The notes beneath the pieces are model-generated. The model made no database searches, was not told the DNA's origin, and saw only the letters and a list, made by a program, of their open reading frames with translations. Below, piece by piece: positions 1 through 64,000 of a stretch of 64,000 nucleotides of DNA (the stretch's first letter is position 1; each line of letters opens with the position of its first letter). A program made the translations under genes and the position numbers. The stretch comes from Candidatus Cloacimonadota bacterium (GTDB taxonomy: Bacteria > Cloacimonadota > Cloacimonadia > Cloacimonadales > JAIOQZ01), in assembly GCA_021108395.1 (NCBI GenBank), contig JAIOQZ010000022.1, positions 1 to 64,000 on the forward strand, written 5' to 3'.

Positions 1-637
1 TCTTCGCATAGTTGCTCCTCGTTTCAATGTTTGCCCCGAAACAAACACCTGTCCATGACAAAATGAAAAGGGTAATTCCAGGCACAAACTAAGAACAACG
101 AGTCCACCTTATATGCTGGTCTGAAATATGGGGGTCACTACAATTTCAGAATAATTGTCTGACGCCTGTGAACACCAAAAGTGCCAGCATGATTTCAATT
201 TTGCCCAAATGGAAAAATTGCCGTCACTTGCAGTTTCCCAATACGACTGCATCTAAGCAACAAGACATGAAAGAGATAAGGCTATTCTTTGTCCATTCAA
301 CAAGTGGAAGTAGTGAAATCATGCTGTCACAAAATGAAAACATAGGTGTCACTTTACACTTAGGGCTATCTCTCGCTGTGAAAGAAACTTAAAGTGCCGT
401 CAGAGTGGAACCCTTGTGCCATCTTAGTGATACCAAAAGCACTGATAGTAACCGTTCTTGCCAAAAAGCTACTGTCGCTACTCTCGCTCCATCTCTTTGA
501 ATATCCGACTCTTGCCACAGAATAAGAGCGATAGTAATTCTTGCCAAGGGGGCTGTCAGTTAATAGCGATTGTCGAGTTTCGTGAGACTTCACACCGCAC
601 CAGCGTGAAAACCGTATTGCACATCCGATAATATTTC
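1..637. other. Gene-less A+T-richer stretch upstream of the first operon
   Basis: No open frame here has a ribosome site, a signal peptide or a recognisable family. The two longest frames (168-392 plus, 366-644 minus) are short, mutually overlapping and of improbable composition. The base composition is visibly poorer in G+C than the coding DNA that follows. The second half contains imperfect direct repeats (see 444-547) and many scattered TGTCAC/GTCAC words. It may be a long regulatory region or decayed sequence, and I cannot say which. Confidence 0.6.
444..547. repeat. Imperfect direct repeats, GATAGTAA...TTCTTGCCAA
   Basis: GATAGTAA, three bases, then TTCTTGCCAA occurs at 444-464. GATAGTAA joined directly to TTCTTGCCAA occurs at 530-547. 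A third, shorter copy (CTCTTGCCA) lies at 509-517. The copies are in the same orientation and roughly 30-85 bases apart, upstream of the promoter at 638. Repeated protein-binding sites or a decayed repeat array are both possible. Confidence 0.45.
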
Positions 638-666
638 TTGACACATCGTTGAGTCTCCAGCATTAT
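638..666 (+). promoter_or_regulatory. Sigma-70-like promoter for the 711-1590 operon
   Basis: TTGACA at 638-643 is followed by exactly 17 bases and then CATTAT at 661-666 (4 of 6 matches to TATAAT). This would give a leader of about 38 bases before the ATG at 711, with an AGGAGA ribosome site just upstream of that ATG. Confidence 0.6.
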
Positions 667-710
667 TAAAAGAAACAGAGTTTGATAATTACCAAATCAG
701 AAGGAGACCC

Positions 711-1160
711 ATGAAAAGCGTCTGGCTCACCCTCCTCCTGCGACCCGTGCTGGCAGCTTGTCTCCTGGTTTGCGCCAGTTTACTTTGCGCCGCTCCCACA
801 CCCGAAATCATCAAACTACACCAGCAAGCCACCCAGATCGCCGACACGCTCCACGTCCTGCAACAGCAAGCCGCAGCAGCCACCACAGGCAGCGAGATGG
901 TCGGCGTCATCCACCTGCTGGAGACGCCGATGTCCGCTATGGTGCGCATGGACAAGCGCGTGGACGCTATCTCGTTCCAGGAGGGGAATCCTGATGACAA
1001 GGATAACTGGAAAGCTCTGCTGACGCAAATGCGCGAAATCGGCCTCGCACTCGAGGCCATCACGACAGAAATAGGCCGCTTTGAAGATGACGAAGCCGTC
1101 GAGCGGGCATTCTACAGCCTCGAACACAAGCTGAGCATAACCTACATAGAAGAGGAGTGA
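711..1160 (+). CDS. Secreted hypothetical protein, 149 aa
   Basis: Residues 1-28 look like a signal peptide: a charged start (MKSVW), a hydrophobic core and cleavage near LLCAA-PTP. The mature part is mostly helical in composition, with a Q/A-rich stretch (LHVLQQQAAAA) and an acidic end (IEEE). I recognise no family. The start is supported by AGGAGA seven or so bases upstream. The next gene begins 4 bases after this stop, so the two are almost certainly co-transcribed and probably work together in the periplasm or outside the cell. Both mature proteins are small, helical and acidic, and could be diverged relatives, but I cannot align them convincingly. Confidence 0.7.
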   Translation: MKSVWLTLLLRPVLAACLLVCASLLCAAPTPEIIKLHQQATQIADTLHVLQQQAAAATTGSEMVGVIHLLETPMSAMVRMDKRVDAISFQEGNPDDKDNWKALLTQMREIGLALEAITTEIGRFEDDEAVERAFYSLEHKLSITYIEEE

Positions 1161-1164
1161 TTTG

Positions 1165-1590
1165 ATGAAGAACCTGATCGCAATTGTATGCGTCCTTGCC
1201 ATTTCCGTAGCCGCGTTCGCCGTCGGTAACGAAGTTGAAGCCTTTCTCAAGGTGTTTGAGGACATGGATACTCTCGCCAACAATGACGTGAAAGACGCCG
1301 ACACCCCCGCAAAGCAAGCCGCTGTCATCACCGCGTTTGACAGCTTACTGGCGGAGCTGGAAGAAACAGCCGGAGCGCTCGAAGAAGCTTACCCCGACTG
1401 GGACGAAGACGACCTGCCCCCCGGAATCGAGGACTTTGAATCCATCACAGAGCGCTTCATGCTCTCATTCTTCGCCATCTACGCCGTCGGCGCCGACAAC
1501 ATGGAAGAACCCGTTGTGGCAGCCGCCTACGAAAAGCTCGACGAACGCCTCGAAAGCATCATGATGAGCGGAGACGAAGATAGCTGGTAA
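1165..1590 (+). CDS. Secreted acidic hypothetical protein, 141 aa
   Basis: It begins MKNLIAIVCVLAISVAAFA, a clean signal peptide with an A-F-A cleavage site at about residue 19. The mature protein is strongly acidic (many D/E, including DWDEDD and a DEDSW end) and predicted mainly helical. A TTG three bases upstream is in frame, but GAGGAG at 1151-1156 is better spaced for the ATG at 1165. It is the second gene of a two-gene operon and is followed by a hairpin terminator. No family recognised. Confidence 0.7.
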   Translation: MKNLIAIVCVLAISVAAFAVGNEVEAFLKVFEDMDTLANNDVKDADTPAKQAAVITAFDSLLAELEETAGALEEAYPDWDEDDLPPGIEDFESITERFMLSFFAIYAVGADNMEEPVVAAAYEKLDERLESIMMSGDEDSW

Positions 1591-1617
1591 AACTGTAACA
1601 TCGCACGAGCATACAGC

Positions 1618-1650
1618 AACGGCGCCACAAAACGTGGCGCCGTTATTCAT
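1618..1650 (+). terminator. Hairpin terminator after the two-gene operon
   Basis: AACGGCGCCAC at 1618-1628 pairs perfectly with GTGGCGCCGTT at 1634-1644 across a 5-base loop (11 bp). The tract after it is only moderately T-rich. It lies between convergent genes, so it may also stop transcription of the minus-strand tldD-pmbA pair. Confidence 0.75.
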
Positions 1651-1668
1651 GTTGTCTTATCTGTAGTA

Positions 1669-3000
1669 CTATCCGCTGAACGAGAGGCCGCCAACGAGCG
1701 TGGAGGCTGCGCCGAACGTATTCATCTGGAACTGGAAGTCATCGGCTACGGCCTGCACATCGTGCAGCATATCGAGGATATTGCCGGAGACGGTGAACAT
1801 CTGCAAGCTGTGTTTGCGTTCGCCGTTTTCCCACAGGAAACCCTCACCCGACAGCGAGAAATCGCCCGACACTGCATTGGCGCCGGAATGCAGGCCAGAA
1901 AGCGCCACAATTTCAATGAGGCGCGGTTGGGCGCTGAACAGCTCGCCGCGAGTGGCGACGCCGGGCTTGAGATAGAAGTTGCTGGGCGTAATGCGGAGGT
2001 CACCCTTGTAGCCGCGAGTGCCGTTGCCTGTGCTGTGCACACCGTCCTTGGCGGCTGTTACGGTGTTATGCAGATAGGTCTTCAGTTTACCGGCATCGAC
2101 CACCAGCGTTGACTGCGAGGGATAGCCTTCGCTGTCGAAGTAGCGGGAGCTGAAGCCGGTTGGATGCAGGGCGTCGTCCAGCAGAGTGACATGGTCACTG
2201 GCGATGCTTTGGCCCAATTTGCCGGCCAGCAGAGAACGGCCCTCATGTACCTGGCGGGCGCTGAACAGTCCGCTGAACGTGGACAGCATTGACGCCATCG
2301 TCTCGCCGTTGAACACCACCGGATACATTCCGGCGTCAAACTTCTGGCCACCCAGCAATTCGACGGTGTTCTTCACTGCTTCACGCGCCAATTCCTCGGC
2401 GTTCAGTTTGCTGAAATCGCGGGTGAGTGCGAAAGCGTGGGCAGCGCGCTTCTCCTCGCCTGACTGAGCCAGCGGCGAGAGAAACGAGTAGGTCGAGTTC
2501 GTGCGTTCCTGCTTGTTCAGTCCCTTCGAGTTGGCGATATGCACAATTGACTTACCGTCGCCGTACATGCAGTAGGGAACGTTGATGATACGCTTGTCGA
2601 GCTTGCGGGCGATACGGTCAATATCCTTGATGAGGGCAACCTTGTCCTCGACCGGAACCTTTTCGAGTGATTCGTTGAAAAGTTCGAGTTTTGCATCGAC
2701 TTCGGGATAGTTGGCCAGCACGACCTTTTCGGCCTGTTCGTTGATGCGGGCATTGGCGACAGCCTCGCGCACCACCATCTGAAGGGCGGACTCGTTGAAG
2801 TCTTCAGTATAGGAAACTCCAACCTGGCCATCGATCAGGACACGAATGCCCAGGCCTTTCGAGTCGCTGTAGTTAAAGGCCTCGATCTGTTGGTCGTGCA
2901 CCCTGACGCTGAACGAGTTCTCGCCAACGATGAGCACTTCGATGTCGTCGGCCTGCTGGGCGCCCAGCTTGAGCAGTTTATCGATGATATTGTTGAACAT
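1669..3000 (-). CDS. pmbA: TldE/PmbA-type subunit of the TldD/E peptidase
   Basis: TldE pairs with TldD to form a heteromeric peptidase that processes ribosomal peptides such as microcins and degrades unfolded short peptides in the cytoplasm. The 443 residues match the family's usual length. The N-terminal half has the characteristic run from QQIEAFNYSDSKGLGIRV into GVSYTEDF, and the C-terminal half has GNGTRGYKGDLRITPSNFYLKPG and SGEGFLWENGER. As expected for TldE, there is no HExxxH zinc motif. The start ATG lies 2 bases after the tldD stop, and its ribosome site (AAGGAG) sits inside the end of tldD, implying translational coupling. Confidence 0.93.
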   Translation of the reverse strand: MFNNIIDKLLKLGAQQADDIEVLIVGENSFSVRVHDQQIEAFNYSDSKGLGIRVLIDGQVGVSYTEDFNESALQMVVREAVANARINEQAEKVVLANYPEVDAKLELFNESLEKVPVEDKVALIKDIDRIARKLDKRIINVPYCMYGDGKSIVHIANSKGLNKQERTNSTYSFLSPLAQSGEEKRAAHAFALTRDFSKLNAEELAREAVKNTVELLGGQKFDAGMYPVVFNGETMASMLSTFSGLFSARQVHEGRSLLAGKLGQSIASDHVTLLDDALHPTGFSSRYFDSEGYPSQSTLVVDAGKLKTYLHNTVTAAKDGVHSTGNGTRGYKGDLRITPSNFYLKPGVATRGELFSAQPRLIEIVALSGLHSGANAVSGDFSLSGEGFLWENGERKHSLQMFTVSGNILDMLHDVQAVADDFQFQMNTFGAASTLVGGLSFSG

Positions 3001-3002
3001 GC

Positions 3003-4385
3003 TTACTCCTTTCGTCCGCCGACGACTATCTCGTCAACTTTGATGGCCGGCTGGCCAACGCAGGTGGGAACGCTGCCCGATACCGAGCCGCACATGCCTT
3101 CGGCGAAGGCGAGATTGTCGGCAACCATGCTGATCTTGGTCAGCGATTCCGGCCCGTTGCCGATGAGGGTGGCGCCGCGCACAGGCTCGGCGATCTTGCC
3201 GCCGCGAATCATATAGCCTTCGAGCACGCTGAAGTTGAAGTTTCCGGTACCCGGCATCACCGAGCCGCCGCCCATCTGCTTTGCATACAGGCCATAATCT
3301 ACGCTGGCGATGAGCTGATCGAGCGAATGCTCGCCGCGATCGATGTATGTATTGCGCATGCGCGAAGTGGGTGCGTATTTGTAACCCTGGCGTCTGCCGC
3401 TGCCGGTGGGACTGTAGCCGGTCTTGCGGCCACCCAGCTTATCGACCATGAAGCTCTTGAGGATACCGTTTTCGATGAGCACGGTGCGCTGGGCCGGCAT
3501 CCCTTCGTCATCGATGTTCTCCGAACCCCACATGCCGTTCATGGTGCCGTCGTCGATGGCGGTGACCACCGAAGGCGCAATCTGCTGCCCGAGCTTGTCG
3601 GCGAAGACGCTGGCGCCTTTGGCCACCGAGGTGGTTTCGAGCGCGTGGCCGCAGGCTTCGTGAAAGACCACGCCGCCGAAGGCGTTGTCGATGATGACGG
3701 GGAATTTGCCGCTGGGGGCGTAGCCGGCGTCAATCATGGTGAGAGCCGTGCGGGCGCTCTCGTTGGCTAAGTATTCCAGGTCGAGCCCTTCGATGAACTC
3801 GAAACCGGCATGTGCGCCTGGCGATACGCGACCTGTCTGCTTCTCGCCATCTTTCTCGGCGATGGATGCGCAACTGATGCGGGTGTAGGTGCGGTCGTCC
3901 TCCACCCACAGCCCCTCGCTGTTGGCAATCATCACATGCTGCATGCGCTCCACCATGGCGACGTCAACCTGCACGATGCGCTGGCCGGCGGCACGGGCGA
4001 GGCGGTCGAGCTTGCGCATCACCTCCACCTTCTGCTCCTTGGCCACCTTGTCGGCAGGGGTCATCATCGGGTGAAGGCTTTCCACCTGTCGCCGTTCGAG
4101 CGCGATGATGCTTGTGCCCTCGCCGGACGCGGCTTTGCTCACGGCGTTGGCCGCCGCCAGCAAGGCTGCTTCGGTGAGTTCGTTTGTATAGGCGTAGATG
4201 GCGCTGTGTCCATAGAACACGCGCACGCCGCCGCCATAGTCGCGTCCCACGACCGCCTGCTTTATGCGGCTGTCGTTGAGCTGGATGTTGGAATAGTACT
4301 GGTTTTCGGCGAATATTTCGGCGAAGTCGGCGCCACCGGACAACGCTCGTTCGAGAACACGCTCAATGACTGCTTGTGACAGCAT
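3003..4385 (-). CDS. tldD: Zinc metallopeptidase TldD
   Basis: Catalytic subunit of the TldD/E peptidase, 460 aa. The zinc-binding helix reads GVVFHEACGHALE, the HExxxH form typical of TldD, and the third ligand region AEGMCGSVSG is near the C terminus. I chose the ATG at 4385 (MLSQAVIERVLERAL) because AGGAGG lies just upstream, although the gap to the ATG is short (4 bases). An in-frame ATG at 4406 would add seven residues but has only a weak ribosome site. It is directly followed by pmbA, the usual partner. Confidence 0.93.
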   Translation of the reverse strand: MLSQAVIERVLERALSGGADFAEIFAENQYYSNIQLNDSRIKQAVVGRDYGGGVRVFYGHSAIYAYTNELTEAALLAAANAVSKAASGEGTSIIALERRQVESLHPMMTPADKVAKEQKVEVMRKLDRLARAAGQRIVQVDVAMVERMQHVMIANSEGLWVEDDRTYTRISCASIAEKDGEKQTGRVSPGAHAGFEFIEGLDLEYLANESARTALTMIDAGYAPSGKFPVIIDNAFGGVVFHEACGHALETTSVAKGASVFADKLGQQIAPSVVTAIDDGTMNGMWGSENIDDEGMPAQRTVLIENGILKSFMVDKLGGRKTGYSPTGSGRRQGYKYAPTSRMRNTYIDRGEHSLDQLIASVDYGLYAKQMGGGSVMPGTGNFNFSVLEGYMIRGGKIAEPVRGATLIGNGPESLTKISMVADNLAFAEGMCGSVSGSVPTCVGQPAIKVDEIVVGGRKE

Positions 4386-4521
4386 ATCACCTCCTGAGAA
4401 TGACATTTACCCGCCACATTCCCTTTTACCTGTGAATCGTCAAGTATTATGTCCGGCAAGGGCTGCATCGTGCCGCGTAGCGAAGCGAAGTGAGCCTGCA
4501 AAGGGGTGGCGGAAATGAAAA

Positions 4522-4597
4522 TGGAGCGGGCAACGGGACTCGAACCCGCGACCGTCAGCTTGGGAAGCTGATACTCTACCAGCTGAGTTACGCCCGC
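4522..4597 (-). tRNA. tRNA-Gly, anticodon CCC
   Basis: The minus strand starts GCGGGCGTAACTCAGCTGG. It has a 7-bp acceptor stem (closing pair G-U), a D arm, an anticodon arm TCAGC-TTCCCAA-GCTGA, and a T arm containing GGTTCGAGTCC. Loop positions 34-36 are CCC, so it reads GGG glycine codons. The CCA end is encoded (minus strand of 4522-4524). The discriminator base is U. Confidence 0.95.
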
Positions 4598-4607
4598 TCA
4601 ATGTGGC

Positions 4608-4637
4608 TATGAAGCTTTGTCGTCGGGTGACTGTCAA
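4608..4637 (-). promoter_or_regulatory. Probable promoter of tRNA-Gly
   Basis: On the minus strand TTGACA (4637-4632) is followed by 17-19 bases and then a CTTCATAG stretch, with the tRNA 5' end about 10 bases downstream. The -35 box is perfect and the -10 box is poor. Confidence 0.4.
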
Positions 4638-4650
4638 GTAAAAGCTGCGG

Positions 4651-5139
4651 TCATTCGCCGACGCGCACCAGCAGCGCCACGGCCGTGGCCGCGATACCCG
4701 CGCCCTGGCCGGTCACGCCCAGTCCTTCTTCGGTGGTCGCCTTCACCGAAACGGCGTCGAGGCTGACGCCGAAATCGTCGGCGAGATGACGGCGCATCTG
4801 GCCGATGTAGGGACTGAGCCGGGGCGCTTCGGCGCAAACCGTTACGTCCACGTTACCCACGCTCCAGCCCTTGCCGTGCACCAGCGCAACGGCCTGGCGC
4901 AGCAGCTTGCGGCTGTCGATGCCGGCATAGCGACCGTCGGTGTCGGGAAAGTGAGCGCCGATGTCGCCCAGAGCCAGCGCGCCCAGCAGCGCATCAATGA
5001 GCGCGTGGATGAGGACGTCGGCGTCGGAATGGCCCAGCAGTCCGCGCTCGAAGGGGATACTTACGCCGCCGAGAACGAGCCGTCTGCCTTCCTCCAATCG
5101 ATGAACGTCGTATCCGTGCCCGATGCGAATGTCTTGCAT
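4651..5139 (-). CDS. ispF: 2-C-methyl-D-erythritol 2,4-cyclodiphosphate synthase
   Basis: Catalyses cyclisation of CDP-methylerythritol 2-phosphate in the MEP isoprenoid pathway. At 162 aa it has the family's normal length. The metal ligands are visible as D11 and H13 in GHGYDVHR and H45 in [20 protein letters not shown] and the C-terminal KATTEEGLG are also family signatures. It starts 1 base after the GlmS-like stop and closes an ispD / GlmS-like / ispF operon. ispD and ispF are often adjacent or fused; the intervening gene is the unusual part. Confidence 0.96.
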
Positions 5140-5140
5140 A

Positions 5141-7897
5141 TCAGTCCACCGTAATCGATTTGGAAACGTTCTTGGGAACGTCGGGGTGAACGCCGTGGTC
5201 GATGATGTTGAGGCGGTCGAGATAGGCCATCTTGCGTACGCTCATGCGCAGAGCCAGCAACTGCAACACCACCGTTGCGCTGAACACGGTCATCAGGCTG
5301 TCGCCGGTCTTGGGCAGCGTGATGTATGCCCAGCCATAGTATTTGTCGTTGCTGGGGGCGGCGGCGGCGTTTTCGAGCAGCTTGTCGTTCTCCTCGGCGA
5401 TGACGAAGGTGTCGGCGCCGCGGATTTTGTGCGTGTTTATCTGCGAGATGGTGAGGTTGACATCACGCTCATCGGGACCCGTCACATAGATGAGCGGGTA
5501 GTTGCGATAGAGCGGATTGAAGAAGTCGTAGCGGCGCACCACCTGCTTGAACAGCACAGCGCCCTCGCGGGGCAGGTTGAACGGAAATGTGCGCGTGAAC
5601 ACATAGCTCGACAGCGCCTTGATGATCTCCTGGGTCACCTCGTGATCCAGTTCCATCTCGGCGGCGCCCTTCTGGATGTCCTCGATTGTCTTGTGAAAAT
5701 ACTTGATCAGAGCCTTGATCGACTTCATGCCGAACACGGTGTTCTTGCCCAGGATGGTGTTGGGGCCGTGTTTGAATTCGCTGGCCTCGCTGCCCTCGGT
5801 GTGGTTCAGCACCGTTTCCCGAATCTTGAGAGCGCCTTCTTTGGCCACGCCGGTAATCTTGGTGGCCAAAACCTGCATCGACGGCTCCATGTAAGCCTTT
5901 GCCGCCACGAGTTCTACGCCCTCGGTGGTCGATTCTATCGTCTCGCGAATGAGCTGCGGAATATCCAGCAGGGTCTTATAGCGCCGTGACACCTCTTTAT
6001 CGAGGCGGGCGAGATGGGTGGCGTTCTTCTTCGTGTCGGTTTTCAGCTCCTCATACTGCGCCTCGGCAGCCTTGATGGCCAGATAGTAGAACAGCGTAAG
6101 CTGGTTGATGAAACTCTTGGTGGCCGGCACGGCGATCTCGGGTCCGCAAAAGATGGGAATCGAGACGTCGCTCTTTTCCTGTCCCAGCGTCGAGTTCATG
6201 TTGTTTACCAGCACAATCTTCTTGATGTCGAGTTGCAGGGCGTCGATGTCGTTGAACACGTCGATGAGGTCTTTGGTCTCGCCGCTCTGTGACACGCCGA
6301 TGATGACGTCGTTGGCCTTGAGCGAGCGCGAATACTGGCCGCGGAAATCACCCGGCAGTATGGGGATGATTTCGACACCAGCAATCTGATTGAAGAAAAC
6401 CGCTGCCACTTTTGTGGCGTGAAACGAAGTGCCGCAAGCAACGGTGTAGATATTGCGGTTGTTGCGCAGCGTGTTTCGCACCAGGTTGCTGAAATCCTTC
6501 ACCGAAGCATCGAATTCGAGGATGTCATCCTTCTCGCGGATTGAGTCCAGCGCTTTGGCCACCAGCAGCCGTTTCTTGTCGAACTTGCCGCCGATGAGGT
6601 CGATGTAGGTGTTCTTGTCGTTGCTGAAGAAATAGAGCTTCTCGAAATTCTCCTGCACGAGCACGTCGTAGATGCTCTTGTATTCTGTTTTCACCTTGCG
6701 GTGGAATTCGGTGGCGCGAGCAGTTTTGACCCATTTGTCAAACAATGCCTGCTGCGACGGGAAGTTGTCGGCGGCGTCGATGGCGTCAACGAGGCTACGC
6801 AGATCGGCCAGCATCTTCTCGCGGTTGAGCAGATTGAGCATGCGGCGGCCTGTGTTCGAGCCGCCGAGGAATATCTTCACCAGCTTACCGGCTGATTCCG
6901 CCTGCGCGTTTATCTCCTGATCGAGAAAGTATTCGAATTGCGGCAGCAACTCGGTGTCCTCGGCGCGAAGCTTGCTGCGTATGGGCGTCCGCTCAATCTC
7001 CTGCCCTGATTTATAGACGACGTCTGGCTGGTTCAGCTTGCGGATGACGGCGTCTTTGTAGGCGTAGATGCGATAGCCATCTGCGGTGTACTCGATAAAC
7101 TCGCCCTCGCGCAGTTTGACCAGCATTTTGGTGAAGCGCAGCACCGCGGTGAGGTCGGATGAGGCGACAGCGAAGGGGATGCCGTCGGTCTCCCCCACAC
7201 CGAAGTACAAGCTGCTGCCGGCCTTGATGGCATACTGGTATTGGGTCACCGGATCGGTGATGACAGCGGCGAAGCTGCCCACGGCCTTCTTGCAGGCGCG
7301 AACAATGGCCTTGCGCATGGCAGTGCGACGCATGTCGTGGTCAGCGGGGTCGTCAACCATGTCCAGCTCGTTGTCAAAGTAGTGCTCGATGAGGTGCACA
7401 AGCATCTCGCCGTCGTTGTCAGAGAGCACGTTGTGGCTCTCGAAGATGAGAAAGTTCTTCAGCTCGCGAGTATTGGTGATGTTACCGTTATGCGCGCCAT
7501 ACAGATGCCGCTTGCACTTCACCTCGTGCGGCTGCGCGTTGACGCGGTCCACCGCGCCGAAGGTGGCCCAGCGCACCTGCCCGCAAAACAGCTTGCCGCC
7601 CTGCTTCTCGATGCCCAGCGTCTCGACGAGCGTGCTGGGAGCGCCTATGTCCTTGAGCAGCGTAATCCTGCTGCCGTCCTGAAACACGGCACCGGTGCTG
7701 TCATAGCCGCGATATTCGAGGGAGCGCAACAGCTTGCCGGCCCAGCGGCCCAGTTTGGCGCTTGGACGGGCCAGCGTCATGCCCAAAACGCCGCAACCAA
7801 GTCCGAAAACGGGCACGGTGAAGCGTATCTCGAAATCGCAAAAGCGACGCAGCAGCGGCAACATTGCGCGGCTCACTGTATCATTCAGAGCTCGCAT
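5141..7897 (-). CDS. Large GlmS-like amidotransferase/SIS protein with N-terminal extension, 918 aa
   Basis: The order is a class-II glutaminase domain (about 35-300), a long middle region, then two SIS sugar-isomerase domains. Glucosamine-6-phosphate synthase signatures are clear: [80 protein letters not shown]...ELKHGP-like EFKHGPN; and a C-terminal [10 protein letters not shown]. So the likely reaction is glutamine plus fructose-6-phosphate to glucosamine-6-phosphate, or a related aminosugar reaction. Two oddities stand out. It is about 300 residues longer than GlmS, with extra sequence mainly between the glutaminase and the first SIS domain. The cysteine that should be residue 1 is C35 ([10 protein letters not shown]). 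The ATG at 7897 has AAAGGAG eight bases upstream; an earlier GTG/TTG-type start inside ispD is unlikely. Confidence 0.82.
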
Positions 7898-7901
7898 CGT
7901 A

Positions 7902-8624
7902 TCAACTCCTTTGACTGAACGTCTCGCCGCTGGTTTGCAGCAGATGCTCCGCCACAATCAGGTCGAACCGCTCGGTGATCTTGAGATTGGGAAATGTGAC
8001 GGGCACTGCCGCCACCGTGTGGCCGCCCTGTTCGAGCAACCCGGCGTCGTCGGTGCAAACCAGTCCCGTGCGGCGAGCCTCCTCGTGGCAGGCCAGCAGC
8101 AGATCGCGGCGGAACACCTGCGGCGTGCTTACCTCGACGAGATCGCGGCGGTCGAGCGTACGCACAACGCGCCCATCGGCGGTCTGTTTCACCGTGTGCT
8201 TCACGGGATGCACCGGGATGGCCGCACCCACTTCGCCGGCGGCTTCGAGCAGCCGGTCGATGTCCTCATCGTGCACAAACGGGCGAACGCCGTCATGCAC
8301 CAGCACCAACTCTGCGGTGTCGGGACAGGTTTGCAGGCCATTGAACACGGACTCCTGCCGGGTATCCCCTCCCATGGTGAACCACAGACGGTCGGCAAAG
8401 GCGGGGTCGTGGTGCAGCAGCTCCTCTTCGAGGATGTCGCGGCCCAGGCCATAGTCGTCTTTGGGAAGCACCAGCACCACATGTCCCACACTGGGATGAC
8501 GCAGGAATCTCATTACCGGCCACAGGAAAACGGGTACGCCGCCCAGGCGCAGAAACTGCTTTTTGCGGAAGCCGGGCAGGCGTTTGCCGCTGCCGCCGGC
8601 AGTGATGATGGCGTAGTTGCTCAT
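7902..8624 (-). CDS. ispD: 2-C-methyl-D-erythritol 4-phosphate cytidylyltransferase
   Basis: Transfers CMP from CTP to methylerythritol 4-phosphate in the MEP pathway. The nucleotide-binding start IITAGGSGKRLPGFRKKQFLRLGG matches the family's AGGxGxR...KQ pattern. Other signatures are VLVHDGVRPFV and the late TDDAGLLEQGG. The length of 240 aa is normal. It is the first gene of the operon, and its end carries the ribosome site for the GlmS-like gene. Confidence 0.95.
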   Translation of the reverse strand: MSNYAIITAGGSGKRLPGFRKKQFLRLGGVPVFLWPVMRFLRHPSVGHVVLVLPKDDYGLGRDILEEELLHHDPAFADRLWFTMGGDTRQESVFNGLQTCPDTAELVLVHDGVRPFVHDEDIDRLLEAAGEVGAAIPVHPVKHTVKQTADGRVVRTLDRRDLVEVSTPQVFRRDLLLACHEEARRTGLVCTDDAGLLEQGGHTVAAVPVTFPNLKITERFDLIVAEHLLQTSGETFSQRS

Positions 8625-8682
8625 AGTAGTGTCTCCTGCGGCGAGAAACGCCCGTGAGCCTGATTTGTCAAGCTTTGCGTGG

Positions 8683-10884
8683 TCAGAATTGATAGCCGAT
8701 GCGCACGCTGGTGAGCGAGCCTTCTCTTCTGTTGCAGAAACCCTGGCTCAGGTGCATCGGGCCGATGGGAGTCATAAGGCCGACGCCGAAACCAGCGCCT
8801 GTGATGAAGTGGCGCATCTCAGTCAGAGTTTTTAAATCCTGGGCAACTTTGCCCGCGTCCAGCCTGCCTATCAAGAACACGTTCTTAATTACCTCTACCT
8901 GTCCTTCGACAATCACGACAGCGGCATTGCGTGAAACGAGTTCCATCCAGTGCAAACCGTCGAAAGGAAACTGTAGTTCCAGGTTCGTCTCATTTCCGCC
9001 GACATAAAACGCCTGGTCAGAGGGAAAAGGATCATTGCACTGGCTGACGCCACCATACATATGAAGCGCCATAGAGAAGTTATCCAATAACTGCACGATC
9101 TCGGTGTATCGCAGAATGTACTGATCAACCACCGGATCAAAGTCCTGCTTGTCGAGTGTATAATAAGCGAACAGGCACCGGCCTGAAAGTTCCAGCTTCA
9201 CCCCTTTGCGTGGAAACACAGCGCGATCCAGCGTATCGACGTGCAGAAACCAGAACCAGTGCATGTAGCGCATCTTGAAATCATCGTAGGGAAAATCATC
9301 TGGTATGATAATACTTTCTCCCCTCGCGTCACTTATTTCACCACCAAGGCCTAAACTCCACTGTGTATGAAAAAGCGTCTGCAATCGAAGTGATATTCCT
9401 GTGTTTCTGTAGTCCCATGTAGATTCCAGCACAGATTCATTATAACTGCGCACCTCGAAATCCTCGGTGAATAAGTCCAGACCGATGCCGAAGCCTGGTT
9501 TCCATCCCGTGTGAATGAAAGAACTCACAGTGAGACCGCTAAACTCGCTCAATTTCCAATCAATACTGAGCTTGCTGCCCTCGATGAGCAGGTTGCGAAA
9601 AGTGAGGTTGAGCAGCACGGCCGCCTTCAGATCATTGTTATAGCGAAGGCCGAAGCGGAAGTCCTGAGTGGTTTTCTCTACGAGGTGCAGCACGAGAACA
9701 ACGCCTCCCTGCACAGGTTCGAGCGTATATGACACCCGCTCGAAGTACTGGGTACCATATAATCGATTGACAGCGCGGTCAAGCTCATCCGTGCGAATCC
9801 ACGAGTGCTCGTTCAGGCGCAGCTTGCCAATAACCAGATCCTTGGAGACGTTATCAAGGCCTTCGGTACGGATGCGCACAATATAAAGCGAATCGATGAA
9901 CAGCAGTGGACGGGGCGAGTCATCATCGTTGCGATTCAGGATATCAGCAAGCGCCAGCAACTCGGGAAATTTTTCGCGGGCAGCGCGTTCGCCCAATGCG
10001 ATTAGCGAGTCAATCCTGGTGAAATCGGTGATGCTGTATTCAGCAACTTCTGGCTGTATGAGGATGTCAGTCTGCTCGTATCCCTCCAGGATCGAGCGGA
10101 TACCCTGAAAGCTGATGCACTGATGCATTATGCGCACCAGAGAGCTCAGTTCCTCGCGCTTATAGAGCGCCAGACTCACGTCACAGCCGATGACGATATC
10201 GGCTCCGAGATCACGCACCTCCTGCACCGGGAAGTTGCGCATGATGCCGCCATCGACAAGCAACCGGCCGTCCAGCTCCACAGGGGTGAACAACGAAGGT
10301 ATGGACATACTGGCGCGAACACACTCGGTTATGTTGCCATGATCGAGCACAACCGGCTCGCCGGTCTCCACATCAGTGGCCAGGCAAAGAAACGGCCGCG
10401 GGAAATGGCGAAAGTTGTCGATATGATGCACCGAAAGCGTGACGCGCGCCATCATGGTTTGAAAATTCTGCCCCGCCACCAGTCCCGATGGCAGCGAGAT
10501 CGAGAATTTGTCCAGATCGATGGGAAAACTGCCGATATAACGGGCAAGGTCACGTTTCTCTTCCATCGAGATTTGGCGTCGGGGCAGCCGGTCATACATG
10601 ATGACATCCCAGTCAATTTCGCGCACCAACGCTTCAATCTCGATGCCGCTGTAGCCAATGGCGTGAAGTGAGCCGATGATGGACCCCATGCTGGTGCCGG
10701 TGACGCAGTCCACATCGATGCCGGCTTCCTCGATCACTTTGATCACGCCAATATGTGCAAGACCGCGAGCCCCGCCACCCGAAAGCACCAGTCCCACCCG
10801 AGGGCGCGTCTCTTCCTCTGCATAGAGGCTCGATAAGAGCAACACGAGAATGGTGGTGAGAAATGAAACTCTACCTGCCTTGAT
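8683..10884 (-). CDS. PlpD-type patatin phospholipase fused to POTRA and outer-membrane barrel
   Basis: About 733 aa. A signal peptide (to about residue 22) is followed by a patatin domain with the oxyanion motif LSGGGARG, the nucleophile elbow GTSMG (S65 when counted from the chosen start) and the DGG aspartate (D211). After residue 310 comes a POTRA-like unit, then a BamA-type barrel ending IGYQF with the terminal aromatic residue. This is the type Vd secretion layout, in which a lipase or esterase is attached to, or exported by, its own barrel. No ATG, GTG or TTG is available near the signal peptide. An ATC at 10884-10882 follows GGGAGG and gives a perfect secretory start. The nearest in-frame ATG, at 11151, lies deep in the upstream gene and would add unsuitable sequence. 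Confidence 0.82.
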   Translation of the reverse strand: MKAGRVSFLTTILVLLLSSLYAEEETRPRVGLVLSGGGARGLAHIGVIKVIEEAGIDVDCVTGTSMGSIIGSLHAIGYSGIEIEALVREIDWDVIMYDRLPRRQISMEEKRDLARYIGSFPIDLDKFSISLPSGLVAGQNFQTMMARVTLSVHHIDNFRHFPRPFLCLATDVETGEPVVLDHGNITECVRASMSIPSLFTPVELDGRLLVDGGIMRNFPVQEVRDLGADIVIGCDVSLALYKREELSSLVRIMHQCISFQGIRSILEGYEQTDILIQPEVAEYSITDFTRIDSLIALGERAAREKFPELLALADILNRNDDDSPRPLLFIDSLYIVRIRTEGLDNVSKDLVIGKLRLNEHSWIRTDELDRAVNRLYGTQYFERVSYTLEPVQGGVVLVLHLVEKTTQDFRFGLRYNNDLKAAVLLNLTFRNLLIEGSKLSIDWKLSEFSGLTVSSFIHTGWKPGFGIGLDLFTEDFEVRSYNESVLESTWDYRNTGISLRLQTLFHTQWSLGLGGEISDARGESIIIPDDFPYDDFKMRYMHWFWFLHVDTLDRAVFPRKGVKLELSGRCLFAYYTLDKQDFDPVVDQYILRYTEIVQLLDNFSMALHMYGGVSQCNDPFPSDQAFYVGGNETNLELQFPFDGLHWMELVSRNAAVVIVEGQVEVIKNVFLIGRLDAGKVAQDLKTLTEMRHFITGAGFGVGLMTPIGPMHLSQGFCNRREGSLTSVRIGYQF

Positions 10885-10909
10885 AGCGCCTCCCTTGCGC
10901 CGAGCGTGC

Positions 10910-12016
10910 TCAGTCGCCCGTATCGCTCGCTTCGTCCGTTTGCACTGGTTCGAGCTGGGTGCGGAACTCCGCGCCGTAGATGTCGAGCACAGCGACAAAC
11001 ATGGCGGCAATGACCGGCCCGACGATGAACCCCATGATTCCAAACACGGCCAGTCCGCCCAGCGTGGAGAAAAATATGAGCAGGTCGTGCAGGCGGGCTT
11101 CGTGCCCCACAAGGCGCGGACGGATGAGGTTGTCGATGTTGCCGATGACAATGAACGTGATGAGCGCCATCACAACGCTCTGCCACACATCACCCATCAG
11201 CAGCAGATACAGGGAAGCCGGAACCATCACCAGCCAGGGCCCCACCAGCGGAATCACCGAGAGAATGACCATCACGAGGCTCCACAGCAGCCATGTCTTG
11301 ATCCCGAACAGCAGGAGTAAAACGCCGCCCATGCCGCCTTGCAGCAGCCCGATAATGATAGTCCCCTTCACCGTCGCCCGCGAGATCATGGCGAATCGCG
11401 CAATCAGCATGTCCTCATATTCGTCCTTTAGCGGACTGAGGTAGCGGATGTGTGCAATGATGCTCTGGCCATCACGAAAGAAGAAAAACATCGTGTAGAG
11501 CATGATGAACAGGCCGGAGACAAAGCTGAACACGCCACCGGTCGTCCGCTTGAAAATGAACGAGATGGCCGCACTGATGCTGTCGGCGCTCTTGCGCAGT
11601 TGTTCTTCCCAGTCCATCCCGGCCAGATTGATACGCCGCAACACGGGCAAACGCTTGATGTCGCCCAGCAAGCCTTCGTCGGCGTGATTCACGACATGGT
11701 TCACCATCGGTTTGACACTGGTGAAAAGGTTCACCGCCTGCTTCGCCACCAGGTTGACAAGAAAATATGTGGGCGCGAGCAGGCACAACAGCATCAGCGC
11801 CACCATCACCAGGGCGGCCAGGTTCTTTTTGCCTTTCATGCGCTTGAGCAACCATGCATAGGCAGGATTGAACAGGGTGGTAAAGGTGAGCGCGAGCAGC
11901 ACGGGTATCATGAACATGCGAGTGATGGAGATGAAAGCCAGCAACAGCAGGATAAGCAAAACAACCAGGACGTAGAGATTGAGTTTCTGTTGAGTGCGTT
12001 CGTCTGGATTCGGCAT
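10910..12016 (-). CDS. AI-2E family (PerM/TqsA-like) membrane permease
   Basis: 368 aa with about eight membrane segments in the family arrangement: two N-terminal helices (YVLVVLLILLLLAFISI, IPVLLALTFTTLFNPAYAWLL), a long soluble middle region, then the helix pairs ending in GLAVFGIMGFIVGPVIAAMFVAVLDIY. The PxxGP-like SVIPLVGPWLVMVPASLYLLL run and FIVGPVIAA are characteristic. Members export varied small molecules, so the substrate cannot be assigned from sequence. It lies 25 bases upstream of the patatin gene and probably shares its transcript. Confidence 0.88.
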   Translation of the reverse strand: MPNPDERTQQKLNLYVLVVLLILLLLAFISITRMFMIPVLLALTFTTLFNPAYAWLLKRMKGKKNLAALVMVALMLLCLLAPTYFLVNLVAKQAVNLFTSVKPMVNHVVNHADEGLLGDIKRLPVLRRINLAGMDWEEQLRKSADSISAAISFIFKRTTGGVFSFVSGLFIMLYTMFFFFRDGQSIIAHIRYLSPLKDEYEDMLIARFAMISRATVKGTIIIGLLQGGMGGVLLLLFGIKTWLLWSLVMVILSVIPLVGPWLVMVPASLYLLLMGDVWQSVVMALITFIVIGNIDNLIRPRLVGHEARLHDLLIFFSTLGGLAVFGIMGFIVGPVIAAMFVAVLDIYGAEFRTQLEPVQTDEASDTGD

Positions 12017-12079
12017 GAGCGCTTCCTTGTATCGAGGATGTATTTACAGAAAATGCCTTACTGCAAAATGGTCAAGATT

Positions 12080-12709
12080 TCATTGCCGCAAAAACTCGAA
12101 CGCCTCTCGGCTGCCCAGTCGGGCTGCCAGTTCCAGCAGAACGCGCCCCTCCTCTTCGCGGCCTGTCTCGCGGTACAGCAGCCCCAGCGAGCAGGCGATG
12201 TCGGCGTCTTCGGCGTCGATGGCATGGCCGTGTTCGAGATACTCCAGCGCCTGGGCGATGTCGCCGGTGAGATAGGCAGCGCGTCCAGCGCCCAACAGGC
12301 CGGCTGGTTCGTCCGGGGCCAGCAGCAGCGCGTTGCGATAGCACATCAGGGCATCGTGTGGGCGCCGCCCCTGCATGGCGATATGCCCCAGCGCCCGCCA
12401 GGAAGCATCGTCTTCCGGTTGCATATCGAGCTGCCGACGAAAGCAGGCACCCGCGTTCAGGGTGTCCCCCGCCAGGCTGTGCGCCATGCCGAGGTTGTAG
12501 AGCACACCGGGGAACAGGGGGTCAATCTCGGCCACGTGGGCGAACCAGTTGATGGCGCCGGTTGCGTCACCTGAGCCGTAGCAGGCAGCGGCGCGACAGA
12601 ACCACACTTGCAGGCTGTCGGTTTCGGGCGAAGCCTCACGGTAGTAGGTAGTTGCACCGCAGGCGATGAAGGCGACCAGCATCAGGGACAATAGCGGCAG
12701 AAATCGCAT
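12080..12709 (-). CDS. Exported TPR-repeat protein, possible lipoprotein, 209 aa
   Basis: The hydrophobic start MRFLPLLSLMLVAFIACG could be a lipoprotein signal, but the -3 residue is F, so the lipobox is weak. From about residue 35 there are four to five TPR units, with repeats such as GVLYNLGMAHSLAGDTLNAGACFRRQ and AGLLGAGRAAYLTGDIAQALEYLEHG. It probably acts as a periplasmic protein-protein scaffold. It starts the minus-strand run that continues through the permease and the patatin-barrel gene (63-base gap). Confidence 0.75.
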   Translation of the reverse strand: MRFLPLLSLMLVAFIACGATTYYREASPETDSLQVWFCRAAACYGSGDATGAINWFAHVAEIDPLFPGVLYNLGMAHSLAGDTLNAGACFRRQLDMQPEDDASWRALGHIAMQGRRPHDALMCYRNALLLAPDEPAGLLGAGRAAYLTGDIAQALEYLEHGHAIDAEDADIACSLGLLYRETGREEEGRVLLELAARLGSREAFEFLRQ

Positions 12710-12727
12710 AACTCACTCCAGGCGAAA

Positions 12728-12749
12728 AGGCCGGACAAACGTCCGGCCT
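12728..12749 (-). terminator. Terminator of the giant secreted protein gene
   Basis: AGGCCGGAC (12728-12736) pairs perfectly with GTCCGGCCT (12741-12749) across a 4-base loop. On the minus strand a short T tract (TTT) follows. It lies 17 bases after the stop of the 2137-residue gene. Confidence 0.75.
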
Positions 12750-12766
12750 CATATTGCGGTTACAGG

Positions 12767-15700
12767 TTATTTCAGCAGGATCATCTTACGCATGTCCCGA
12801 GTGCTCTCGGTTTCTCCGCGAGCCTGAAGCATGCAGAAATAGATGCCGGATGCCACCGGACGGGTGTTATCGTCACGGCCGTTCCAGGTAATCTCGTGAT
12901 AGCCGGTGTCCCAGTGATCGTCGGCGAGGAAACGCACCCGCTGCCCTTTCACGTTGTAGATAGTCACTTGCACTCGCGAGGGTTCGTGCAAGGCGAAGCG
13001 AATCTGGGTGACCGGGTTGAACGGGTTGGGCACGTTTTGCAGCAAGGCGGTGTGACGGGGCACGCCGTTCAGTGCACCGGTGTCAACTGGAAGCGCAAAT
13101 GTGAGCGTTTCGGGGTCTTCGTCCACCGTGGCGTTGAAACTGGTGGTGATGTAGCCGAGTTTGCTCAGGTGCAGTTCATAGATGTCCATGAACACGCCGT
13201 TGTAAACAATCTGGCCGGCGACGGTGAGGCCGTCGAATTCCATGTCGTAGAGACCGTCATTGCCCTGCATGTGCACCCGAACGCTGTCGATGAGCGTGGC
13301 GCCATCCACCTCAGTCACCACCACCGTGACGAGCGCGAAACGCTTCACCTCAATCGGGTCAGTGAGCAATTCGGGGCTTTCGCCGACGGTGTAGAAGGCT
13401 TGCAGGCTGTATTCGTAGCTGCCGTCAGGTTCGTCGAGCAAATCATCGATCCAGTAATTCGTTGTGGTGTATCCCAGCGTCTGCCAGTCACCGGCGTCCA
13501 CCCGGCGCTTGACGGCGTAGAAGCTGAGCTCGCGGCCATGGGCGAGGGGATCGAGGCGCGAGCTGACCTGCTTGCGTGTCAGCGCACCGCCGCCCGGAAT
13601 GTAGTGATTCCAGGTCAGGTGCACCCGCCACAGGGCGTCCAGCGTCCAGGCGAAGTCGTCGGGCGACATAGGCGAGAACAGCGTCACCGGCACCTCTTGC
13701 AAGAACACATTGCCCGCTCTGTCGGTGGCGTGCAGATGGATGGAATAGCTGCCGTCGTCACTGCCGTCTGTGGACAGCGGAACGTTGAGGTTCCAATAGA
13801 CCAGCGAGTCCGAATACACCCATTCACCGTAGGCGTGCTGGCCAGGAACGATGGTGCCTGCGGCATCGAACAACGTCACCTGGGTAAGATGCGGCGCATA
13901 GTAAAGGCCCGCTGTCTGGTCGCCGTACTTCACGCGTATCGAGGCGATGCCGTTGCTCACCTCGATGCTGTCCGCCTCGACTATGGATTCCAGCCCATTG
14001 TCATCGATGATGGCCACTTCGACCGGAAACGGCGCCACGGTGTCATATAGCATCCATTGCTGTTCGTGATATACCGCCCCAATGTTATTGGTAGCCTTGA
14101 CATCTATGGTATAGAGGCCGTCATCCTCGCCGTTTTCTTGCAAGACGCCATCGAAGGTGAAGGTGACGGTGTAGGTGCTGTCATCATCGGCGTAGGTGAT
14201 GTCGCCGCCGTGCGGGTGATAAATCGAGTCGCCGCACGGGAAGTGGACGCGAATGTAGGTGTCGTCGTACTCCTCGACCAGTCCAAAGTAATCCTTGAAA
14301 ACGGCGGAGAACTCTGCTGGAAGGAACTCGTGCATATGCACGAATGTGTAGTCGATGCCCCAGGGCATCCAGTCATCCAGCTCGGGGGTCGGGTCGCTGA
14401 TGAAGGTGAACGCGGCTTCGTGTTCACGCAGGTTTCCGGCGCGGTCGGTCACCTTCAGCTTGATGGTGTATTGCGCGTCGGGTGACACCCCAGGCACGAT
14501 GGGCGTATCGAGCACCCAGCGGTAGGTGTTGCCGCTGACGACTTTATGTCCTGGCACCGGCACCTCGTTGGCGTCGGCCATGAAGAGATAGGTCATGCTG
14601 GGGGAGGGACTGACGCCGGAGGTGGCATCGGCGAACTCGACCGAAATCGAATCGATACGGCCAGAATAATAATCGCTGCGCAGCCAACCGCGGAATGTGC
14701 GGTCGCCGGCGCTGCCGTGAACGGTATAGCGTGGAGCGGTCACTTCCACTCCGCCGCCGCCGTCGCCGGCCATCACCGGTTCGTCATTAAGCCGCAGACC
14801 GGAGAACACCGGGTTGGTGCGATCATAGACGAATTCGTATTCGATGGGGATGGCGTTGTCGTCGGGGAGCGCCAGAAGCAGCATCACGCCGAATGTGCCA
14901 TCGTCCACGCCATTGTCGGCCAGCGGCTGATCGAGATCGAGCTGGATGCTGGTGAGAGAGTCGGTATAGACGAAATGCAGCTGCGCGCCGATGCCGCCGC
15001 CGGACAGGTCGGGGTCGCCAATGAGCGAACCATCGGGGTGGGTGAGCACAATCCACGTTCCGCCGGGCACGATTTCGCTCTGTGTCACGTTTATCAGGTC
15101 AACCTTCACCTGAGTGAGTGCAGTGTTGACATACGAGTCCGCCTCGGGCGTGAACTCGGTGTTGATGGTGCTGAGTGAGAAGTTAATGGAATCGATGACA
15201 GCGTTTCCGGCCATGTCGGCCAGGATGGTGCGCAGGTAAAACTGGCCGTTGATGGCCGAGAGCGGCTCTGTCAAAGTCCAGCGGATACTGCTGCCCGTCT
15301 GCTGGCTCAACAGGCCGGCGATGAACTCGCCCTCGACGGTGCGGATGTCGATGGCGCTGGCGTCGAAATCGATGCCATAGTTGTCGCTCAACGACGACTG
15401 GCCCCACAGCACCGGCTGGTTCATCTCCTCGCCGCCGAACACAGTCACGGTCGAGCCGTCTTCGAGGCCCAGTTGGAAGCTGTCGATGGACGGCGCCACG
15501 TTGTCGAAGAGGAATGGATATGTTTCGGCGTAGTGGATGTTGTTCTGATTCTCGATGCGCAGATCGACGGTACAGGCGCCCAGTTGCGAGAGCGGATCGT
15601 CGAGCACGAGGCTCATGGAGTACAGCGGCGGGTTGGCCGTGTCGATGGTGAGCGTGGCGCCGTTGTTGTGCTCGACAACAGTGGCGTCGGGCAGATGCAG

Positions 15701-18700
15701 CTGGATGTAGGTGTCGTTGATGTCGGTGCTCACACCCACTGCCTCGTTGAATTCGATGACGATTGTCTGGTCGGCAAGCTCGCTGATGTAGCTGTCTCGT
15801 TCGGGATAGCGCCCTGTAACCTGTGGCGCGTTGCTGCTGGCCAGGACGAAATCGATTCTGTCAGATTCTTCGTTGCCGGCATCATCGAATGTGCTGTAGC
15901 GCACGGAGTAGCTGCCCGAAGTCTGCTCGTTCACCAGCAGTTCGGTGTCTAACGTCCAGGTAATGGTGTTGCCGACGACGGTCTTGACGCCGTCGAGAAC
16001 GTTGTTCTCGGCGTTATACAGATTCACATGGGATGTGCCGGTGTTGACGCCGTTCAGGTCGGTCACGTCGATGCTGACATACTCGATCGAGTGATTGATG
16101 ATCATACCGGCGCTGATGGGCGTGGAAAATGTGCTGTTGGCCACAATGGCGTTATCTACCGTCGGCGGTGTAGCGTCGAGCAGGAAAACAGTGGTGTCGG
16201 CGCCCACAGAACCGCCACCGGCGAAGTTGTCGGTTACGGAGGTGATATACTCGTACCAACCGTCGACCATGTTCTCGGAGGGTGTGAAAGTTATCTCGAA
16301 GAGATCCTGGCCGATGTTCTCGAAGGCCCTGGCGCCATTGAGCACAGCGCCTGTGGGGTTGATGAGCCAGATGCGTGAGTCGTTGGTATTCAGGCCATCG
16401 CCTTCGTGATCGAACACCAGCGAGGTGGCGTGCCCATCCGGCAGTACGCTGATGATAACCGAGTCTGCCGGGGTATGGCTCAACACCTCGGGTGGGATAA
16501 TGGCCTGATAGGCGAAGTGGACGCTGTCGGGGGTGACGCCGAGGTTGCCCAGCAGGTCTGTTGCCTGCACCCACATTTCTATATCGAGCTGATCAATCGA
16601 CTCGTCAACGATATAGTCGTAGTAATAAGTGTTGGAGGCAGGGATGTGTTGAGCGTTTCGCCAACTGAGGGTGTTGCCATACAGCGAGAAGCCGAACTTG
16701 ACCGTAGCCGGATTGACGCCGATTCCCTCGAGGTCGCTGATGCCGGCGCGCACACGGATGGAATCGCAACGGAAGAGCGTGTCGGGTGGCGGGAAAATCA
16801 CGTCGATGACAGGGCTCGAGCTGTCCAGGCTCACCTGCACCACGTTCGACGAATCGCCCAGGTTATAGGCTTGGTCGCGCAGCATGATCCAGATGTTGTT
16901 CTCACCCTCTTCGAGAATTACCGGAAAGCTGAAATAGCCAGGATAACTCGGCGTAGTGGCCACCATGCCCTGATAGACGCCGTTGAGGTAGAGCAGCACG
17001 TCGGACTGGATATCGTTGCTGATACCACCCATGATGATGTCAGTGGTTCCCATATAGGCCTGCCCGCCAGGCAGGAAGATGTCCGGCGCATCGGGACCAA
17101 CGTTATCGACCATGATGGTGATGTGCTGGCTCACGATGTCTTCACTGATATTGACGTCCTGAGCCGTCACCTCGATGAAATAGGGTACTTGGATGCCGGC
17201 CGCAACCGGGTCTCCGTTGTCGTCTGTGCCGTCCCAGATGATGTAGCCGGAAGCCGCTGTATCCAGTGCGTCCACGAGGGTGCGCACCACTTCGGTCTGA
17301 TCGTCGTTCCATACCTTGATAGTGACGTAACTCCGCTCGGACACCTGGTACTGAATGATGGCCTGATCGAAGTAGCCGTCCTGGTTGCCCGGCGAAATCT
17401 GCTCAGGCTCGACGGTGCTCGTCACCTGGACGGGGAAATTGTTCACCAGCAGTTCACCAGACTCCTCCGCGGCATGCATCGCCTGGTCGGTGACGATTGT
17501 TCGCCAGATGTAGCGTCCATCGCTCATCATCGTCTCGGGGATTTCTATCACGCCTGGTATGGTGATGTTGTACTGAAAATCGGAGAACATCGGTATCTGG
17601 TAAACGGGGTGCAAAACATTTTGCAACGCGCCGTAATAAATCGGGAAAAGATCGCCCAGGGTATATGGAGCGCCGCCGTTCTCGTAGATATTGAAGCTGG
17701 CGTTGCCCTCCATGACGAAGAGGCGGAGGTAGTCCCAGCCGGTGATGTTGTCCTCGCCGTCCTCTTCATGGTCGTCCGCGCCCGCGCCAGTCACGGTGAG
17801 GTAGGGGTGCAGCACATGGCCGATCTTATACATGCCCTGGCCGGTGTTTATCTCGACCTGGTTGTGCTCGTTCGAGCCGTTTCCACCGATGATGAGGTCA
17901 TAGTTGGCGCCGGAAGACAGTGTCACCTCATGGCCCAGTTCAAGGTTGCAGGAGCGGATGACGAAAAGATAGCCGCCATCTGTGAGTTCATCGAAGACGC
18001 TCAGGTCGGGGTTGACCACGTTAATGCCGTTGGTGCAGTCTTCCTCGACAAAGTTGGTGGCCACCACCGAGTCGGGCCACAAGGGGTCGTTCAACTCGCG
18101 GTATAGGTTGACGCGAATGAGTCCGATGTAGCGAATGATGGTGTCATCGACACGGAAGCGAACCTGGTGGAAGTCCTGATAGCCGTCGCCGTTGGGCGAG
18201 AACGGATTGGGGAAGGCCGCGATGAGGTCGATGATTGGCGGCGCCGTGTCCACCTTGATGTTGAAATCGATTTCGTAGGAAGCGGTGCCGCAGTAGAGGT
18301 TCAGACCATATGAGCCGTCGGGCACCACGTTGCCGTTATAGGCGCCCACGTTGGCAAAGCCGTCCCAGGTGAACTGGTTCCAGCCGGCCATGACCTGCAC
18401 GTCCTCGGTGAACACAGGCACGTTGAATTCATCTGCCACTACGAGGGTGAGGGTGCCGTTGCCGCTGAGATACCAGCTGATGACCGTTTCGTCCTTCTGG
18501 CCGTCGAAGTCGGGAGAGAAAGGGTTGGGGGTGACAGACACGTTGGCGATGGCCGGCGAGGTTACTGTGACCTCGATGGTATGCTGCGCCGAGGCGCCTG
18601 CGTTGTCTGTGGCGGTGAACGTGATGTTCTCGAAGCCGCTCCAGTCAACGTCCGGCGTGAGGGTGACTATGCCTGCGGCGATGCTGACCGCAATGTGGTT

Positions 18701-19180
18701 GTTCCCCGAATAGTTGAACGCCAGCGCGTCGCCGTAGTCGATATCAACATCGCTGAACACCTGCATGAGGTCGAGGCCGCTCGATGACGAGTTGTAGGCC
18801 AGCGAGTAGGTGAGGATGGGGTTGAACACCACAGGCGGATCGTTCACATAGGTCACGGTAACGACAACCTGATCGGAGACCTCCTCGCCAAAGGGGTCCT
18901 CGGCGGTGAAGGTGAGTGTCTCGCTCCCGTTCCAGTCTGGCTCGGGTTGCAGGGTCACAAACCCTTCATTGATGACCACGTTGATGTGGTCATCACCGCT
19001 GGCGGTGAAGTAGAGATCATCCCCGTCATCGTCGTAGAACACGTCGTTGAGGTTAATCGAGGTGTCCAGAGTGTCTTCTGGAATCGAGAAGTCGGCTATC
19101 GGGTTGAGCACGGTCGGCGCGGTGTTCGCCAATAGCATCAGCGGCACGAACATCAGCAAAGCGAGTCCCAGGCGTTTCAT
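12767..19180 (-). CDS. Giant secreted Ig-repeat protein with FlgD-like C-terminal sorting domain, 2137 aa
   Basis: The signal peptide spans residues 1-20 (MKRLGLALLMFVPLMLLANT). Two cadherin-like domains follow at about 21-112 and 113-207 (each with DWNGSETLTFTA / DWSGFENITFTA and NDPP-type boundaries). Then come FlgD-like Ig domains starting PNPFSPDFDG (about 219) and PNPFSPNGDG (about 325), and a long run of bacterial Ig-like repeats marked by DDG-Y-I...ATD-AGN and a V-D-T-AP boundary. The last 75 residues are a FlgD/type-IX-like terminal domain (VPNPFNPVTQIRF ... ASGIYF ... KMILLK). The role is probably a surface adhesin or stalk, exported and possibly anchored through this end. ATG 19180 has AGGAGA upstream; the in-frame codon at 19213 overlaps the preceding gene. 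No catalytic domain seen. Confidence 0.85.
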   Translation of the reverse strand: MKRLGLALLMFVPLMLLANTAPTVLNPIADFSIPEDTLDTSINLNDVFYDDDGDDLYFTASGDDHINVVINEGFVTLQPEPDWNGSETLTFTAEDPFGEEVSDQVVVTVTYVNDPPVVFNPILTYSLAYNSSSSGLDLMQVFSDVDIDYGDALAFNYSGNNHIAVSIAAGIVTLTPDVDWSGFENITFTATDNAGASAQHTIEVTVTSPAIANVSVTPNPFSPDFDGQKDETVISWYLSGNGTLTLVVADEFNVPVFTEDVQVMAGWNQFTWDGFANVGAYNGNVVPDGSYGLNLYCGTASYEIDFNIKVDTAPPIIDLIAAFPNPFSPNGDGYQDFHQVRFRVDDTIIRYIGLIRVNLYRELNDPLWPDSVVATNFVEEDCTNGINVVNPDLSVFDELTDGGYLFVIRSCNLELGHEVTLSSGANYDLIIGGNGSNEHNQVEINTGQGMYKIGHVLHPYLTVTGAGADDHEEDGEDNITGWDYLRLFVMEGNASFNIYENGGAPYTLGDLFPIYYGALQNVLHPVYQIPMFSDFQYNITIPGVIEIPETMMSDGRYIWRTIVTDQAMHAAEESGELLVNNFPVQVTSTVEPEQISPGNQDGYFDQAIIQYQVSERSYVTIKVWNDDQTEVVRTLVDALDTAASGYIIWDGTDDNGDPVAAGIQVPYFIEVTAQDVNISEDIVSQHITIMVDNVGPDAPDIFLPGGQAYMGTTDIIMGGISNDIQSDVLLYLNGVYQGMVATTPSYPGYFSFPVILEEGENNIWIMLRDQAYNLGDSSNVVQVSLDSSSPVIDVIFPPPDTLFRCDSIRVRAGISDLEGIGVNPATVKFGFSLYGNTLSWRNAQHIPASNTYYYDYIVDESIDQLDIEMWVQATDLLGNLGVTPDSVHFAYQAIIPPEVLSHTPADSVIISVLPDGHATSLVFDHEGDGLNTNDSRIWLINPTGAVLNGARAFENIGQDLFEITFTPSENMVDGWYEYITSVTDNFAGGGSVGADTTVFLLDATPPTVDNAIVANSTFSTPISAGMIINHSIEYVSIDVTDLNGVNTGTSHVNLYNAENNVLDGVKTVVGNTITWTLDTELLVNEQTSGSYSVRYSTFDDAGNEESDRIDFVLASSNAPQVTGRYPERDSYISELADQTIVIEFNEAVGVSTDINDTYIQLHLPDATVVEHNNGATLTIDTANPPLYSMSLVLDDPLSQLGACTVDLRIENQNNIHYAETYPFLFDNVAPSIDSFQLGLEDGSTVTVFGGEEMNQPVLWGQSSLSDNYGIDFDASAIDIRTVEGEFIAGLLSQQTGSSIRWTLTEPLSAINGQFYLRTILADMAGNAVIDSINFSLSTINTEFTPEADSYVNTALTQVKVDLINVTQSEIVPGGTWIVLTHPDGSLIGDPDLSGGGIGAQLHFVYTDSLTSIQLDLDQPLADNGVDDGTFGVMLLLALPDDNAIPIEYEFVYDRTNPVFSGLRLNDEPVMAGDGGGGVEVTAPRYTVHGSAGDRTFRGWLRSDYYSGRIDSISVEFADATSGVSPSPSMTYLFMADANEVPVPGHKVVSGNTYRWVLDTPIVPGVSPDAQYTIKLKVTDRAGNLREHEAAFTFISDPTPELDDWMPWGIDYTFVHMHEFLPAEFSAVFKDYFGLVEEYDDTYIRVHFPCGDSIYHPHGGDITYADDDSTYTVTFTFDGVLQENGEDDGLYTIDVKATNNIGAVYHEQQWMLYDTVAPFPVEVAIIDDNGLESIVEADSIEVSNGIASIRVKYGDQTAGLYYAPHLTQVTLFDAAGTIVPGQHAYGEWVYSDSLVYWNLNVPLSTDGSDDGSYSIHLHATDRAGNVFLQEVPVTLFSPMSPDDFAWTLDALWRVHLTWNHYIPGGGALTRKQVSSRLDPLAHGRELSFYAVKRRVDAGDWQTLGYTTTNYWIDDLLDEPDGSYEYSLQAFYTVGESPELLTDPIEVKRFALVTVVVTEVDGATLIDSVRVHMQGNDGLYDMEFDGLTVAGQIVYNGVFMDIYELHLSKLGYITTSFNATVDEDPETLTFALPVDTGALNGVPRHTALLQNVPNPFNPVTQIRFALHEPSRVQVTIYNVKGQRVRFLADDHWDTGYHEITWNGRDDNTRPVASGIYFCMLQARGETESTRDMRKMILLK

Positions 19181-19209
19181 ACCTCGTCTCCTGTTTCGCG
19201 GCAATATCG

Positions 19210-20997
19210 TCATGGACCAATCTGCACAATCAGCAGTTGGTTGTCAGTCGTCAGATATGCGTAGTTATTTTGTATTGTAAGCGAGTGGCAAGCGCCGGAC
19301 ATCGACACCTCGGCGGCCACAATCGGCCCGGTGTCGGAAACCGTGTCCACCAGTACAAGGCCATTGTCGCGGTCGGCCAGCAGCACATACGCGCCGCTCA
19401 CAGCCACGTCATTGGCAAATCCACGGGTCTGGACGGTGTAGAGGGTGGAAAGCGTGTTCGCATCCAGCGCCACAAGGCCGTTCTCGCCGGCAGCCACAAA
19501 CAGGCGGTTGCCGTCAAGAGCCAAGCCGCGAGCTTCGCCCACAAACGCGCTCTGCTGTGTCACCACCGGCGCTGTCGGGTCGCTGATATCGACCATCTTC
19601 ACGCCTTCGGAGCCATCGGCGATGTATAGTATGTCGCCATTGCGCACCAGCGCATAGCTGACGCCGTAAGTATTGAGGCGGTGCACCACACGCGGATTGG
19701 CAGGGTTGTCATTGCCCAGAGCGATGGTGAGTACGCCGGTCTGACCGTCTGCAACCCAGGCGTAGGGATAGTTGCCATAGAGGTCAACCACCACGTCATA
19801 GGGCACGGCGATAGTCTCGCAATAGCCGACTGACATAGGCATTAAGTACTCAGAGATGTCGATAAGATGAAGCCCGCCGGATTGATTGGTGACGAACACC
19901 AAGCTCTCATCGGCGCTGACAGCCTTTGTGCGGCCGCCAAGAATCATGGTGTAATCGACTACTGGAGCGTTCTCGTTGCTCGAGTCGATCATTTGCAGGC
20001 CGCTGTATTCATTGGCGACATAGCAATTGCCGCCATCGACGTAAACATCGACGCCGGCGTCGGGCAGGCAAAGGGCGCCCCGCGTGGTGATGTTGAACTG
20101 CACGGTATCGATGACAGAGTAAGCCGAATAGAGCGTCTCGCCGCCTTCGGGCGCCTGGGCGAATGCCCGGACGCGATAGGCCACGGTTCCGGCGGTAATG
20201 CCCAGATAATCGACATAGAGAGTGTCGGTGGCCTGGGCGAGTTCCGAGAAGTCGGTAACGCCAATGCGGCGTTCGATGACGTAGCCGTCCTGCATATCGC
20301 TGTTGTTGTCCCAACAGACGCGAATCTGTTGTTGCGAGGTTTGCTGTGCGTCTATGCCGGTGGGCGCCGGAAACGACGACGTGACGTTGTCTTGCACGCT
20401 GTTCGAGTTCGACTCGCCCAGATATGCATACACGCGATAACTGACGCTTGCCCCGAAAACGACGGAATCCTGCCAGGTGGTTGTATTGGCGTCCAGCTTC
20501 TTGTAGTTGATAGACCAACCGCCGGTATCCACCTTTTTGTCCACCTTGTAGCCTTCTTCACCAATGGCGTTGTCCACCCAGGTGAGGGTGACAGTGTTTT
20601 CGGCCACCTGTTCGAGTAAAAGGTCGGTGGGCGCCGCCTGCGGACTGAACCAGGCCACTGGCAGCGAATATGTGGAGATCGCGTTGTCTTCGATGTAGTT
20701 TGCCCGCACCTTGTAGCCATAGACGGTGTAGCTGTCGGTGTTCACCTCGTCGATGAATTCCTGAGAGTCGTCGGTGGTGGCGGCGTGACTCTCGTCCCAG
20801 CTCGCCTCACCATCTTTGCGAGCGATATGATAGACAACGTCCTGGAAGTTCGCGTCGTAGTTCCAGGCGATCCGCAGCCTGCCATCGTCAACCTTTGTAA
20901 TCACAAGGTTGCTTGGCGCGTCGTAGGCGGTATCCTTGACCGTGTCGCAGGCGACAAGCGCCAGCACAGCCGCGAGCAGAGGGAGCCATCTTCTCAT
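19210..20997 (-). CDS. Surface lipoprotein with Fn3 domains and LVIVD beta-propeller repeats, 595 aa
   Basis: The lipobox LVAC puts the lipidated cysteine at residue 17. Residues about 27-305 hold three fibronectin type III domains (for example APTDLLLEQVAENTVTLTWVDN and APTGIDAQQTSQQQIRVCWDNN). Residues about 310-595 are LVIVD-type propeller blades (GLQMIDSSNENAPVV, GLHLIDIS, VKMVDISDPTAPVV, GLVLVDTVSDTGPIV). This family is extracellular and of unknown function, often found next to FlgD-domain secreted proteins as here. It lies 29 bases upstream of the giant Ig-repeat gene, so the pair is probably one transcript and may form one surface assembly. Confidence 0.82.
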   Translation of the reverse strand: MRRWLPLLAAVLALVACDTVKDTAYDAPSNLVITKVDDGRLRIAWNYDANFQDVVYHIARKDGEASWDESHAATTDDSQEFIDEVNTDSYTVYGYKVRANYIEDNAISTYSLPVAWFSPQAAPTDLLLEQVAENTVTLTWVDNAIGEEGYKVDKKVDTGGWSINYKKLDANTTTWQDSVVFGASVSYRVYAYLGESNSNSVQDNVTSSFPAPTGIDAQQTSQQQIRVCWDNNSDMQDGYVIERRIGVTDFSELAQATDTLYVDYLGITAGTVAYRVRAFAQAPEGGETLYSAYSVIDTVQFNITTRGALCLPDAGVDVYVDGGNCYVANEYSGLQMIDSSNENAPVVDYTMILGGRTKAVSADESLVFVTNQSGGLHLIDISEYLMPMSVGYCETIAVPYDVVVDLYGNYPYAWVADGQTGVLTIALGNDNPANPRVVHRLNTYGVSYALVRNGDILYIADGSEGVKMVDISDPTAPVVTQQSAFVGEARGLALDGNRLFVAAGENGLVALDANTLSTLYTVQTRGFANDVAVSGAYVLLADRDNGLVLVDTVSDTGPIVAAEVSMSGACHSLTIQNNYAYLTTDNQLLIVQIGP

Positions 20998-21165
20998 CTT
21001 TTACCTCGCACATCAAATAAGTGATGCCCCGAAAAGGAGCTTTCGTCTGTCCTATATCGTCATGTCGGTCTTAAAACTTAAGCTTGCCGGTGCAATGTTC
21101 TCTCTGGCGGCACGCTAATCCTTATCACGCCGATTGCATCGGCCAACAACAACACAGCGCCTGCG

Positions 21166-21861
21166 CTATTGCCGGCTACCCGCCAGCGGCAACTCGACTG
21201 TGCATGAAACGCCAGTCGCTTCGTTCTCCCACGATACGGTTCCACCGCAGATTGCAATAGCCTCGCGGGCAATGTAGCAGCCAAGACCCAGGCGGCCTTC
21301 GCGGCTGCTGACTCCAGGCTCACCAATGCGAGCCAGTATATCATCATCGATAGGTGGGCCGTCATTCTCGATGCGGATGAACAGCGAATCGTTCTGCGCA
21401 AATGTCGCCAGCTTCAGATTACCGCTGTTGGGCAGGGCGTCTGCGGCGTTCATGCACACCTCGAAGAGCGCATTCTGAAGGGCGGACGCAAACACTTCGG
21501 CATACAGGCTGTCCTCGATCTCAAGCTCTACGTTGAGGCGATGCTTGTATTTCATGCTGGCGGAGCATAGATAATCGACATTGCATACCAGATGGTTCAC
21601 GTCAGTCAAAGAGCGTTCTATGTTGAGGTCTTTGTCCACCAGGCCGGCCAGTGGCGCCAGGATGTCGTTGATGCGCTGCACCTGGCGGGATATCTGGTCC
21701 ATCCCCTTGAGGTCGGGCATCTTGAAGCTGATAAGCTCGACTCGGCCGCTAATGCCCATCAATGGCGTATTGAGGTTATGGATGATGCCGGAAAGCAATT
21801 GGCCATACTTTGCCCAACGGCGCAATTCGGCAAGCTGCTTGTAACGATCCTGTTCGCTCAT
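21166..21861 (-). CDS. Orphan soluble histidine kinase, 231 aa
   Basis: It contains a dimerisation/phosphoacceptor helix with H28 in SGIIHNLNTPLMGISGRVEL, and an HATPase domain with the N box LFEVCMNAADALP (E134, N138, D141), a G1-like ENDGPPIDDDIL and the G2 loop RLGLGCYIAREA. No membrane segment, PAS or receiver domain is present, so the input must come from a partner protein. No response regulator lies nearby. The start is uncertain: the ATG at 21861 has AAGGCGG upstream, while earlier ATGs at 21876, 21888 and 21942 are also in frame. Confidence 0.78.
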   Translation of the reverse strand: MSEQDRYKQLAELRRWAKYGQLLSGIIHNLNTPLMGISGRVELISFKMPDLKGMDQISRQVQRINDILAPLAGLVDKDLNIERSLTDVNHLVCNVDYLCSASMKYKHRLNVELEIEDSLYAEVFASALQNALFEVCMNAADALPNSGNLKLATFAQNDSLFIRIENDGPPIDDDILARIGEPGVSSREGRLGLGCYIAREAIAICGGTVSWENEATGVSCTVELPLAGSRQ

Positions 21862-22035
21862 ATGACCGCCTTGTGGCATACTCCCCGGCATTGGTGAAGC
21901 ACACCTCCGTTTGTGGCGCAAGAACCGAGCCGAATCAATCAATCGGCACTATGGCGAAAATACACCTATCGTTAATTTGCTAAACGCTTGATATTGCGCA
22001 AGTAAAATCTTTTATCAGGCAAAGCGCAAGACAGA

Positions 22036-22084
22036 GAGTGGTGTTGCCAACTCTTGTCAGTGCAAGACATTGGCAACACCACTC
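22036..22084. terminator. Long branched hairpin downstream of the aminotransferase gene
   Basis: A 15-bp perfect inverted repeat (22036-22050 with 22070-22084, core GTGGTGTTGCCAA) encloses a second small hairpin (TCTTG 22052-22056 with CAAGA 22063-22067). It lies 8 bases after the minus-strand stop. There is no clean T tract, so it may be a terminator, an mRNA-stabilising structure or a repeat of REP type. Confidence 0.6.
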
Positions 22085-22092
22085 AAGTTAAA

Positions 22093-23304
22093 CTATTTTT
22101 TCATCGCCTTGCGAATCACATTCGCCAGACGCTTGACGCCCTCGAGGTTCTTGTCTTTGCTGGCAAAACTGAAGTTGATGCGCATCGTGTGACGGTTGCT
22201 GTTGTCATGGAAAAACACGTTCCCCGGTACGAATGCCACCTTCTCCTTGATCGCTTCTTTGGCCAACGCCTCGGAGTCCATATACTCCGGCAGAGTGATG
22301 AAGAGGAACAGGCCGCCCTCGGGGCGTGTCCAGTGCACTCCCTCCGGCATATACTCCTCGAACGCCTGAAGCATCGTGTCGCGCTTGACCCGATATATCT
22401 CGATGATTTCCTTGATCTTTGTCCCCAGATAGCCGCGCTCGATGAAACGGGCGGCGATGCGCTGGTTGAACGGCGCAGTGCAGAGATCGACCTGCTGTTT
22501 GGCAACGATGAACTTGTCGAGAATCTGCGGGTCGGCGATGACCCAGCCGATGCGGAAACCGGGACAGAATATCTTCGAGAACGTGCCCAGCGTGATAACC
22601 TGGCCATTATTGTCGAGCGCATAGAGCGGCGTCTGGTGCTCGCCCTCGAAACGCAGCTCGTGATAGGGGCTGTCCTCGACAATCAGCGTGTCGTATTCAT
22701 AGGCAAGCTCGATGATGCGCCGACGGCGTTCATCGGGCATCGTGATGCCTGTCGGATTCTGGAAATCCGGGATAACGTAGATGAACTTGGCGCGCTCGCC
22801 GTTCTTCTTCAGGTCGGCCAGCGCCTTTTCAAGTTCCGCGGCGTTCATGCCGTGCTCGTCGAGGCTCACGCCAATCATCTCCGGGCCATAGCTGTTGAAG
22901 GCGCCAAGTCCGCCCAGGTAGGTGGGCTTGCCGACGATGATTTTGTCGCCGCGGTTGCACATCAGCTTTGCCAGAAGGTCGAGGCCCTGCTGCGAAGCTG
23001 TGGTAATCAATACGTTGTCAGGGGTGATTTCGTAACCGAAGGCGCTGTAGTTCTTCACGATGAGTTCGCGCAGAAGCATGTCGCCTTCTGTGGGGCCATA
23101 CTGGAGCGCCAGTTGCGCTTCATGGGTCATCACCCAGTCCATCACCTCTTTCAACTGATCGACGGGAAAAGTCTCCGGAGCTGGCAGGCCACCAGCGAAC
23201 GATATAATTTCCGGGTCGCGGGTGAGCTTCAGAAGCTCACGAATTGCCGAACGCTTCATTCCAAGAGCGTTGTCGGAAAGCAGGCCATAAAAGTCACTTA
23301 CCAT
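22093..23304 (-). CDS. PLP-dependent class I/II aminotransferase (LysN/ARO8-like)
   Basis: 403 aa, fold type I. The Schiff-base lysine is K244 in GTFSKIFCPGFRIGW. Other family marks are the N-terminal ISFAGGLPAPETFP, ALQYGPTEGDMLLRE, TTASQQGLDLLAK, and PDFQNPTG. The 'GGLPAPE' and 'QYGPTEG' pattern places it with the 2-aminoadipate / aromatic / branched-chain aminotransferases that resemble MocR catalytic domains, here without a DNA-binding domain. The exact amino donor cannot be fixed from sequence. It is the last gene of a probable run beginning with the small protein at 25005 and hflX. Confidence 0.88.
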   Translation of the reverse strand: MVSDFYGLLSDNALGMKRSAIRELLKLTRDPEIISFAGGLPAPETFPVDQLKEVMDWVMTHEAQLALQYGPTEGDMLLRELIVKNYSAFGYEITPDNVLITTASQQGLDLLAKLMCNRGDKIIVGKPTYLGGLGAFNSYGPEMIGVSLDEHGMNAAELEKALADLKKNGERAKFIYVIPDFQNPTGITMPDERRRRIIELAYEYDTLIVEDSPYHELRFEGEHQTPLYALDNNGQVITLGTFSKIFCPGFRIGWVIADPQILDKFIVAKQQVDLCTAPFNQRIAARFIERGYLGTKIKEIIEIYRVKRDTMLQAFEEYMPEGVHWTRPEGGLFLFITLPEYMDSEALAKEAIKEKVAFVPGNVFFHDNSNRHTMRINFSFASKDKNLEGVKRLANVIRKAMKK

Positions 23305-23343
23305 TACTCCTCCTTGTTAAGCCTTTTGTTCTGTATTCTGGTA

Positions 23344-24663
23344 TTACTCTGAATCGGGGAGCATGGCCAGCCGATGCTTTTCGATCTGCTTGACCACACT
23401 ATTGTAGGTCTCGGGCGGGATGCGCACCTTAATCACTTCGGCGTTCGCTTCGGTGTCGTATTCACGATCGAGCACCTCTGCGTTGTCGTAGAGAAAACTG
23501 AGCAGGTTCTGCATACTGGCGGGAACGTGCAGCGTGGCCACTTTTTTGCGTTGCGTCAGAAAATAGTCCATCCGCTCGAACAACGGATCGAGCGCGGGGT
23601 CATATTTCGCCGAGATAAAGACGGCGTGGGGGTAGTCCACCAGTAGCTTTTTGCGCATGAAGCTGGCCCGCAGCCCCTTGAGCTGATCGATCTTGTTAAA
23701 GACCATGAGGGTGTTTTTGTCGTGTACTTCCAGTTCGCTCAACACCTGGTTCACCGAGTCGATATACTCGAACAGGCGCGGGTGTGTCACATCGACCACA
23801 TGCAGCAGCAGGTCGGCCTCCACCACCTCCATCAGGGTGGAGTGAAACGAGCTGACAAGCTGATGCGGCAGTTTGTCGATAAACCCGATGGTGTCGGTGA
23901 GCACGACCTTCTCGCCGGATGGCAGATGCACGGCGCGAGTGGTGGCGTCGAGCGTGGCAAAGAGCTTGTCGGCAACGTAGAGGTTTTCTTTCGCCAGGCG
24001 GTTGAACAGCGTTGACTTGCCCGCGTTGGTGTAGCCCACCAGCGCAACGGAGGTGAACCCGGCACGCCCGCTACGCTTGAGCACCGCCCCTTTCTCGATC
24101 TCGCGCAGCCGCAGCTTCAGTTGCCCGATCTTGCGCTTGATCTCACGACGGTCCAGCTCTATCTGCTTCTCGCCAGGGCCGCGAAACCCGATGCCGCCCT
24201 GAATGCGGCTGAGGTGTTTCCAGAGATTGCGCAGTTTCGTGTAGTTATATTCGAGCTGCGCCAGCTCCACCTGATACTTGGCCTGGCGCGTCTGGGCATG
24301 GCGGGCGAAAATATCGAGGATGAGCTCGGTGCGGTCAACGACGCTGCAATGCGTCATGTTGGAAAGATTGCGCGCCTGAGCGGGACTCAGGTTGTCGTTG
24401 AAGATAAGCGTGGTGACATCCTGACGTTCAGCTTCTTCCTTAATCTCGGCCACTTTGCCTTTGCCAATGTAGGTGGCGGGGTTGGGCTTGGCCGCCTTTT
24501 GCACGAACCGGCCAATCTCCTCGGCCTCGGCCGTACTGGCAAGCTGCGCAAGCTCCTCCATTGACTGAAAGTAGTCGGCGCGACTCTGTGTTTCCTTCAT
24601 CAGTCCGACAAGGAACACTCGCTCACGTCCTTTCATCAGGGGCTGGCTGGATTCACGCTCCAT
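23344..24663 (-). CDS. hflX: Ribosome-associated GTPase HflX
   Basis: 439 aa. The N-terminal HflX domain ends in the signature GGIGFRGPGEKQIELDRR (156-173) after a coiled region. The G domain then follows, with P-loop GYTNAGKS (210-217), the switch-I region FATLDATTR, DTIGF (257-261) and NKID. HflX splits stalled or stressed 70S ribosomes. The extra C-terminal 60 residues are usual. The start at 24663 has a GAGG upstream; M10 is an alternative. It lies 45 bases after the small gene at 24709. Confidence 0.95.
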   Translation of the reverse strand: MERESSQPLMKGRERVFLVGLMKETQSRADYFQSMEELAQLASTAEAEEIGRFVQKAAKPNPATYIGKGKVAEIKEEAERQDVTTLIFNDNLSPAQARNLSNMTHCSVVDRTELILDIFARHAQTRQAKYQVELAQLEYNYTKLRNLWKHLSRIQGGIGFRGPGEKQIELDRREIKRKIGQLKLRLREIEKGAVLKRSGRAGFTSVALVGYTNAGKSTLFNRLAKENLYVADKLFATLDATTRAVHLPSGEKVVLTDTIGFIDKLPHQLVSSFHSTLMEVVEADLLLHVVDVTHPRLFEYIDSVNQVLSELEVHDKNTLMVFNKIDQLKGLRASFMRKKLLVDYPHAVFISAKYDPALDPLFERMDYFLTQRKKVATLHVPASMQNLLSFLYDNAEVLDREYDTEANAEVIKVRIPPETYNSVVKQIEKHRLAMLPDSE

Positions 24664-24708
24664 AATGCCTCACACAGAGGTAACTGGACGTGGTTCCATC
24701 CAGATAGG

Positions 24709-25005
24709 TCATGCGTCGTCAGCCTCGTACACAAGCACTTTCTTGTTCTGGCTGCGCCACTTCTCATAGGTTTCTCGAATCTCCATCAACCAGAGCGTCT
24801 TGTGATTCTCGTTGTCGAAGGTGACCAGATCGAGATGATGAAACTTGCCGCTCTTCCCTTTGAAGCTCTTTTGCGGCAGCTCAACCTCGATCTTGCCGCC
24901 GCGCTTCAGGATTGTCACTTCATGCAGGAAAACTCCAGGCATAATTTCAATCACCGCACGGGCTTCCACCACACCTGAACTCACGTCTCTGAATCGAATA
25001 TTCAT
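24709..25005 (-). CDS. Small conserved-looking cytoplasmic protein, 98 aa
   Basis: No signal peptide or membrane segment. The N-terminal 60 residues read as a compact beta fold (VEARAVIEIMPGVFLHEVTIL, then KIEVELPQKSFKGKSGK). The pattern of strand, 'VTILKRGGKIEVELPQKS' and 'GKFHHLDLVTF' recalls SpoVG-like proteins, but I do not consider that proven. The C terminus is helical and charged. ATG 25005 is preferred because GGGAAAG precedes it; two earlier in-frame ATGs (25017, 25035) lack ribosome sites. It is probably co-transcribed with hflX. Confidence 0.62.
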   Translation of the reverse strand: MNIRFRDVSSGVVEARAVIEIMPGVFLHEVTILKRGGKIEVELPQKSFKGKSGKFHHLDLVTFDNENHKTLWLMEIRETYEKWRSQNKKVLVYEADDA

Positions 25006-25306
25006 AGTCTTTCCCATGTTGGAATATAGTGCCACCAGTTAACAACCGTGAATGCTTTTGTCAAAGACTTTCTCTCCTTTTTCTCCCCAGTATCCACCGA
25101 CCAGGGCAACGCTCCGCACTCCGCTTCGCGGCATGACAAGCTCGCTTTATAAAAAAGCGAGACAAAAAACTTTTGCGGAAACTTGGTTTCCTATGTACAA
25201 TAGTTATTTATGATACAAGGATGCGCAGCATCCGTTAAGAGTTTTTGATCAAACTTTTTGCAAAAAGTTTGTGGGGTTCAGGGGTGGCTGTATCTTAGGT
25301 GAGTCT
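25006..25306. other. Intergenic stretch holding dispersed repeat modules
   Basis: No gene is supported here. The right half (25141-25298) is made almost entirely of repeat modules described separately. The left part upstream of the 98-residue gene would hold its promoter, but I cannot identify convincing -35 and -10 boxes. Confidence 0.6.
25141..25298. repeat. Dispersed intergenic element, two inverted modules
   Basis: Module 1 (plus): a hairpin CTCGCTTT...AAAGCGAG (25141-25161), a spacer gacaaaaaacttttgc, then hairpin GGAAAC-TTG-GTTTCC (25177-25191). Module 2 is the same design inverted: hairpin GGATGC-GCA-GCATCC (25219-25233), spacer rich in T, then a 22-base perfect palindrome at 25250-25271. 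A G-rich tail (25272-25298) follows. Similar modules lie at 35368-35420, with related G-rich tails at 35528-35558 and 62360-62390. The stems differ in sequence but keep pairing. Confidence 0.7.
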
Positions 25307-26275
25307 CTACCCCACCACTCCAGCCCTGATGAGATCGTGCATGTGCAACATCCCCCTCAAGACGCCATTGTCGTCCACCACCGGCAGCATGGTTATTTTG
25401 CTGTCCTCCATGAGGGTGAGGGCATCGACGGCCAGCGCCTGTGGCTGCATGTGACGCGGATTGGCCGTCATGCACTCGCTCGCCGACTTTGACAGCAGTT
25501 TGTCGCCGCCGGCCAGCAGGCGACGCAAATCGCCGTCGGTGATAATGCCGAGCAGAACGCCTGCATCGTCCACCACCGCCGTGCAACCAAGCCCCTTGCC
25601 GGTCATTTCGACAATGGCCGCGTCCAGCCGTGTGTGCCGGGCGACGCATGGCAGTTCGCCGCCGGCGTGCATGAGGTCAGCCACGCGCAACAGCAGCTTG
25701 CGCCCGATGGTGCCGCCCGGATGAAACTGCGCGAAGTCCTCGGCGCGGAAGTCCCGCGCTTGCAACAGCGCCACGGCCAGGGCGTCGCCCAGAGCCAGCG
25801 CTACGGTGGTGCTCGATGTGGGTACCAGCCCGAACGTCTCGCTGCCCACAGGCACCGATGTATCGATGACCACACTGGCGCCGGCGGCCAGCCGAGACTC
25901 GGCGTTGCCCGTGAAAGCGATGATGGGAACCTTGAGAAAGTGGATGTAGGGGACGATGGCGACAAGCTCCTGGGTATTGCCGCTGTGTGACACGGCAATA
26001 ACCACATCACCGGCGGCAAGCATGCCCAGATCGCCGTGAATGCCCTCTGCCGCGTGCAGAAATATGGCCGTCGTGCCAGTACTGGACAGCGTAGCGGAAA
26101 TCTTGCGGGCGATGATGCCCGTCTTGCCCATGCCGGTGACAACCACCTTGCCGGTTGATTCGAGGATGAGCTGCGCCGCTTCCATCATCTCAGGGCCCAG
26201 TCTGTCGGCGGCCAACTGGATGGCTTCCGCCTGGCGTTCGAGTTCCTCGCGAGCTACGCGCTGCACGTCAATCAT
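25307..26275 (-). CDS. kdsD: D-arabinose 5-phosphate isomerase
   Basis: Interconverts ribulose 5-phosphate and arabinose 5-phosphate, the first committed step to Kdo and so to LPS. It has 322 aa in the standard order: a SIS domain (GMGKTGIIARKISATL; VSHSGNTQELV; AEDFAQFHPGGTIGRKLL) and two CBS domains (about 205-262 and 270-320, with GIITDGDLRR and GVLRGMLHMHDLIRAG). The start is supported by TGGAGA. It follows thrS after a gap that contains a hairpin. Together with the two heptose genes it shows an LPS-making, double-membraned cell. Confidence 0.95.
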   Translation of the reverse strand: MIDVQRVAREELERQAEAIQLAADRLGPEMMEAAQLILESTGKVVVTGMGKTGIIARKISATLSSTGTTAIFLHAAEGIHGDLGMLAAGDVVIAVSHSGNTQELVAIVPYIHFLKVPIIAFTGNAESRLAAGASVVIDTSVPVGSETFGLVPTSSTTVALALGDALAVALLQARDFRAEDFAQFHPGGTIGRKLLLRVADLMHAGGELPCVARHTRLDAAIVEMTGKGLGCTAVVDDAGVLLGIITDGDLRRLLAGGDKLLSKSASECMTANPRHMQPQALAVDALTLMEDSKITMLPVVDDNGVLRGMLHMHDLIRAGVVG

Positions 26276-26291
26276 GGTGTCTCCAGGGGAT

Positions 26292-26319
26292 TGAGGAGAA
26301 GCTTAGAGGCTTCTCCTCA
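26292..26319 (-). other. Hairpin between thrS and kdsD
   Basis: TGAGGAGAAGC (26292-26302) pairs perfectly with GCTTCTCCTCA (26309-26319), loop 6. No T tract follows on the minus strand, and kdsD's ATG is only 16 bases further on. It may end part of the thrS transcript or protect the kdsD message. Confidence 0.55.
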
Positions 26320-26351
26320 TGTTGTCAACACTCTGAGCAGTAACCCGAAAG

Positions 26352-28295
26352 CTACTCCTCGTCTTTCACATTATTGATGTCCGCTTCGATCTTCTTGATG
26401 GCCTCTTCCAGTGTGAACTGGCCGAGGTCACCTTCGCCGTGACGGCGGATCGAGACGGAGTTGGTATCTTCTTCGCGCTGGCCGAGAATGAACATATAGG
26501 GTATTTTCATCATCTCGGCATCGCGAATCTTGTAGCCGATTTTCTCGTTGCGCAGGTCTATTTCGGCGCGGAAGCCCTCCTTGCGCAGAGCCTTTAGCTT
26601 GCGCTGGGCGAAGTGCTTGAAGTTCTCCGATACCGGTATCACCATCACCTGCGTGGGACAGAGCCACGTCGGGAAGTTGCCGGCATAATGCTCGATGAGA
26701 ACGCCAAAGAAGCGTTCGAGCGAGCCAAGCAGAGCGCGGTGGATCATATAAGGCCTGTGAGGCTGGTTGTCCGACCCGATATACTCCATCTCGAAGCGCT
26801 CTGCCAGGTTGAAGTCGAACTGGATGGTGGTGCACTGCCAGTAGCGTCCCAACGAGTCCTTGATCTTGATGTCGATCTTGGGGCCATAGAAAGCGCCGCC
26901 GCCCTCGTCGAGCTTGAAGTCGATTTCGTGTTTCTCCAGCGCCTTGCGCAACGACTCGGTGGCCAGATCCCATTCTTCCGGCTCGCCAACGGCCTTTTCC
27001 GGTCGCGTGGCGAGATAGAACGCGAAGTCGTTGAACCCGAAACCGCGCAGCATGCCCAGCGAGAACGTGAGCAGCTTCTCCACTTCCTCGTCGAGCTGGC
27101 CGGGTGTGCAGATGATGTGCGCATCGTCAACGGTGAAGCCGCGTACACGCATGAGACCATGCAGCACACCGCTCTTCTCGTAGCGGTAAACGGAACCCAT
27201 CTCGGCGTAACGCAGGGGCAGTTCGCGGTAGCTGCGTTTGCTCGTCTTGTAGATAGCGATGTGGAACGGGCAGTTCATCGGTTTGACGTAGTATTCCTGG
27301 CCTTCGATGTCCATCGCTGCAAACATGCTGTCGCTATAGAAATCGAGGTGGCCGGATGTCTTCCAGAGCTGCGCCTTGCCCAGGTGCGGCGTGGACACGA
27401 GCTTGTAGCCGTTCTCGACGTGTCGCTTGCGCCAGTAGTCCTCGATAATGTTGCGCATACAGGCGCCATTGGGATGCCACAGGATGAGCCCGGGGCCGAC
27501 ATCGGCGCTGATGCTGAACAGGTCGAGCTCGCGTCCCAGCTTGCGGTGGTCGCGCAGCTTGGCCTCTTCGAGCACGGCGAGATATTTGCGCAGCTCCTTC
27601 TTGCTGGGGAAGGTGATGCCGTAGATGCGTTTGAGCATCTTGTTGCGCTCATCCCCGCGCCAGTATGCGCCGGCGCTCTTGAGCAGCTTCACGGCCTTGA
27701 TCTTGCCCGTGTGGACGAGGTGCGGCCCGCGACACAGGTCGATGAAGTCGCCCTGCTGATACACCGACACCCGCGTTCCGCGAGGCATAGCCTCGAGCAG
27801 TTCCACCTTGTAGGGTTCATGCCTGCGCTTGAACTTCTTGGTTGCATCGCCACGCGCCATATCGACACGCTCGAAGCGCTGCTTCTCCTGCGCCAGCTCT
27901 CGCATGCGCTCCTCGATCTTTTCCAGGTCTTCGTCACTGAACGCTTCGTCGCGGTCGAAGTCGTAGTAGAAGCCGTTCTCGATGGCCGGGCCGATGGCGA
28001 CCTTGACCTCGGGAAAAAGCTGCTTCACGGCCTGAGCCATGAGATGGGCGCTCGAATGCCAATAGACCTCTCGTCCAATCTCGCTGTCGAAGGTGTGCAG
28101 CAACAGCGCGGCGTCTTCCTCGATGGGTCTCGTTACGTCAACGAGCTGCCCGTTCACCTCCGCCACGATGGTGCGTAGCGCCAGGTTATGATTTATCTTC
28201 TCGGCCACGTCGAGCGCCGAGGAGCCTTTGTCCATCTCCATCACTGCCCCGTCTGGCAGTGTAACGTTGATCATCTCTATCTTCTTTTTCGCCAT
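26352..28295 (-). CDS. thrS: Threonyl-tRNA synthetase
   Basis: 647 aa with the full bacterial layout: TGS domain (1-65), editing domain with HSSAHL and DLCRGPHL, class-II catalytic core with MNCPFH zinc region, motif-2-like RYEKSGVLHGLMRVRGFT, motif 3 GLLGSLERFFGVLIEHY (as HRALLGSLERFFG), and C-terminal anticodon-binding domain (PTQVMVIPVSENF onward). ATG 28295 is preceded by GAGGT. The sequence upstream is only 29 bases to the next gene and holds no T-box, so control must act further upstream or otherwise. Confidence 0.97.
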   Translation of the reverse strand: MAKKKIEMINVTLPDGAVMEMDKGSSALDVAEKINHNLALRTIVAEVNGQLVDVTRPIEEDAALLLHTFDSEIGREVYWHSSAHLMAQAVKQLFPEVKVAIGPAIENGFYYDFDRDEAFSDEDLEKIEERMRELAQEKQRFERVDMARGDATKKFKRRHEPYKVELLEAMPRGTRVSVYQQGDFIDLCRGPHLVHTGKIKAVKLLKSAGAYWRGDERNKMLKRIYGITFPSKKELRKYLAVLEEAKLRDHRKLGRELDLFSISADVGPGLILWHPNGACMRNIIEDYWRKRHVENGYKLVSTPHLGKAQLWKTSGHLDFYSDSMFAAMDIEGQEYYVKPMNCPFHIAIYKTSKRSYRELPLRYAEMGSVYRYEKSGVLHGLMRVRGFTVDDAHIICTPGQLDEEVEKLLTFSLGMLRGFGFNDFAFYLATRPEKAVGEPEEWDLATESLRKALEKHEIDFKLDEGGGAFYGPKIDIKIKDSLGRYWQCTTIQFDFNLAERFEMEYIGSDNQPHRPYMIHRALLGSLERFFGVLIEHYAGNFPTWLCPTQVMVIPVSENFKHFAQRKLKALRKEGFRAEIDLRNEKIGYKIRDAEMMKIPYMFILGQREEDTNSVSIRRHGEGDLGQFTLEEAIKKIEADINNVKDEE

Positions 28296-28324
28296 GATTC
28301 TACCTCGTATATATCTTTATTGTA

Positions 28325-29752
28325 TTATCGCTTCCAACTGCGAAGACGCAGGAAAACCATCACCAGCGCTATCACCAGAATCAACCCGGCCAGCAGCACC
28401 ATCAGTTCCATCAGGTAGCTTCGTTCGCCTTCCTGCTGGCGGGTGCCTTCGCCACGGGTTCCCTGCAAGTCCTGCTCAATCTGCGCAGCAGCGGCGTCGA
28501 GGGCGGCAGCTGGAGCCACCTGCCCGCGCAACACCTTCTCGATCACCTGTTCTTCGAGGTGCTTGCGAGCGTCGAGCCACTGCGGAATGGGCGGCTCGTA
28601 GGTTGCGTGTTCGAGCTGCTCATAGACTGCGCGCATTTCGGGATACTCGTTCAGCCGCTGCACCAGCGCAGGCTCGGCAAAAGCGCTACGCCGCACCGGC
28701 ATGTAGTAGGTCATCTCCGACCAGCGGGCGGTCTGAGCGGGAGCTGTGAACCACTTCACGAACTCCCATGCCGCCTGCTCCACTCGCGGGTTGCCTTTGC
28801 GAAAGATAATCACATTGGTTCCGCTGATGATATTGCGCTTTGTACGATGGGTGGGGATGGCCCCGATGCCCAGAAGAAAGTCGATGCCGGTTCGCCGCAT
28901 ATACGCCACGCTCACGCTCGATCCCTCGACCATCGCCACCTTGCCGGCCAGGAAGTCGTTCTGCCCCTCGTAGCCAACGGAAAGATATGCCGTCGAGTCT
29001 GCGTTGAGCAGCCCGGCGAGGAAGTCGAGCGCCTCGACGCCATACTCGCTGTTGAACAGCGGCGTACGGTTGTCCTCCGCCATAATCTCGCCACCGGCCT
29101 GCAACAGCAGGTTCTCGAACTGCCAGGCGCTGACGGGATATGTGGTGCCATACACCTCGGCCACGCCTTTGTCGTTGCGACGGGTGAGGATGCGGCAATA
29201 CTCGCGGAACTCCTCCCACGTCGCGGGCGGATCGGCGGGGCGGTCGCCCACGCGCAGACCGTTGTTGAAAAACAAATCCTTGTTGTAATACAGTACGCGC
29301 ACGCTCTTGTTGAACGGAAATGCCCACAGCGTGTCGCGGAAGGTGTTACTGCGCAGGAACACCGGGTAGATGTCGTCCATCGTGGCGCGGAATTCGGGAT
29401 CGGCGGCGATGAACTGGTCCATCGACGCCAGCTTGTTCGCCTCAATGAAGTTGGCGATCCAGCTCTCGAACGCCTGGGCGATATCTGGTTGTTTGTCGGC
29501 CTGGATGCTGGCCATCAGCTTCGTTTGCAGCGCCGTGTAGTTGCCCATGGCCACACCCAGGATGTGGATGTCGGGGTGCGCTTGGTTGAACTCGTCGATC
29601 AGTTGGTTGAGAGCGTCGCCCAGCGGGCCGCCCATCGAGTGCCAGAACACGACCTGCACACGCTCGCTCTGGCGCGCTTCGCCACAGGCAGAAAATATGC
29701 CTGCCAGCGCCAGCGCCAGAATGATTCCGCTCCATACAGCCTTGCGTCGCAT
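28325..29752 (-). CDS. Sugar-type ABC solute-binding lipoprotein with a C-terminal membrane helix
   Basis: 475 aa. The N-terminal signal ends SAC, with probable lipidated C23. Residues about 32-420 are an extracellular solute-binding family 1 (UgpB/MalE-like) fold: VQVVFWHSMGGPLGDALNQLIDEFN, QPDIAQAFESW, YNKDLFF, WEEFREYCRILT, AMVEGSSVSVAYM, AAWEFVKWFTAP. The similarity to UgpB suggests a sugar or glycerophosphodiester ligand. Unusually, the last 30 residues form a membrane helix (LMELMVLLAGLILVIALVMVFL) with a basic end RLRSWKR. No permease or ATPase gene is adjacent. Confidence 0.85.
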   Translation of the reverse strand: MRRKAVWSGIILALALAGIFSACGEARQSERVQVVFWHSMGGPLGDALNQLIDEFNQAHPDIHILGVAMGNYTALQTKLMASIQADKQPDIAQAFESWIANFIEANKLASMDQFIAADPEFRATMDDIYPVFLRSNTFRDTLWAFPFNKSVRVLYYNKDLFFNNGLRVGDRPADPPATWEEFREYCRILTRRNDKGVAEVYGTTYPVSAWQFENLLLQAGGEIMAEDNRTPLFNSEYGVEALDFLAGLLNADSTAYLSVGYEGQNDFLAGKVAMVEGSSVSVAYMRRTGIDFLLGIGAIPTHRTKRNIISGTNVIIFRKGNPRVEQAAWEFVKWFTAPAQTARWSEMTYYMPVRRSAFAEPALVQRLNEYPEMRAVYEQLEHATYEPPIPQWLDARKHLEEQVIEKVLRGQVAPAAALDAAAAQIEQDLQGTRGEGTRQQEGERSYLMELMVLLAGLILVIALVMVFLRLRSWKR

Positions 29753-29996
29753 CGTTTTTCCTTGTTATCAGCGGACTATCGTCGCCGTACGAGCATCTTG
29801 CAGCCCCTGCGCACAGCGGTTCTATCCAGTTTACGCGAAAGTACGGTGCGCCAAATGCGCGTCAAGGATTTTCCGCTGGCGGCGCAGACCGATTCGAGCC
29901 GGCGAAAACAGTTCTTGACGCCACCACCCCCTGCGGGCATGAATTTGCCATGTGAGCGCAGACGGTGCGCCACAGCACAAACAGAATGGAGCAGCA

Positions 29997-30512
29997 ATGG
30001 AACCACGCACCCAGCCAACCGACTTCGCCACCGCAAAGGACCAGACCAGGCATCCGGCGCGGGTAGCCGTTGCAGTGGTCATAGCGCCTGATGGCAAGCC
30101 CAACATGATCACACTCGAGTGGTTCATGCGCACCAGTCTCGACCCGCCGATGCTGGCCATCAGCGTGGGGCACACACGCTATTCCCATGCCTGCCTGCAA
30201 CAAAACCGCCACTTCAATCTGGCGCTGCTGTCGGCAGAGCAAAGCGAACTGGCGCGTGTGTGCGGCAACGTCTCCGGCGCCGACACGGACAAGTTCGCGG
30301 CCACCGGCATGGCGTGGTTCAAGGGACGACTGGCGGGGCTGCCTGTCATTCAGGGTGCGGCGGCGGTGTTCGAGTGCGAAGTAGTCACCCAGGTGCGCTC
30401 CGGCGACCATACAATCTTCGTGGGCGAGGTGAAGCACAGTTGGCACACGCCTGGCTTGCAGCCGCTCACTATGCAAAAGCTGCAAGAACAGCAGGAGCAG
30501 CGTGATGATTGA
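29997..30512 (+). CDS. Flavin-reductase-like (FMN-binding split barrel) protein
   Basis: 171 aa. The flavin-reductase-like domain is visible as VAVAVVIAPDGKPNMITLEWFMRTSLDPPMLAISVGHTRYSHACLQQNRHFNLALLS (discontinuous motifs), the usual pattern in which a small-molecule redox protein binds FMN. Members reduce flavins or supply FMNH2, and some are stand-alone FMN proteins. ATG 29997 is preceded by GGAG; an in-frame upstream start at 29952 has no ribosome site. The stop overlaps the start of the GNAT gene. Confidence 0.83.
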   Translation: MEPRTQPTDFATAKDQTRHPARVAVAVVIAPDGKPNMITLEWFMRTSLDPPMLAISVGHTRYSHACLQQNRHFNLALLSAEQSELARVCGNVSGADTDKFAATGMAWFKGRLAGLPVIQGAAAVFECEVVTQVRSGDHTIFVGEVKHSWHTPGLQPLTMQKLQEQQEQRDD

Positions 30513-30918
30513 GATTATCGAGGGCATCGACGAGAACATATTCGCGCAGGCGGAAAAGCTGTGGGATATCACCGGCGTGAGTAACCAGCAACGCGGTGAC
30601 ACCCTGTCCTCCGTGCTTCGCACTGTAGAAGTTGGCGGGCGTTTTTACACGGCGCGGGAAGGCCGGCGCGTGGTTGGCGTCTGCTGGCTGACCACCGATG
30701 GCCGCAGGCTGTTCGTGCATCACATGGCTGTTCACCCCGACTTCCAGAATCGCGGCATCGGGCGCATGCTGCTCGACATCGCCGTCGCCTATAGCGACAA
30801 ACTTGGACAAAAGTGCAAGCTCGAAGTGCACAGCGATAACGCCGCGGCCCGCCATCTCTACGAATCGGTCGGCTTTTCCCAGCTCGATGGATACATCGTG
30901 TTCATCCGTTGGGACTGA
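30505..30918 (+). CDS. GNAT-family N-acetyltransferase
   Basis: 137 aa. The acetyl-CoA binding signature is HHMAVHPDFQNRGIGRMLLDIAV (motif A, Q/RxxGxG/A), followed by the motif B region LEVHSDNAAARHLYESVGF. The substrate is unknown. It overlaps the end of the flavin reductase gene (ATG 30505, stop of the other at 30512) and has its ribosome site GGAG inside it, so the two are translationally coupled. Confidence 0.87.
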   Translation: MIEIIEGIDENIFAQAEKLWDITGVSNQQRGDTLSSVLRTVEVGGRFYTAREGRRVVGVCWLTTDGRRLFVHHMAVHPDFQNRGIGRMLLDIAVAYSDKLGQKCKLEVHSDNAAARHLYESVGFSQLDGYIVFIRWD

Positions 30919-31058
30919 CACCCACAGGTGTTCAGGCGTTGCGTATGAGCGCCCGCAGGGAGTGTTCGTCGGGTGAGGTTGACTCCGCAGAGAAAGAACG
31001 ATTGACAACAGGATGCCTCTGACCGGATTGTTATCTGATATTTCCGCAGGAGGAGCAG

Positions 31059-32399
31059 TTGAAAAGTGTAGTAGCGATAGTCGGTAGGCCCAACGTGGGC
31101 AAGTCAACCCTTTTCAATCGATTGTGCCGCAGTCGGCGGGCCATTGTCGATCCGATGGAAGGGGTCACTCGTGACCGCAAGTTCGAGGAAGTGGAATGGA
31201 ACGGCCGCTGCTTCGTCATCGTCGATACCGGCGGCATTATCCCGCGCTCTGCCAACACCATCGACCAGGCGGTGCGTTTTCAGGCCGAGATTTCCATCGA
31301 GGAATCGGACTTCATCCTGTTCATGGTTGACGCGCACGTGGGCGTAACCGACATGGACATGGAGATAACCCGCATCCTCAGTACCCACCGCAACAAGGTG
31401 ATGCTGGTCGCTAACAAGGTGGATAACGAGAAGTTCGCGCTGGACTTGCACGAATTTCTACAGCTCGGTTTTGGCGAGGCCTTCCCCATCGCGGCGGTGC
31501 AGGGCCGCAACACCGGCAACTTTCTCGACGCGCTTCTGGAGCGCATTCGCACCGCACCGCAGGAAGAAGAGGCTCGTGGCGAAGGCGGGCCGTTGCGCCT
31601 GGCCATAGTGGGCAAGCCCAACGTGGGCAAAAGCAGCCTGGTGAACCGCTTCACCGGCGAGCAGACGGTCATTGTGAGCGAAGTGCCGGGTACCACCAGA
31701 GACAGCACAGACACCCATCTGCGCTATCATGGACGCGACATCGTGCTGGTGGACACCGCCGGGCTGAAAAAAAAGAAGCGCATCCGCGAGGGCGTAGATT
31801 ACTTCGCCTCGATGCGCACCATCGAGAGCATCAACCGCGCCGACATCGTGCTGCTGGTGCTGGACGCCACCGAAGAAGTGAGCCGACAGGACAAGAAAAT
31901 CGCCGAGTACGCCTGTCGCACATACAAAGACATCATTGCGGTCTATAACAAGTGGGATCTGCCGGAAAAGGACACCCAAACGACGAAACGCTACACTGAA
32001 GAATTCCGTTACCAGGCCCCGTTTCTGGCGCATGTGCCGGTCATTTTCGTCAGTGCTCTCACCGGCCAGCGGGTGCGCAAGCTGCTCGACTTCGCCATCG
32101 AAGTGGACGCCGAAAGCAGAAAGCGCATCCCCACCTCGAAGCTCAACGAGTTCCTGCAACGCACCCTGGGCAAATATTCGCCCACCCACGCCAGCGGCAA
32201 GCACGTGAAAATCTTCTTTGTCACCCAAGTGCAAACTCACCCGCCCACGTTTGTGTTCTTTTGCAGCAACCCGAAACTGGTGGGCGAGGGCTACCGCCGC
32301 TATCTGCACAACCAGCTTCGCGAGCAATTCGGCTTTGCCGGCGCCAGTCTCAAGCTGCGTTTTCGCGGAAGGGACAAATATGACCCCAGCCTTAATTAG
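31059..32399 (+). CDS. der: Double-domain ribosome-assembly GTPase Der (EngA)
   Basis: 446 aa. Two G domains in tandem: GRPNVGKSTLFN / DTGG / NKVD, then GKPNVGKSSLVN / DTAGLKKKKRI / NKWD. A KH-like domain follows (from about 355). Der is essential for 50S subunit assembly. The start codon is TTG at 31059, giving the sequence MKSVVAIVGRPNVGK; AGGAGGAG three bases upstream decides this. There is no alternative ATG before the P-loop. Confidence 0.96.
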   Translation: MKSVVAIVGRPNVGKSTLFNRLCRSRRAIVDPMEGVTRDRKFEEVEWNGRCFVIVDTGGIIPRSANTIDQAVRFQAEISIEESDFILFMVDAHVGVTDMDMEITRILSTHRNKVMLVANKVDNEKFALDLHEFLQLGFGEAFPIAAVQGRNTGNFLDALLERIRTAPQEEEARGEGGPLRLAIVGKPNVGKSSLVNRFTGEQTVIVSEVPGTTRDSTDTHLRYHGRDIVLVDTAGLKKKKRIREGVDYFASMRTIESINRADIVLLVLDATEEVSRQDKKIAEYACRTYKDIIAVYNKWDLPEKDTQTTKRYTEEFRYQAPFLAHVPVIFVSALTGQRVRKLLDFAIEVDAESRKRIPTSKLNEFLQRTLGKYSPTHASGKHVKIFFVTQVQTHPPTFVFFCSNPKLVGEGYRRYLHNQLREQFGFAGASLKLRFRGRDKYDPSLN

Positions 32400-33009
32400 T
32401 CTCGTCGCCGCCTATCTGCTGGGCGGTGTGCCCACCGGCTACATCGCCGGCAAGCTGCTGCGCGGCATCGACATCCGCAGTCAAGGCAGCGGCAATGTGG
32501 GCGCCACCAACGCCATGCGCGTGCTGGGACCGGCCATTGGCGTTCCCGTGATGCTGCTGGACATCGGCAAGGGGCTGGGAGCCATTATGCTGGGACGCTG
32601 GCTGCTGGCCGGCGTTGCGGGCGCCGACTACTGGTTGCTTGGCGTGGGCGCCGCCGCCATTTTCGGCCACATCTTCACCATTTTTCTGCGTTTTCGTGGC
32701 GGAAAGGGCGTGGCAACCTCGGCAGGCGTTTTCGCCGGGCTTACGCCCATACCGTTTCTCATCGCGCTGGCGGTATTCGCGCTGGTGGTGGCGCTTTCGC
32801 GCTACGTATCGCTGGGCTCCATTCTGTCAGTCACCGCCCTGTTCGCCGCCGAGTTGGTTCGCAACATCACCGGCGGCTGGAACGAGCTTCACCTTCTGGC
32901 AATGACCTTCCTCATCGCCGTTCTGATTATCGTGAAACACAAGGCAAATATCAAGCGTTTGGTGCAAGGCAACGAAAATCGCCTCAACTTCAGCCAAAAG
33001 GAAAAGTAA
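32380..33009 (+). CDS. plsY: Acyl-phosphate:glycerol-3-phosphate acyltransferase
   Basis: Integral membrane enzyme that makes lysophosphatidate from acyl-phosphate and glycerol 3-phosphate. 209 aa. Family motifs: GSGNVGATNAMRVLG, LLDIGKGLGA, and GHIFTIFLRFRGGKGVATSAG, spread over five predicted membrane segments. ATG 32380 lies inside the end of der (20-base overlap) with GGAAGG upstream. A longer frame reaching back to 32218 is not supported. Confidence 0.95.
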   Translation: MTPALISLVAAYLLGGVPTGYIAGKLLRGIDIRSQGSGNVGATNAMRVLGPAIGVPVMLLDIGKGLGAIMLGRWLLAGVAGADYWLLGVGAAAIFGHIFTIFLRFRGGKGVATSAGVFAGLTPIPFLIALAVFALVVALSRYVSLGSILSVTALFAAELVRNITGGWNELHLLAMTFLIAVLIIVKHKANIKRLVQGNENRLNFSQKEK

Positions 33010-33010
33010 C

Positions 33011-34390
33011 ATGTGTGGAATCATTGGAATCTACAATCACAAGCGCGCTGCCGAACTGGCCACACTGGGCCTGTTTGCCGAGCAGCACCGAGGGCAAGAG
33101 AGCTGCGGCATGGCCGTCAGCGACGGGCGCGTGTTTCGCCTGCGCAAAAAGATGGGGCTGGTGAAGAACGTGTTCCGCCCCGACAAACTCGCTCACATGC
33201 AGGGTTCCATCGCGCTGGGGCACGTTCGCTATCCCACACGCGGAAGCTCGAGCCCATTCAACGCGCAACCGCACGTTCAGGAAACGCTGGCCGGCCCTTC
33301 CGTCGCGTTGGCCTCGAATGGCGATCTCGTCAATTACGACGAAGTGCGCGCTCGACTCGAGTGCAAGGGAATCTACTTCAGCTCGCAGAACGACGGCGAA
33401 CTGCTGCTCAAATACATCGTCTGTAAGGTCGAACTCGAGGGCATGGCCATCCCCGACGCCATCCGCTCGCTCATGCACGAGATAAAGGGTGCCTACAGCA
33501 CCGTGCTGGCCACCCGTGACCGCATGTACATGTTCCGCGACCCCTACGCCATACGCCCGATGGTGTATGGCCATCACGAAGACGGCACAGTGGCCGTGGC
33601 CAGCGAGAACTGCGCCCTCGATATCCTGGGGATTCATCGTCACCTCGAGGTACCACCGGCCGGTATCCTGTGGGTGGACGATCAGGGGATGCACAACCAG
33701 CCCAACGACCCGGCGCAATACCGCGCCGTTCCCGGCTGTCATCACTGCGTGTTCGAGCACATCTACTTCTCCCGTCCCGACAGCTTCATTTTTGGCGAGA
33801 ACGTGTATTCGGTGCGAGAACGCATCGGCGCGAAGCTGGCCGACAGCGACAAAGGCCTGCATCCAGACGTCGTCGTGCCGGTACCAGACAGTTCGAACTT
33901 CATTGCTCTGGGCTATGCCAAACGCAAGGGGATACCGTTCGAGATGGGGCTCATTCGCAACCACTATGTGGGGCGCACCTTCATCAAGCCGCAGCAGACC
34001 GTCCGCGACGAAAGCGTGAGCCAGAAGTTCAACCCGCTGCCCAACTTCTTCAAGGGCAAGAAGGTGGTGCTGGTCGATGACTCGATTGTGCGCGGCACCA
34101 CTATCCGCAAAATCGTGCAGCTGCTGCTGCGTGAAAGCGCTGCCGAGGTGCACCTGCGCATCGGCTCGCCGCCGGTGATGTTCAGTTGCTACTATGGTAT
34201 CGACACGCCAACGCGCAAGGAACTCATCGCGTCCGGCAACACAATCGAGGAGATTCGCGAATACCTCGGCGCCACCTCGCTGCGATACGTCTCTGCCGAT
34301 GAGCTTTGCGGCTGCGTCGGCGAGCCGAACGAATACTGCTATGCCTGCTTCACCGGCCACTACCCCATCGAGCCAAAGGAGACATCTTGA
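33011..34390 (+). CDS. purF: Amidophosphoribosyltransferase, Fe-S type without propeptide
   Basis: First step of purine synthesis (PRPP + glutamine to phosphoribosylamine). 459 aa. The protein begins MCGIIGIYN, so the catalytic cysteine becomes residue 1 after Met removal and no propeptide is present. The PRPP loop is KKVVLVDDSIVRGTT. Cysteines matching the [4Fe-4S] ligands of the Bacillus enzyme are visible at HHCVFEHIYFSRPDS, FSCYYGIDTP and CYACFTGHYP. Its TGA overlaps the TTG start of hldE1 (TTGA). Confidence 0.95.
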   Translation: MCGIIGIYNHKRAAELATLGLFAEQHRGQESCGMAVSDGRVFRLRKKMGLVKNVFRPDKLAHMQGSIALGHVRYPTRGSSSPFNAQPHVQETLAGPSVALASNGDLVNYDEVRARLECKGIYFSSQNDGELLLKYIVCKVELEGMAIPDAIRSLMHEIKGAYSTVLATRDRMYMFRDPYAIRPMVYGHHEDGTVAVASENCALDILGIHRHLEVPPAGILWVDDQGMHNQPNDPAQYRAVPGCHHCVFEHIYFSRPDSFIFGENVYSVRERIGAKLADSDKGLHPDVVVPVPDSSNFIALGYAKRKGIPFEMGLIRNHYVGRTFIKPQQTVRDESVSQKFNPLPNFFKGKKVVLVDDSIVRGTTIRKIVQLLLRESAAEVHLRIGSPPVMFSCYYGIDTPTRKELIASGNTIEEIREYLGATSLRYVSADELCGCVGEPNEYCYACFTGHYPIEPKETS

Positions 34391-35379
34391 TACCACTTAC
34401 TGACGTTCACGCCATTCTCGACAGTCTTGTCGGGCGCCGCGTCATCGTGCTGGGCGACCTCATGCTCGACCACTATCTGTGGGGCAAAGCCGAGCGTATC
34501 TCTGCCGAAGCGCCGGTGCCGGTGGTCGAGGTGAGCCGCGAGGAGCATCGCCTGGGCGGGGCGGCCAACGTGGTGCACAACATCATCGCCCTGGGTGGAA
34601 TCCCCGTCGTTATGGGACTGGTGGGCGCCGACTCCCGCGCCGACACCATGCGCAAACTTTTTGCGGCGCGAGGCGTAACCGAGCTGCACCTCGTCATCGA
34701 CCCCGACCGCCCAACGACACTCAAATCACGGGTCATCGCTCACAACCAGCAGGTCGTGCGCGTTGACTTCGAGCGCACAACCGTCATTCCCGCAAAGCTG
34801 GAGGACGAGCTGTTGGCGAGGCTCGCGGAAGAAATCCCCCGCGCCGACGCCGTGTTGCTCGAGGACTATAACAAGGGCCTGCTTTCTCAGCGCGTTATTC
34901 GCCAGGCCATCGCCCTGTGCCGCAAGCACGACAAGATTGTCACCGTTGACCCCAAGTTCCGCAACTTCTTCGACTATGAGGGCTGCACGGTGTTCAAGCC
35001 AAACGTGCGCGAACTGGAGAAGAACCTGGGCACGGCGGTGGACACCGACGAGGAATTCCTCGCCGCCGCCCACGAGCTGCTCGAGCGCATCGATTGCGGC
35101 CACCTCATCATCACGCGGGGCGAGAAAGGGCTGTCCATCTTCACTCCCGGGCAGGAACCGGTGAACATCCCCACGTTCGCGCAGGAGGTGTATGATGTCT
35201 CCGGCGCGGGTGATACCGTCATTGGTGCGCTGACGCTGTGCCTGGCCGCCGGTTGCGCCATTGCCGACGCCGCTATCGTGGCCAATCACGCCGCCGGCAG
35301 CGTCTGCGGCAAGGTCGGCATCCACCCGGCGCACCCCGACGACATTCTGTCCAGCTTCCGCAACCACCAAGCTTTTTGA
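34387..35379 (+). CDS. hldE1: Heptose 7-phosphate kinase (HldE kinase-domain type)
   Basis: 330 aa, pfkB fold. It phosphorylates D-glycero-beta-D-manno-heptose 7-phosphate at C1 on the way to ADP-heptose for LPS core. Signatures: the start VIVLGDLMLDHYLWGKAERISAEAPVPVVEV, GGAANVVHNIIALGG, LLEDYNKG, DPKFRNF and the catalytic DVSGAGDTVIGALTL. The start is TTG 34387 in a TTGA overlap with purF and with AAAGGAG upstream. It has only the kinase half; the matching adenylyltransferase is a separate gene at 53759. The final codons and stop (35377-35379) lie inside a repeat element. Confidence 0.92.
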   Translation: MIPLTDVHAILDSLVGRRVIVLGDLMLDHYLWGKAERISAEAPVPVVEVSREEHRLGGAANVVHNIIALGGIPVVMGLVGADSRADTMRKLFAARGVTELHLVIDPDRPTTLKSRVIAHNQQVVRVDFERTTVIPAKLEDELLARLAEEIPRADAVLLEDYNKGLLSQRVIRQAIALCRKHDKIVTVDPKFRNFFDYEGCTVFKPNVRELEKNLGTAVDTDEEFLAAAHELLERIDCGHLIITRGEKGLSIFTPGQEPVNIPTFAQEVYDVSGAGDTVIGALTLCLAAGCAIADAAIVANHAAGSVCGKVGIHPAHPDDILSSFRNHQAF

Positions 35380-35420
35380 AAAAAGCGAGACCAAAAACTT
35401 TTAACGGATACTATGTATCC
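35368..35420 (+). repeat. Dispersed intergenic element, single module
   Basis: A palindromic GCTTTTT-ga-AAAAAGC stem (35371-35386) is followed by gagaccaaaaacttttaac and the hairpin GGATAC-TAT-GTATCC (35406-35420). It matches module 1 at 25151-25191 (shared AAAAAAGCGAGAC and AAAAACTTTT), with a different but still self-complementary hairpin. It contains the hldE1 stop codon. Confidence 0.7.
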
Positions 35421-35527
35421 CTTGACACCCCATCCCAAAAGAGGTAGAATCGCGCTTCAGGTCCGACGGGGTGAGGTATTTTCGAGAAGCCGCGTGCGGT
35501 CGGGTGATTCAGCCGCGCAACCCCAGG

Positions 35528-35558
35528 ATGGGGTGCTGGGGGCAACGCCCCTGCTCTT
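35528..35558. repeat. G-rich hairpin element (GATGGGG...GCCCCTG)
   Basis: GGGGC (35539-35543), loop AAC, GCCCC (35547-35551), flanked by GATGGGG and CTCTTAC. It is similar to 62360-62390 (GGGGC-AGC-GCCCC) and loosely to 25272-25298. It runs up to the stop codon of the SLT-M23 gene and could act as a transcription end signal on the minus strand. Confidence 0.55.
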
Positions 35559-37401
35559 ACGGCAGATACAACAGCGGATTGCGCGGGCGCATGGTTTGGT
35601 CATACACGCCAAAGTGCAAGTGTGGCCCCGTCGAATGACCGGTATTGCCCATGCGCCCGATGACCTGTCCCGCTTCCACCTGCTCTCCCGCTTGCACGAA
35701 GCGCTCATCGAGATGATAGTAGGCGGTGCAGTAACCGTCCTCGTGCTGAATATATATCGCTTCGCCAGCACCACCCCGCCGCTCCGAAACACTCACGACG
35801 CCGTTGCCTGCCGCACGCACCTCCTCACCGATCTCACCGGGCAAATCGATGCCGGAATGAAAGTCGAGCTCGCGCAGTCTGGCCATCCAGTTGCTGTGTG
35901 ACGGGTGCGGACGCCAACCGAAGCGCGATGATACCGGCCGCGACGATACCGGCCAGCAAAAGCGCGTGTGGCCGAGCAACGACGAACGGTGCAGTGGCGC
36001 CAGCACAAGGGTGTCTCCGCTGAATGCCGCCCACTCTGCCGCCAGCAGATACGAGGCAATCGCCTGATCTTCGCACTCCAGCCACAGACCGTGCAAATCG
36101 GCGCGCCCCTGCTCCGCGTCGCCCGCGAGCACATTCAAAAGAGCACGCATCGATCGCACTTCCGGCTCATCGAGCCGTGCGGTTTCGGCTTGGCGTAGCA
36201 GGCTGTCGGCCAACATCCACCGGGCGTCGCGCATGGCGTATTCGGCAAGCAGCAGCCACGCCCGCAGGCGCAGTTCAGGCTCTGCCAGACCGGACAACAG
36301 TGCCGTTGCCTGCGCCTCGTGCCCTCGCTCCAGCGCAAACAGCGCATGGTTGAAACGCACGGCGTCGCTGTGGCGGGCGCCTGCGGCCAGTGAATCGGCG
36401 CGAGCGTAGAACTCGTCTATGCGAGCGGTGTCGGCGGCAGCCTCGAGCACGAGGGCGGCATTGCACAGCAGAGCGGCGGCGCTTTGGCGATGAGCAGGCA
36501 TAGCGGCCATCCGCAGAGCCTCGCTCGCCAGCTCTGCGGACGGAACCGACCGTGTGGCTTTGGCGTTCACGGTGAAAACGCCGACGTCCGGATTCAGTCG
36601 ATAGAACTGCGTCTCTGCGCTTGCCTGATTATCCTGATTATAGCGGTAGCTGGCGTAGTTGGCGCTCACCTTGTTCACATAATCGCGGGCGTAGGCGGGA
36701 ATCGAGTCGCGCACGTTGCCCGTACCGGAAAGATAGGCGGCGATGGCGCGGGTAAGGTCGGTGTGCTTGCTGTCGAGGCGATAGTGGTTGAGCAAAAAGC
36801 GCAGGTGGTTGGCGGCGCTCTCGATGTTCTTGGCCGGGTGAAAGCGTTCGTCGAGGGCGGCGTCGCGCAGGGGTGGCGACTTACAGTCGTTCTCGACGGG
36901 AACCCGCAATCCCAGGGCGCGCGCAGTGCCCGGCATGAGCTGCATCAGCCCCACTGCCCCGGCCCAGGACACAGCCTCGGCCCGAAACGAGCTTTCCTGC
37001 TTCATGAAGGCCAGCAGCAGCCCCGTGTCCATCTCATAGCGCATGGCCACATGCTCGACGAATTGCAGGAAACTGAGGCGCTCATGTTCGAGGCCCGAAC
37101 GCTGAAGCTCCGCGGCGAGGGCGGCTGCCACGTTCACAGCCACCGGGTGCCGCAGCTTCTCCATCAGGGCGAGAGCCTCGGCTTCTTCGCCGCGAATATA
37201 GCGCATGTGCGCCAGTGGCATCACAAAAGCGGCGCGGGTTGTATCGAGTGTGGCAAAGGGTGCCAGCAGCGTCTCCGCCTCGTCCCAGCGGCCTGCATCG
37301 TAGGCTCGCAGTCCGGCGCGAAGCGGCTCGGCGTCGTCGCGGGGGACAGCCGCGCAACCCAACAGCAACAGAAGCAGTGGCAACAACCGCAGACTTCTCA
37401 T
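35557..37401 (-). CDS. Lipoprotein fusing a lytic transglycosylase to an M23 endopeptidase, 614 aa
   Basis: Lipobox LLGC (C16). An SLT domain follows at about 115-230, with catalytic E136 in KQESSFRAEAVSWAGAVGLMQLMPGTARALG and the later AIAAYLSGTGNV. A helical, TPR-like middle lies at about 300-460. The C-terminal LytM/M23 domain (about 490-610) keeps zinc ligands H515 and D519 (FHSGIDL) and H596 (HLHFG), with likely catalytic H563 (YYHLDE) and H594. It should therefore cut both glycan strands and peptide cross-links of peptidoglycan. The start overlaps the stop of the upstream LysM protein gene by 4 bases (ATGA). Confidence 0.9.
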   Translation of the reverse strand: MRSLRLLPLLLLLLGCAAVPRDDAEPLRAGLRAYDAGRWDEAETLLAPFATLDTTRAAFVMPLAHMRYIRGEEAEALALMEKLRHPVAVNVAAALAAELQRSGLEHERLSFLQFVEHVAMRYEMDTGLLLAFMKQESSFRAEAVSWAGAVGLMQLMPGTARALGLRVPVENDCKSPPLRDAALDERFHPAKNIESAANHLRFLLNHYRLDSKHTDLTRAIAAYLSGTGNVRDSIPAYARDYVNKVSANYASYRYNQDNQASAETQFYRLNPDVGVFTVNAKATRSVPSAELASEALRMAAMPAHRQSAAALLCNAALVLEAAADTARIDEFYARADSLAAGARHSDAVRFNHALFALERGHEAQATALLSGLAEPELRLRAWLLLAEYAMRDARWMLADSLLRQAETARLDEPEVRSMRALLNVLAGDAEQGRADLHGLWLECEDQAIASYLLAAEWAAFSGDTLVLAPLHRSSLLGHTRFCWPVSSRPVSSRFGWRPHPSHSNWMARLRELDFHSGIDLPGEIGEEVRAAGNGVVSVSERRGGAGEAIYIQHEDGYCTAYYHLDERFVQAGEQVEAGQVIGRMGNTGHSTGPHLHFGVYDQTMRPRNPLLYLP

Positions 37402-38828
37402 CGCAGCTCCTCTATCCGGCGCAAAAGGTCGATCACTGTCTCGCTGGTGTAGCCCAGATCAATCGCACGGCGCAGATGCAGGGCGGCTTCTTCTGGTTGG
37501 TCACTCCAGAACAACGCCGCGCCCAGGTTGGCATGCAGCACAGGTTGGCCAGGAGCGAGCTCGACTGCCCAGCGCAGTTGGCGCACCGCCGTCTCGTAGC
37601 GCAGACGGTGAATGTCGGCAAGGGCACGGGCGTTGAGCAGCCAGGAATTGGCCGCGCCGCCGTGGACTGGCAGCGCCGACTCCATAGCGACCGCGCCGTT
37701 GAGCTTGTGCCGCCACACCGCACGGTTCACGGCCGTTTCGGCGATGTCGGTGGCGTGGGTGGCGTCCAGCAGGCGTTCCACCAGCAAGCGAGTCGAGTCC
37801 GGCGGCGCAGAAATAGCCTCGACCAGCTTGCGTGACGGCACCCGAATGACCTGTCCCACCTGAATGAGCGACGGGTCGTCGATGCCGTTGTAGTCGGCGA
37901 TGGCGCGCACATTGCCGCGATATTCGGGCAGGGCGCCAGGCGGAAGGTTACGGGCAATGTGGGTGAGATTGTCGCCTCGTTTGACGACAATGCGCACCTC
38001 GGAAGGCTCGAACGCGCCCAGCGCCGGCACAACCACCAAACCATGACGGCGGCGCTGGTTGCGAATGACGGTGAAAGCCTGAACCGGCAGGCGAACGGGC
38101 GGGCGATAGCGGCCAAACGAGACATCGGCGCCCAGCAGAACCGCCGTGTGGCCCTCGCGGGAAACGTCAGCGCCAGCCGTAAAGCCCAAGCTGCCGGTGT
38201 CTATCCGCCAACTCGCCCCGATTGACCAGTCGGCGGTGTCGGCGCCCTCGACCCGCAACGACAGGCCCCAGCGATGACGCAGTTCCACAGCGTAGCGACT
38301 GGCGCTGTTGTACTCACAGCCCAGCATCCAATCGGGTCTGGGGCGCAGCCAGAGGCCACTGCGCCAAGCGGGTGAGGTGGAAAATGGAAGTGAGAAGCCG
38401 TCATCAAACTCATCCCGCCAGGCGGCAGCGCCGGTGACATGCAACCAGCCGGTGGGCTTGAGCACGAAGCCTGCTTCAAAGGTGGATTCGCGGATGTTAT
38501 CCGGCAGTCGGCCAGCTCCAGCGGTGGCTCCGACATACAGCCACGAGGCAACGTGCGCAGCCAGCCCCGCTCGCCCCGAAACGCCTCTACCGGCTTCCGA
38601 TTGCCGCACGGCAACAGCCGTCAGCGCGCCAACGCGCCAGGGAGTAGGCAGCCAAAGCGTGCTTTCCAGAGCGTCGAGGTCATCTGTGACGCGAACGCCG
38701 ACGCTGAAGCATGAACGCCAGACCTCGGCCCAGCCGGATGTGTAATCCGTATGTTTGAAGTGATGCGGCGTCAACGCCGGCGCTGCCGCCAATGCAGATA
38801 GCAGCAGCAGCACGAGCGCAAATTTCAT
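37398..38828 (-). CDS. Exported LysM and TPR protein with a beta-rich N-terminal half, 476 aa
   Basis: The signal peptide ends near A16 (LLLLSALAAAPA). Residues about 25-270 are beta-rich, with alternating hydrophobic strands and many aromatic residues (for example WRSGLWLRPRPDWMLGCEYNS), suggesting a small outer-membrane barrel or beta sandwich. A LysM domain follows (about 280-335: VKRGDNLTHIARNL ... QVGQVIRVPSRK), then TPR units to the end (HANLGAALFWSDQPEEAALHLRRAIDLG). LysM points to peptidoglycan binding. Its start overlaps the pyrF stop by one base (TGATG), and its stop overlaps the SLT-M23 start, so the three are translationally linked. Confidence 0.75.
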   Translation of the reverse strand: MKFALVLLLLSALAAAPALTPHHFKHTDYTSGWAEVWRSCFSVGVRVTDDLDALESTLWLPTPWRVGALTAVAVRQSEAGRGVSGRAGLAAHVASWLYVGATAGAGRLPDNIRESTFEAGFVLKPTGWLHVTGAAAWRDEFDDGFSLPFSTSPAWRSGLWLRPRPDWMLGCEYNSASRYAVELRHRWGLSLRVEGADTADWSIGASWRIDTGSLGFTAGADVSREGHTAVLLGADVSFGRYRPPVRLPVQAFTVIRNQRRRHGLVVVPALGAFEPSEVRIVVKRGDNLTHIARNLPPGALPEYRGNVRAIADYNGIDDPSLIQVGQVIRVPSRKLVEAISAPPDSTRLLVERLLDATHATDIAETAVNRAVWRHKLNGAVAMESALPVHGGAANSWLLNARALADIHRLRYETAVRQLRWAVELAPGQPVLHANLGAALFWSDQPEEAALHLRRAIDLGYTSETVIDLLRRIEELR

Positions 38829-39628
38829 CAGCTATCCAGAATGTTGTTGATGGCCAGGCGCAGGTCTTCGGTGGCGTTCAATGCCGCCTCGGCAAAATCG
38901 TCTCCGCGAGAAGCAAAGATAATGCCACGCGAGGAGTTGACAAGAAAGCACGGTGATTCGGCGCTGGCTGTGGCATATTGCACCACTTGCTCGAGGTCTC
39001 CACCCTGCACGCCAACGCCGGGGATAAGGAACAGGCTCTTGGGCAATATCCAGCGGACACTGCGAATAGCCTTCGGGTTGGTGGCGCCCACCACTGCGCC
39101 CCATTGCTCATGCCCCCTCTTTTCCAGCCACTTGGCAATGTCCAGATAGAGATTGTTGCGCAGCAGGAAGTCCTTGGAGCTGGGATTGGAGGTTAGCGTC
39201 AGCACGAACTTCATGGCCTGGTCGAAGCCGGCAAGCGGATCGAGAACGTCACCGCCCATGAGGGGATTCACGGTGATGGCGTCGAAGGGCATTTCTTTCA
39301 GGAAGGCCTTCGCATAGGCAGACATAGTGTTGCCAATATCGCCGACCTTGCAGTCGAGAATGACCGGAATGTAGCTTGGCATGACCCCGAGAGTGCGTTC
39401 CAGCGCTTCATAGCCTGTTTTGCCCGCGGCGAGATAGAAAGCGAGATTGAGCTTGTAGCAGGCAACCTTGTTTCTGGTGGCGCGAACAATCTCCTCGTTG
39501 AATTTGAGGATAGGATTCTGCTCGAATTCGAGCAACCCCGGCAGCTTGGCGATGTCACTGTCGAGGCCAACGCACACATATGAGTCGTGAAGTTTGGTGG
39601 TGTGAGAGTACTTGTCCCAGAAAGACAT
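38828..39628 (-). CDS. pyrF: Orotidine 5'-phosphate decarboxylase, type 2
   Basis: Final step of UMP synthesis. 266 aa. The catalytic D-x-K-x-x-D motif is VILDCKVGDIGNTM, and the phosphate-binding end is FLIPGVGVQGGDLEQV. The length and the CYKLNLAFYLAAG segment place it with the type 2 group. The ATG at 39628 overlaps the pyrR stop (TGATG) and has GGAGG upstream. Confidence 0.94.
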   Translation of the reverse strand: MSFWDKYSHTTKLHDSYVCVGLDSDIAKLPGLLEFEQNPILKFNEEIVRATRNKVACYKLNLAFYLAAGKTGYEALERTLGVMPSYIPVILDCKVGDIGNTMSAYAKAFLKEMPFDAITVNPLMGGDVLDPLAGFDQAMKFVLTLTSNPSSKDFLLRNNLYLDIAKWLEKRGHEQWGAVVGATNPKAIRSVRWILPKSLFLIPGVGVQGGDLEQVVQYATASAESPCFLVNSSRGIIFASRGDDFAEAALNATEDLRLAINNILDS

Positions 39629-40179
39629 CACGCCTCCACGTCGGCGCGGATGAATATCTTCACAGAATCCTCGCCATCGGTTTCGGCCAGGCTCACCTTG
39701 ATGATTTCGTCCTGCGCGGTGGGTACGTTCTTGCCCACATAGTTGGCCTTGATGGGCAACTCGCGGTGTCCGCGGTCGATGAGCACGCAGAGCTGAATCT
39801 TGTGAGGGCGGCCAAAGTCGAGCAGAGCGTCGAAGGCGGCGCGCACTGTGCGGCCAGTGTACAGAACATCATCGATCAGAATGATGTTAGCGTTCTCGAT
39901 GTCGAAGCCAATCTCGGAGCCCTTGAGAACAGGCTGGTGAGATATGGTGGAAAGATCGTCGCGGTAGAGCGTGATGTCGATAATGCCGACAGGCACCTCG
40001 GTGTTCTCGATCTGGCGCAGATAATCCGCCAGGCGCTTGGCCAAAGGCACGCCACGACTGCGGATGCCCACCAGGTAGATGTTTTCGAGTCCTTTGTTCT
40101 GCTCCACGATTTCATGCGCGATGCGTCGTATAGCGCGTTCGATGGCGCTCGCGTCCATGATCTTACTCTTCATGTTCAT
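39628..40179 (-). CDS. pyrR: PyrR, pyr mRNA-binding regulator and uracil phosphoribosyltransferase
   Basis: 183 aa. It senses UMP/PRPP and binds RNA in the pyr leader; many members also make UMP from uracil. The PRPP loop is [25 protein letters not shown], and the N-terminal [12 protein letters not shown] and [14 protein letters not shown] are family marks. ATG 40179 has GGAGGT at the right distance; a TTG at 40197 is in frame but overlaps pyrD's end. A matching PyrR-binding RNA is visible upstream of pyrB (44155-44190). Confidence 0.94.
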
Positions 40180-40193
40180 GTTTACCTCCAGAT

Positions 40194-41096
40194 TCAAAAT
40201 GTAGCCGTACCAACAAGTTCGGCAAGCGTTAATTCTTTACGGGCAAGAAACGCGTCCAGCCCATCGAGAACGCGCACGGGAAGGTCGGGCGAAACGAACG
40301 CCGCCGTGCCCACTGCCACGGCGCAAGCGCCGGCGCGGATAAGTTCGACCGCGTCCTCCCACCCGGCGATGCCGCCCATAGCGAGGATGGGAATATTAAC
40401 CGCCTGCGCCACCCGCCACACACAGGCAACGGCCACCGGCTTGATGGCCGGGCCGCTATAGCCGGCCACGCCTCTCGCAATGCGACTGTGCCCTGTTTCT
40501 GGGTCGATGGCCATGCCCAGCAGAGTGTTGATGAGCGCCAGCGAAGTGGCGCCGCCTTCCTGCGCAGCACGGGCGATGGTGACGATGTCGGTGACGTTGG
40601 GCGTGAGCTTGACGCACAGTTCACGCTGGGTGAGGGCGGCCAGGCGGCGTGTAAGGTCGTACACCACCTGTGCGTCTGTGCCGAAGGCCATGCCCTCACG
40701 CTCGACGTTGGGGCAGCTCACGTTCACCTCGTATCCGGCGATTCCCTCATGCTTTTCCATTGTCTCCACCATGCGGCAGAATTCATCGACAGTGCCCGCC
40801 GAGAAGCTCACCATCAGCGGTGGACCAACTGCGGCATACAGCGGAAGCTCGTCGCGCAGAAAGGCTTCGAGGCCGGGGTTTTGCAGCCCGATGCTGTTGA
40901 GCAGGCCGCCGCTCGTCTCGAACAGACGCGGCGGCTGGTTGCCCGCACGCGGCTCCAGGGTGATGGTCTTGCTCACCAGCGCGCCCAGTCGGGAAAGGTC
41001 GTACCAGTCGCCGCTCTCCAGTCCGAACGTGCCAGAGGCGACAGTGACGGGGTTGGCCAGCTCGATGCGGCCCAGTTTTGTCGATAGCCTATTCAT
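40194..41096 (-). CDS. pyrD: Dihydroorotate dehydrogenase catalytic subunit, class 1B
   Basis: 300 aa FMN enzyme that oxidises dihydroorotate to orotate. The active-site cysteine lies in [11 protein letters not shown], and the FMN-binding parts are [23 protein letters not shown] and [29 protein letters not shown]. The neighbouring PyrK shows class 1B, the NAD-linked type. ATG 41096 overlaps the pyrK stop by 8 bases, with GGAGG nine bases upstream. Confidence 0.95.
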
Positions 41097-41844
41097 TCCA
41101 GTCCACCTCCTGTGCGTTGAATACCGGGCCGTCCTTGCACACCGCCATATAGCCACCAGTGACGGCGGGCACGGCGCAACCGTGACACACGCCAATGCCA
41201 CAGGCCATGTACGCCTCCAGCGACACCTCCAGCGGCACGCCGGCCTCAGTGCACAAGCCGGCGCAAGCAGCCAGCATGGCATGGGGACCGCAGGCGAAGA
41301 CGCGGTCCCAGCCGCCGCTGGCAGCTAAGGCCTCGCGCAGGCCATCGGTCACCAGTCCCTGGCGTGCGGCCACGCCCTCGTCGCAGAAGAGGACATCGGC
41401 TGGAAAGAGGTCGGCGGCGGTGCGGCCACCGTGCAGCCACTGAGTGACGCAGCCAGGCCGCAAGCGGCGTTGCAACAACCGTAACGGCGCATAGCCGATG
41501 CCTCCCGACACCAGCAGCGCGCGGCCCTCGGCCATCAGGGTGAAGCCATTGCCAAGCGGCCCCATCACGTCCAGCAGGTCACCGGGGCGCACAGCGGCAA
41601 GGCGGCGGGTACCCTGGCCCACCACCCTCACCAGCACAGCAAATGTATCGTCTTCGACATCATGCACACACAGCGGTATGCGCAGACTGAAATCAGTCTG
41701 TGGCTGTGGCTGGAGCATGACAAACTGCCCGGGCACGGCGCGGGCGATGGTGGCGTCGCGCAGCCACAGCGTGAAATAATGCTCGTTGTGTTCGAGCTTG
41801 CGCACCACGCGGCACACGGCCCGATAGCCGGACTCACTCGGCAT
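41089..41844 (-). CDS. pyrK: Dihydroorotate dehydrogenase electron-transfer subunit
   Basis: 251 aa ferredoxin-reductase-like subunit carrying FAD and a [2Fe-2S] cluster, passing electrons from PyrD to NAD. FAD-binding PGQFVMLQPQ and SLRIPLCVHD, NAD-binding LLVSGGIGYAPLRLL, and cluster cysteines in MACGIGVCHGCAVP plus the later VCKDGPVF are all visible. It overlaps pyrC by 11 bases and pyrD by 8. Confidence 0.95.
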   Translation of the reverse strand: MPSESGYRAVCRVVRKLEHNEHYFTLWLRDATIARAVPGQFVMLQPQPQTDFSLRIPLCVHDVEDDTFAVLVRVVGQGTRRLAAVRPGDLLDVMGPLGNGFTLMAEGRALLVSGGIGYAPLRLLQRRLRPGCVTQWLHGGRTAADLFPADVLFCDEGVAARQGLVTDGLREALAASGGWDRVFACGPHAMLAACAGLCTEAGVPLEVSLEAYMACGIGVCHGCAVPAVTGGYMAVCKDGPVFNAQEVDWNE

Positions 41845-43114
41845 CGTCGGCGTCCCAGGTGATGCGGCCGTCGCACCAGGTTTTCAATACGCGGCCTTTG
41901 AAGCTGCGGCCCAGAAACGGCGTGTTCTTGCTCTTGGAAAGCATCGCGTCCGGGGTGATGCTCACCTCGCCGTCAAGGTCAACCATGATGACGTCTGCGG
42001 CCAGGCCCGGCTCGATGCGGCCGGTATCGAGGCTCAGAAAGCGCGCCGGAGCCTCGGCCATGCGCTGCACCAGAGTCTCCAGTGGTAGTTCACCGGCGAG
42101 AACCAGTCCCTCATAGAGCGAGCAGAAGGCGGTCTCGAATCCGTTGATGCCATAAGGAGCAAGGGTGAACTCGCGGTCTTTTTCGTAATCGGCATGGGGC
42201 GCATGGTCGGTGGCGATGAAATCTATGACGCCCTCGCGCAACGCATCGAAGCAAGCACGGCGGTCTTTCTCGGTGCGCAACGGCGGCTTCACTTTGGTGT
42301 TGGTGTCAAAGCCAACACAGGCTTCCTCGGTCAGCAGCAGGTGATGCGGCGTCACCTCGGCGGTGACGTCGAGGCCTGCCTGGCGCGCCCACTGCACCAT
42401 CTCTATGGAACGCGCAGTGCTGATGTGCGCGATATGCAGCCGACAGCGTATCTTCTCGGCGAACATGATATCGCGGGCAATCATGACTTCCTCGGCCAGC
42501 GCCGGAATGCCCGATAGGCCAAGCTGGGTGGATATTTTGCCGCCGTTCACCTGTCCAGAACCGGCCAGGCTGTAGTCTTCGGCATGGACGATGACCGGAA
42601 TGTTGAATCCGGCGGCGTATTTGAGCGCGTTGAACTTGAGCCGCCCCTCCTGTACACAACTACCATCGTCCGATACGGCGGTGATGCCGCCTTTCAGCAT
42701 GTTGGCTATGCTCGCAATCTCCTTGCCCTCGCTGTTCCGGGTCAGGGCGCCCACCACCAATACCTTGCAGCTCCCCAGTTCTTTCGCTTTGCGGTTGATG
42801 TACTCGACTGTGGCCAGGTTATCGACAACGGGGTCTGTGTTGGCCATGGCCTGCACGGTGGTGAAGCCACCTTTGGCGGCGGCGCGTGTTCCACTGACAA
42901 TGTCTTCCTTGTGCATCTGGCCGGGGTCGCGGAGGTGGACATGCAGATCGATGAAGCCGGGCATGACGTGCTTGCCGATGGCGTCAAAGACGCTGTCTGC
43001 TTTGGCGGTGAGCTTTTGCCCCACTTCGGCGATGCGATCGTTGTCGAGCAGCACGTCCGCCTGCACGAACGCGCCATCACGATATACCAGTCCGTTCTTG
43101 ATGAGTGTACGCAT
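41834..43114 (-). CDS. pyrC: Dihydroorotase, class I
   Basis: 426 aa zinc amidohydrolase that cyclises carbamoyl-aspartate. The metal site DLHVHLRDPGQMHKEDIVSG, the later HAEDYSL and LHIAHIST, and FIATDHAPH carry the expected histidines and aspartate. The N-terminal NGLVYRDGAFVQADVLLDNDRI (split) is the usual beta sandwich. It lies 9 bases after pyrB. Confidence 0.95.
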   Translation of the reverse strand: MRTLIKNGLVYRDGAFVQADVLLDNDRIAEVGQKLTAKADSVFDAIGKHVMPGFIDLHVHLRDPGQMHKEDIVSGTRAAAKGGFTTVQAMANTDPVVDNLATVEYINRKAKELGSCKVLVVGALTRNSEGKEIASIANMLKGGITAVSDDGSCVQEGRLKFNALKYAAGFNIPVIVHAEDYSLAGSGQVNGGKISTQLGLSGIPALAEEVMIARDIMFAEKIRCRLHIAHISTARSIEMVQWARQAGLDVTAEVTPHHLLLTEEACVGFDTNTKVKPPLRTEKDRRACFDALREGVIDFIATDHAPHADYEKDREFTLAPYGINGFETAFCSLYEGLVLAGELPLETLVQRMAEAPARFLSLDTGRIEPGLAADVIMVDLDGEVSITPDAMLSKSKNTPFLGRSFKGRVLKTWCDGRITWDADDAE

Positions 43115-43123
43115 GATTGCCTC

Positions 43124-44062
43124 CTACGCCTTTCCGCCGAGCATGAGAAACAGAATAGCCATGCGCACATTGACGCCATTGGCCACCTGCTTCAATATAA
43201 GGCTCTGCTCCGAGTCGGCGATCTCGGGCAGGATTTCGATGCCACGGTTCATTGGCCCCGGGTGCATGATGAGGGCGTCTTTCTTCGCCCAGCGAATAGT
43301 TTCTTTGGACAGCACATAATGGCGGGTGTATTCGTCGAGGCCGGGGAACAGCCCCTCGCGTTGCCGTTCGATCTGCATCCGCAGTCCCATGACCACGTCG
43401 GCGTTCTTGAGCGCTGTCTTGAGGTCGTATTCCACCTCACAGCCATAAATCTCCGGTAGATAACCCGGCACCAGCGTACGCGGACCGCACACCACCACCT
43501 CGGCGCCCAGTTTTTTCATGCCGATGAGATTCGAGCGCACCACGCGGCTGTGGGTCACATCGCCCACGATGGCGATGCGCAGTCCCTTCAGCGAGCCAAG
43601 CCGTTCCCAGATCGAGAAGATGTCGAGCAGCGCCTGGGTGGGATGGGCGTGACGCCCGTCACCGGCGTTGATGACCGGTTTGGACGAATGCTTGTGCACC
43701 AGTTGCGGGCTGCCAGGGCAGCTGTGGCGCACGATGTAGAGGTCGATGCCCATGGCGTTGAGGGTGTAAACAGTGTCCTGGAGGCTTTCGCCTTTGGCCA
43801 GGGCAGAGGTTTCCGCCGAGAAGCTGACGACATCCGCCGACATGCGGCTGGCGGCCAACTCGAATGACATGCGGGTACGGGTAGAATTCTCGAAGAAAAG
43901 AGTGCAGACGGTCTTGCCCTTCAGCGTAGGCAGCTTTTTGTAGTCACGCAGGTTGATCTGTTTCATCACCTGGGTCGCCTCGAGGATGGCGACGATTTCA
44001 TCGGTCGAGTAGTCGTCGAGGTCGAAAAGGTTGCGTCCCAGCAGGTTGAATTTGCTTTGCAT
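43124..44062 (-). CDS. pyrB: Aspartate carbamoyltransferase catalytic subunit
   Basis: 312 aa. Commits carbamoyl phosphate and aspartate to pyrimidines. The carbamoyl-phosphate loop is FFENSTRTRMSFELAASRM, with HPTQALLDIFS and MHPGPMNRGIEI. There is no pyrI gene beside it, so it is probably not regulated allosterically by the E. coli type of subunit. It is the first gene of the pyr operon. Its ribosome site CGGAGG lies in a sequence (CGGAGGACCG) able to pair with RNA 45 bases upstream; see the leader entry. Confidence 0.96.
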   Translation of the reverse strand: MQSKFNLLGRNLFDLDDYSTDEIVAILEATQVMKQINLRDYKKLPTLKGKTVCTLFFENSTRTRMSFELAASRMSADVVSFSAETSALAKGESLQDTVYTLNAMGIDLYIVRHSCPGSPQLVHKHSSKPVINAGDGRHAHPTQALLDIFSIWERLGSLKGLRIAIVGDVTHSRVVRSNLIGMKKLGAEVVVCGPRTLVPGYLPEIYGCEVEYDLKTALKNADVVMGLRMQIERQREGLFPGLDEYTRHYVLSKETIRWAKKDALIMHPGPMNRGIEILPEIADSEQSLILKQVANGVNVRMAILFLMLGGKA

Positions 44063-44126
44063 CGGTCCTCCGTTAGCATTGAAATCAGGGTGAGCTTACG
44101 AAACGGGAATAGGTTGGACCGGCGGG
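44063..44126 (-). promoter_or_regulatory. Possible hairpin that hides the pyrB ribosome site
   Basis: On the transcript, CGGUCC-AA-CC (44121-44112) can pair with GG-A-GGACCG (44071-44063), covering the pyrB Shine-Dalgarno GGAGG. The 5' arm begins 5 bases after the stop of the 7-codon leader ORF, so a ribosome finishing that ORF would keep the arm unpaired. Confidence 0.5.
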
Positions 44127-44150
44127 TCAGCGAGGTGTCTTGCGCGGCAT
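44127..44150 (-). CDS. Putative 7-residue leader peptide MPRKTPR
   Basis: ATG at 44150 is preceded by an excellent ribosome site AAGGAGG four bases upstream; the frame reads M-P-R-K-T-P-R and stops at TGA (44129-44127). It lies between the PyrR-binding RNA and pyrB. The ribosome site overlaps the lower stem of the PyrR element. The peptide is too short for family recognition; the strength of the ribosome site and its position are the only evidence. Confidence 0.5.
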   Translation of the reverse strand: MPRKTPR

Positions 44151-44154
44151 TCTT

Positions 44155-44190
44155 CCTCCTTATCTGCCTCACAGGACAGTTTAAAGGGTC
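44155..44190 (-). promoter_or_regulatory. PyrR-binding RNA element in the pyr leader
   Basis: The transcript reads CCUUUAAACUGUCCUGUGAG then GCAGAUAAGG. This matches the known PyrR recognition pattern, UUUAAAxxxGUCCxGxGAGGCxGAxAAGG: an upper CUG/CAG stem closing the UCCUGUGAGG loop and a lower CCUU/AAGG stem. The lower stem's AAGG is part of the leader ORF's ribosome site. pyrR itself is in the operon. No U-tract terminator is seen between here and pyrB, which argues against the Bacillus transcription-attenuation form. Confidence 0.82.
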
Positions 44191-44200
44191 GATTTAACAT

Positions 44201-44244
44201 TACGAAAAACGTTGCCAGATTTCCTGTCAAGCGCATTTTTCGTA
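44201..44244. promoter_or_regulatory. Inverted repeat in the divergent pyrB / TPR gene control region
   Basis: TACGAAAAA (44201-44209) and TTTTTCGTA (44236-44244) are perfect inverted copies 26 bases apart. Between them, TTGACA lies on the minus strand (44230-44225) and TTGCCA on the plus strand (44212-44217). It may be an operator, or symmetric divergent promoter halves. Confidence 0.45.
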
Positions 44245-44246
44245 TC

Positions 44247-44996
44247 ATGAATACCACATCCGACACAACCGCATCAGATGGGCAAATGGCAACAGAAGAA
44301 AACCGCCGCGCCGAAGCCGAAGCGCTGTTTCACACCGCCGAGGTGCTGGCCGGATTGGGCGACCACTCCGCCGCCGCCGGCCAATATCTGCAATCGCTCG
44401 AACTGTGGGACAGAGTGGCCGTAGTGCACCACCAGCTTGGCGTTGCGCTGTTGCAGCTTGGAGAACCGCAGCAGGCCACCGCGGCATTCGAGCGAGCAAT
44501 CGAGCTTGACCCTGATGTGCCGCGTTACTGGGTCAATCGCGGGTTCTGCGCTCTGCAATGCGGCCACGAACCGCAGGCCCTCGAGTTCTACAATCACGCC
44601 CTCGCCCTGGATGACACCCTGGCGGACGCCTGGTTCAACCGCGCCAACCTGCACCTCCTCCTCGGCGACACTGCCGCCGCCATCAGCGACTTCCAGCGCA
44701 CAGTCGCCCTCGACCCAGGTGACGCCGACGCCTGGTTCAATCTGGGCATAGCGCTTCACGATCACGGGCTGGCCGAAAACTCGCTCGAGGCCTACGGGAA
44801 GGCGCTCGAACTCGTCCCCGATGAACCCTCAGTGCTGCACAACATGGGTGTCAGCCTGCTGAAGCTGAAGCGGATTGACGAAGCGGTGAGCTGTCTGCGA
44901 CAGGCGCTGGAGCTTGGGCTCGATCAGGCAGAGGAAACCCTCGAGCTGGCGAAGAGCATGAGCGCTGAAACCGACATATCTGGACATGGAGAGTAG
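44247..44996 (+). CDS. Cytoplasmic TPR-repeat protein, 249 aa
   Basis: No signal peptide. Six or so TPR units run from about residue 28 to 240: ALFHTAEVLAGLGDHSAAAGQYLQS, VHHQLGVALLQLGEPQQATAAFERAIELDPD, then YWVNRGF, WFNRANL, WFNLGIAL and LHNMGVSLLKLKRIDEAVSCLRQALELG. It is likely a scaffold for protein contacts, with no specific partner visible. It is transcribed away from pyrB from a shared 180-base region. There is no Shine-Dalgarno before ATG 44247, so the message may be leaderless or the start may be wrong; no other early start is better. Confidence 0.8.
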   Translation: MNTTSDTTASDGQMATEENRRAEAEALFHTAEVLAGLGDHSAAAGQYLQSLELWDRVAVVHHQLGVALLQLGEPQQATAAFERAIELDPDVPRYWVNRGFCALQCGHEPQALEFYNHALALDDTLADAWFNRANLHLLLGDTAAAISDFQRTVALDPGDADAWFNLGIALHDHGLAENSLEAYGKALELVPDEPSVLHNMGVSLLKLKRIDEAVSCLRQALELGLDQAEETLELAKSMSAETDISGHGE

Positions 44997-45085
44997 AATG
45001 ACAGGCACGACTGCTGTGAAAGATTTGTTTGTCTGAATCAGGATGAAATAAAAAAGAACGAGCAAGCTTTTTACTCTTAATGCTT

Positions 45086-45119
45086 AATCCTGATAATGTC
45101 CCCAATCCTGAAAATCCTG
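45086..45119. repeat. Short AATCCTG repeat cluster
   Basis: AATCCTG occurs three times at 45086-45092, 45104-45110 and 45113-45119, in the gap after the TPR gene, and its near complement (AATCAGGAT) lies around 45035. Short arrays of this type are often seen between genes in FCB-like genomes; their function is unknown. Confidence 0.4.
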
Positions 45120-45129
45120 TTGCTTCAGA

Positions 45130-45157
45130 AAATAAAAGCCCCTGAAAACAGGGGCTA
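45130..45157 (-). terminator. Terminator after the sorting-domain mini-protein gene
   Basis: AGCCCCTG (45138-45145) pairs with CAGGGGCT (45150-45157), loop of four. On the minus strand it is followed directly by TTTTATTT. A classic intrinsic terminator for the gene ending at 45209. Confidence 0.88.
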
Positions 45158-45208
45158 ATATATTGTAGCGTTACCGATAGGTAACCACTTCGGAAAGCGC
45201 GGTGTCGG

Positions 45209-45553
45209 CTATTTGAGGATGATGATGCGCTTGACCGAAGTGAAACGCTCGTCCTGTAGATCGACGGTGTAGGGGCCGGGTGCGAGACGCTCACCATCTT
45301 CGGTCGTTCCGTCCCACTCGAAGTTGTGGACTCCGGCAGACAGAGCGCCAGTGTATAGCGTGTGCAGAATAGTCCCTCTGTTATCTTCGACAGTGAGACT
45401 AATGGTTGTGTTCGCCGGCAAAAACACCGTTATCGTTGTAACTTCATCTACTGGGTTGGGCGAGATAGTGAATGTTGCCTCGCCTCTGTTCGCTGCGAAC
45501 GCGCAAACACTGACAAGCATCAGCGCTATGACGAAAATCATGGTCTTGTTCAT
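45209..45553 (-). CDS. Small secreted protein consisting only of a FlgD-like / type-IX-like terminal domain, 114 aa
   Basis: Signal peptide MNKTMIFVIALMLVSVCAFA (residues 1-20), then a single domain to the end: FTISPNPVDEVTTITVFL, the strand VEDNRGTILHTLYTG, VHNFEWDGTTEDGERLAPGPY and the closing SVKRIIILK. This is the same layout as the last 75-80 residues of the giant protein at 12767, without any cargo in front. ATG 45553 is supported by GGAGG; the upstream in-frame start at 45604 is not. It has its own terminator. Confidence 0.8.
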   Translation of the reverse strand: MNKTMIFVIALMLVSVCAFAANRGEATFTISPNPVDEVTTITVFLPANTTISLTVEDNRGTILHTLYTGALSAGVHNFEWDGTTEDGERLAPGPYTVDLQDERFTSVKRIIILK

Positions 45554-45604
45554 CGCTGCCTCCTTACGCATGTACAAAGTGCAATTTTTATTCCAACTGT
45601 TCAA

Positions 45605-46549
45605 TCAATTATCAATGTCAGACTCGAGCCGATGATGACAACGCCACAGGCCGCCAACAATGGCTGCCCTGTTGCCCAACTGCGCCTGTTCGAACCGTAG
45701 CGAGCCGTTGTGAACCGGCAACAGCCTATCGCGCACTGCGCGTTCAAGTTCCACCCACGGAAAGCTGGAAATCTCGCTGAGACCGCCGCCGATTATGAGT
45801 ACATCCGGCGCCAGTATTGTGATGGCGTTGGCCAGGACAAAACCCAACCTGTCCATCTGATGCAATAATATAGCACACACCTCTTTATTGTCAACAACGT
45901 TATCAAAAATCTGTTTCACGGTGGGGTTGTCGCTATCGTTGACACGGCCATCGTGTTTCTGTCGCCAGGCCTCGCGGCAAAGCGCAACCAGCGATGGCCC
46001 CGAAGCATAGGCCTCGATACAGCCTCGCCTGCCACAGCCGCACAAGCGGCCATCCGGCGCCACCAGCACATGCCCCAGCTCGAGCGCGGCCCAGCCGGCG
46101 CCGGTGTAGATGTCCCGCCCCACGACCAGCCCGCTGCCGATGCCGGTGCCCAGAGTGATTCCCAGCACAGTCCGCTCGAAACCGAACCGCGCCGCCTCAC
46201 CGTAAGCCATGAGGTTGGCGTCGTTGTCCACGAAAACCGGCACGCCCAGCCGCCGCTGCAAGACAGGGCCTGGCTCGGCGCCTTTCCAGTCGGGCAGATT
46301 GGGACAGTGGCTCAACACACGGCCACCGGCGGCATCGACAACGCCAGGTGAGCCGAGCGAGACGCCGTGCAATGATTCACCTGTCGGCAGATGCGCGTTC
46401 AGCTCGACAAAAGTATCGTCAATCAGGTTGATAATGGCATCACGCGAGACGCCTCGCAGGCGGACAGAGCCGTGCTTCAAGAGGCCTTCGCGTGTGTTGC
46501 CCAAGCCATATTTGAGCGAGGAGCCGCCCAGATCGAAACTGATGTACAT
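45605..46549 (-). CDS. ROK-family sugar kinase (glucokinase-like)
   Basis: 314 aa. ATP-binding start YISFDLGGSSLKYGL, NDANLMAYGEAARFG, the GITLGTGIGSGLVVG loop, the substrate motif ELGHVLV (ExGH) and the ROK zinc motif CGCGRRGCIEAYASG. Such proteins phosphorylate glucose, N-acetylglucosamine, mannose or related sugars; the sequence does not decide which. There is no DNA-binding domain, so it is a kinase and not a ROK repressor. It is divergent from ddl. Confidence 0.9.
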   Translation of the reverse strand: MYISFDLGGSSLKYGLGNTREGLLKHGSVRLRGVSRDAIINLIDDTFVELNAHLPTGESLHGVSLGSPGVVDAAGGRVLSHCPNLPDWKGAEPGPVLQRRLGVPVFVDNDANLMAYGEAARFGFERTVLGITLGTGIGSGLVVGRDIYTGAGWAALELGHVLVAPDGRLCGCGRRGCIEAYASGPSLVALCREAWRQKHDGRVNDSDNPTVKQIFDNVVDNKEVCAILLHQMDRLGFVLANAITILAPDVLIIGGGLSEISSFPWVELERAVRDRLLPVHNGSLRFEQAQLGNRAAIVGGLWRCHHRLESDIDN

Positions 46550-46637
46550 GGTGTCTCCCTGTCGTTGATGTCAGGATGATGAACGCAGTTTCAAACCTGT
46601 CAATACACTTTTCATGCCTGTCATCATGGCAAATATC

Positions 46638-46665
46638 TTGACAATGCACGTAAACGGTGTCGAAT
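46638..46665 (+). promoter_or_regulatory. Candidate promoter of the ddl operon, possibly leaderless
   Basis: TTGACA at 46638-46643, 16 bases, TCGAAT at 46660-46665 (4 of 6 matches). Transcription would begin at or next to the ATG at 46672, which lacks a ribosome site, so the first message may be leaderless. Confidence 0.4.
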
Positions 46666-46671
46666 GCGTGT

Positions 46672-47658
46672 ATGAGAAAACAACGTGACGTCATCGTCCT
46701 CTGCGGAGGGTTCTCGGTGGAACGCGAAGTTTCGCTGACCACGAGCCGACAGGTTGCTCAGGCGCTGTCCGGCAATGGCTGCCGATGCCGCCTCATCGAC
46801 CCGGCAGACTACCTCTCGCCGCAGGCGCTGCTCGAAGCCATCCTCTCGTCCACGCCCGACATTGTATTCAACGGGCTGCACGGTGGCGCCGGCGAAGATG
46901 GCCGCCTGCAAGCGCTGCTCGAACTGGCGGGCATTCCCTTCACCGGCTCTCGCCACGCTGCCAGCGCCATCGCCATGGACAAACTGGCCAGTCAGCGCCT
47001 GGCCGAATGCGTGGGGCTGGCTACGCCACAAACATTCTCGCTGCGTCCCGCAGACAACCCCGCAGGGGCAATCGCCGCGCTGGGGTTTCCGCTCGTGGTG
47101 AAGCCCAACAACGGCGGCAGCTCTGTGGGCATCACCATCGTGGATAACGCCGACGACATGGCCGCCGCCATCGATCTGGCACGCCGCTGCGACAGCCATG
47201 TGCTGCTACAGCGGTTCATCGACGGGCGCGAGCTGACCGTCACCATCCTCGACCAGTCACCGCTGCCAGTGGTGGAAATAAAACCATGCGCCGGCTGGTA
47301 TGATTACAAACACAAGTACACCAAAGGCGAAACGGTGTATGAAGCGCCCGCTGTTCTCGAACCAGGCGAGGTACAAACACTGCAACAGCAGGCTCTGGCC
47401 ATCTACCAGGCGATGGGCTGCGAGGGTTACGCCCGCATCGACTTCCGCAGCGACGACGAGGCGAACTATTTTCTTGAGGTCAACACGCTGCCCGGGCTTA
47501 CCCCGCTCAGCCTCACCCCCATGGCCGCCACCGAGGCCGGCTACACCTTCCAGAAGCTTCTGGAGACAATCATCGGCGTCGCCCTGCGAGCCGACTGGCC
47601 GTCTCCTTTCAACAGCGAGCAAACGACAAAACAGCCAACACATAAGGAGTTACCATGA
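46672..47658 (+). CDS. ddl: D-alanine--D-alanine ligase
   Basis: 328 aa ATP-grasp enzyme that makes D-Ala-D-Ala for peptidoglycan. Signatures: VLCGGFSVEREVSLTTS, FNGLHGGAGEDGRLQALLELAGIPFTGS, FPLVVKPNNGGSSVGITIV, and the metal site YARIDFRSDDEANYFLEVNTLPGLTPLS. ATG 46672 is preferred to the in-frame GTG at 46657, as the protein family begins right at this point. It is the first gene of a nine-gene plus-strand run and overlaps the next start by 4 bases (ATGA). Confidence 0.94.
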   Translation: MRKQRDVIVLCGGFSVEREVSLTTSRQVAQALSGNGCRCRLIDPADYLSPQALLEAILSSTPDIVFNGLHGGAGEDGRLQALLELAGIPFTGSRHAASAIAMDKLASQRLAECVGLATPQTFSLRPADNPAGAIAALGFPLVVKPNNGGSSVGITIVDNADDMAAAIDLARRCDSHVLLQRFIDGRELTVTILDQSPLPVVEIKPCAGWYDYKHKYTKGETVYEAPAVLEPGEVQTLQQQALAIYQAMGCEGYARIDFRSDDEANYFLEVNTLPGLTPLSLTPMAATEAGYTFQKLLETIIGVALRADWPSPFNSEQTTKQPTHKELP

Positions 47659-48725
47659 AAAAAGTATCCCTGCTTCTCATGCTTCTCGTCGCTGTGGGCG
47701 TGCTGACGGCTCTAAGCCTCACGCTGAGCCCCAGTCCAGAGCTTTACAACCTTTTCTACGCCTCCTACGTAGATCCCACCGACCCGATGGCCCAGCCCAT
47801 CCTGTTTCACGCCACCTTCAATAACGATACCGGCAGTTCATTCATGTATGAACTGTCCATTGACTTCACCTGGAACGGCAACTATTTGATGGACGATGCC
47901 ATAGCGACTGCGGAAAACCCTCTGGCAATCGGAACGACCAGCTTCACTTCTCGCGATATCATCGCCGAAGACAATGATGATTTCAACAGCAACATCACCT
48001 TCGACGGGATATTGGCAGATAACCCGGACTTCGAGGACGCCATCCTCAACACCGGCCGTTTCCCTGATGGCAACTACACAATAAATATTGTGCTCAATGA
48101 AATCGGCGGCAATCGCACAGCCCAGGGTTCGCTGGTCTTCAACGTCGTCAGCCCCATCAGTATCCAGTTGCTGTATCCGGGCACCGAGATTGGCAGCGAT
48201 GTGATGCCCTATCTCGAGATGTTCCCCAACTTTATCTGGGCCTCGAACCTGCAAGGCTATACCTTCCTGCTGTGGGAGATGGAAGGCGTCATCAACGCTA
48301 CAGCCGAGGATATCGAGAACATGACCCCGCTGGTCGAATGCGAGTGCACCTCTGCCACCACTCTCCCCTATCCCCCTGGCGCTCCGACACTCGAGATGGG
48401 CAAAACCTACGCCTGGCAGATTTATGGAGGGTTGCTCAGTCCAGCCGACCGTAGCGGAACCAGCAACATACTGAGAAGCCCTGTGTTCGTTTTCCGCGTG
48501 GCCAACCCGGATGATAACGAAGTGTATAATCAGATTTTGGCAAACTTCCTCAACAACATCGAAGGCGCCGATTTATCTGAGGTGTACGAACTGCTGAGTC
48601 AGGGCTTCACGCCCACCGGCGAACTCACCTATATGGGGCAGGAGATGCCGTTCGAGGATCTGAACGATTTGCTCATCCTGATTCTGAACGGCGAACTCGA
48701 ATTCAAAACTCTTTCCATCGAGTAG
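47655..48725 (+). CDS. Secreted hypothetical protein with Ig/Fn3-like segment, 356 aa
   Basis: The signal peptide ends near residue 19-20 (LLLMLLVAVGVLTALS). The mature part has a beta-rich N-terminal half (for example FHATFNNDTGSSFMYELSIDFTWNG), then a segment reading YPGTEI...PNFIWAS...YTFLLWEM...MGKTYAWQIYG, typical of Fn3-like 'query' domains in surface proteins, and an acidic, helical C-terminal tail. I recognise no named family. AAGGAG precedes the ATG, which overlaps the ddl stop. It is followed 9 bases later by the FecR-domain gene, and belongs to the secreted/FecR/barrel/cyclase group. Confidence 0.72.
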   Translation: MKKVSLLLMLLVAVGVLTALSLTLSPSPELYNLFYASYVDPTDPMAQPILFHATFNNDTGSSFMYELSIDFTWNGNYLMDDAIATAENPLAIGTTSFTSRDIIAEDNDDFNSNITFDGILADNPDFEDAILNTGRFPDGNYTINIVLNEIGGNRTAQGSLVFNVVSPISIQLLYPGTEIGSDVMPYLEMFPNFIWASNLQGYTFLLWEMEGVINATAEDIENMTPLVECECTSATTLPYPPGAPTLEMGKTYAWQIYGGLLSPADRSGTSNILRSPVFVFRVANPDDNEVYNQILANFLNNIEGADLSEVYELLSQGFTPTGELTYMGQEMPFEDLNDLLILILNGELEFKTLSIE

Positions 48726-48734
48726 GAGGAATCT

Positions 48735-49406
48735 ATGAAAACCATGCTCATCTTTTTAATACTGCTGATGTCGTGTCTTTTGTTTGCCGAGGATCCTGTG
48801 GCCATTTGCATGAAAGTGAAGGGCGAGGTGACAGTGTCCCGTGACGGCGAAAACGCCGAACTCGCCACCGGCGCCATGCTCTATCATAATGACGAACTCA
48901 TGAGCGCCGCCGACAGCTATGCGGCCGTGAAGTTCGTGGATGGCAGCGCCCTGCTGAAACTGTTCCCCAATTCGCACCTGCGCCTCAACGCCACCATCGA
49001 GGATGGCGAACTGAACAAGCGCCCGTATGTGGAGCGGGGCGGCGTCTATTCCCGCGTGATGCGCCGCGCAGGCGTTTACGAGGTGGAGTCCCCCACCACC
49101 GTCGCTTCGGTGAAGGGCACCGACTTCCTCGTCTCCGTCGATGAGTTCGGTTTGACCGAGCTTATCACCATGAGTGGCGTGGTCAGCTTTCGCAACAAAC
49201 GCGACAACAACGAGGCCGATGTGGGCGCAGGCCAAATGGCTCAGTCCAGCGGCGAAGGCCCCATCGAGACCACTGCGTTCAACCCCGACGACCTCGACCC
49301 CGAAACGCGTGAGCTGATCGAGGACGAGGGCATGAACCGCGAGCTGCGCATCGAGCTCGAGGACGCCCAGGGCGATACTCGCACCATCATCATCGAGATG
49401 GAGTAG
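48735..49406 (+). CDS. Periplasmic FecR-domain protein, 223 aa
   Basis: Signal peptide MKTMLIFLILLMSCLLFA. The FecR domain covers about 22-150: KVKGEVTVSRDGENAELATGAMLYHNDELMS, AVKFVDGSALLKLFPNSHLRL, RGGVYSRV and VESPTTVASVKGTDFLVSVDE. The stretch 'VESPTTVASVKGTDF' is the most conserved part of the family. Unlike the iron-linked FecR, it has no cytoplasmic anti-sigma segment or membrane helix, so it is a periplasmic or surface sensor-like module. The C-terminal tail is acidic. It sits between the secreted protein and the barrel gene. Confidence 0.88.
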   Translation: MKTMLIFLILLMSCLLFAEDPVAICMKVKGEVTVSRDGENAELATGAMLYHNDELMSAADSYAAVKFVDGSALLKLFPNSHLRLNATIEDGELNKRPYVERGGVYSRVMRRAGVYEVESPTTVASVKGTDFLVSVDEFGLTELITMSGVVSFRNKRDNNEADVGAGQMAQSSGEGPIETTAFNPDDLDPETRELIEDEGMNRELRIELEDAQGDTRTIIIEME

Positions 49407-49415
49407 GAGACAGCC

Positions 49416-51794
49416 ATGAAACGCACAGCTATACTACTAATCGCCATACTCGCAGTCAGCCTTCTTGGCGCAACCGTAGCCGTCCGCCACGATCCGCCTA
49501 TATCGCTTAAACCAGACCGCGAAGTCGTGCTCGACCTCGAAGTTCTCTCTGGATTCGACGAGATTGACCTGGTGAACCTCTATTATCGCGAGACAGGCGC
49601 AACCAGCTTCGTCAACATCACCATGGAGCAACAGCCCGAGCCGTCCTACACCTTCAACGTGCCACAACTCGAACACCCTGAGAAGGGGCTGGAATACTAC
49701 TTCGAGGTGACGCTGACGAACGGTACCCTGCAAACGCTGCCCAGCGCGCAGCCGGCGCTCAATCCCTACCGCGTACAATTTGATCGCGTCGAAGCGCCAT
49801 CGGACGACTTCGTGAGACTCAGTCCCGAAGCCGCGCCGCTGCCTGCCGGCGAACCCCTGATCATCGCCATCAGCACCTTCGCCGTGGCTGACCGCATCAA
49901 ACCCGAAACCATCGCTATCATCTTTGACGGCGACGACATGACCGAGCAGGCTGAGATTGCCGGCAACATGATTGTGCTACGCATCGACGACCCAGGGGCA
50001 GGCACACACAGCTATCAGGTTTCCGCCGAGCTGAACAACGGCCGCCACATCGTCTCCCGCCGCTGGCAAACCAGAACAAAGGGCGGAGTAGCTTTCGAGA
50101 TGCCGCTCAACATCACCGGCCGCATAGACATGAGCAGCCTCATGCGCAGCTTCTCCGGTGACGACAACTCTGGCTATGATGAGGATGACGACCTGCGCCA
50201 GGCGGACTGGAACATCAACCTGCGTGGCCGCCAGGAGTGGTTCGGGTTCTTCACGCGGCTGTTCATCACCTCACGCCAGACATCCTCGGACCAATCGGTG
50301 AACCGCTACACGGTCGGCTTCACCACGCCGTTCGCCGATGTCACGCTGGGCGACAAGTCACCCGACTATGATTCGTTCACCATGAGCAACAAGAATGTGC
50401 GCGGCGTCCACGCTCTCTTCCATTCCAAAGACTTCCGCTTCTACTTCAACTATGGGCAGAATCGTCAGGCCATCGAAAACGTGCAGCACACTTCGTTCAA
50501 GCGCACCACGCTTGGTTTCCGCACCGAAGTGGGCGAGCTCGACGCCTTCCAGTGGGGCATCAGCGTAGTGAAGAACAAAGACGACATCGATTCGATTGAC
50601 GAGGAATACTTCTTCTCTATCGACGCCGTCACCGGCGACAGCACTATTGTGCTTGCTCCCAAAGACAACATCGTCATCGGCACCGACTTCCTCGTGCCCA
50701 TCATCAAGCGCAAGCTCGAGTTCGGATTCGAGATGGCCGGCAGCCTGTACAACAGCAATATCTACGATGGCGTCATCAGCACCGAGGAACTCGAGGACTA
50801 CGGCGTCGATGTCCCCTTCGACCCCGAATCGTTCGAGAGCCTCATCGTTATCAACAAGAACATGGAGCCGTTCATTCCGAACATGGCCAATGTCGCCTAT
50901 CGGGCGTTCGTCAACTTCAACATGGGCGGCAATTTCTTCACCGCCAGTTTCTCCGATGTCGGGGCAAGCTATAACTCGCTGTCTGCCAACTACCTGCAAA
51001 AAGACACCCGCACAATCTCGCTCACCGACAACGTAATGCTCTTCCAGAACCAGCTGCTGCTCTCGGTGGGAATGAACCTGGTGAGCGACAACCTGTCTGA
51101 CCAGAAGGAAACCACCAACACGAACACCAGCTTCTTCGTGCAGGCAGTGGCGCGTCCCAACGGCCTGCCGACCGTCAAGCTGGGCTTCAGCCAGTCTGCC
51201 GCATCCGACGACGGTGAAGCCCTTGAAGACGATGGCTACCTGTATGGCCTCGAACAGACCTCGCAGTCCATCACCGTGGGGCTTTCCTACGAGGTGGTCG
51301 CCCTGTATGCCGCTCCCACCACCTTCGAAGTGAACTGGCAGCAGACCGCCAGCGCCGATGACCTCAACGACACCTTCGATAACACCATGAACACCATCAG
51401 CATCAGTGGCGCCAGCCGCTTCCGCGACCTGCCGCTGACAACCGTCATTCGCTATAGCAACACGGCCAGCGACCAGAAAATCATCGACCCTGGCGACTTC
51501 GCCAATCCCACCTTCAGTGAGAGCAGCGACGCCTACAACTCGGTGATGCTGCGCGCCAATCTGCGCCTCCTGCAAGAACGGCTGAAGCCCTACGTCAGTT
51601 TCCAGATCACCAGTTTCGGTGGTGACGGTGACGCCCAGAGTACACGGCTCATCGGCGCGGGTACCAGCTATGACATCGTCGAGAACTTCGAAGCATCGAC
51701 AAGTGTCAGCATGAAAAACTACAGTAACAGCGACACCGATGACTTCGATTACTCGAAGCTCGACCTGCGCTTCCGCATGCGCTACACCTTCTAA
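49416..51794 (+). CDS. Outer-membrane beta-barrel protein with periplasmic Ig-like N-terminal part, 792 aa
   Basis: Signal peptide MKRTAILLIAILAVSLLGA. Residues about 22-230 read as two Ig-like domains (VNLYYRETGATSFVNITM ... GLEYYFEVTLTNG; then KPETIAIIFDGDDMTE ... GTHSYQVSAELNNGRH). From about 235 to the end, amphipathic strands alternate, many with aromatic girdles, and the protein ends LDLRFRMRYTF, a C-terminal phenylalanine typical of barrels. No TonB box or plug is seen. Function unknown; it sits between a FecR-domain gene and a CHASE2 cyclase gene, consistent with a role in envelope sensing or as the transported surface module. Confidence 0.8.
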   Translation: MKRTAILLIAILAVSLLGATVAVRHDPPISLKPDREVVLDLEVLSGFDEIDLVNLYYRETGATSFVNITMEQQPEPSYTFNVPQLEHPEKGLEYYFEVTLTNGTLQTLPSAQPALNPYRVQFDRVEAPSDDFVRLSPEAAPLPAGEPLIIAISTFAVADRIKPETIAIIFDGDDMTEQAEIAGNMIVLRIDDPGAGTHSYQVSAELNNGRHIVSRRWQTRTKGGVAFEMPLNITGRIDMSSLMRSFSGDDNSGYDEDDDLRQADWNINLRGRQEWFGFFTRLFITSRQTSSDQSVNRYTVGFTTPFADVTLGDKSPDYDSFTMSNKNVRGVHALFHSKDFRFYFNYGQNRQAIENVQHTSFKRTTLGFRTEVGELDAFQWGISVVKNKDDIDSIDEEYFFSIDAVTGDSTIVLAPKDNIVIGTDFLVPIIKRKLEFGFEMAGSLYNSNIYDGVISTEELEDYGVDVPFDPESFESLIVINKNMEPFIPNMANVAYRAFVNFNMGGNFFTASFSDVGASYNSLSANYLQKDTRTISLTDNVMLFQNQLLLSVGMNLVSDNLSDQKETTNTNTSFFVQAVARPNGLPTVKLGFSQSAASDDGEALEDDGYLYGLEQTSQSITVGLSYEVVALYAAPTTFEVNWQQTASADDLNDTFDNTMNTISISGASRFRDLPLTTVIRYSNTASDQKIIDPGDFANPTFSESSDAYNSVMLRANLRLLQERLKPYVSFQITSFGGDGDAQSTRLIGAGTSYDIVENFEASTSVSMKNYSNSDTDDFDYSKLDLRFRMRYTF

Positions 51795-51814
51795 CCAGAG
51801 ATAACATCGCTCTG

Positions 51815-51839
51815 CCGGGCTGCCCGCTGGGTGGCCCGG
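51815..51839 (+). other. Hairpin just upstream of the cyclase ribosome site
   Basis: CCGGGC at 51815-51820 pairs with GCCCGG at 51834-51839, and the inner bases (two U-G wobbles and CCC/GGG) continue the stem to 11 bp with a 3-base loop. No U tract follows, so partial termination or control of translation of the cyclase is possible. Confidence 0.5.
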
Positions 51840-51857
51840 TATGTATAAGGAGACGCC

Positions 51858-53762
51858 GTGCGTGTTCTGTTTCGCTGGGCTCGCCGCCTGCACTACATCG
51901 CCGTGCCGTTGCTGGTGTTCATCGTGGCGCAGATTGTTTTTCTGGCGCCGCTGTGGGAGCACATCGAGCTGAAAGCCTACGACAACCTGTTCACCCTCAG
52001 TGGCAGCCGCCCCGTGTCCGATGACATCATCATTGTCGAGATTGACCAGAGCACCTACGAGAGCATCGAAGCGGCCAACTACCCATACCCGCGCAATTAC
52101 CACGCGCACCTTCTCCACAACCTGTTTGCCGCCGGCGCCAGGCTGGTGGTGTTCGACATCCAGTTTGACGTCGAGCGTGACCCGCGACAGGACGCCGAGC
52201 TGATGCGCGCCTGCGCCCAATACCGCGACCGCATAGTTCTGGCGGGCAAGGTGGAGATCAGTCGCACCGGTTCTCACACCATGATGCGTCAGGTTCCACC
52301 GATGAAGCCGCTGCTGTGGAGCAAAATCCCCTGGGGTATCGTCAACATCCGCACAGATCCCGACGGCTTCGTGCGCCGCTACACGCTGTTCCAGCGCTAC
52401 AAGGAAGAAACCTTCTACTCGATTGGGGTGAAGGCGCTGGCCCTGCTGCACAACCCGCCTGACGATCTCGACGCCGCCATTAACCACGACAGAAGGCAGC
52501 TTACCGTGAGTGATGGCGACAGCATCCTCTATCGCGTGCCCAAGAACAGCTTCAACACCACGCTCATCCGCTACTTCGGTCCGGCGCGCACGTTCCATCG
52601 CGTCCCCTACTATCAGGTGATTGACGACATCAGCTTCGACATCAGCGACTTCGACCTCGACGCCTACGAGCAGTTCATCCTGCCAGACAGCGTCGTTGAC
52701 GGCAAGATCGTGCTCATCGGCAGTACCCTCGAAGAGGATCACGACTACTTCAGCACGCCCTTCTACAACGAGCTGATGCCCGGCGTCGAGATTCACGCCA
52801 ACTTTCTCGAAATGGCTCTGCACGACGACTGGCTGGTGCGCTTCCCCTGGCTGTGGCTGCTGGCTCTCGAACTCGTGCTGGTGGTGGGCGCCTATGCTTT
52901 GTTCACGCGGTTGCGCCCCAGCTACACCGTCATCATCACGGTGGTAATGGCGCTGCTGTGGGCCGGACTGGCCTGGTGGATGTTTGGCGCTCGCAGTCGC
53001 ATTCTGCCTGTGTTTGAGGCGCCGCTGCTGCTGGTGGTGATTTATATCGTCACGCTCATCGCGCATTATATGCGCACCTTCCGCGAAAAAAAGCAAATCC
53101 GCAGCGCGTTTCAGCAATACATGGCGCCAGAACTGGTGAACGAACTGCTGAAAAGCCCCGAACACCTGCAATACGGCGGCCAGCAGAAGAAACTCACCGT
53201 GCTGTTCAGCGACATCCGTTCGTTCACGACCTACACCGAAAGCCACGAAGCCACTGAAACCGTTGCTCAACTGCGCGAGTACCTCACGGCCATGGTTGAC
53301 ATCATCATCAAGCATCGCGGCATCCTCGACAAGTTCGTCGGCGACGAGGTGATGGCGCTGTTTGGAGCGCCGATTCCGATAGACAACCACGCTCTGGCCG
53401 CCTGCCGCACCGCGCTGGATATGCGCAAACGCCTGACCGAAATGCAGCAGCAGTGGCGCGACGAAGGCCGCGAAGGCTTCGAGATTGGCATCGGGCTGAA
53501 CACGGCGATGGTCACGGTGGGCAACCTCGGCTCCGAGCAGATATTCGACTACACCGCCATTGGCGACGGCATCAACCTGGGAGCGCGCCTCGAAGCGCTA
53601 AACAAGGAATATGAAACCAAAAACAAGATCATCATCAGCGAGTTCACCCTGGAACATGTGAAAGACGATGTGGAAGTGCGCTACCTCGACGAGGTGAAGG
53701 TGAAGGGCAAGAACCTCGCAGTGAAGATCTACGAACTCATCGACATCAAGGATGGAGCGTGA
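51858..53762 (+). CDS. CHASE2-domain class III adenylate cyclase
   Basis: 634 aa membrane sensor making cAMP. One N-terminal membrane helix (about 15-33), a periplasmic CHASE2 domain (about 35-325, with [27 protein letters not shown] in pieces), three membrane helices (about 332-403), then the cyclase domain (about 443-632). The catalytic set is complete: metal aspartates D452 (LFSDIRSFT) and D496 ([11 protein letters not shown]), adenine-selecting K492 and T566, transition-state N573 and R577 (NLGAR). K/T favours ATP over GTP. The start is GTG 51858 after AAGGAG. It overlaps hldE2 by 4 bases. Confidence 0.93.
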
Positions 53763-54247
53763 CAGACAAGATTATCACCGCCGACGAACTGGCAAGGTGG
53801 CTGGCCGATCGAGGCGAAAAGCGCGTGGTCTTCACCAACGGCTGCTTCGACATCCTCCACGCCGGCCATGTGCAATACCTCGAAGAAGCCGCCGCCCTGG
53901 GTGACATCCTCGTGCTGGGGCTCAACACAGACGCCGGCGTTCGCGGCCTCAAAGGCCCGCAGAGGCCGGTCGTTCCGCAGCGGCAACGTGCCGCGGTGCT
54001 GGCCGGGCTGGCCAGCGTTGACTGGGTAGTGCTCTTTGATGAACCCACCCCGGCGCGGCTCATCGAGCAACTGCGCCCCGACGTGCTGGTGAAGGGCGGC
54101 GACTGGCGGCCAGAGCAGATCGTGGGCGCCGACACCGTGCTGGCGGGCGGCGGAGAGGTGCACAGCCTGCGCTTTTTGCCCGGCGTATCCTCCTCTGCCA
54201 TCATCACCCGAATCTGCAAGATATATGGAGAACAGCATGAGCTATAA
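53759..54247 (+). CDS. hldE2: Heptose 1-phosphate adenylyltransferase (HldE adenylyltransferase type)
   Basis: 162 aa. Transfers AMP to D-glycero-beta-D-manno-heptose 1-phosphate to give ADP-heptose. The nucleotidyltransferase motif is [25 protein letters not shown], with [16 protein letters not shown] and the C-terminal [11 protein letters not shown]. The start is GTG 53759 in a 4-base overlap with the cyclase gene. It complements the separate kinase gene at 34387. Such stand-alone pairs exist instead of the fused E. coli HldE. Confidence 0.93.
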
Positions 54248-54698
54248 TGAACCAGAACACGATGAGATTGCCGTTGTTCACGAGGTGCGCGAGGGCGGTG
54301 TAGTTATCGAAATTGAGCGTGGAAGCGGCTGCGACAAGTGCGTCGTGAGCGGTATCTGCATGGGCAAAGACCGTATTGCGCGGCATTTCGTGCCCACCGA
54401 CAAATCCCTGCGAGTGGGCGACCGCGTACGCTTCGAGGTCAGTCCGGTGGTTCGCGTCGCCGCCTCGTTGCTGCTGTTCCTCTTCCCCATCCTCATGCTG
54501 GTCGCTTTCTACCTGCTGGCGCGGTTCGCCTTTGGCTGGAACGAGGAAATCGCCATTGTCTGCTCGTTCGCCGGGCTGCTGGCCAGCGGATTCATCATCT
54601 GGCGCTTTGACCGGAAATTGGGGCACAAGGCCTCGTTCGAGATCGTCGATGTCCTGAGCGGGCAAGAGGGGGAAAGCGATGAAAATCCATCTGCATAA
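54237..54698 (+). CDS. RseC/MucC-family membrane protein
   Basis: 153 aa. The N-terminal region carries the family cysteines [15 protein letters not shown], then two membrane helices (about 75-95 and 100-122) separated by a short loop, and a C-terminal cytoplasmic tail. Members take part in SoxR reduction or sigma-E regulation in proteobacteria; outside them the role is not settled, so I infer only a redox/membrane regulator. ATG 54237, preceded by GGAG, overlaps the hldE2 end by 11 bases. Confidence 0.82.
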
Positions 54699-55038
54699 CA
54701 TGGTGTTTTTCGGCTACCACGGCGTCCACCCCGAAGAGCGCAAGCTGGGGCAGCGCTTCGTTGTCAACGTAACCTGCGAGTCCGACCCCGCCAACGATGG
54801 GCAGATCAAGCATCTCGAAGACGCCATCGACTATACCCGCGTGTTCGACGCCATTCAGCACATCATGGAAAAGAAACAGTATCATGTGATGGAAGAATGC
54901 GCCAACACCATCATCGAAGCCCTGCTGACGGAGTTTCCCAAGATCACCCATGTGAAGGTGGGCATCAAGAAGCCGTTCGTGCCCATGAGCGCGGTGCTGG
55001 ATTCGGTTGAGATAGTGATGGAAAGAAGCCGTCTTTGA
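54679..55038 (+). CDS. folB: Dihydroneopterin aldolase
   Basis: 119 aa, normal for the family. It begins [27 protein letters not shown], with the usual acidic E near the active site in HPEER and the later YHVMEECANTIIEALL and VGIKKPFVP. It produces 6-hydroxymethyl-7,8-dihydropterin for folate. It overlaps the RseC-like gene by 20 bases and ends in a TTGA overlap with folK. Confidence 0.95.
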   Translation: MKIHLHNMVFFGYHGVHPEERKLGQRFVVNVTCESDPANDGQIKHLEDAIDYTRVFDAIQHIMEKKQYHVMEECANTIIEALLTEFPKITHVKVGIKKPFVPMSAVLDSVEIVMERSRL

Positions 55039-55487
55039 TAGCTCACCTGGGGCTTGGCTCGAATCAGGGCGACCGTGCGGAGATGATTCACGCGGCGCTG
55101 GCAAAACTGGCGGCAGACTATGACGTGCAGGTGTGCACAGTGAGCCGCCTGCACGAAACCAAACCCTGGGGACTCACGGCACAACCCGATTTTCTCAATG
55201 CCGCCGCCGAAATAGAAACCCCGCTGACACCGCTGGAACTGCTGCAAGCCTGCAAACAAATCGAGGCGGCTCTTGGCCGCAGTCCCACCATCCGCTGGGG
55301 ACCGCGCTGCATCGACATTGACATCCTGCTGTGTGGCGACGCTATCATTGAGACCGCAGAATTAACCGTGCCTCATCCCCTCATGCACCTGCGCGAGTTC
55401 GTGCTGACGCCGCTGGCCAAAATCGCGCCGGACGCCGTGCATCCCACGCTCGGCAAGACCGTGCGCGAGCTGCTGTCCGCGCTTTAA
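55035..55487 (+). CDS. folK: 6-hydroxymethyl-dihydropterin pyrophosphokinase
   Basis: 150 aa. Signatures: LGLGSNQGDR, FLNAAAEIET, and RWGPRCIDIDILL (the R-W-x-PR-x-DIDIL motif that binds ATP and magnesium), plus VPHPLMHLREFVLTPLAKIAP. It transfers pyrophosphate to the pterin made by FolB. The start is TTG 55035 in a TTGA overlap with folB. The stop (TAA 55485-55487) and the converging S9 stop share TTAA. folP is not in the window. Confidence 0.94.
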   Translation: MIAHLGLGSNQGDRAEMIHAALAKLAADYDVQVCTVSRLHETKPWGLTAQPDFLNAAAEIETPLTPLELLQACKQIEAALGRSPTIRWGPRCIDIDILLCGDAIIETAELTVPHPLMHLREFVLTPLAKIAPDAVHPTLGKTVRELLSAL

Positions 55488-57841
55488 TCGCTCAACCAGC
55501 GCCCCAGAAAGTCGAGATACTCCGCCAGCAGGTGAAGGTGCGTCTCGCGGGCACGATAGCCGTGTTCCTCGAGCGGCAGCTCGATGTAGCGGCAGTTTTT
55601 GCCCAGCCCGTCCAGCGCCTCGAACAGCCTCTTGCTCTGCATCGGATAGGTGCCGGAGTTTGTGTCCTCCTGGCTGTGCACCAGCAGCAGCGGCTCGTCG
55701 ATAGAGTCAGCGTGCAGCAATGGCGACACGCGTAAATAGAGGCTGGTGGCTTCCCACAGGTTGCGGCGCTCCGACTGAAATCCGAACGGCGTGAGCGTGC
55801 GATTGTAGGCACCGTTCTTCGCTATGCCTGCCGCGAACAGATCGCTGTGCGCCAACAGGTTGACCACCATGAACGCGCCATAGCTGTGACCCGTCACCGC
55901 CACCCGCGCAGGGTCAATTACACCCGTCGAGTCCAAGTGGGCGATGGCCGCCGCCGCGCTGGACACCACCTGCTCAATGAAAGTCTCGTTCACCGTCTCA
56001 GGATCGCCCACAACGGCAATCTTCGCATCGCGTAGCACAGCGTAGCCATTCAGACAGAAATAGAGCGATGAAGCGCCCCAGGTGCGGGTATAGCGGTTCT
56101 CGGAATTGCGCACCTGGCCGGCCGTGCCCGCCTCGACGAACTCGTCTGGGTAGGCCTGGATGACCAGCGGCAGGCGGGTTACGCCGTCCCAGTCTGGCGG
56201 GAGGTACAGCATACCCGACAGCGGCAGGCCGTCGTCGCGCTCGTAGGTGACGAGGCGCTTGGACAGCGTGGAGAGAATGGCCGCGTCGTCAACGAACTCG
56301 GTCAACTCGCGGTGGCTGTCGTCTGCGAGCCTCGCCAGCGCCATGTTGGGTGGTCGCTGGGGCGACTCGCTCCACACAGCCAGCGTCTCTTCGCCCCAGA
56401 AGCCTTCGAGACGCTCGAAACTATCTGGTTGGCTCTGCCAGATGCGTGTCTTCTCGAATGTGGTCAGATCGAGACGGTCAATGAATGGGTAGGCGCCATC
56501 GGGGGTGTATCCCGGGCCGGAAAGAAAGATCGCGTCGTCGCGCACGAGTACGCGTTCAGGTTGGTGGGTCTGTGTCACCGGGATCCCCTGCCGACCATAC
56601 ATATCCTGTGTGCTGATGTCCTCGATGATGTGCTCGCGGTGGTCTGCGAGATTGACATAGGCGCTGGTGCTCCACCTGCGCTCGCGATCATATTCATGGA
56701 ATATCGCCTCGTGCGCCGAGACGTATTCAATGCCGCTATAGCGATGCCGCAACCGGCGCAGTGGCTTCACCAGCGCGCTGTCCGCCTCGCGGTAGTAGAT
56801 TACTTCGCGGTACTCGACCTCGTTGGCGGGGTCTCCCTCGTCCAGCGCCAGCATCCACACCAGAGTATGCGGCTCCCAGGGCTGCCAGTGATAATTGCGC
56901 GGCCCGGTGAGCACACCGCCCAGAGGCACGTTCTCACGCGAGGGCTGCACGCATAGAGTATCCAGCGTTTCACCGTCGGCGTCCCATAGCTCATAGCGCT
57001 GGGCGAAGCCCCACCAGGGAAGGCGGCGCGAGAGCGATTCGTCCAACACACGAGCGATGAAATACCGGCCATCGGGAGAAGGCTGGATGGATATGTACAG
57101 GCCTGGCTCGCCCAATACGCGGGCTTCGCCGGTGTGGGTGTCCACCAGCACGAACTGCGTCGTGAAATAGTGATGAAACAGCGCCTCGTCGTGGTCGCTG
57201 CGCAACAGGCCGGAGTGGGTGCGAAGCTGCTTCTGTACGCCGCTTGTTTCGTAAATGGTCGGCCCTACGGGCACTGCCGACGGTTCTGGCGCATCGCCAC
57301 GTTGCGGGGCGACCATGCGCACCAGCAGGTGGCGGTTGTCGGGCATCCACTGGAAGCTGTCACCCAGAATCTGGTTGATGCCGCCACTCAGCAGCGCCCG
57401 CAACTCATTCGAGGCGAAATCGTAGCGCCACAGTGTGATGCCGTCGCGGGTGTATTGGTTAAATGCAAAAGCGTGGCCATCGGGGGCTGATGCTTCGCTG
57501 CCGCAGATTGCGCCGGGCGGCAGCGGCAGACGCAGCGAATCACGGGTGACCACGTCCAGCAGCCAGGGGTCGGTGAGATAGCTTGTGCGTCGCCCGCCGT
57601 TGTTGAGCGGGGTGATGTCGCGTCCACCCAGGCGCAGTACCGGCCAGGCGAGCATTTCGAGTGGGGTGTATCCGGGGCGCTCCCAGAAGAGGATTTTACC
57701 GGCTTCCGGGTATAGCTCGCTGCTTGGTGTGCGCCGTGCGTCGAACAGCGCCGTGAGTGCGGCGTCGGGTTGCCGCCAGGTTTCGTTGGCGTGTCCTGCC
57801 ACGATAATACTCAGCAGCATAACGATGATAAGGCGTTTCAT
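55484..57841 (-). CDS. S9 family (prolyl oligopeptidase-like) secreted serine peptidase, 785 aa
   Basis: Signal peptide (MKRLIIVMLLSIIVAGHA). A long N-terminal propeller is followed by an alpha/beta-hydrolase domain: catalytic S653 in VTGHSYGAFM, D726 in LLVHSQEDTNSG, H760 in LPLEEHGY. The spacing and 'HSQED' and 'EEHGY' match the S9C/DPP IV-like group, which removes dipeptides or oligopeptides. Export suggests that it works in the periplasm on peptides. It is the third gene of a run with tricorn-like and DUF2851 genes, and overlaps the end of folK by 4 bases on the other strand. Confidence 0.88.
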   Translation of the reverse strand: MKRLIIVMLLSIIVAGHANETWRQPDAALTALFDARRTPSSELYPEAGKILFWERPGYTPLEMLAWPVLRLGGRDITPLNNGGRRTSYLTDPWLLDVVTRDSLRLPLPPGAICGSEASAPDGHAFAFNQYTRDGITLWRYDFASNELRALLSGGINQILGDSFQWMPDNRHLLVRMVAPQRGDAPEPSAVPVGPTIYETSGVQKQLRTHSGLLRSDHDEALFHHYFTTQFVLVDTHTGEARVLGEPGLYISIQPSPDGRYFIARVLDESLSRRLPWWGFAQRYELWDADGETLDTLCVQPSRENVPLGGVLTGPRNYHWQPWEPHTLVWMLALDEGDPANEVEYREVIYYREADSALVKPLRRLRHRYSGIEYVSAHEAIFHEYDRERRWSTSAYVNLADHREHIIEDISTQDMYGRQGIPVTQTHQPERVLVRDDAIFLSGPGYTPDGAYPFIDRLDLTTFEKTRIWQSQPDSFERLEGFWGEETLAVWSESPQRPPNMALARLADDSHRELTEFVDDAAILSTLSKRLVTYERDDGLPLSGMLYLPPDWDGVTRLPLVIQAYPDEFVEAGTAGQVRNSENRYTRTWGASSLYFCLNGYAVLRDAKIAVVGDPETVNETFIEQVVSSAAAAIAHLDSTGVIDPARVAVTGHSYGAFMVVNLLAHSDLFAAGIAKNGAYNRTLTPFGFQSERRNLWEATSLYLRVSPLLHADSIDEPLLLVHSQEDTNSGTYPMQSKRLFEALDGLGKNCRYIELPLEEHGYRARETHLHLLAEYLDFLGRWLSD

Positions 57842-57843
57842 GT

Positions 57844-59136
57844 CTATTCCTTCACAAGGTGGTTATCACAGACGTCACAGCGGTGCTCATTGCAATACAG
57901 ACGCCAGAGTCGCAGCGCGCCCTGTTGTTCGAGAGCCGTTTTGCAACGCACCGCCCAAAGCTTCTCGAAGCGGCGCAATGGTTGGTTGGTAGCCATGCGA
58001 GGGTAGGTCTCCCACAGCGAGTACACAGCCTCTTCCAACTCACTATAGCCCTGTTTGCGCGCATACAACAGCGCCTGCGGCACAAGGATGTTGACGGCGA
58101 ACGCATCCAGCCTGTCGCGCCCGATGCGCAGTCCGTCGGGCAGGTCGTCACAGTGAAAGACTGTGGCGAGTGACTGGCGCAGGCGCTCCGGCGTCAGCTT
58201 GCCCACCGGCAGGGAAAACAGTTCGAGAAACCGCCGGAACAGCGAGCGCCCCAGCGCCGGCCTCAGCGCCGTGGCCGCCTGAGCCAGACGGACAGCCGGA
58301 TGATTGACCGCACGCTGGCGGAACGACCGCCACTCGATGTACACCTGCCGCCGACAATAGTCCTGGCGAACATAGGCGTCTCGCCAGCGGGTGGCCAGAG
58401 CGCCGGGCACCTTGCGCGGCAGGTGGTGCAACAATCCGGCGGCGCCCATCCACACGGACGCGAGCGTGGACGCATCAATGCCTTTCCACTCACTGACGAC
58501 GCGCCAGGGGATGGCCTGCGCAAGGTCATACATCGCCAGCTTGTTGGCGCTGTAGCCCAGCGCCTCGAACAAGCCCTGGTAAAGAAGCTGATCCCAGTCG
58601 GCAAAGGCGAGTTCCACTCCAAAGCGATGCACCTTGCGTTCGAGGCGCTCGTGGCCTGCCTGACGCAGCAGGGCGCGCTTGCGAGCGGGTGTCCAGTCGG
58701 CGACAAGCGAACAGCGCGGGTCGGAGATGGGGCGCTTGCGCCGTTTCCAGCGACGCAGCATGAGGGATAGAGCCTCGTGCAGGTTAGGTTCCAGATCGAC
58801 AATATCCACGCGCCCGCCATCCTCACGAACAGTGGTCTGGTCACTTTTGCCACCCTCGAATACGCAATGCAGCACGACGCGGTTGTAGCCGGAGTCGGTG
58901 TGATGTCTGTGCGCCTGCCAGTCGCCCGGGCGATGATGCAGCTCGACGTCGCCGCGCACCGCCTGTCCGTCAATATCAAGCAACGCAAACCGGAAGTCGG
59001 GGCCTGCCATTGTGTTGTGATGGCCGGCAAAATGCACCTGCACAATCTTGCCGCTGCGAGCCACCAGCGGCGAGCGCAGACGCTGCTCTGACCACACATG
59101 CGCCAGGAAGGACTCCGGCCACTCGTGCTTAGTCAT
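57844..59136 (-). CDS. DUF2851 family protein, 430 aa
   Basis: It begins MTKHEWPESFLAHVWSEQRL, the hallmark start of DUF2851. Conserved points include VHFAGHHNTMAGPDFRFALLDIDG, GDVELHHRPGDWQAHRHHTD, YNRVVLHCVFEG and the C-terminal cysteine/histidine set (LYCNEHRCDVCD) that may bind metal. No signal peptide. The biochemical function of the family is not known to me. The N-terminal half recalls a nuclease-like core, but that is not established. It lies between two exported proteases in one operon (gaps of 11 and 2 bases). Confidence 0.85.
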   Translation of the reverse strand: MTKHEWPESFLAHVWSEQRLRSPLVARSGKIVQVHFAGHHNTMAGPDFRFALLDIDGQAVRGDVELHHRPGDWQAHRHHTDSGYNRVVLHCVFEGGKSDQTTVREDGGRVDIVDLEPNLHEALSLMLRRWKRRKRPISDPRCSLVADWTPARKRALLRQAGHERLERKVHRFGVELAFADWDQLLYQGLFEALGYSANKLAMYDLAQAIPWRVVSEWKGIDASTLASVWMGAAGLLHHLPRKVPGALATRWRDAYVRQDYCRRQVYIEWRSFRQRAVNHPAVRLAQAATALRPALGRSLFRRFLELFSLPVGKLTPERLRQSLATVFHCDDLPDGLRIGRDRLDAFAVNILVPQALLYARKQGYSELEEAVYSLWETYPRMATNQPLRRFEKLWAVRCKTALEQQGALRLWRLYCNEHRCDVCDNHLVKE

Positions 59137-59147
59137 AACCGTAGCTG

Positions 59148-62100
59148 CTACAGGTCGTTCAGCAGCGCCTCTACCGCCGTTTGAAGCTGAACGTCGTCAT
59201 CCTCGATGATCTGCTCGGGCGTCATGTCCACCTCGATGTCGGGAGCAGCGCCCATGCCTTCCATGTTCTCGCCTGCCAGCGTGAACCAGCCGTTGCGTGG
59301 CATCCGCATGCCCGAGCCGTCCATAAAGGTGATGTGTCCCGTACCAATAACGCCGCCGGAAGTGGGCATACCGATGACTTTGCCCAACCCCAGTTCCTTG
59401 AAGAGGATCGGGAAAATTTCGGCGTCGGAGAAGCTCTCCTCGTTGATAAGCACTACCAGCGGTTTCTCCCAGGTGCGGCCGGGCGTTGGAAACGGTTCAT
59501 TGTTGCGGCCACGATGCGTCTGGTACCCATACCGCTTCTTGGTCAGCGCTTCGAGAATGTCATCGTGCGTGTGGCCGCCGCCGTTGAAGCGTATATCGAT
59601 GATGAGCGCTTCTTTGTCGATGTTGTCGTAGAACAGTTCATCGAGAAACTTCTCGAAACTCGATCCACCCATCTGCTCGATATGCAAATAGCCGATGCGG
59701 TCGTTCGATAGTTCGTCCACCATGCGACGACGCTCGACAGTCCAGTCATGATACCACATATCATAGACATCGCCGTAACCGAGACCGACAATCTTGACGG
59801 TGCGCGTCGTGTCTTCGCCGATGTCGAACTCGAGCTCGATCTCATCGCCAACCTTGTCCACTAACATAGGCATGATGGGAGTGTTGCGGGTGATGGGTTC
59901 ACCATCGATGGACAGCAGCAAGTCGCCTGCCTCGATGCCGCCGGGACTGGCCAGCTTGCTCTCGCTGAATACACCAATGACGTCGATACCTCTCGCCGGA
60001 CGATTGACCCAGTCCAATACGGCGCCGGTCTGCGCCAGCCCCAGACGCGGGCCTTTGCGCTCACTGCGGGCATAGAAGCCGGTATGCGAGGCGTTGACGT
60101 CACCGATCATCTCATCGACGATCCAAGTCAGCGCTTTGGTAGTAATCAAGTCATCAGAGTAGGCGCCGTAACGCTCCCACACCCTGTCCCAGTTGTGGCC
60201 GTGCATCTCCGGGTCGTAAAAGCCAAGACCGAACTCGACCCACACCTGCCGCAGGATTTCCTGGTTGAGCTTGAGCCGGTTCCAGGTATAGCGGGTTTCG
60301 TAGCGCACAGCCTCCGGCCGCTTTTTCTTCGGGTCGAGCTTGTATAGCTGGTCGTTCTCTATATAGTAGAAAGCCCCGGTTCCCTCGTTCCACCGAATGG
60401 CGTGAATGTCGCTTCCCAGATTGGCCACTTCTTCGTCGCCGCTGCCGTCATAGTGAGCTTTGCGCAGGGTCTCTTTCTCGTCAAAGTAGTTCATGTAGTA
60501 GAAGGTCGAGTCATCAATCACATGAACGATGTAACTGTGCCCCGGCGGGTCAACAATCCGCTCGATTCTGCTGGAAATGCCGGCAAGGTCGAGTAACATG
60601 CCAGTATCGTCCTCGCTTTCCTCTTCATCGTCTTCGTCCTCCGCTTCATCCTCATCCTCGTCAGCTTCAACGGCGGCGGCCAGTATCTCGTCCCAGGGGT
60701 CTTCTTCCTGGTAGTCAACGGGCTTGGCGGCCAGATCGAGACGCCAGATGTCGCCGTCTTTCGTGAAGAACGCGGTGCGACGATCGGTGCCGAAGGCCAG
60801 GCCATGAATCCAGTCTTCACTGCCCAGCAGGTCGTGTTTCTCGCCTGTGAGACGGTTGCGCAACTGAAGCTCTCCGGTGTAGATATTCGAATCGATGCTC
60901 GGGCTCAGAATCCACTCGCCCGAAGGGTCGATGGCGGTGCCGCCCCACATCCTCTCGTCAATGACGGTCTCGATGCCGACGCTGTCCATTATGGCCACGC
61001 GATTGCGCTCCTCGCCCTGCGAGTAGCTGATGACCAGCAAATCCTGCGGGCCGTGGTAGATATACTCGATGTAGCGGTTGCGGCTCCAGGCCACTTCCTC
61101 GATCTCGTCGAGCGCGGTGATGTCGGTCTTGAAGAGGCGCGGTACGCCCTCGACGCGACGCGAAAAGTAGATGGTGCGATTATCGTCCATCACGGCGATG
61201 TTCTCGACGCCACGATTGTCGGTGGTTACCTGGCGCACTTCGCCGCCCTCGGCGGGAACGACGAAGAGGTCGTATTTGGCGGCGAACACTATGAACTTGC
61301 CGCTGGGCGAAACGGCATAGGCGTCCACACGGTTGCGTAGCGTCTCTCTTTCATCGAGGATACCGATGTAGTCCTGCCGGATGTCGATGTCGATGACTGC
61401 TGTGCGGCCGGTGGCCGGGTCCCATGTGCCCAGGCAGTCGAAGTATTCGAACACCAGGCGGTCGCTGCTGCGGGCGATGGACAGGTCTCGCGCCGACCAT
61501 ACATCGAAGCTGGAAAGCTGCTCGGGGTGAGCGAAATCGCCGTTCACAGCGCGGAAAAGCTGAAATATCTCGCCGTCGGAGGCGGCGTAATAGACGGCGT
61601 CGCTCTGCTTTGAACAAACCGGGTAGCGCTCGGTGAACTGTGTATGCGTGAGCTGCAAGAAGCTGTTATCGTCGATGTCGTAGCGCCACAGCTCGCCGGC
61701 GGCGCTGCCCTGATAGCGCTCGCGGAACGGGTCGCCGCGACGGCAGAAGACAATCGAGCCGGCGTCGTGGCTCAGGTCGGCATAGAAGTTGCCGAACGCA
61801 ACGATCTCGACGGGGCGTCCATCGTCAACGGACAGCTTGAAATATCCGCGGCGACGCGGCGTGAAACCGCCGTAGGCCAGCAGGTGTTTGCCATCTGGAT
61901 ACCAATCAACGATCGACAGTTCTTCCCTGGATATCTGCCGCGCCGGTCCCCCACCGGCAGGCGCCATCCAGATATTGCCTCGTCCGTCGCGATTCGACAT
62001 GAAGGCGATCCACTCTCCGTCGGGCGACCACACGGGGCCGCTGTCTTCGGCGTCACTCACGGTGATGCGGCGCGCCTCGCCGCCCTCGAACGGAACTAAC

Positions 62101-62234
62101 CACAGGTCGCTCATGTAAACGAAACATACTGTGGAGCCATCGGGCGAGATGGCGGGGTCGGTCATGAAAGTCGGGGCTATCGCGCCCAGAAGCGCAACAA
62201 TAGACATAAGTGTCAGCAAGAATGCAATTCGCAT
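59148..62234 (-). CDS. Tricorn-like S41 protease with propeller, PDZ and acidic linker, 1028 aa
   Basis: Signal peptide MRIAFLLTLMSIVALLGA. Two WD40/PD40 propeller sections (for example PAISPDGSTVCFV, PVWSPDGEWIAFMSNRDG and the later YAVSPSGKFIVFAAK) are followed by an acidic linker at about 510-545 (runs of D and E), then a helical core, a PDZ domain (PGGIEAGDLLLSIDGEPITRN) and the S41 catalytic domain with RFNGGGHTHDD, nucleophile S936 (NEESFSDAEIF) and H in DVNASHTGFYA. The layout matches tricorn, a self-compartmentalising protease that trims peptides. Being exported, it likely acts in the periplasm together with the S9 peptidase downstream. Confidence 0.9.
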   Translation of the reverse strand: MRIAFLLTLMSIVALLGAIAPTFMTDPAISPDGSTVCFVYMSDLWLVPFEGGEARRITVSDAEDSGPVWSPDGEWIAFMSNRDGRGNIWMAPAGGGPARQISREELSIVDWYPDGKHLLAYGGFTPRRRGYFKLSVDDGRPVEIVAFGNFYADLSHDAGSIVFCRRGDPFRERYQGSAAGELWRYDIDDNSFLQLTHTQFTERYPVCSKQSDAVYYAASDGEIFQLFRAVNGDFAHPEQLSSFDVWSARDLSIARSSDRLVFEYFDCLGTWDPATGRTAVIDIDIRQDYIGILDERETLRNRVDAYAVSPSGKFIVFAAKYDLFVVPAEGGEVRQVTTDNRGVENIAVMDDNRTIYFSRRVEGVPRLFKTDITALDEIEEVAWSRNRYIEYIYHGPQDLLVISYSQGEERNRVAIMDSVGIETVIDERMWGGTAIDPSGEWILSPSIDSNIYTGELQLRNRLTGEKHDLLGSEDWIHGLAFGTDRRTAFFTKDGDIWRLDLAAKPVDYQEEDPWDEILAAAVEADEDEDEAEDEDDEEESEDDTGMLLDLAGISSRIERIVDPPGHSYIVHVIDDSTFYYMNYFDEKETLRKAHYDGSGDEEVANLGSDIHAIRWNEGTGAFYYIENDQLYKLDPKKKRPEAVRYETRYTWNRLKLNQEILRQVWVEFGLGFYDPEMHGHNWDRVWERYGAYSDDLITTKALTWIVDEMIGDVNASHTGFYARSERKGPRLGLAQTGAVLDWVNRPARGIDVIGVFSESKLASPGGIEAGDLLLSIDGEPITRNTPIMPMLVDKVGDEIELEFDIGEDTTRTVKIVGLGYGDVYDMWYHDWTVERRRMVDELSNDRIGYLHIEQMGGSSFEKFLDELFYDNIDKEALIIDIRFNGGGHTHDDILEALTKKRYGYQTHRGRNNEPFPTPGRTWEKPLVVLINEESFSDAEIFPILFKELGLGKVIGMPTSGGVIGTGHITFMDGSGMRMPRNGWFTLAGENMEGMGAAPDIEVDMTPEQIIEDDDVQLQTAVEALLNDL

Positions 62235-62359
62235 AATCTTCTTCCTTTCCCAGAATTGATTTTTGTGGCCAAAACAACCTCATTGTCCATATGCAAAAAA
62301 TGTTCCGTCAGTGTCAAGGTTTCCACGCCGCATCACGCCGCCGCCATTTTTTTTGTAAG

Positions 62360-62390
62360 ATGGGGGTTCGGGGGCAGCGCCCCTGTCTTG
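62360..62390. repeat. G-rich hairpin element (GATGGGGG...GCCCCTG)
   Basis: GGGGC (62371-62375), loop AGC, GCCCC (62379-62383), flanked by GATGGGGG and TCTTG. It closely resembles 35528-35558 and is part of the gap (62235-62467) upstream of the tricorn-like gene. Apart from this and the terminator I see nothing else in that gap. Confidence 0.55.
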
Positions 62391-62423
62391 TAAAAAGATG
62401 AGCGGCTGCAAATGCAACCGCTC
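62391..62423 (-). terminator. Terminator of the pyrH-frr-ferredoxin run
   Basis: On the minus strand GAGCGG-U-UGCA can pair with UGCA-G-CCGCUC (62423-62400, one U-G wobble, small loop) and is followed by ATCTTTTT (62399-62392). It lies 45 bases after the ferredoxin stop. Confidence 0.82.
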
Positions 62424-62467
62424 GGTACAGGATGCGTGCGCTTGACTCATGACGCACGCTGGAATCG

Positions 62468-62641
62468 TCAACTACCGTTCCCGCGGATAGCTTCCACGGG
62501 ACATAGCTGTTGGCAGCGCCCGCACTCGATGCAGGCGTCGGTTATTACATGTATCTCGTCTCCCTCGATGATGGCGGACACGGGACAAACATCAACGCAC
62601 TCTCCGCAGTTAACGCATTCGGAAGTTATCACATATGGCAT
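62468..62641 (-). CDS. Small 2[4Fe-4S] ferredoxin, 57 aa
   Basis: Two Cx2Cx2Cx3CP clusters: CVNCGECVDVCPVSAI and CIECGRCQQLCPVEAI. It begins MPYVITSECVNC, the classical clostridial-type ferredoxin start, so ATG 62641 is preferred to the in-frame codon 12 bases upstream. It is a low-potential electron carrier in the cytoplasm. It follows frr after 8 bases. Confidence 0.92.
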   Translation of the reverse strand: MPYVITSECVNCGECVDVCPVSAIIEGDEIHVITDACIECGRCQQLCPVEAIRGNGS

Positions 62642-62649
62642 CGCTTCCC

Positions 62650-63204
62650 TCACACTTCCATAATCTCTGATTCCTTGCTGGCCGCCGTCTCACTGACCTT
62701 GTCCGTCCACTTGTCTGTCAGCTCCTGAATGTCAGACTGGGCTCGCTTTTCCTCGTCCTCGGTGAGATCGCTCTCTTTCTTCATCTTCTTGGCGATGTCG
62801 TTGGCCTCGCGGCGAACGTTGCGCACCGAAACTTTGGCTTCCTCGGCCATCTTCTTCACCTGCTTCACAATGTCACGACGCTTGTCCTCGGTGAGCTGCG
62901 GAAACGGCAGGCGGATGACGTTGCCGTCGTTGTCGGGGGTGATGCCCAGATTGGCCGCCAGAATCCCCTTCTCGATGTCGGCAAGAGTGGTTTTGTCCCA
63001 CGGCTGAATCACGATGAGACGGGGTTCGGGAATCGAAATGTTGCACATCTGCTTGATGGGTGTCGCCTGGCCATAGTAGTCGATTTTGATGTCGTCGAGA
63101 ACCGCGGCGCTGGCTCGGCCTGTGCGCAGCTTGCGAAAGTTGTGAGTGAGGCTCTCGAAGGCCTTTTCCATCTTAATGTCAATTTCGAGAAGTGTCTCTT
63201 CCAT
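62650..63204 (-). CDS. frr: Ribosome recycling factor
   Basis: 184 aa. With EF-G it splits post-termination ribosomes. The sequence [40 protein letters not shown] (in pieces) and the C-terminal [28 protein letters not shown] are family signatures. The order pyrH-frr is conserved in most bacteria. AAGGGGAA precedes the ATG. Confidence 0.96.
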
Positions 63205-63278
63205 AACTTCCCCTTTCAGCGAATTGTGTTTCGCTCAATCTGTCAGTTATAATTTGCAAAGCACGGCTGTATTGGCTA

Positions 63279-64000
63279 TTATGGGTGCACGAACGTGCCG
63301 ACGTCGCGCTTGAGAATGGCCTGCTTGAGCATGCCGGGACGGGTGACATTGAATACCTTGACGGGCATCTGTGCTTCCCGCGCAAGCGAGAAAGCAGTCA
63401 TATCCATCACGTTGAGCTGACGGTTCAATACATCATCGAACGATATATCGGGAATGAACTCGGCCTTATCGTCACGCTGCGGGTCTGCGGTAAAAACGCC
63501 GTCCACCTTGGTGCCCTTGAGCATCAGATGCGCGCCCAACTCGACTGCACGCAGCACTGCGGCGGTGTCGGTGGTAAAGAACGGGTTGCCGGTGCCGGCG
63601 CAGAACAGGCAAATCTTGCCTTCGTTCAGCGAGGCCTCGGCACGTTCCGGGGCATAGAACTTCGAGACGCGGTCAATCTGGATAGCCGAGTAGATTACGG
63701 TCGGGTAATTGCGCACCCGCAGGTATTCGGCCAGAATGATGCTGTTCTGCACCGTAGCCAACATGCCAACGTTGTCTGCCGCGATGCGGCGCACCGTTTC
63801 ATTGGCTTCGGACACTCCCCTGAAGATGTTGCCGCCTCCCAGAACGATGCCGATCGAGACGCCCATGCGCTTGACCTCAATGATGTCGGCCACTATCTGC
63901 TCGATGGTGTCGTGGTCAAACCCCTGACTCTTGCCACCGGCCAGAAACTCGCCGGATATCTTGAACAGGATGCGGTGAATGCGCTCAGGGCTGTAGTCAC
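63279..64000 (-). CDS. pyrH: UMP kinase (5' end beyond the window)
   Basis: Phosphorylates UMP to UDP. The visible part, 239 residues, runs from DYSPERIHRILFKISGEFLAGG to VHP and has the bacterial UMP-kinase signatures ILFKISGE, GIVLGGGNIFRG, and DMTAFSLAREAQMPVKVFNV. No start codon occurs in frame before the window edge, so a few to a dozen N-terminal residues are missing; family length is about 235-245. It precedes frr after 74 bases. Confidence 0.93.
   Translation of the reverse strand, partial: DYSPERIHRILFKISGEFLAGGKSQGFDHDTIEQIVADIIEVKRMGVSIGIVLGGGNIFRGVSEANETVRRIAADNVGMLATVQNSIILAEYLRVRNYPTVIYSAIQIDRVSKFYAPERAEASLNEGKICLFCAGTGNPFFTTDTAAVLRAVELGAHLMLKGTKVDGVFTADPQRDDKAEFIPDISFDDVLNRQLNVMDMTAFSLAREAQMPVKVFNVTRPGMLKQAILKRDVGTFVHP

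Follow-up and report, generated by a model that had tools for sequence, protein, structure and literature searches.

In translational attenuation, as in ermC and cat, a ribosome on a short leader open reading frame (ORF) frees a sequestered Shine–Dalgarno sequence (SD), and the drug-stalled ribosome is the signal. For the regulator PyrR, Van de Casteele and co-workers are said to have proposed in 1997 that, in Thermus ZO5, the protein and a leader ribosome act on a terminator. In Mycobacterium, a study by Fields and Switzer of 2007 reportedly found translational repression by PyrR, with a site covering the SD of a structural gene. The pyr attenuation system of Bacillus includes a PyrR-binding hairpin in the pyr leader (PMC4347634). 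For CsrA and iraD in E. coli, repression via a short ORF located upstream of the gene was obtained experimentally: the RNA-binding protein blocks the SD of this ORF, and the SD of iraD, which is sequestered, requires translation of the ORF (PMC5574718). A literature search, made without most subscription journals, found no published description of PyrR acting through an anti-SD relay.

The locus considered here lies in the window, a stretch of 64,000 nucleotides from the 2.9 Mb genome of a Candidatus Cloacimonadota bacterium, and its leader elements and pyrB are read on the minus strand, in the region 44230-43124 (Table 1). NCBIfam profile matches give the gene order pyrB-pyrC-pyrK-pyrD-pyrR-pyrF, and pyrR sits within the operon that PyrR would regulate. 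No full sigma-70 promoter was detected by a scan for the strict consensus; judging from the sequence, TTGACA is likely to be the −35 box, and CTTGAC is located about 40–50 nt 5′ of the hairpin in most relatives. An ORF located 3′ of pyrF (37398-38828, minus strand) shares one base with the end of pyrF and is a possible operon member; it has a weak match to the ActS family of amidase activators (20.6 bits, cut-off 375). A divergent gene of a TPR-repeat protein (44247-44996, plus strand) starts near the pyr promoter region. The positions that the sequence-only reading of this DNA had assigned to the PyrR element, the AAGGAGG motif, the MPRKTPR leader, the pairing arm and the pyrB SD were all right.

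Table 1. Leader elements and pyr genes of the window (positions of the 64,000-nt stretch).
Feature	Position	Strand	Evidence
Likely −35 box TTGACA	44225..44230	-	Sequence
PyrR-binding-type hairpin CCCUUUAAACUGUCCUGUGAGGCAGAUAAGG	44158..44188	-	Partial RF00515 match, covariation, sole credible genome site
AAGGAGG, SD of leader ORF, overlapping lower PyrR stem	44155..44161	-	Sequence; overlap kept in every relative read
7-codon leader ORF MPRKTPR (ATG CCG CGC AAG ACA CCT CGC TGA)	44127..44150	-	Sequence and relatives
Anti-SD arm CCGGUCC, a few nt past leader stop codon	44116..44122	-	Pairs with 44068-44063; position and complementarity kept in relatives
pyrB SD GGAGG with ACCG spacer, predicted to be sequestered by the arm	44063..44071	-	Sequence and predicted pairing
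pyrB start codon ATG	44062-44060	-	Sequence
pyrB, aspartate carbamoyltransferase catalytic subunit	43124..44062	-	NCBIfam NF002032, 382.7 bits (cut-off 263)
pyrC, dihydroorotase	41834..43114	-	NCBIfam TIGR00857, 411 bits (cut-off 279)
pyrK-like, dihydroorotate dehydrogenase electron transfer subunit	41089..41844	-	NCBIfam NF000798, 147.8 bits (below cut-off 219)
pyrD, dihydroorotate dehydrogenase	40194..41090	-	NCBIfam NF005574, 345.2 bits (cut-off 269)
pyrR, regulator / uracil phosphoribosyltransferase	39628..40197	-	NCBIfam NF003549, 248.7 bits (cut-off 138)
pyrF, orotidine-5′-phosphate decarboxylase	38828..39631	-	NCBIfam TIGR02127, 196.8 bits (cut-off 110.6)

The hairpin has a lower stem CCUU/AAGG and the loop CCUGUGAGG. 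Only positions 5-36 of the 115 positions of Rfam RF00515 are matched in the window (22.5 bits, gathering score 54), and, because the remainder of the model is absent here, the element is filed as the RF00515 core hairpin and not as a full RF00515 leader. It shows the stem-loop, the conserved CC...GNGAG loop and the covarying stems of this core, and it lies 5′ of the pyr operon, with PyrR encoded by the same genome. Searches with a covariance model built from 29 Cloacimonadales leaders, the window being one of the 29 training rows, revealed the hairpin, with E 5e-4, as the only credible match in the genome, where the next best one has E 6.9 and no second PyrR site is credible. The stems of the 29 leaders contain 42 cells changed on both sides, compared with 14.1 in shuffles, and the covariation score is 0.413, compared with 0.06–0.10 for slid registers. 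Each of the Cloacimonadales genomes that have a close pyrB (61/61) contains one hairpin, adjoining pyrB on the 5′ side. A match in genome G057 (E 0.004), reading CTCTCCCGAGAGGAGAG, was judged to be a chance match. Family f13 of another order gave marginal hairpin matches only (best E 0.06), none of them at pyrB; the pyrB loci of this family (L124-L137) are pyrB-pyrR operons without a recognisable PyrR hairpin at pyrB. By analogy with known PyrR biology, the hairpin of the window would bind PyrR, and UMP would be the signal.

Leaders were read in 58 of the 61 Cloacimonadales genomes, namely in 42 of the 45 that belong to family f10 and in 16 from other families, and the 3′ strand of the hairpin (AAAGG or AAGG) is part of an SD in every one of them. 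That the AAGG of the leader SD is at the same time the lower PyrR stem, as had been proposed from the window, holds there, and the same overlap is present in every relative read. Three outputs of the hairpin can be distinguished. In the first, it lies over the SD of pyrB itself; this is the case in 42/42 of the f10 leaders read, which belong to one clade. Family f10, probably Cloacimonadaceae, includes Candidatus Syntrophosphaera thermopropionivorans (L042), the leader of which reads the same as that of L018. Outside f10, all the leaders (16/16) have a leader ORF with an SD overlapping the hairpin. Five genomes of three families (three genomes of f2, and f4 and f9) carry the second type, a leader ORF of 26–36 codons ending 13 nt before the pyrB start or inside it. 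The third type, to which the window belongs, has a leader ORF of only 6–7 codons and is found in 11 genomes of seven families. In the PyrB tree, the direct-occlusion type forms one clade (support 100/96), and the short and run-through leaders are intermixed, as would be expected if leader translation is what matters; at least four changes among the three types are required on this tree, which resolves little of the node order among the families.

The loss of the short ORF in relatives had been named in the sequence-only reading as grounds for giving up its proposal; the ORF is in fact kept, with its SD in the hairpin, throughout the third type. Its length is six codons in nine of the 11 genomes and seven in two, the chance of a length of exactly six being about 5% per leader. 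The peptides are MPRKTPR in the window, MNRKRPF in a relative of the same family, and MKAAPT, MRYRFK, MNKSPS, MLSRAP (twice), MHQLKT, MHQVPT, MTYGIP and MLYGFP; within families, residues are kept via partly synonymous changes (TAC/TAT, GGC/GGT, AAG/AAA, CCT/CCC). The distance from the leader stop to the pyrB ATG is 51–92 nt in this class and 64 nt in the window. The 7-codon leader is presumably translated.

Within the arm, CGGUCC occupies 44121-44116 and is followed by AA and CC to 44112, and in the pyrB region GGAGG corresponds to 44071-44067 and GGACCG to 44068-44063 (all on the minus strand). The predicted helix in the window, composed of CGGUCC/GGACCG and a weak extension, has an energy of −12.5 kcal/mol. 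When the window is considered alone, neither the arm–SD duplex (p 0.10 against shuffles) nor the SD accessibility (p 0.26) is significant; the shuffles nearly match the real arm because the spacer is GC-rich, and the case for the pairing therefore rests on the comparison with relatives. The predicted mean probability of being unpaired for the pyrB GGAGG is 0.06–0.07, and it becomes 0.35 if the leader stop is occupied by a ribosome. The earlier suggestion that a ribosome on the leader opens this SD is thus reproduced by the structure prediction in its direction (0.07 to 0.35), but the predicted opening is only partial.

In each of the 11 short leaders, 14-nt segments were slid along the leader, and the energy of their duplexes with the pyrB SD was calculated. 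Segments at offsets −3 to +2, counted from the first base past the stop codon, average about −9.3 kcal/mol, and those elsewhere about −4 kcal/mol; the best-pairing segments start at −4 to +6 relative to the leader stop in 9/11 leaders. A terminating ribosome covers about 10 nt past the stop codon, so the arm is located where this ribosome would sit. The arms differ from shuffled arms with a Fisher p of 1e-9 (3e-5 with the worst member per family), and the arm–SD pairs of the same genome sum to −113.6 kcal/mol, compared with −85.1 kcal/mol (sd 5.9) for swapped pairs (p about 5e-5; 0.0004 or 0.04 with one genome per family, depending on the member chosen), the pooled p-values overstating independence since the 11 leaders are phylogenetically linked. 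Flanking pairs have changed on both sides, with A-U, U-A and G-C found just 5′ of GGAGG, which indicates compensation, and L119, from the family of the window, has a different arm and SD flank (CUUCCAG/CUGGAGG) with the pairing still kept. One short leader (L002) shows no arm–SD pairing at all, and in another one (L004), the arm CUCCGAU is placed between the leader SD and the ATG, not at the stop; there, an initiating ribosome would cover it. A search for pairing of the leader tail with its own SD gave no signal beyond one p of 0.03. Of the proposed arm–SD pairing, the comparative part stands, with a compensated arm at the stop in nine of the 11 leaders and a tenth arm in the leader ribosome site; masking of the downstream SD by an arm under the leader ribosome is likewise found by comparison and by prediction, and it is weak in the window alone.

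Two scans found no intrinsic terminator in the 16 Cloacimonadales leaders that have leader ORFs, with L119 as a weak exception. In L119, the SD–arm helix CUUCCAG...CUGGAGG (−6.7 kcal/mol) is followed by UUUUUCUA and may double as a weak terminator. The window shares with Bacillus pyr attenuation the PyrR-binding-type hairpin in the pyr leader, but lacks the antiterminator and the terminator. Leaders of distant phyla have a different continuation. A leader ORF has its ribosome site at the 3′ strand of the hairpin in L052, L054, L060, L062, L063, L071 and L079, and the same arrangement is seen in L082, L085, L088, L090, L104 and L107; a strong terminator comes next in most of those tested among the L052-L107 leader-ORF loci, which represent many unrelated phyla. 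In 12/12 distant leader-ORF loci, including those of Chloroploca, Marinimicrobia, Calditrichia and Krumholzibacteriota, among others, a hairpin of −16 to −31 kcal/mol precedes a U-tract. These 12 terminator-bearing loci fit what was reportedly proposed for Thermus, and the Thermus-type arrangement looks widespread. The window has in common with the Thermus ZO5 leader, as reported, a PyrR-type site by a leader ORF, the ribosome on which would determine what becomes of the pyr transcript, and in common with the Thermus-like distant loci a hairpin strand that bears the leader SD, but the output there is an intrinsic terminator, whereas here it would be a masked pyrB SD. The Cloacimonadales thus appear, from the comparison of leaders, to keep the input (a PyrR hairpin on a leader SD) and to swap the output. 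Some other loci carry the hairpin upstream of pyrR: in L066 and L116 (both Zixibacteria) and L073 (unclassified bacterium Gpa_37), a leader ORF of 34–43 codons runs to the pyrR start or near it without a strong terminator, resembling the run-through class of Cloacimonadales, and in L101 (Acidobacteria) and L109 (Actinomycetota), the hairpin directly covers the pyrR ribosome site.

Among systems controlled at the level of translation, the mycobacterial one, as reported, is similar in that the PyrR site overlaps an SD, but the window interposes a leader ORF; direct occlusion fits f10 and not the window. With ermC and cat, the window would have in common the freeing of a masked SD by a leader-ORF ribosome; unlike in these genes, neither a drug nor a defined stall peptide would be involved here, and the accessibility of the leader SD would serve as the signal. 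In comparison with CsrA and iraD, the stop of the iraD upstream ORF overlaps the iraD start, whereas the leader stop of the window is 64 nt away from the pyrB start; such overlap or abutment, absent from the window, is found or nearly found in five relatives. Moreover, unmasking in the window would act on an anti-SD arm, and the signal would be UMP via PyrR and not CsrA.

The pyr operon is probably controlled by an autogenous translational switch relayed via the leader ORF. When pyrimidines are scarce, PyrR would be off the RNA, and ribosomes would load on AAGGAGG at the hairpin base and translate the 7-codon ORF; at the stop codon, the ribosome would cover the arm CCGGUCC, so that the pyrB SD would be free, and pyrB and the coupled downstream genes would be translated. 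When UMP is high, PyrR-UMP would clamp the hairpin and close the leader SD; the ORF would then be untranslated, and the bare arm would pair with the pyrB SD and mask pyrB. A PyrR/leader relay of this kind, already proposed in the sequence-only reading, gains support from the comparison of leaders; we infer the unmasking by the terminating ribosome and its effect on pyrB expression, and other relatives use direct occlusion or run-through instead.

The absence of an intrinsic terminator means that some other output is needed, and Rho could provide it: PyrR would leave the leader untranslated and so expose a C-rich, G-poor spacer, leading to early termination, and a leader ribosome would block Rho. 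Untranslated leaders commonly open RNA to Rho, and the spacer of the window, from the leader ATG to pyrB, is indeed C-rich (C fraction 0.36). The spacers of most relatives, however, are A/T-rich (51–92 nt, C fraction 0.12–0.22), and Rho control, which we consider unlikely, accounts neither for an anti-SD arm that is compensated and keeps its place at the leader stop nor for the sister clade f10, in which the SD of pyrB is occluded directly. Quite unlikely, too, is termination–reinitiation or a local supply of ribosomes, in which leader translation would feed ribosomes to pyrB and the arm would be incidental. The leader ORFs that end 13 nt before the pyrB start or inside it, in five relatives, do have the classical coupling layout, but in the short class, the stop and the pyrB ATG are 51–92 nt apart, and the arms, which are compensated, keep a fixed position.

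A switch made of RNA only would need no ORF translation: without PyrR, the arm would pair with the leader AAGGAGG and free the pyrB SD. Both targets are SDs, and the arm pairs with either to some extent, its energy with the leader SD being −4.5 to −9.3 kcal/mol. As the swapped pairs indicate, however, the complementarity is directed specifically at the genome's own pyrB SD, and in the short leaders, the arms show no own-genome match with the leader SD (p 0.93); the conserved ATG, the frame, the length of 6–7 codons and the run-through ORFs of relatives would also stay without explanation, which makes this switch very unlikely. Least probable of all is a passive leader ORF, with PyrR affecting mRNA stability alone or having no target at this locus, given that the ORF and the SD overlap are kept in 16/16 leaders outside f10, that the SD is occluded directly in f10 and that pyrR lies within the operon.

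As an extension of the relay switch, the short leader can tentatively be viewed as a timed plug with slow termination at a late proline, one of three interchangeable outputs of a single PyrR hairpin (direct occlusion, run-through coupling and slow-termination relay); we hold this to be possible, though on balance doubtful. The length of the ORF would place the terminating ribosome over the arm, and proline in the last two codons would slow termination, so that the ribosome would linger there. Proline is present within the last two residues in nine of the 11 short leaders, with a pooled binomial p of about 1e-8, given about 4% proline in PyrB, and in all members of five of the seven families (about 2e-4), these p-values being generous since the pattern was noticed after seeing the data. 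In E. coli, a proline at the C-terminus reportedly disturbs termination, to judge from the title of Hayes et al. 2002 as cited in PMC2998420; an effect of this kind would hold the ribosome on the arm.

The suggestion that such a relay would be new can be kept in a narrower form: no description of a PyrR anti-SD relay was found, but the version with a terminator that was reportedly proposed for Thermus and the upstream ORF of CsrA-regulated iraD are precedents. The combination of a PyrR hairpin and an anti-SD relay appears to be genuine and to represent a version, not described before, of a type of RNA switch that is already known. The output of a single protein-binding hairpin appears to depend on the element placed after its SD strand, which may be the structural gene, a coupled ORF, a tiny ORF accompanied by an anti-SD arm or, in phyla other than this one, an ORF followed by a terminator. 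If the proposed switch is true, it would provide a compact natural example, from a poorly studied phylum, in which an RNA-binding protein exerts its effect at a distance through a leader ribosome, and it would offer a testable explanation for leader genes of fewer than 10 codons that are missed by annotation.
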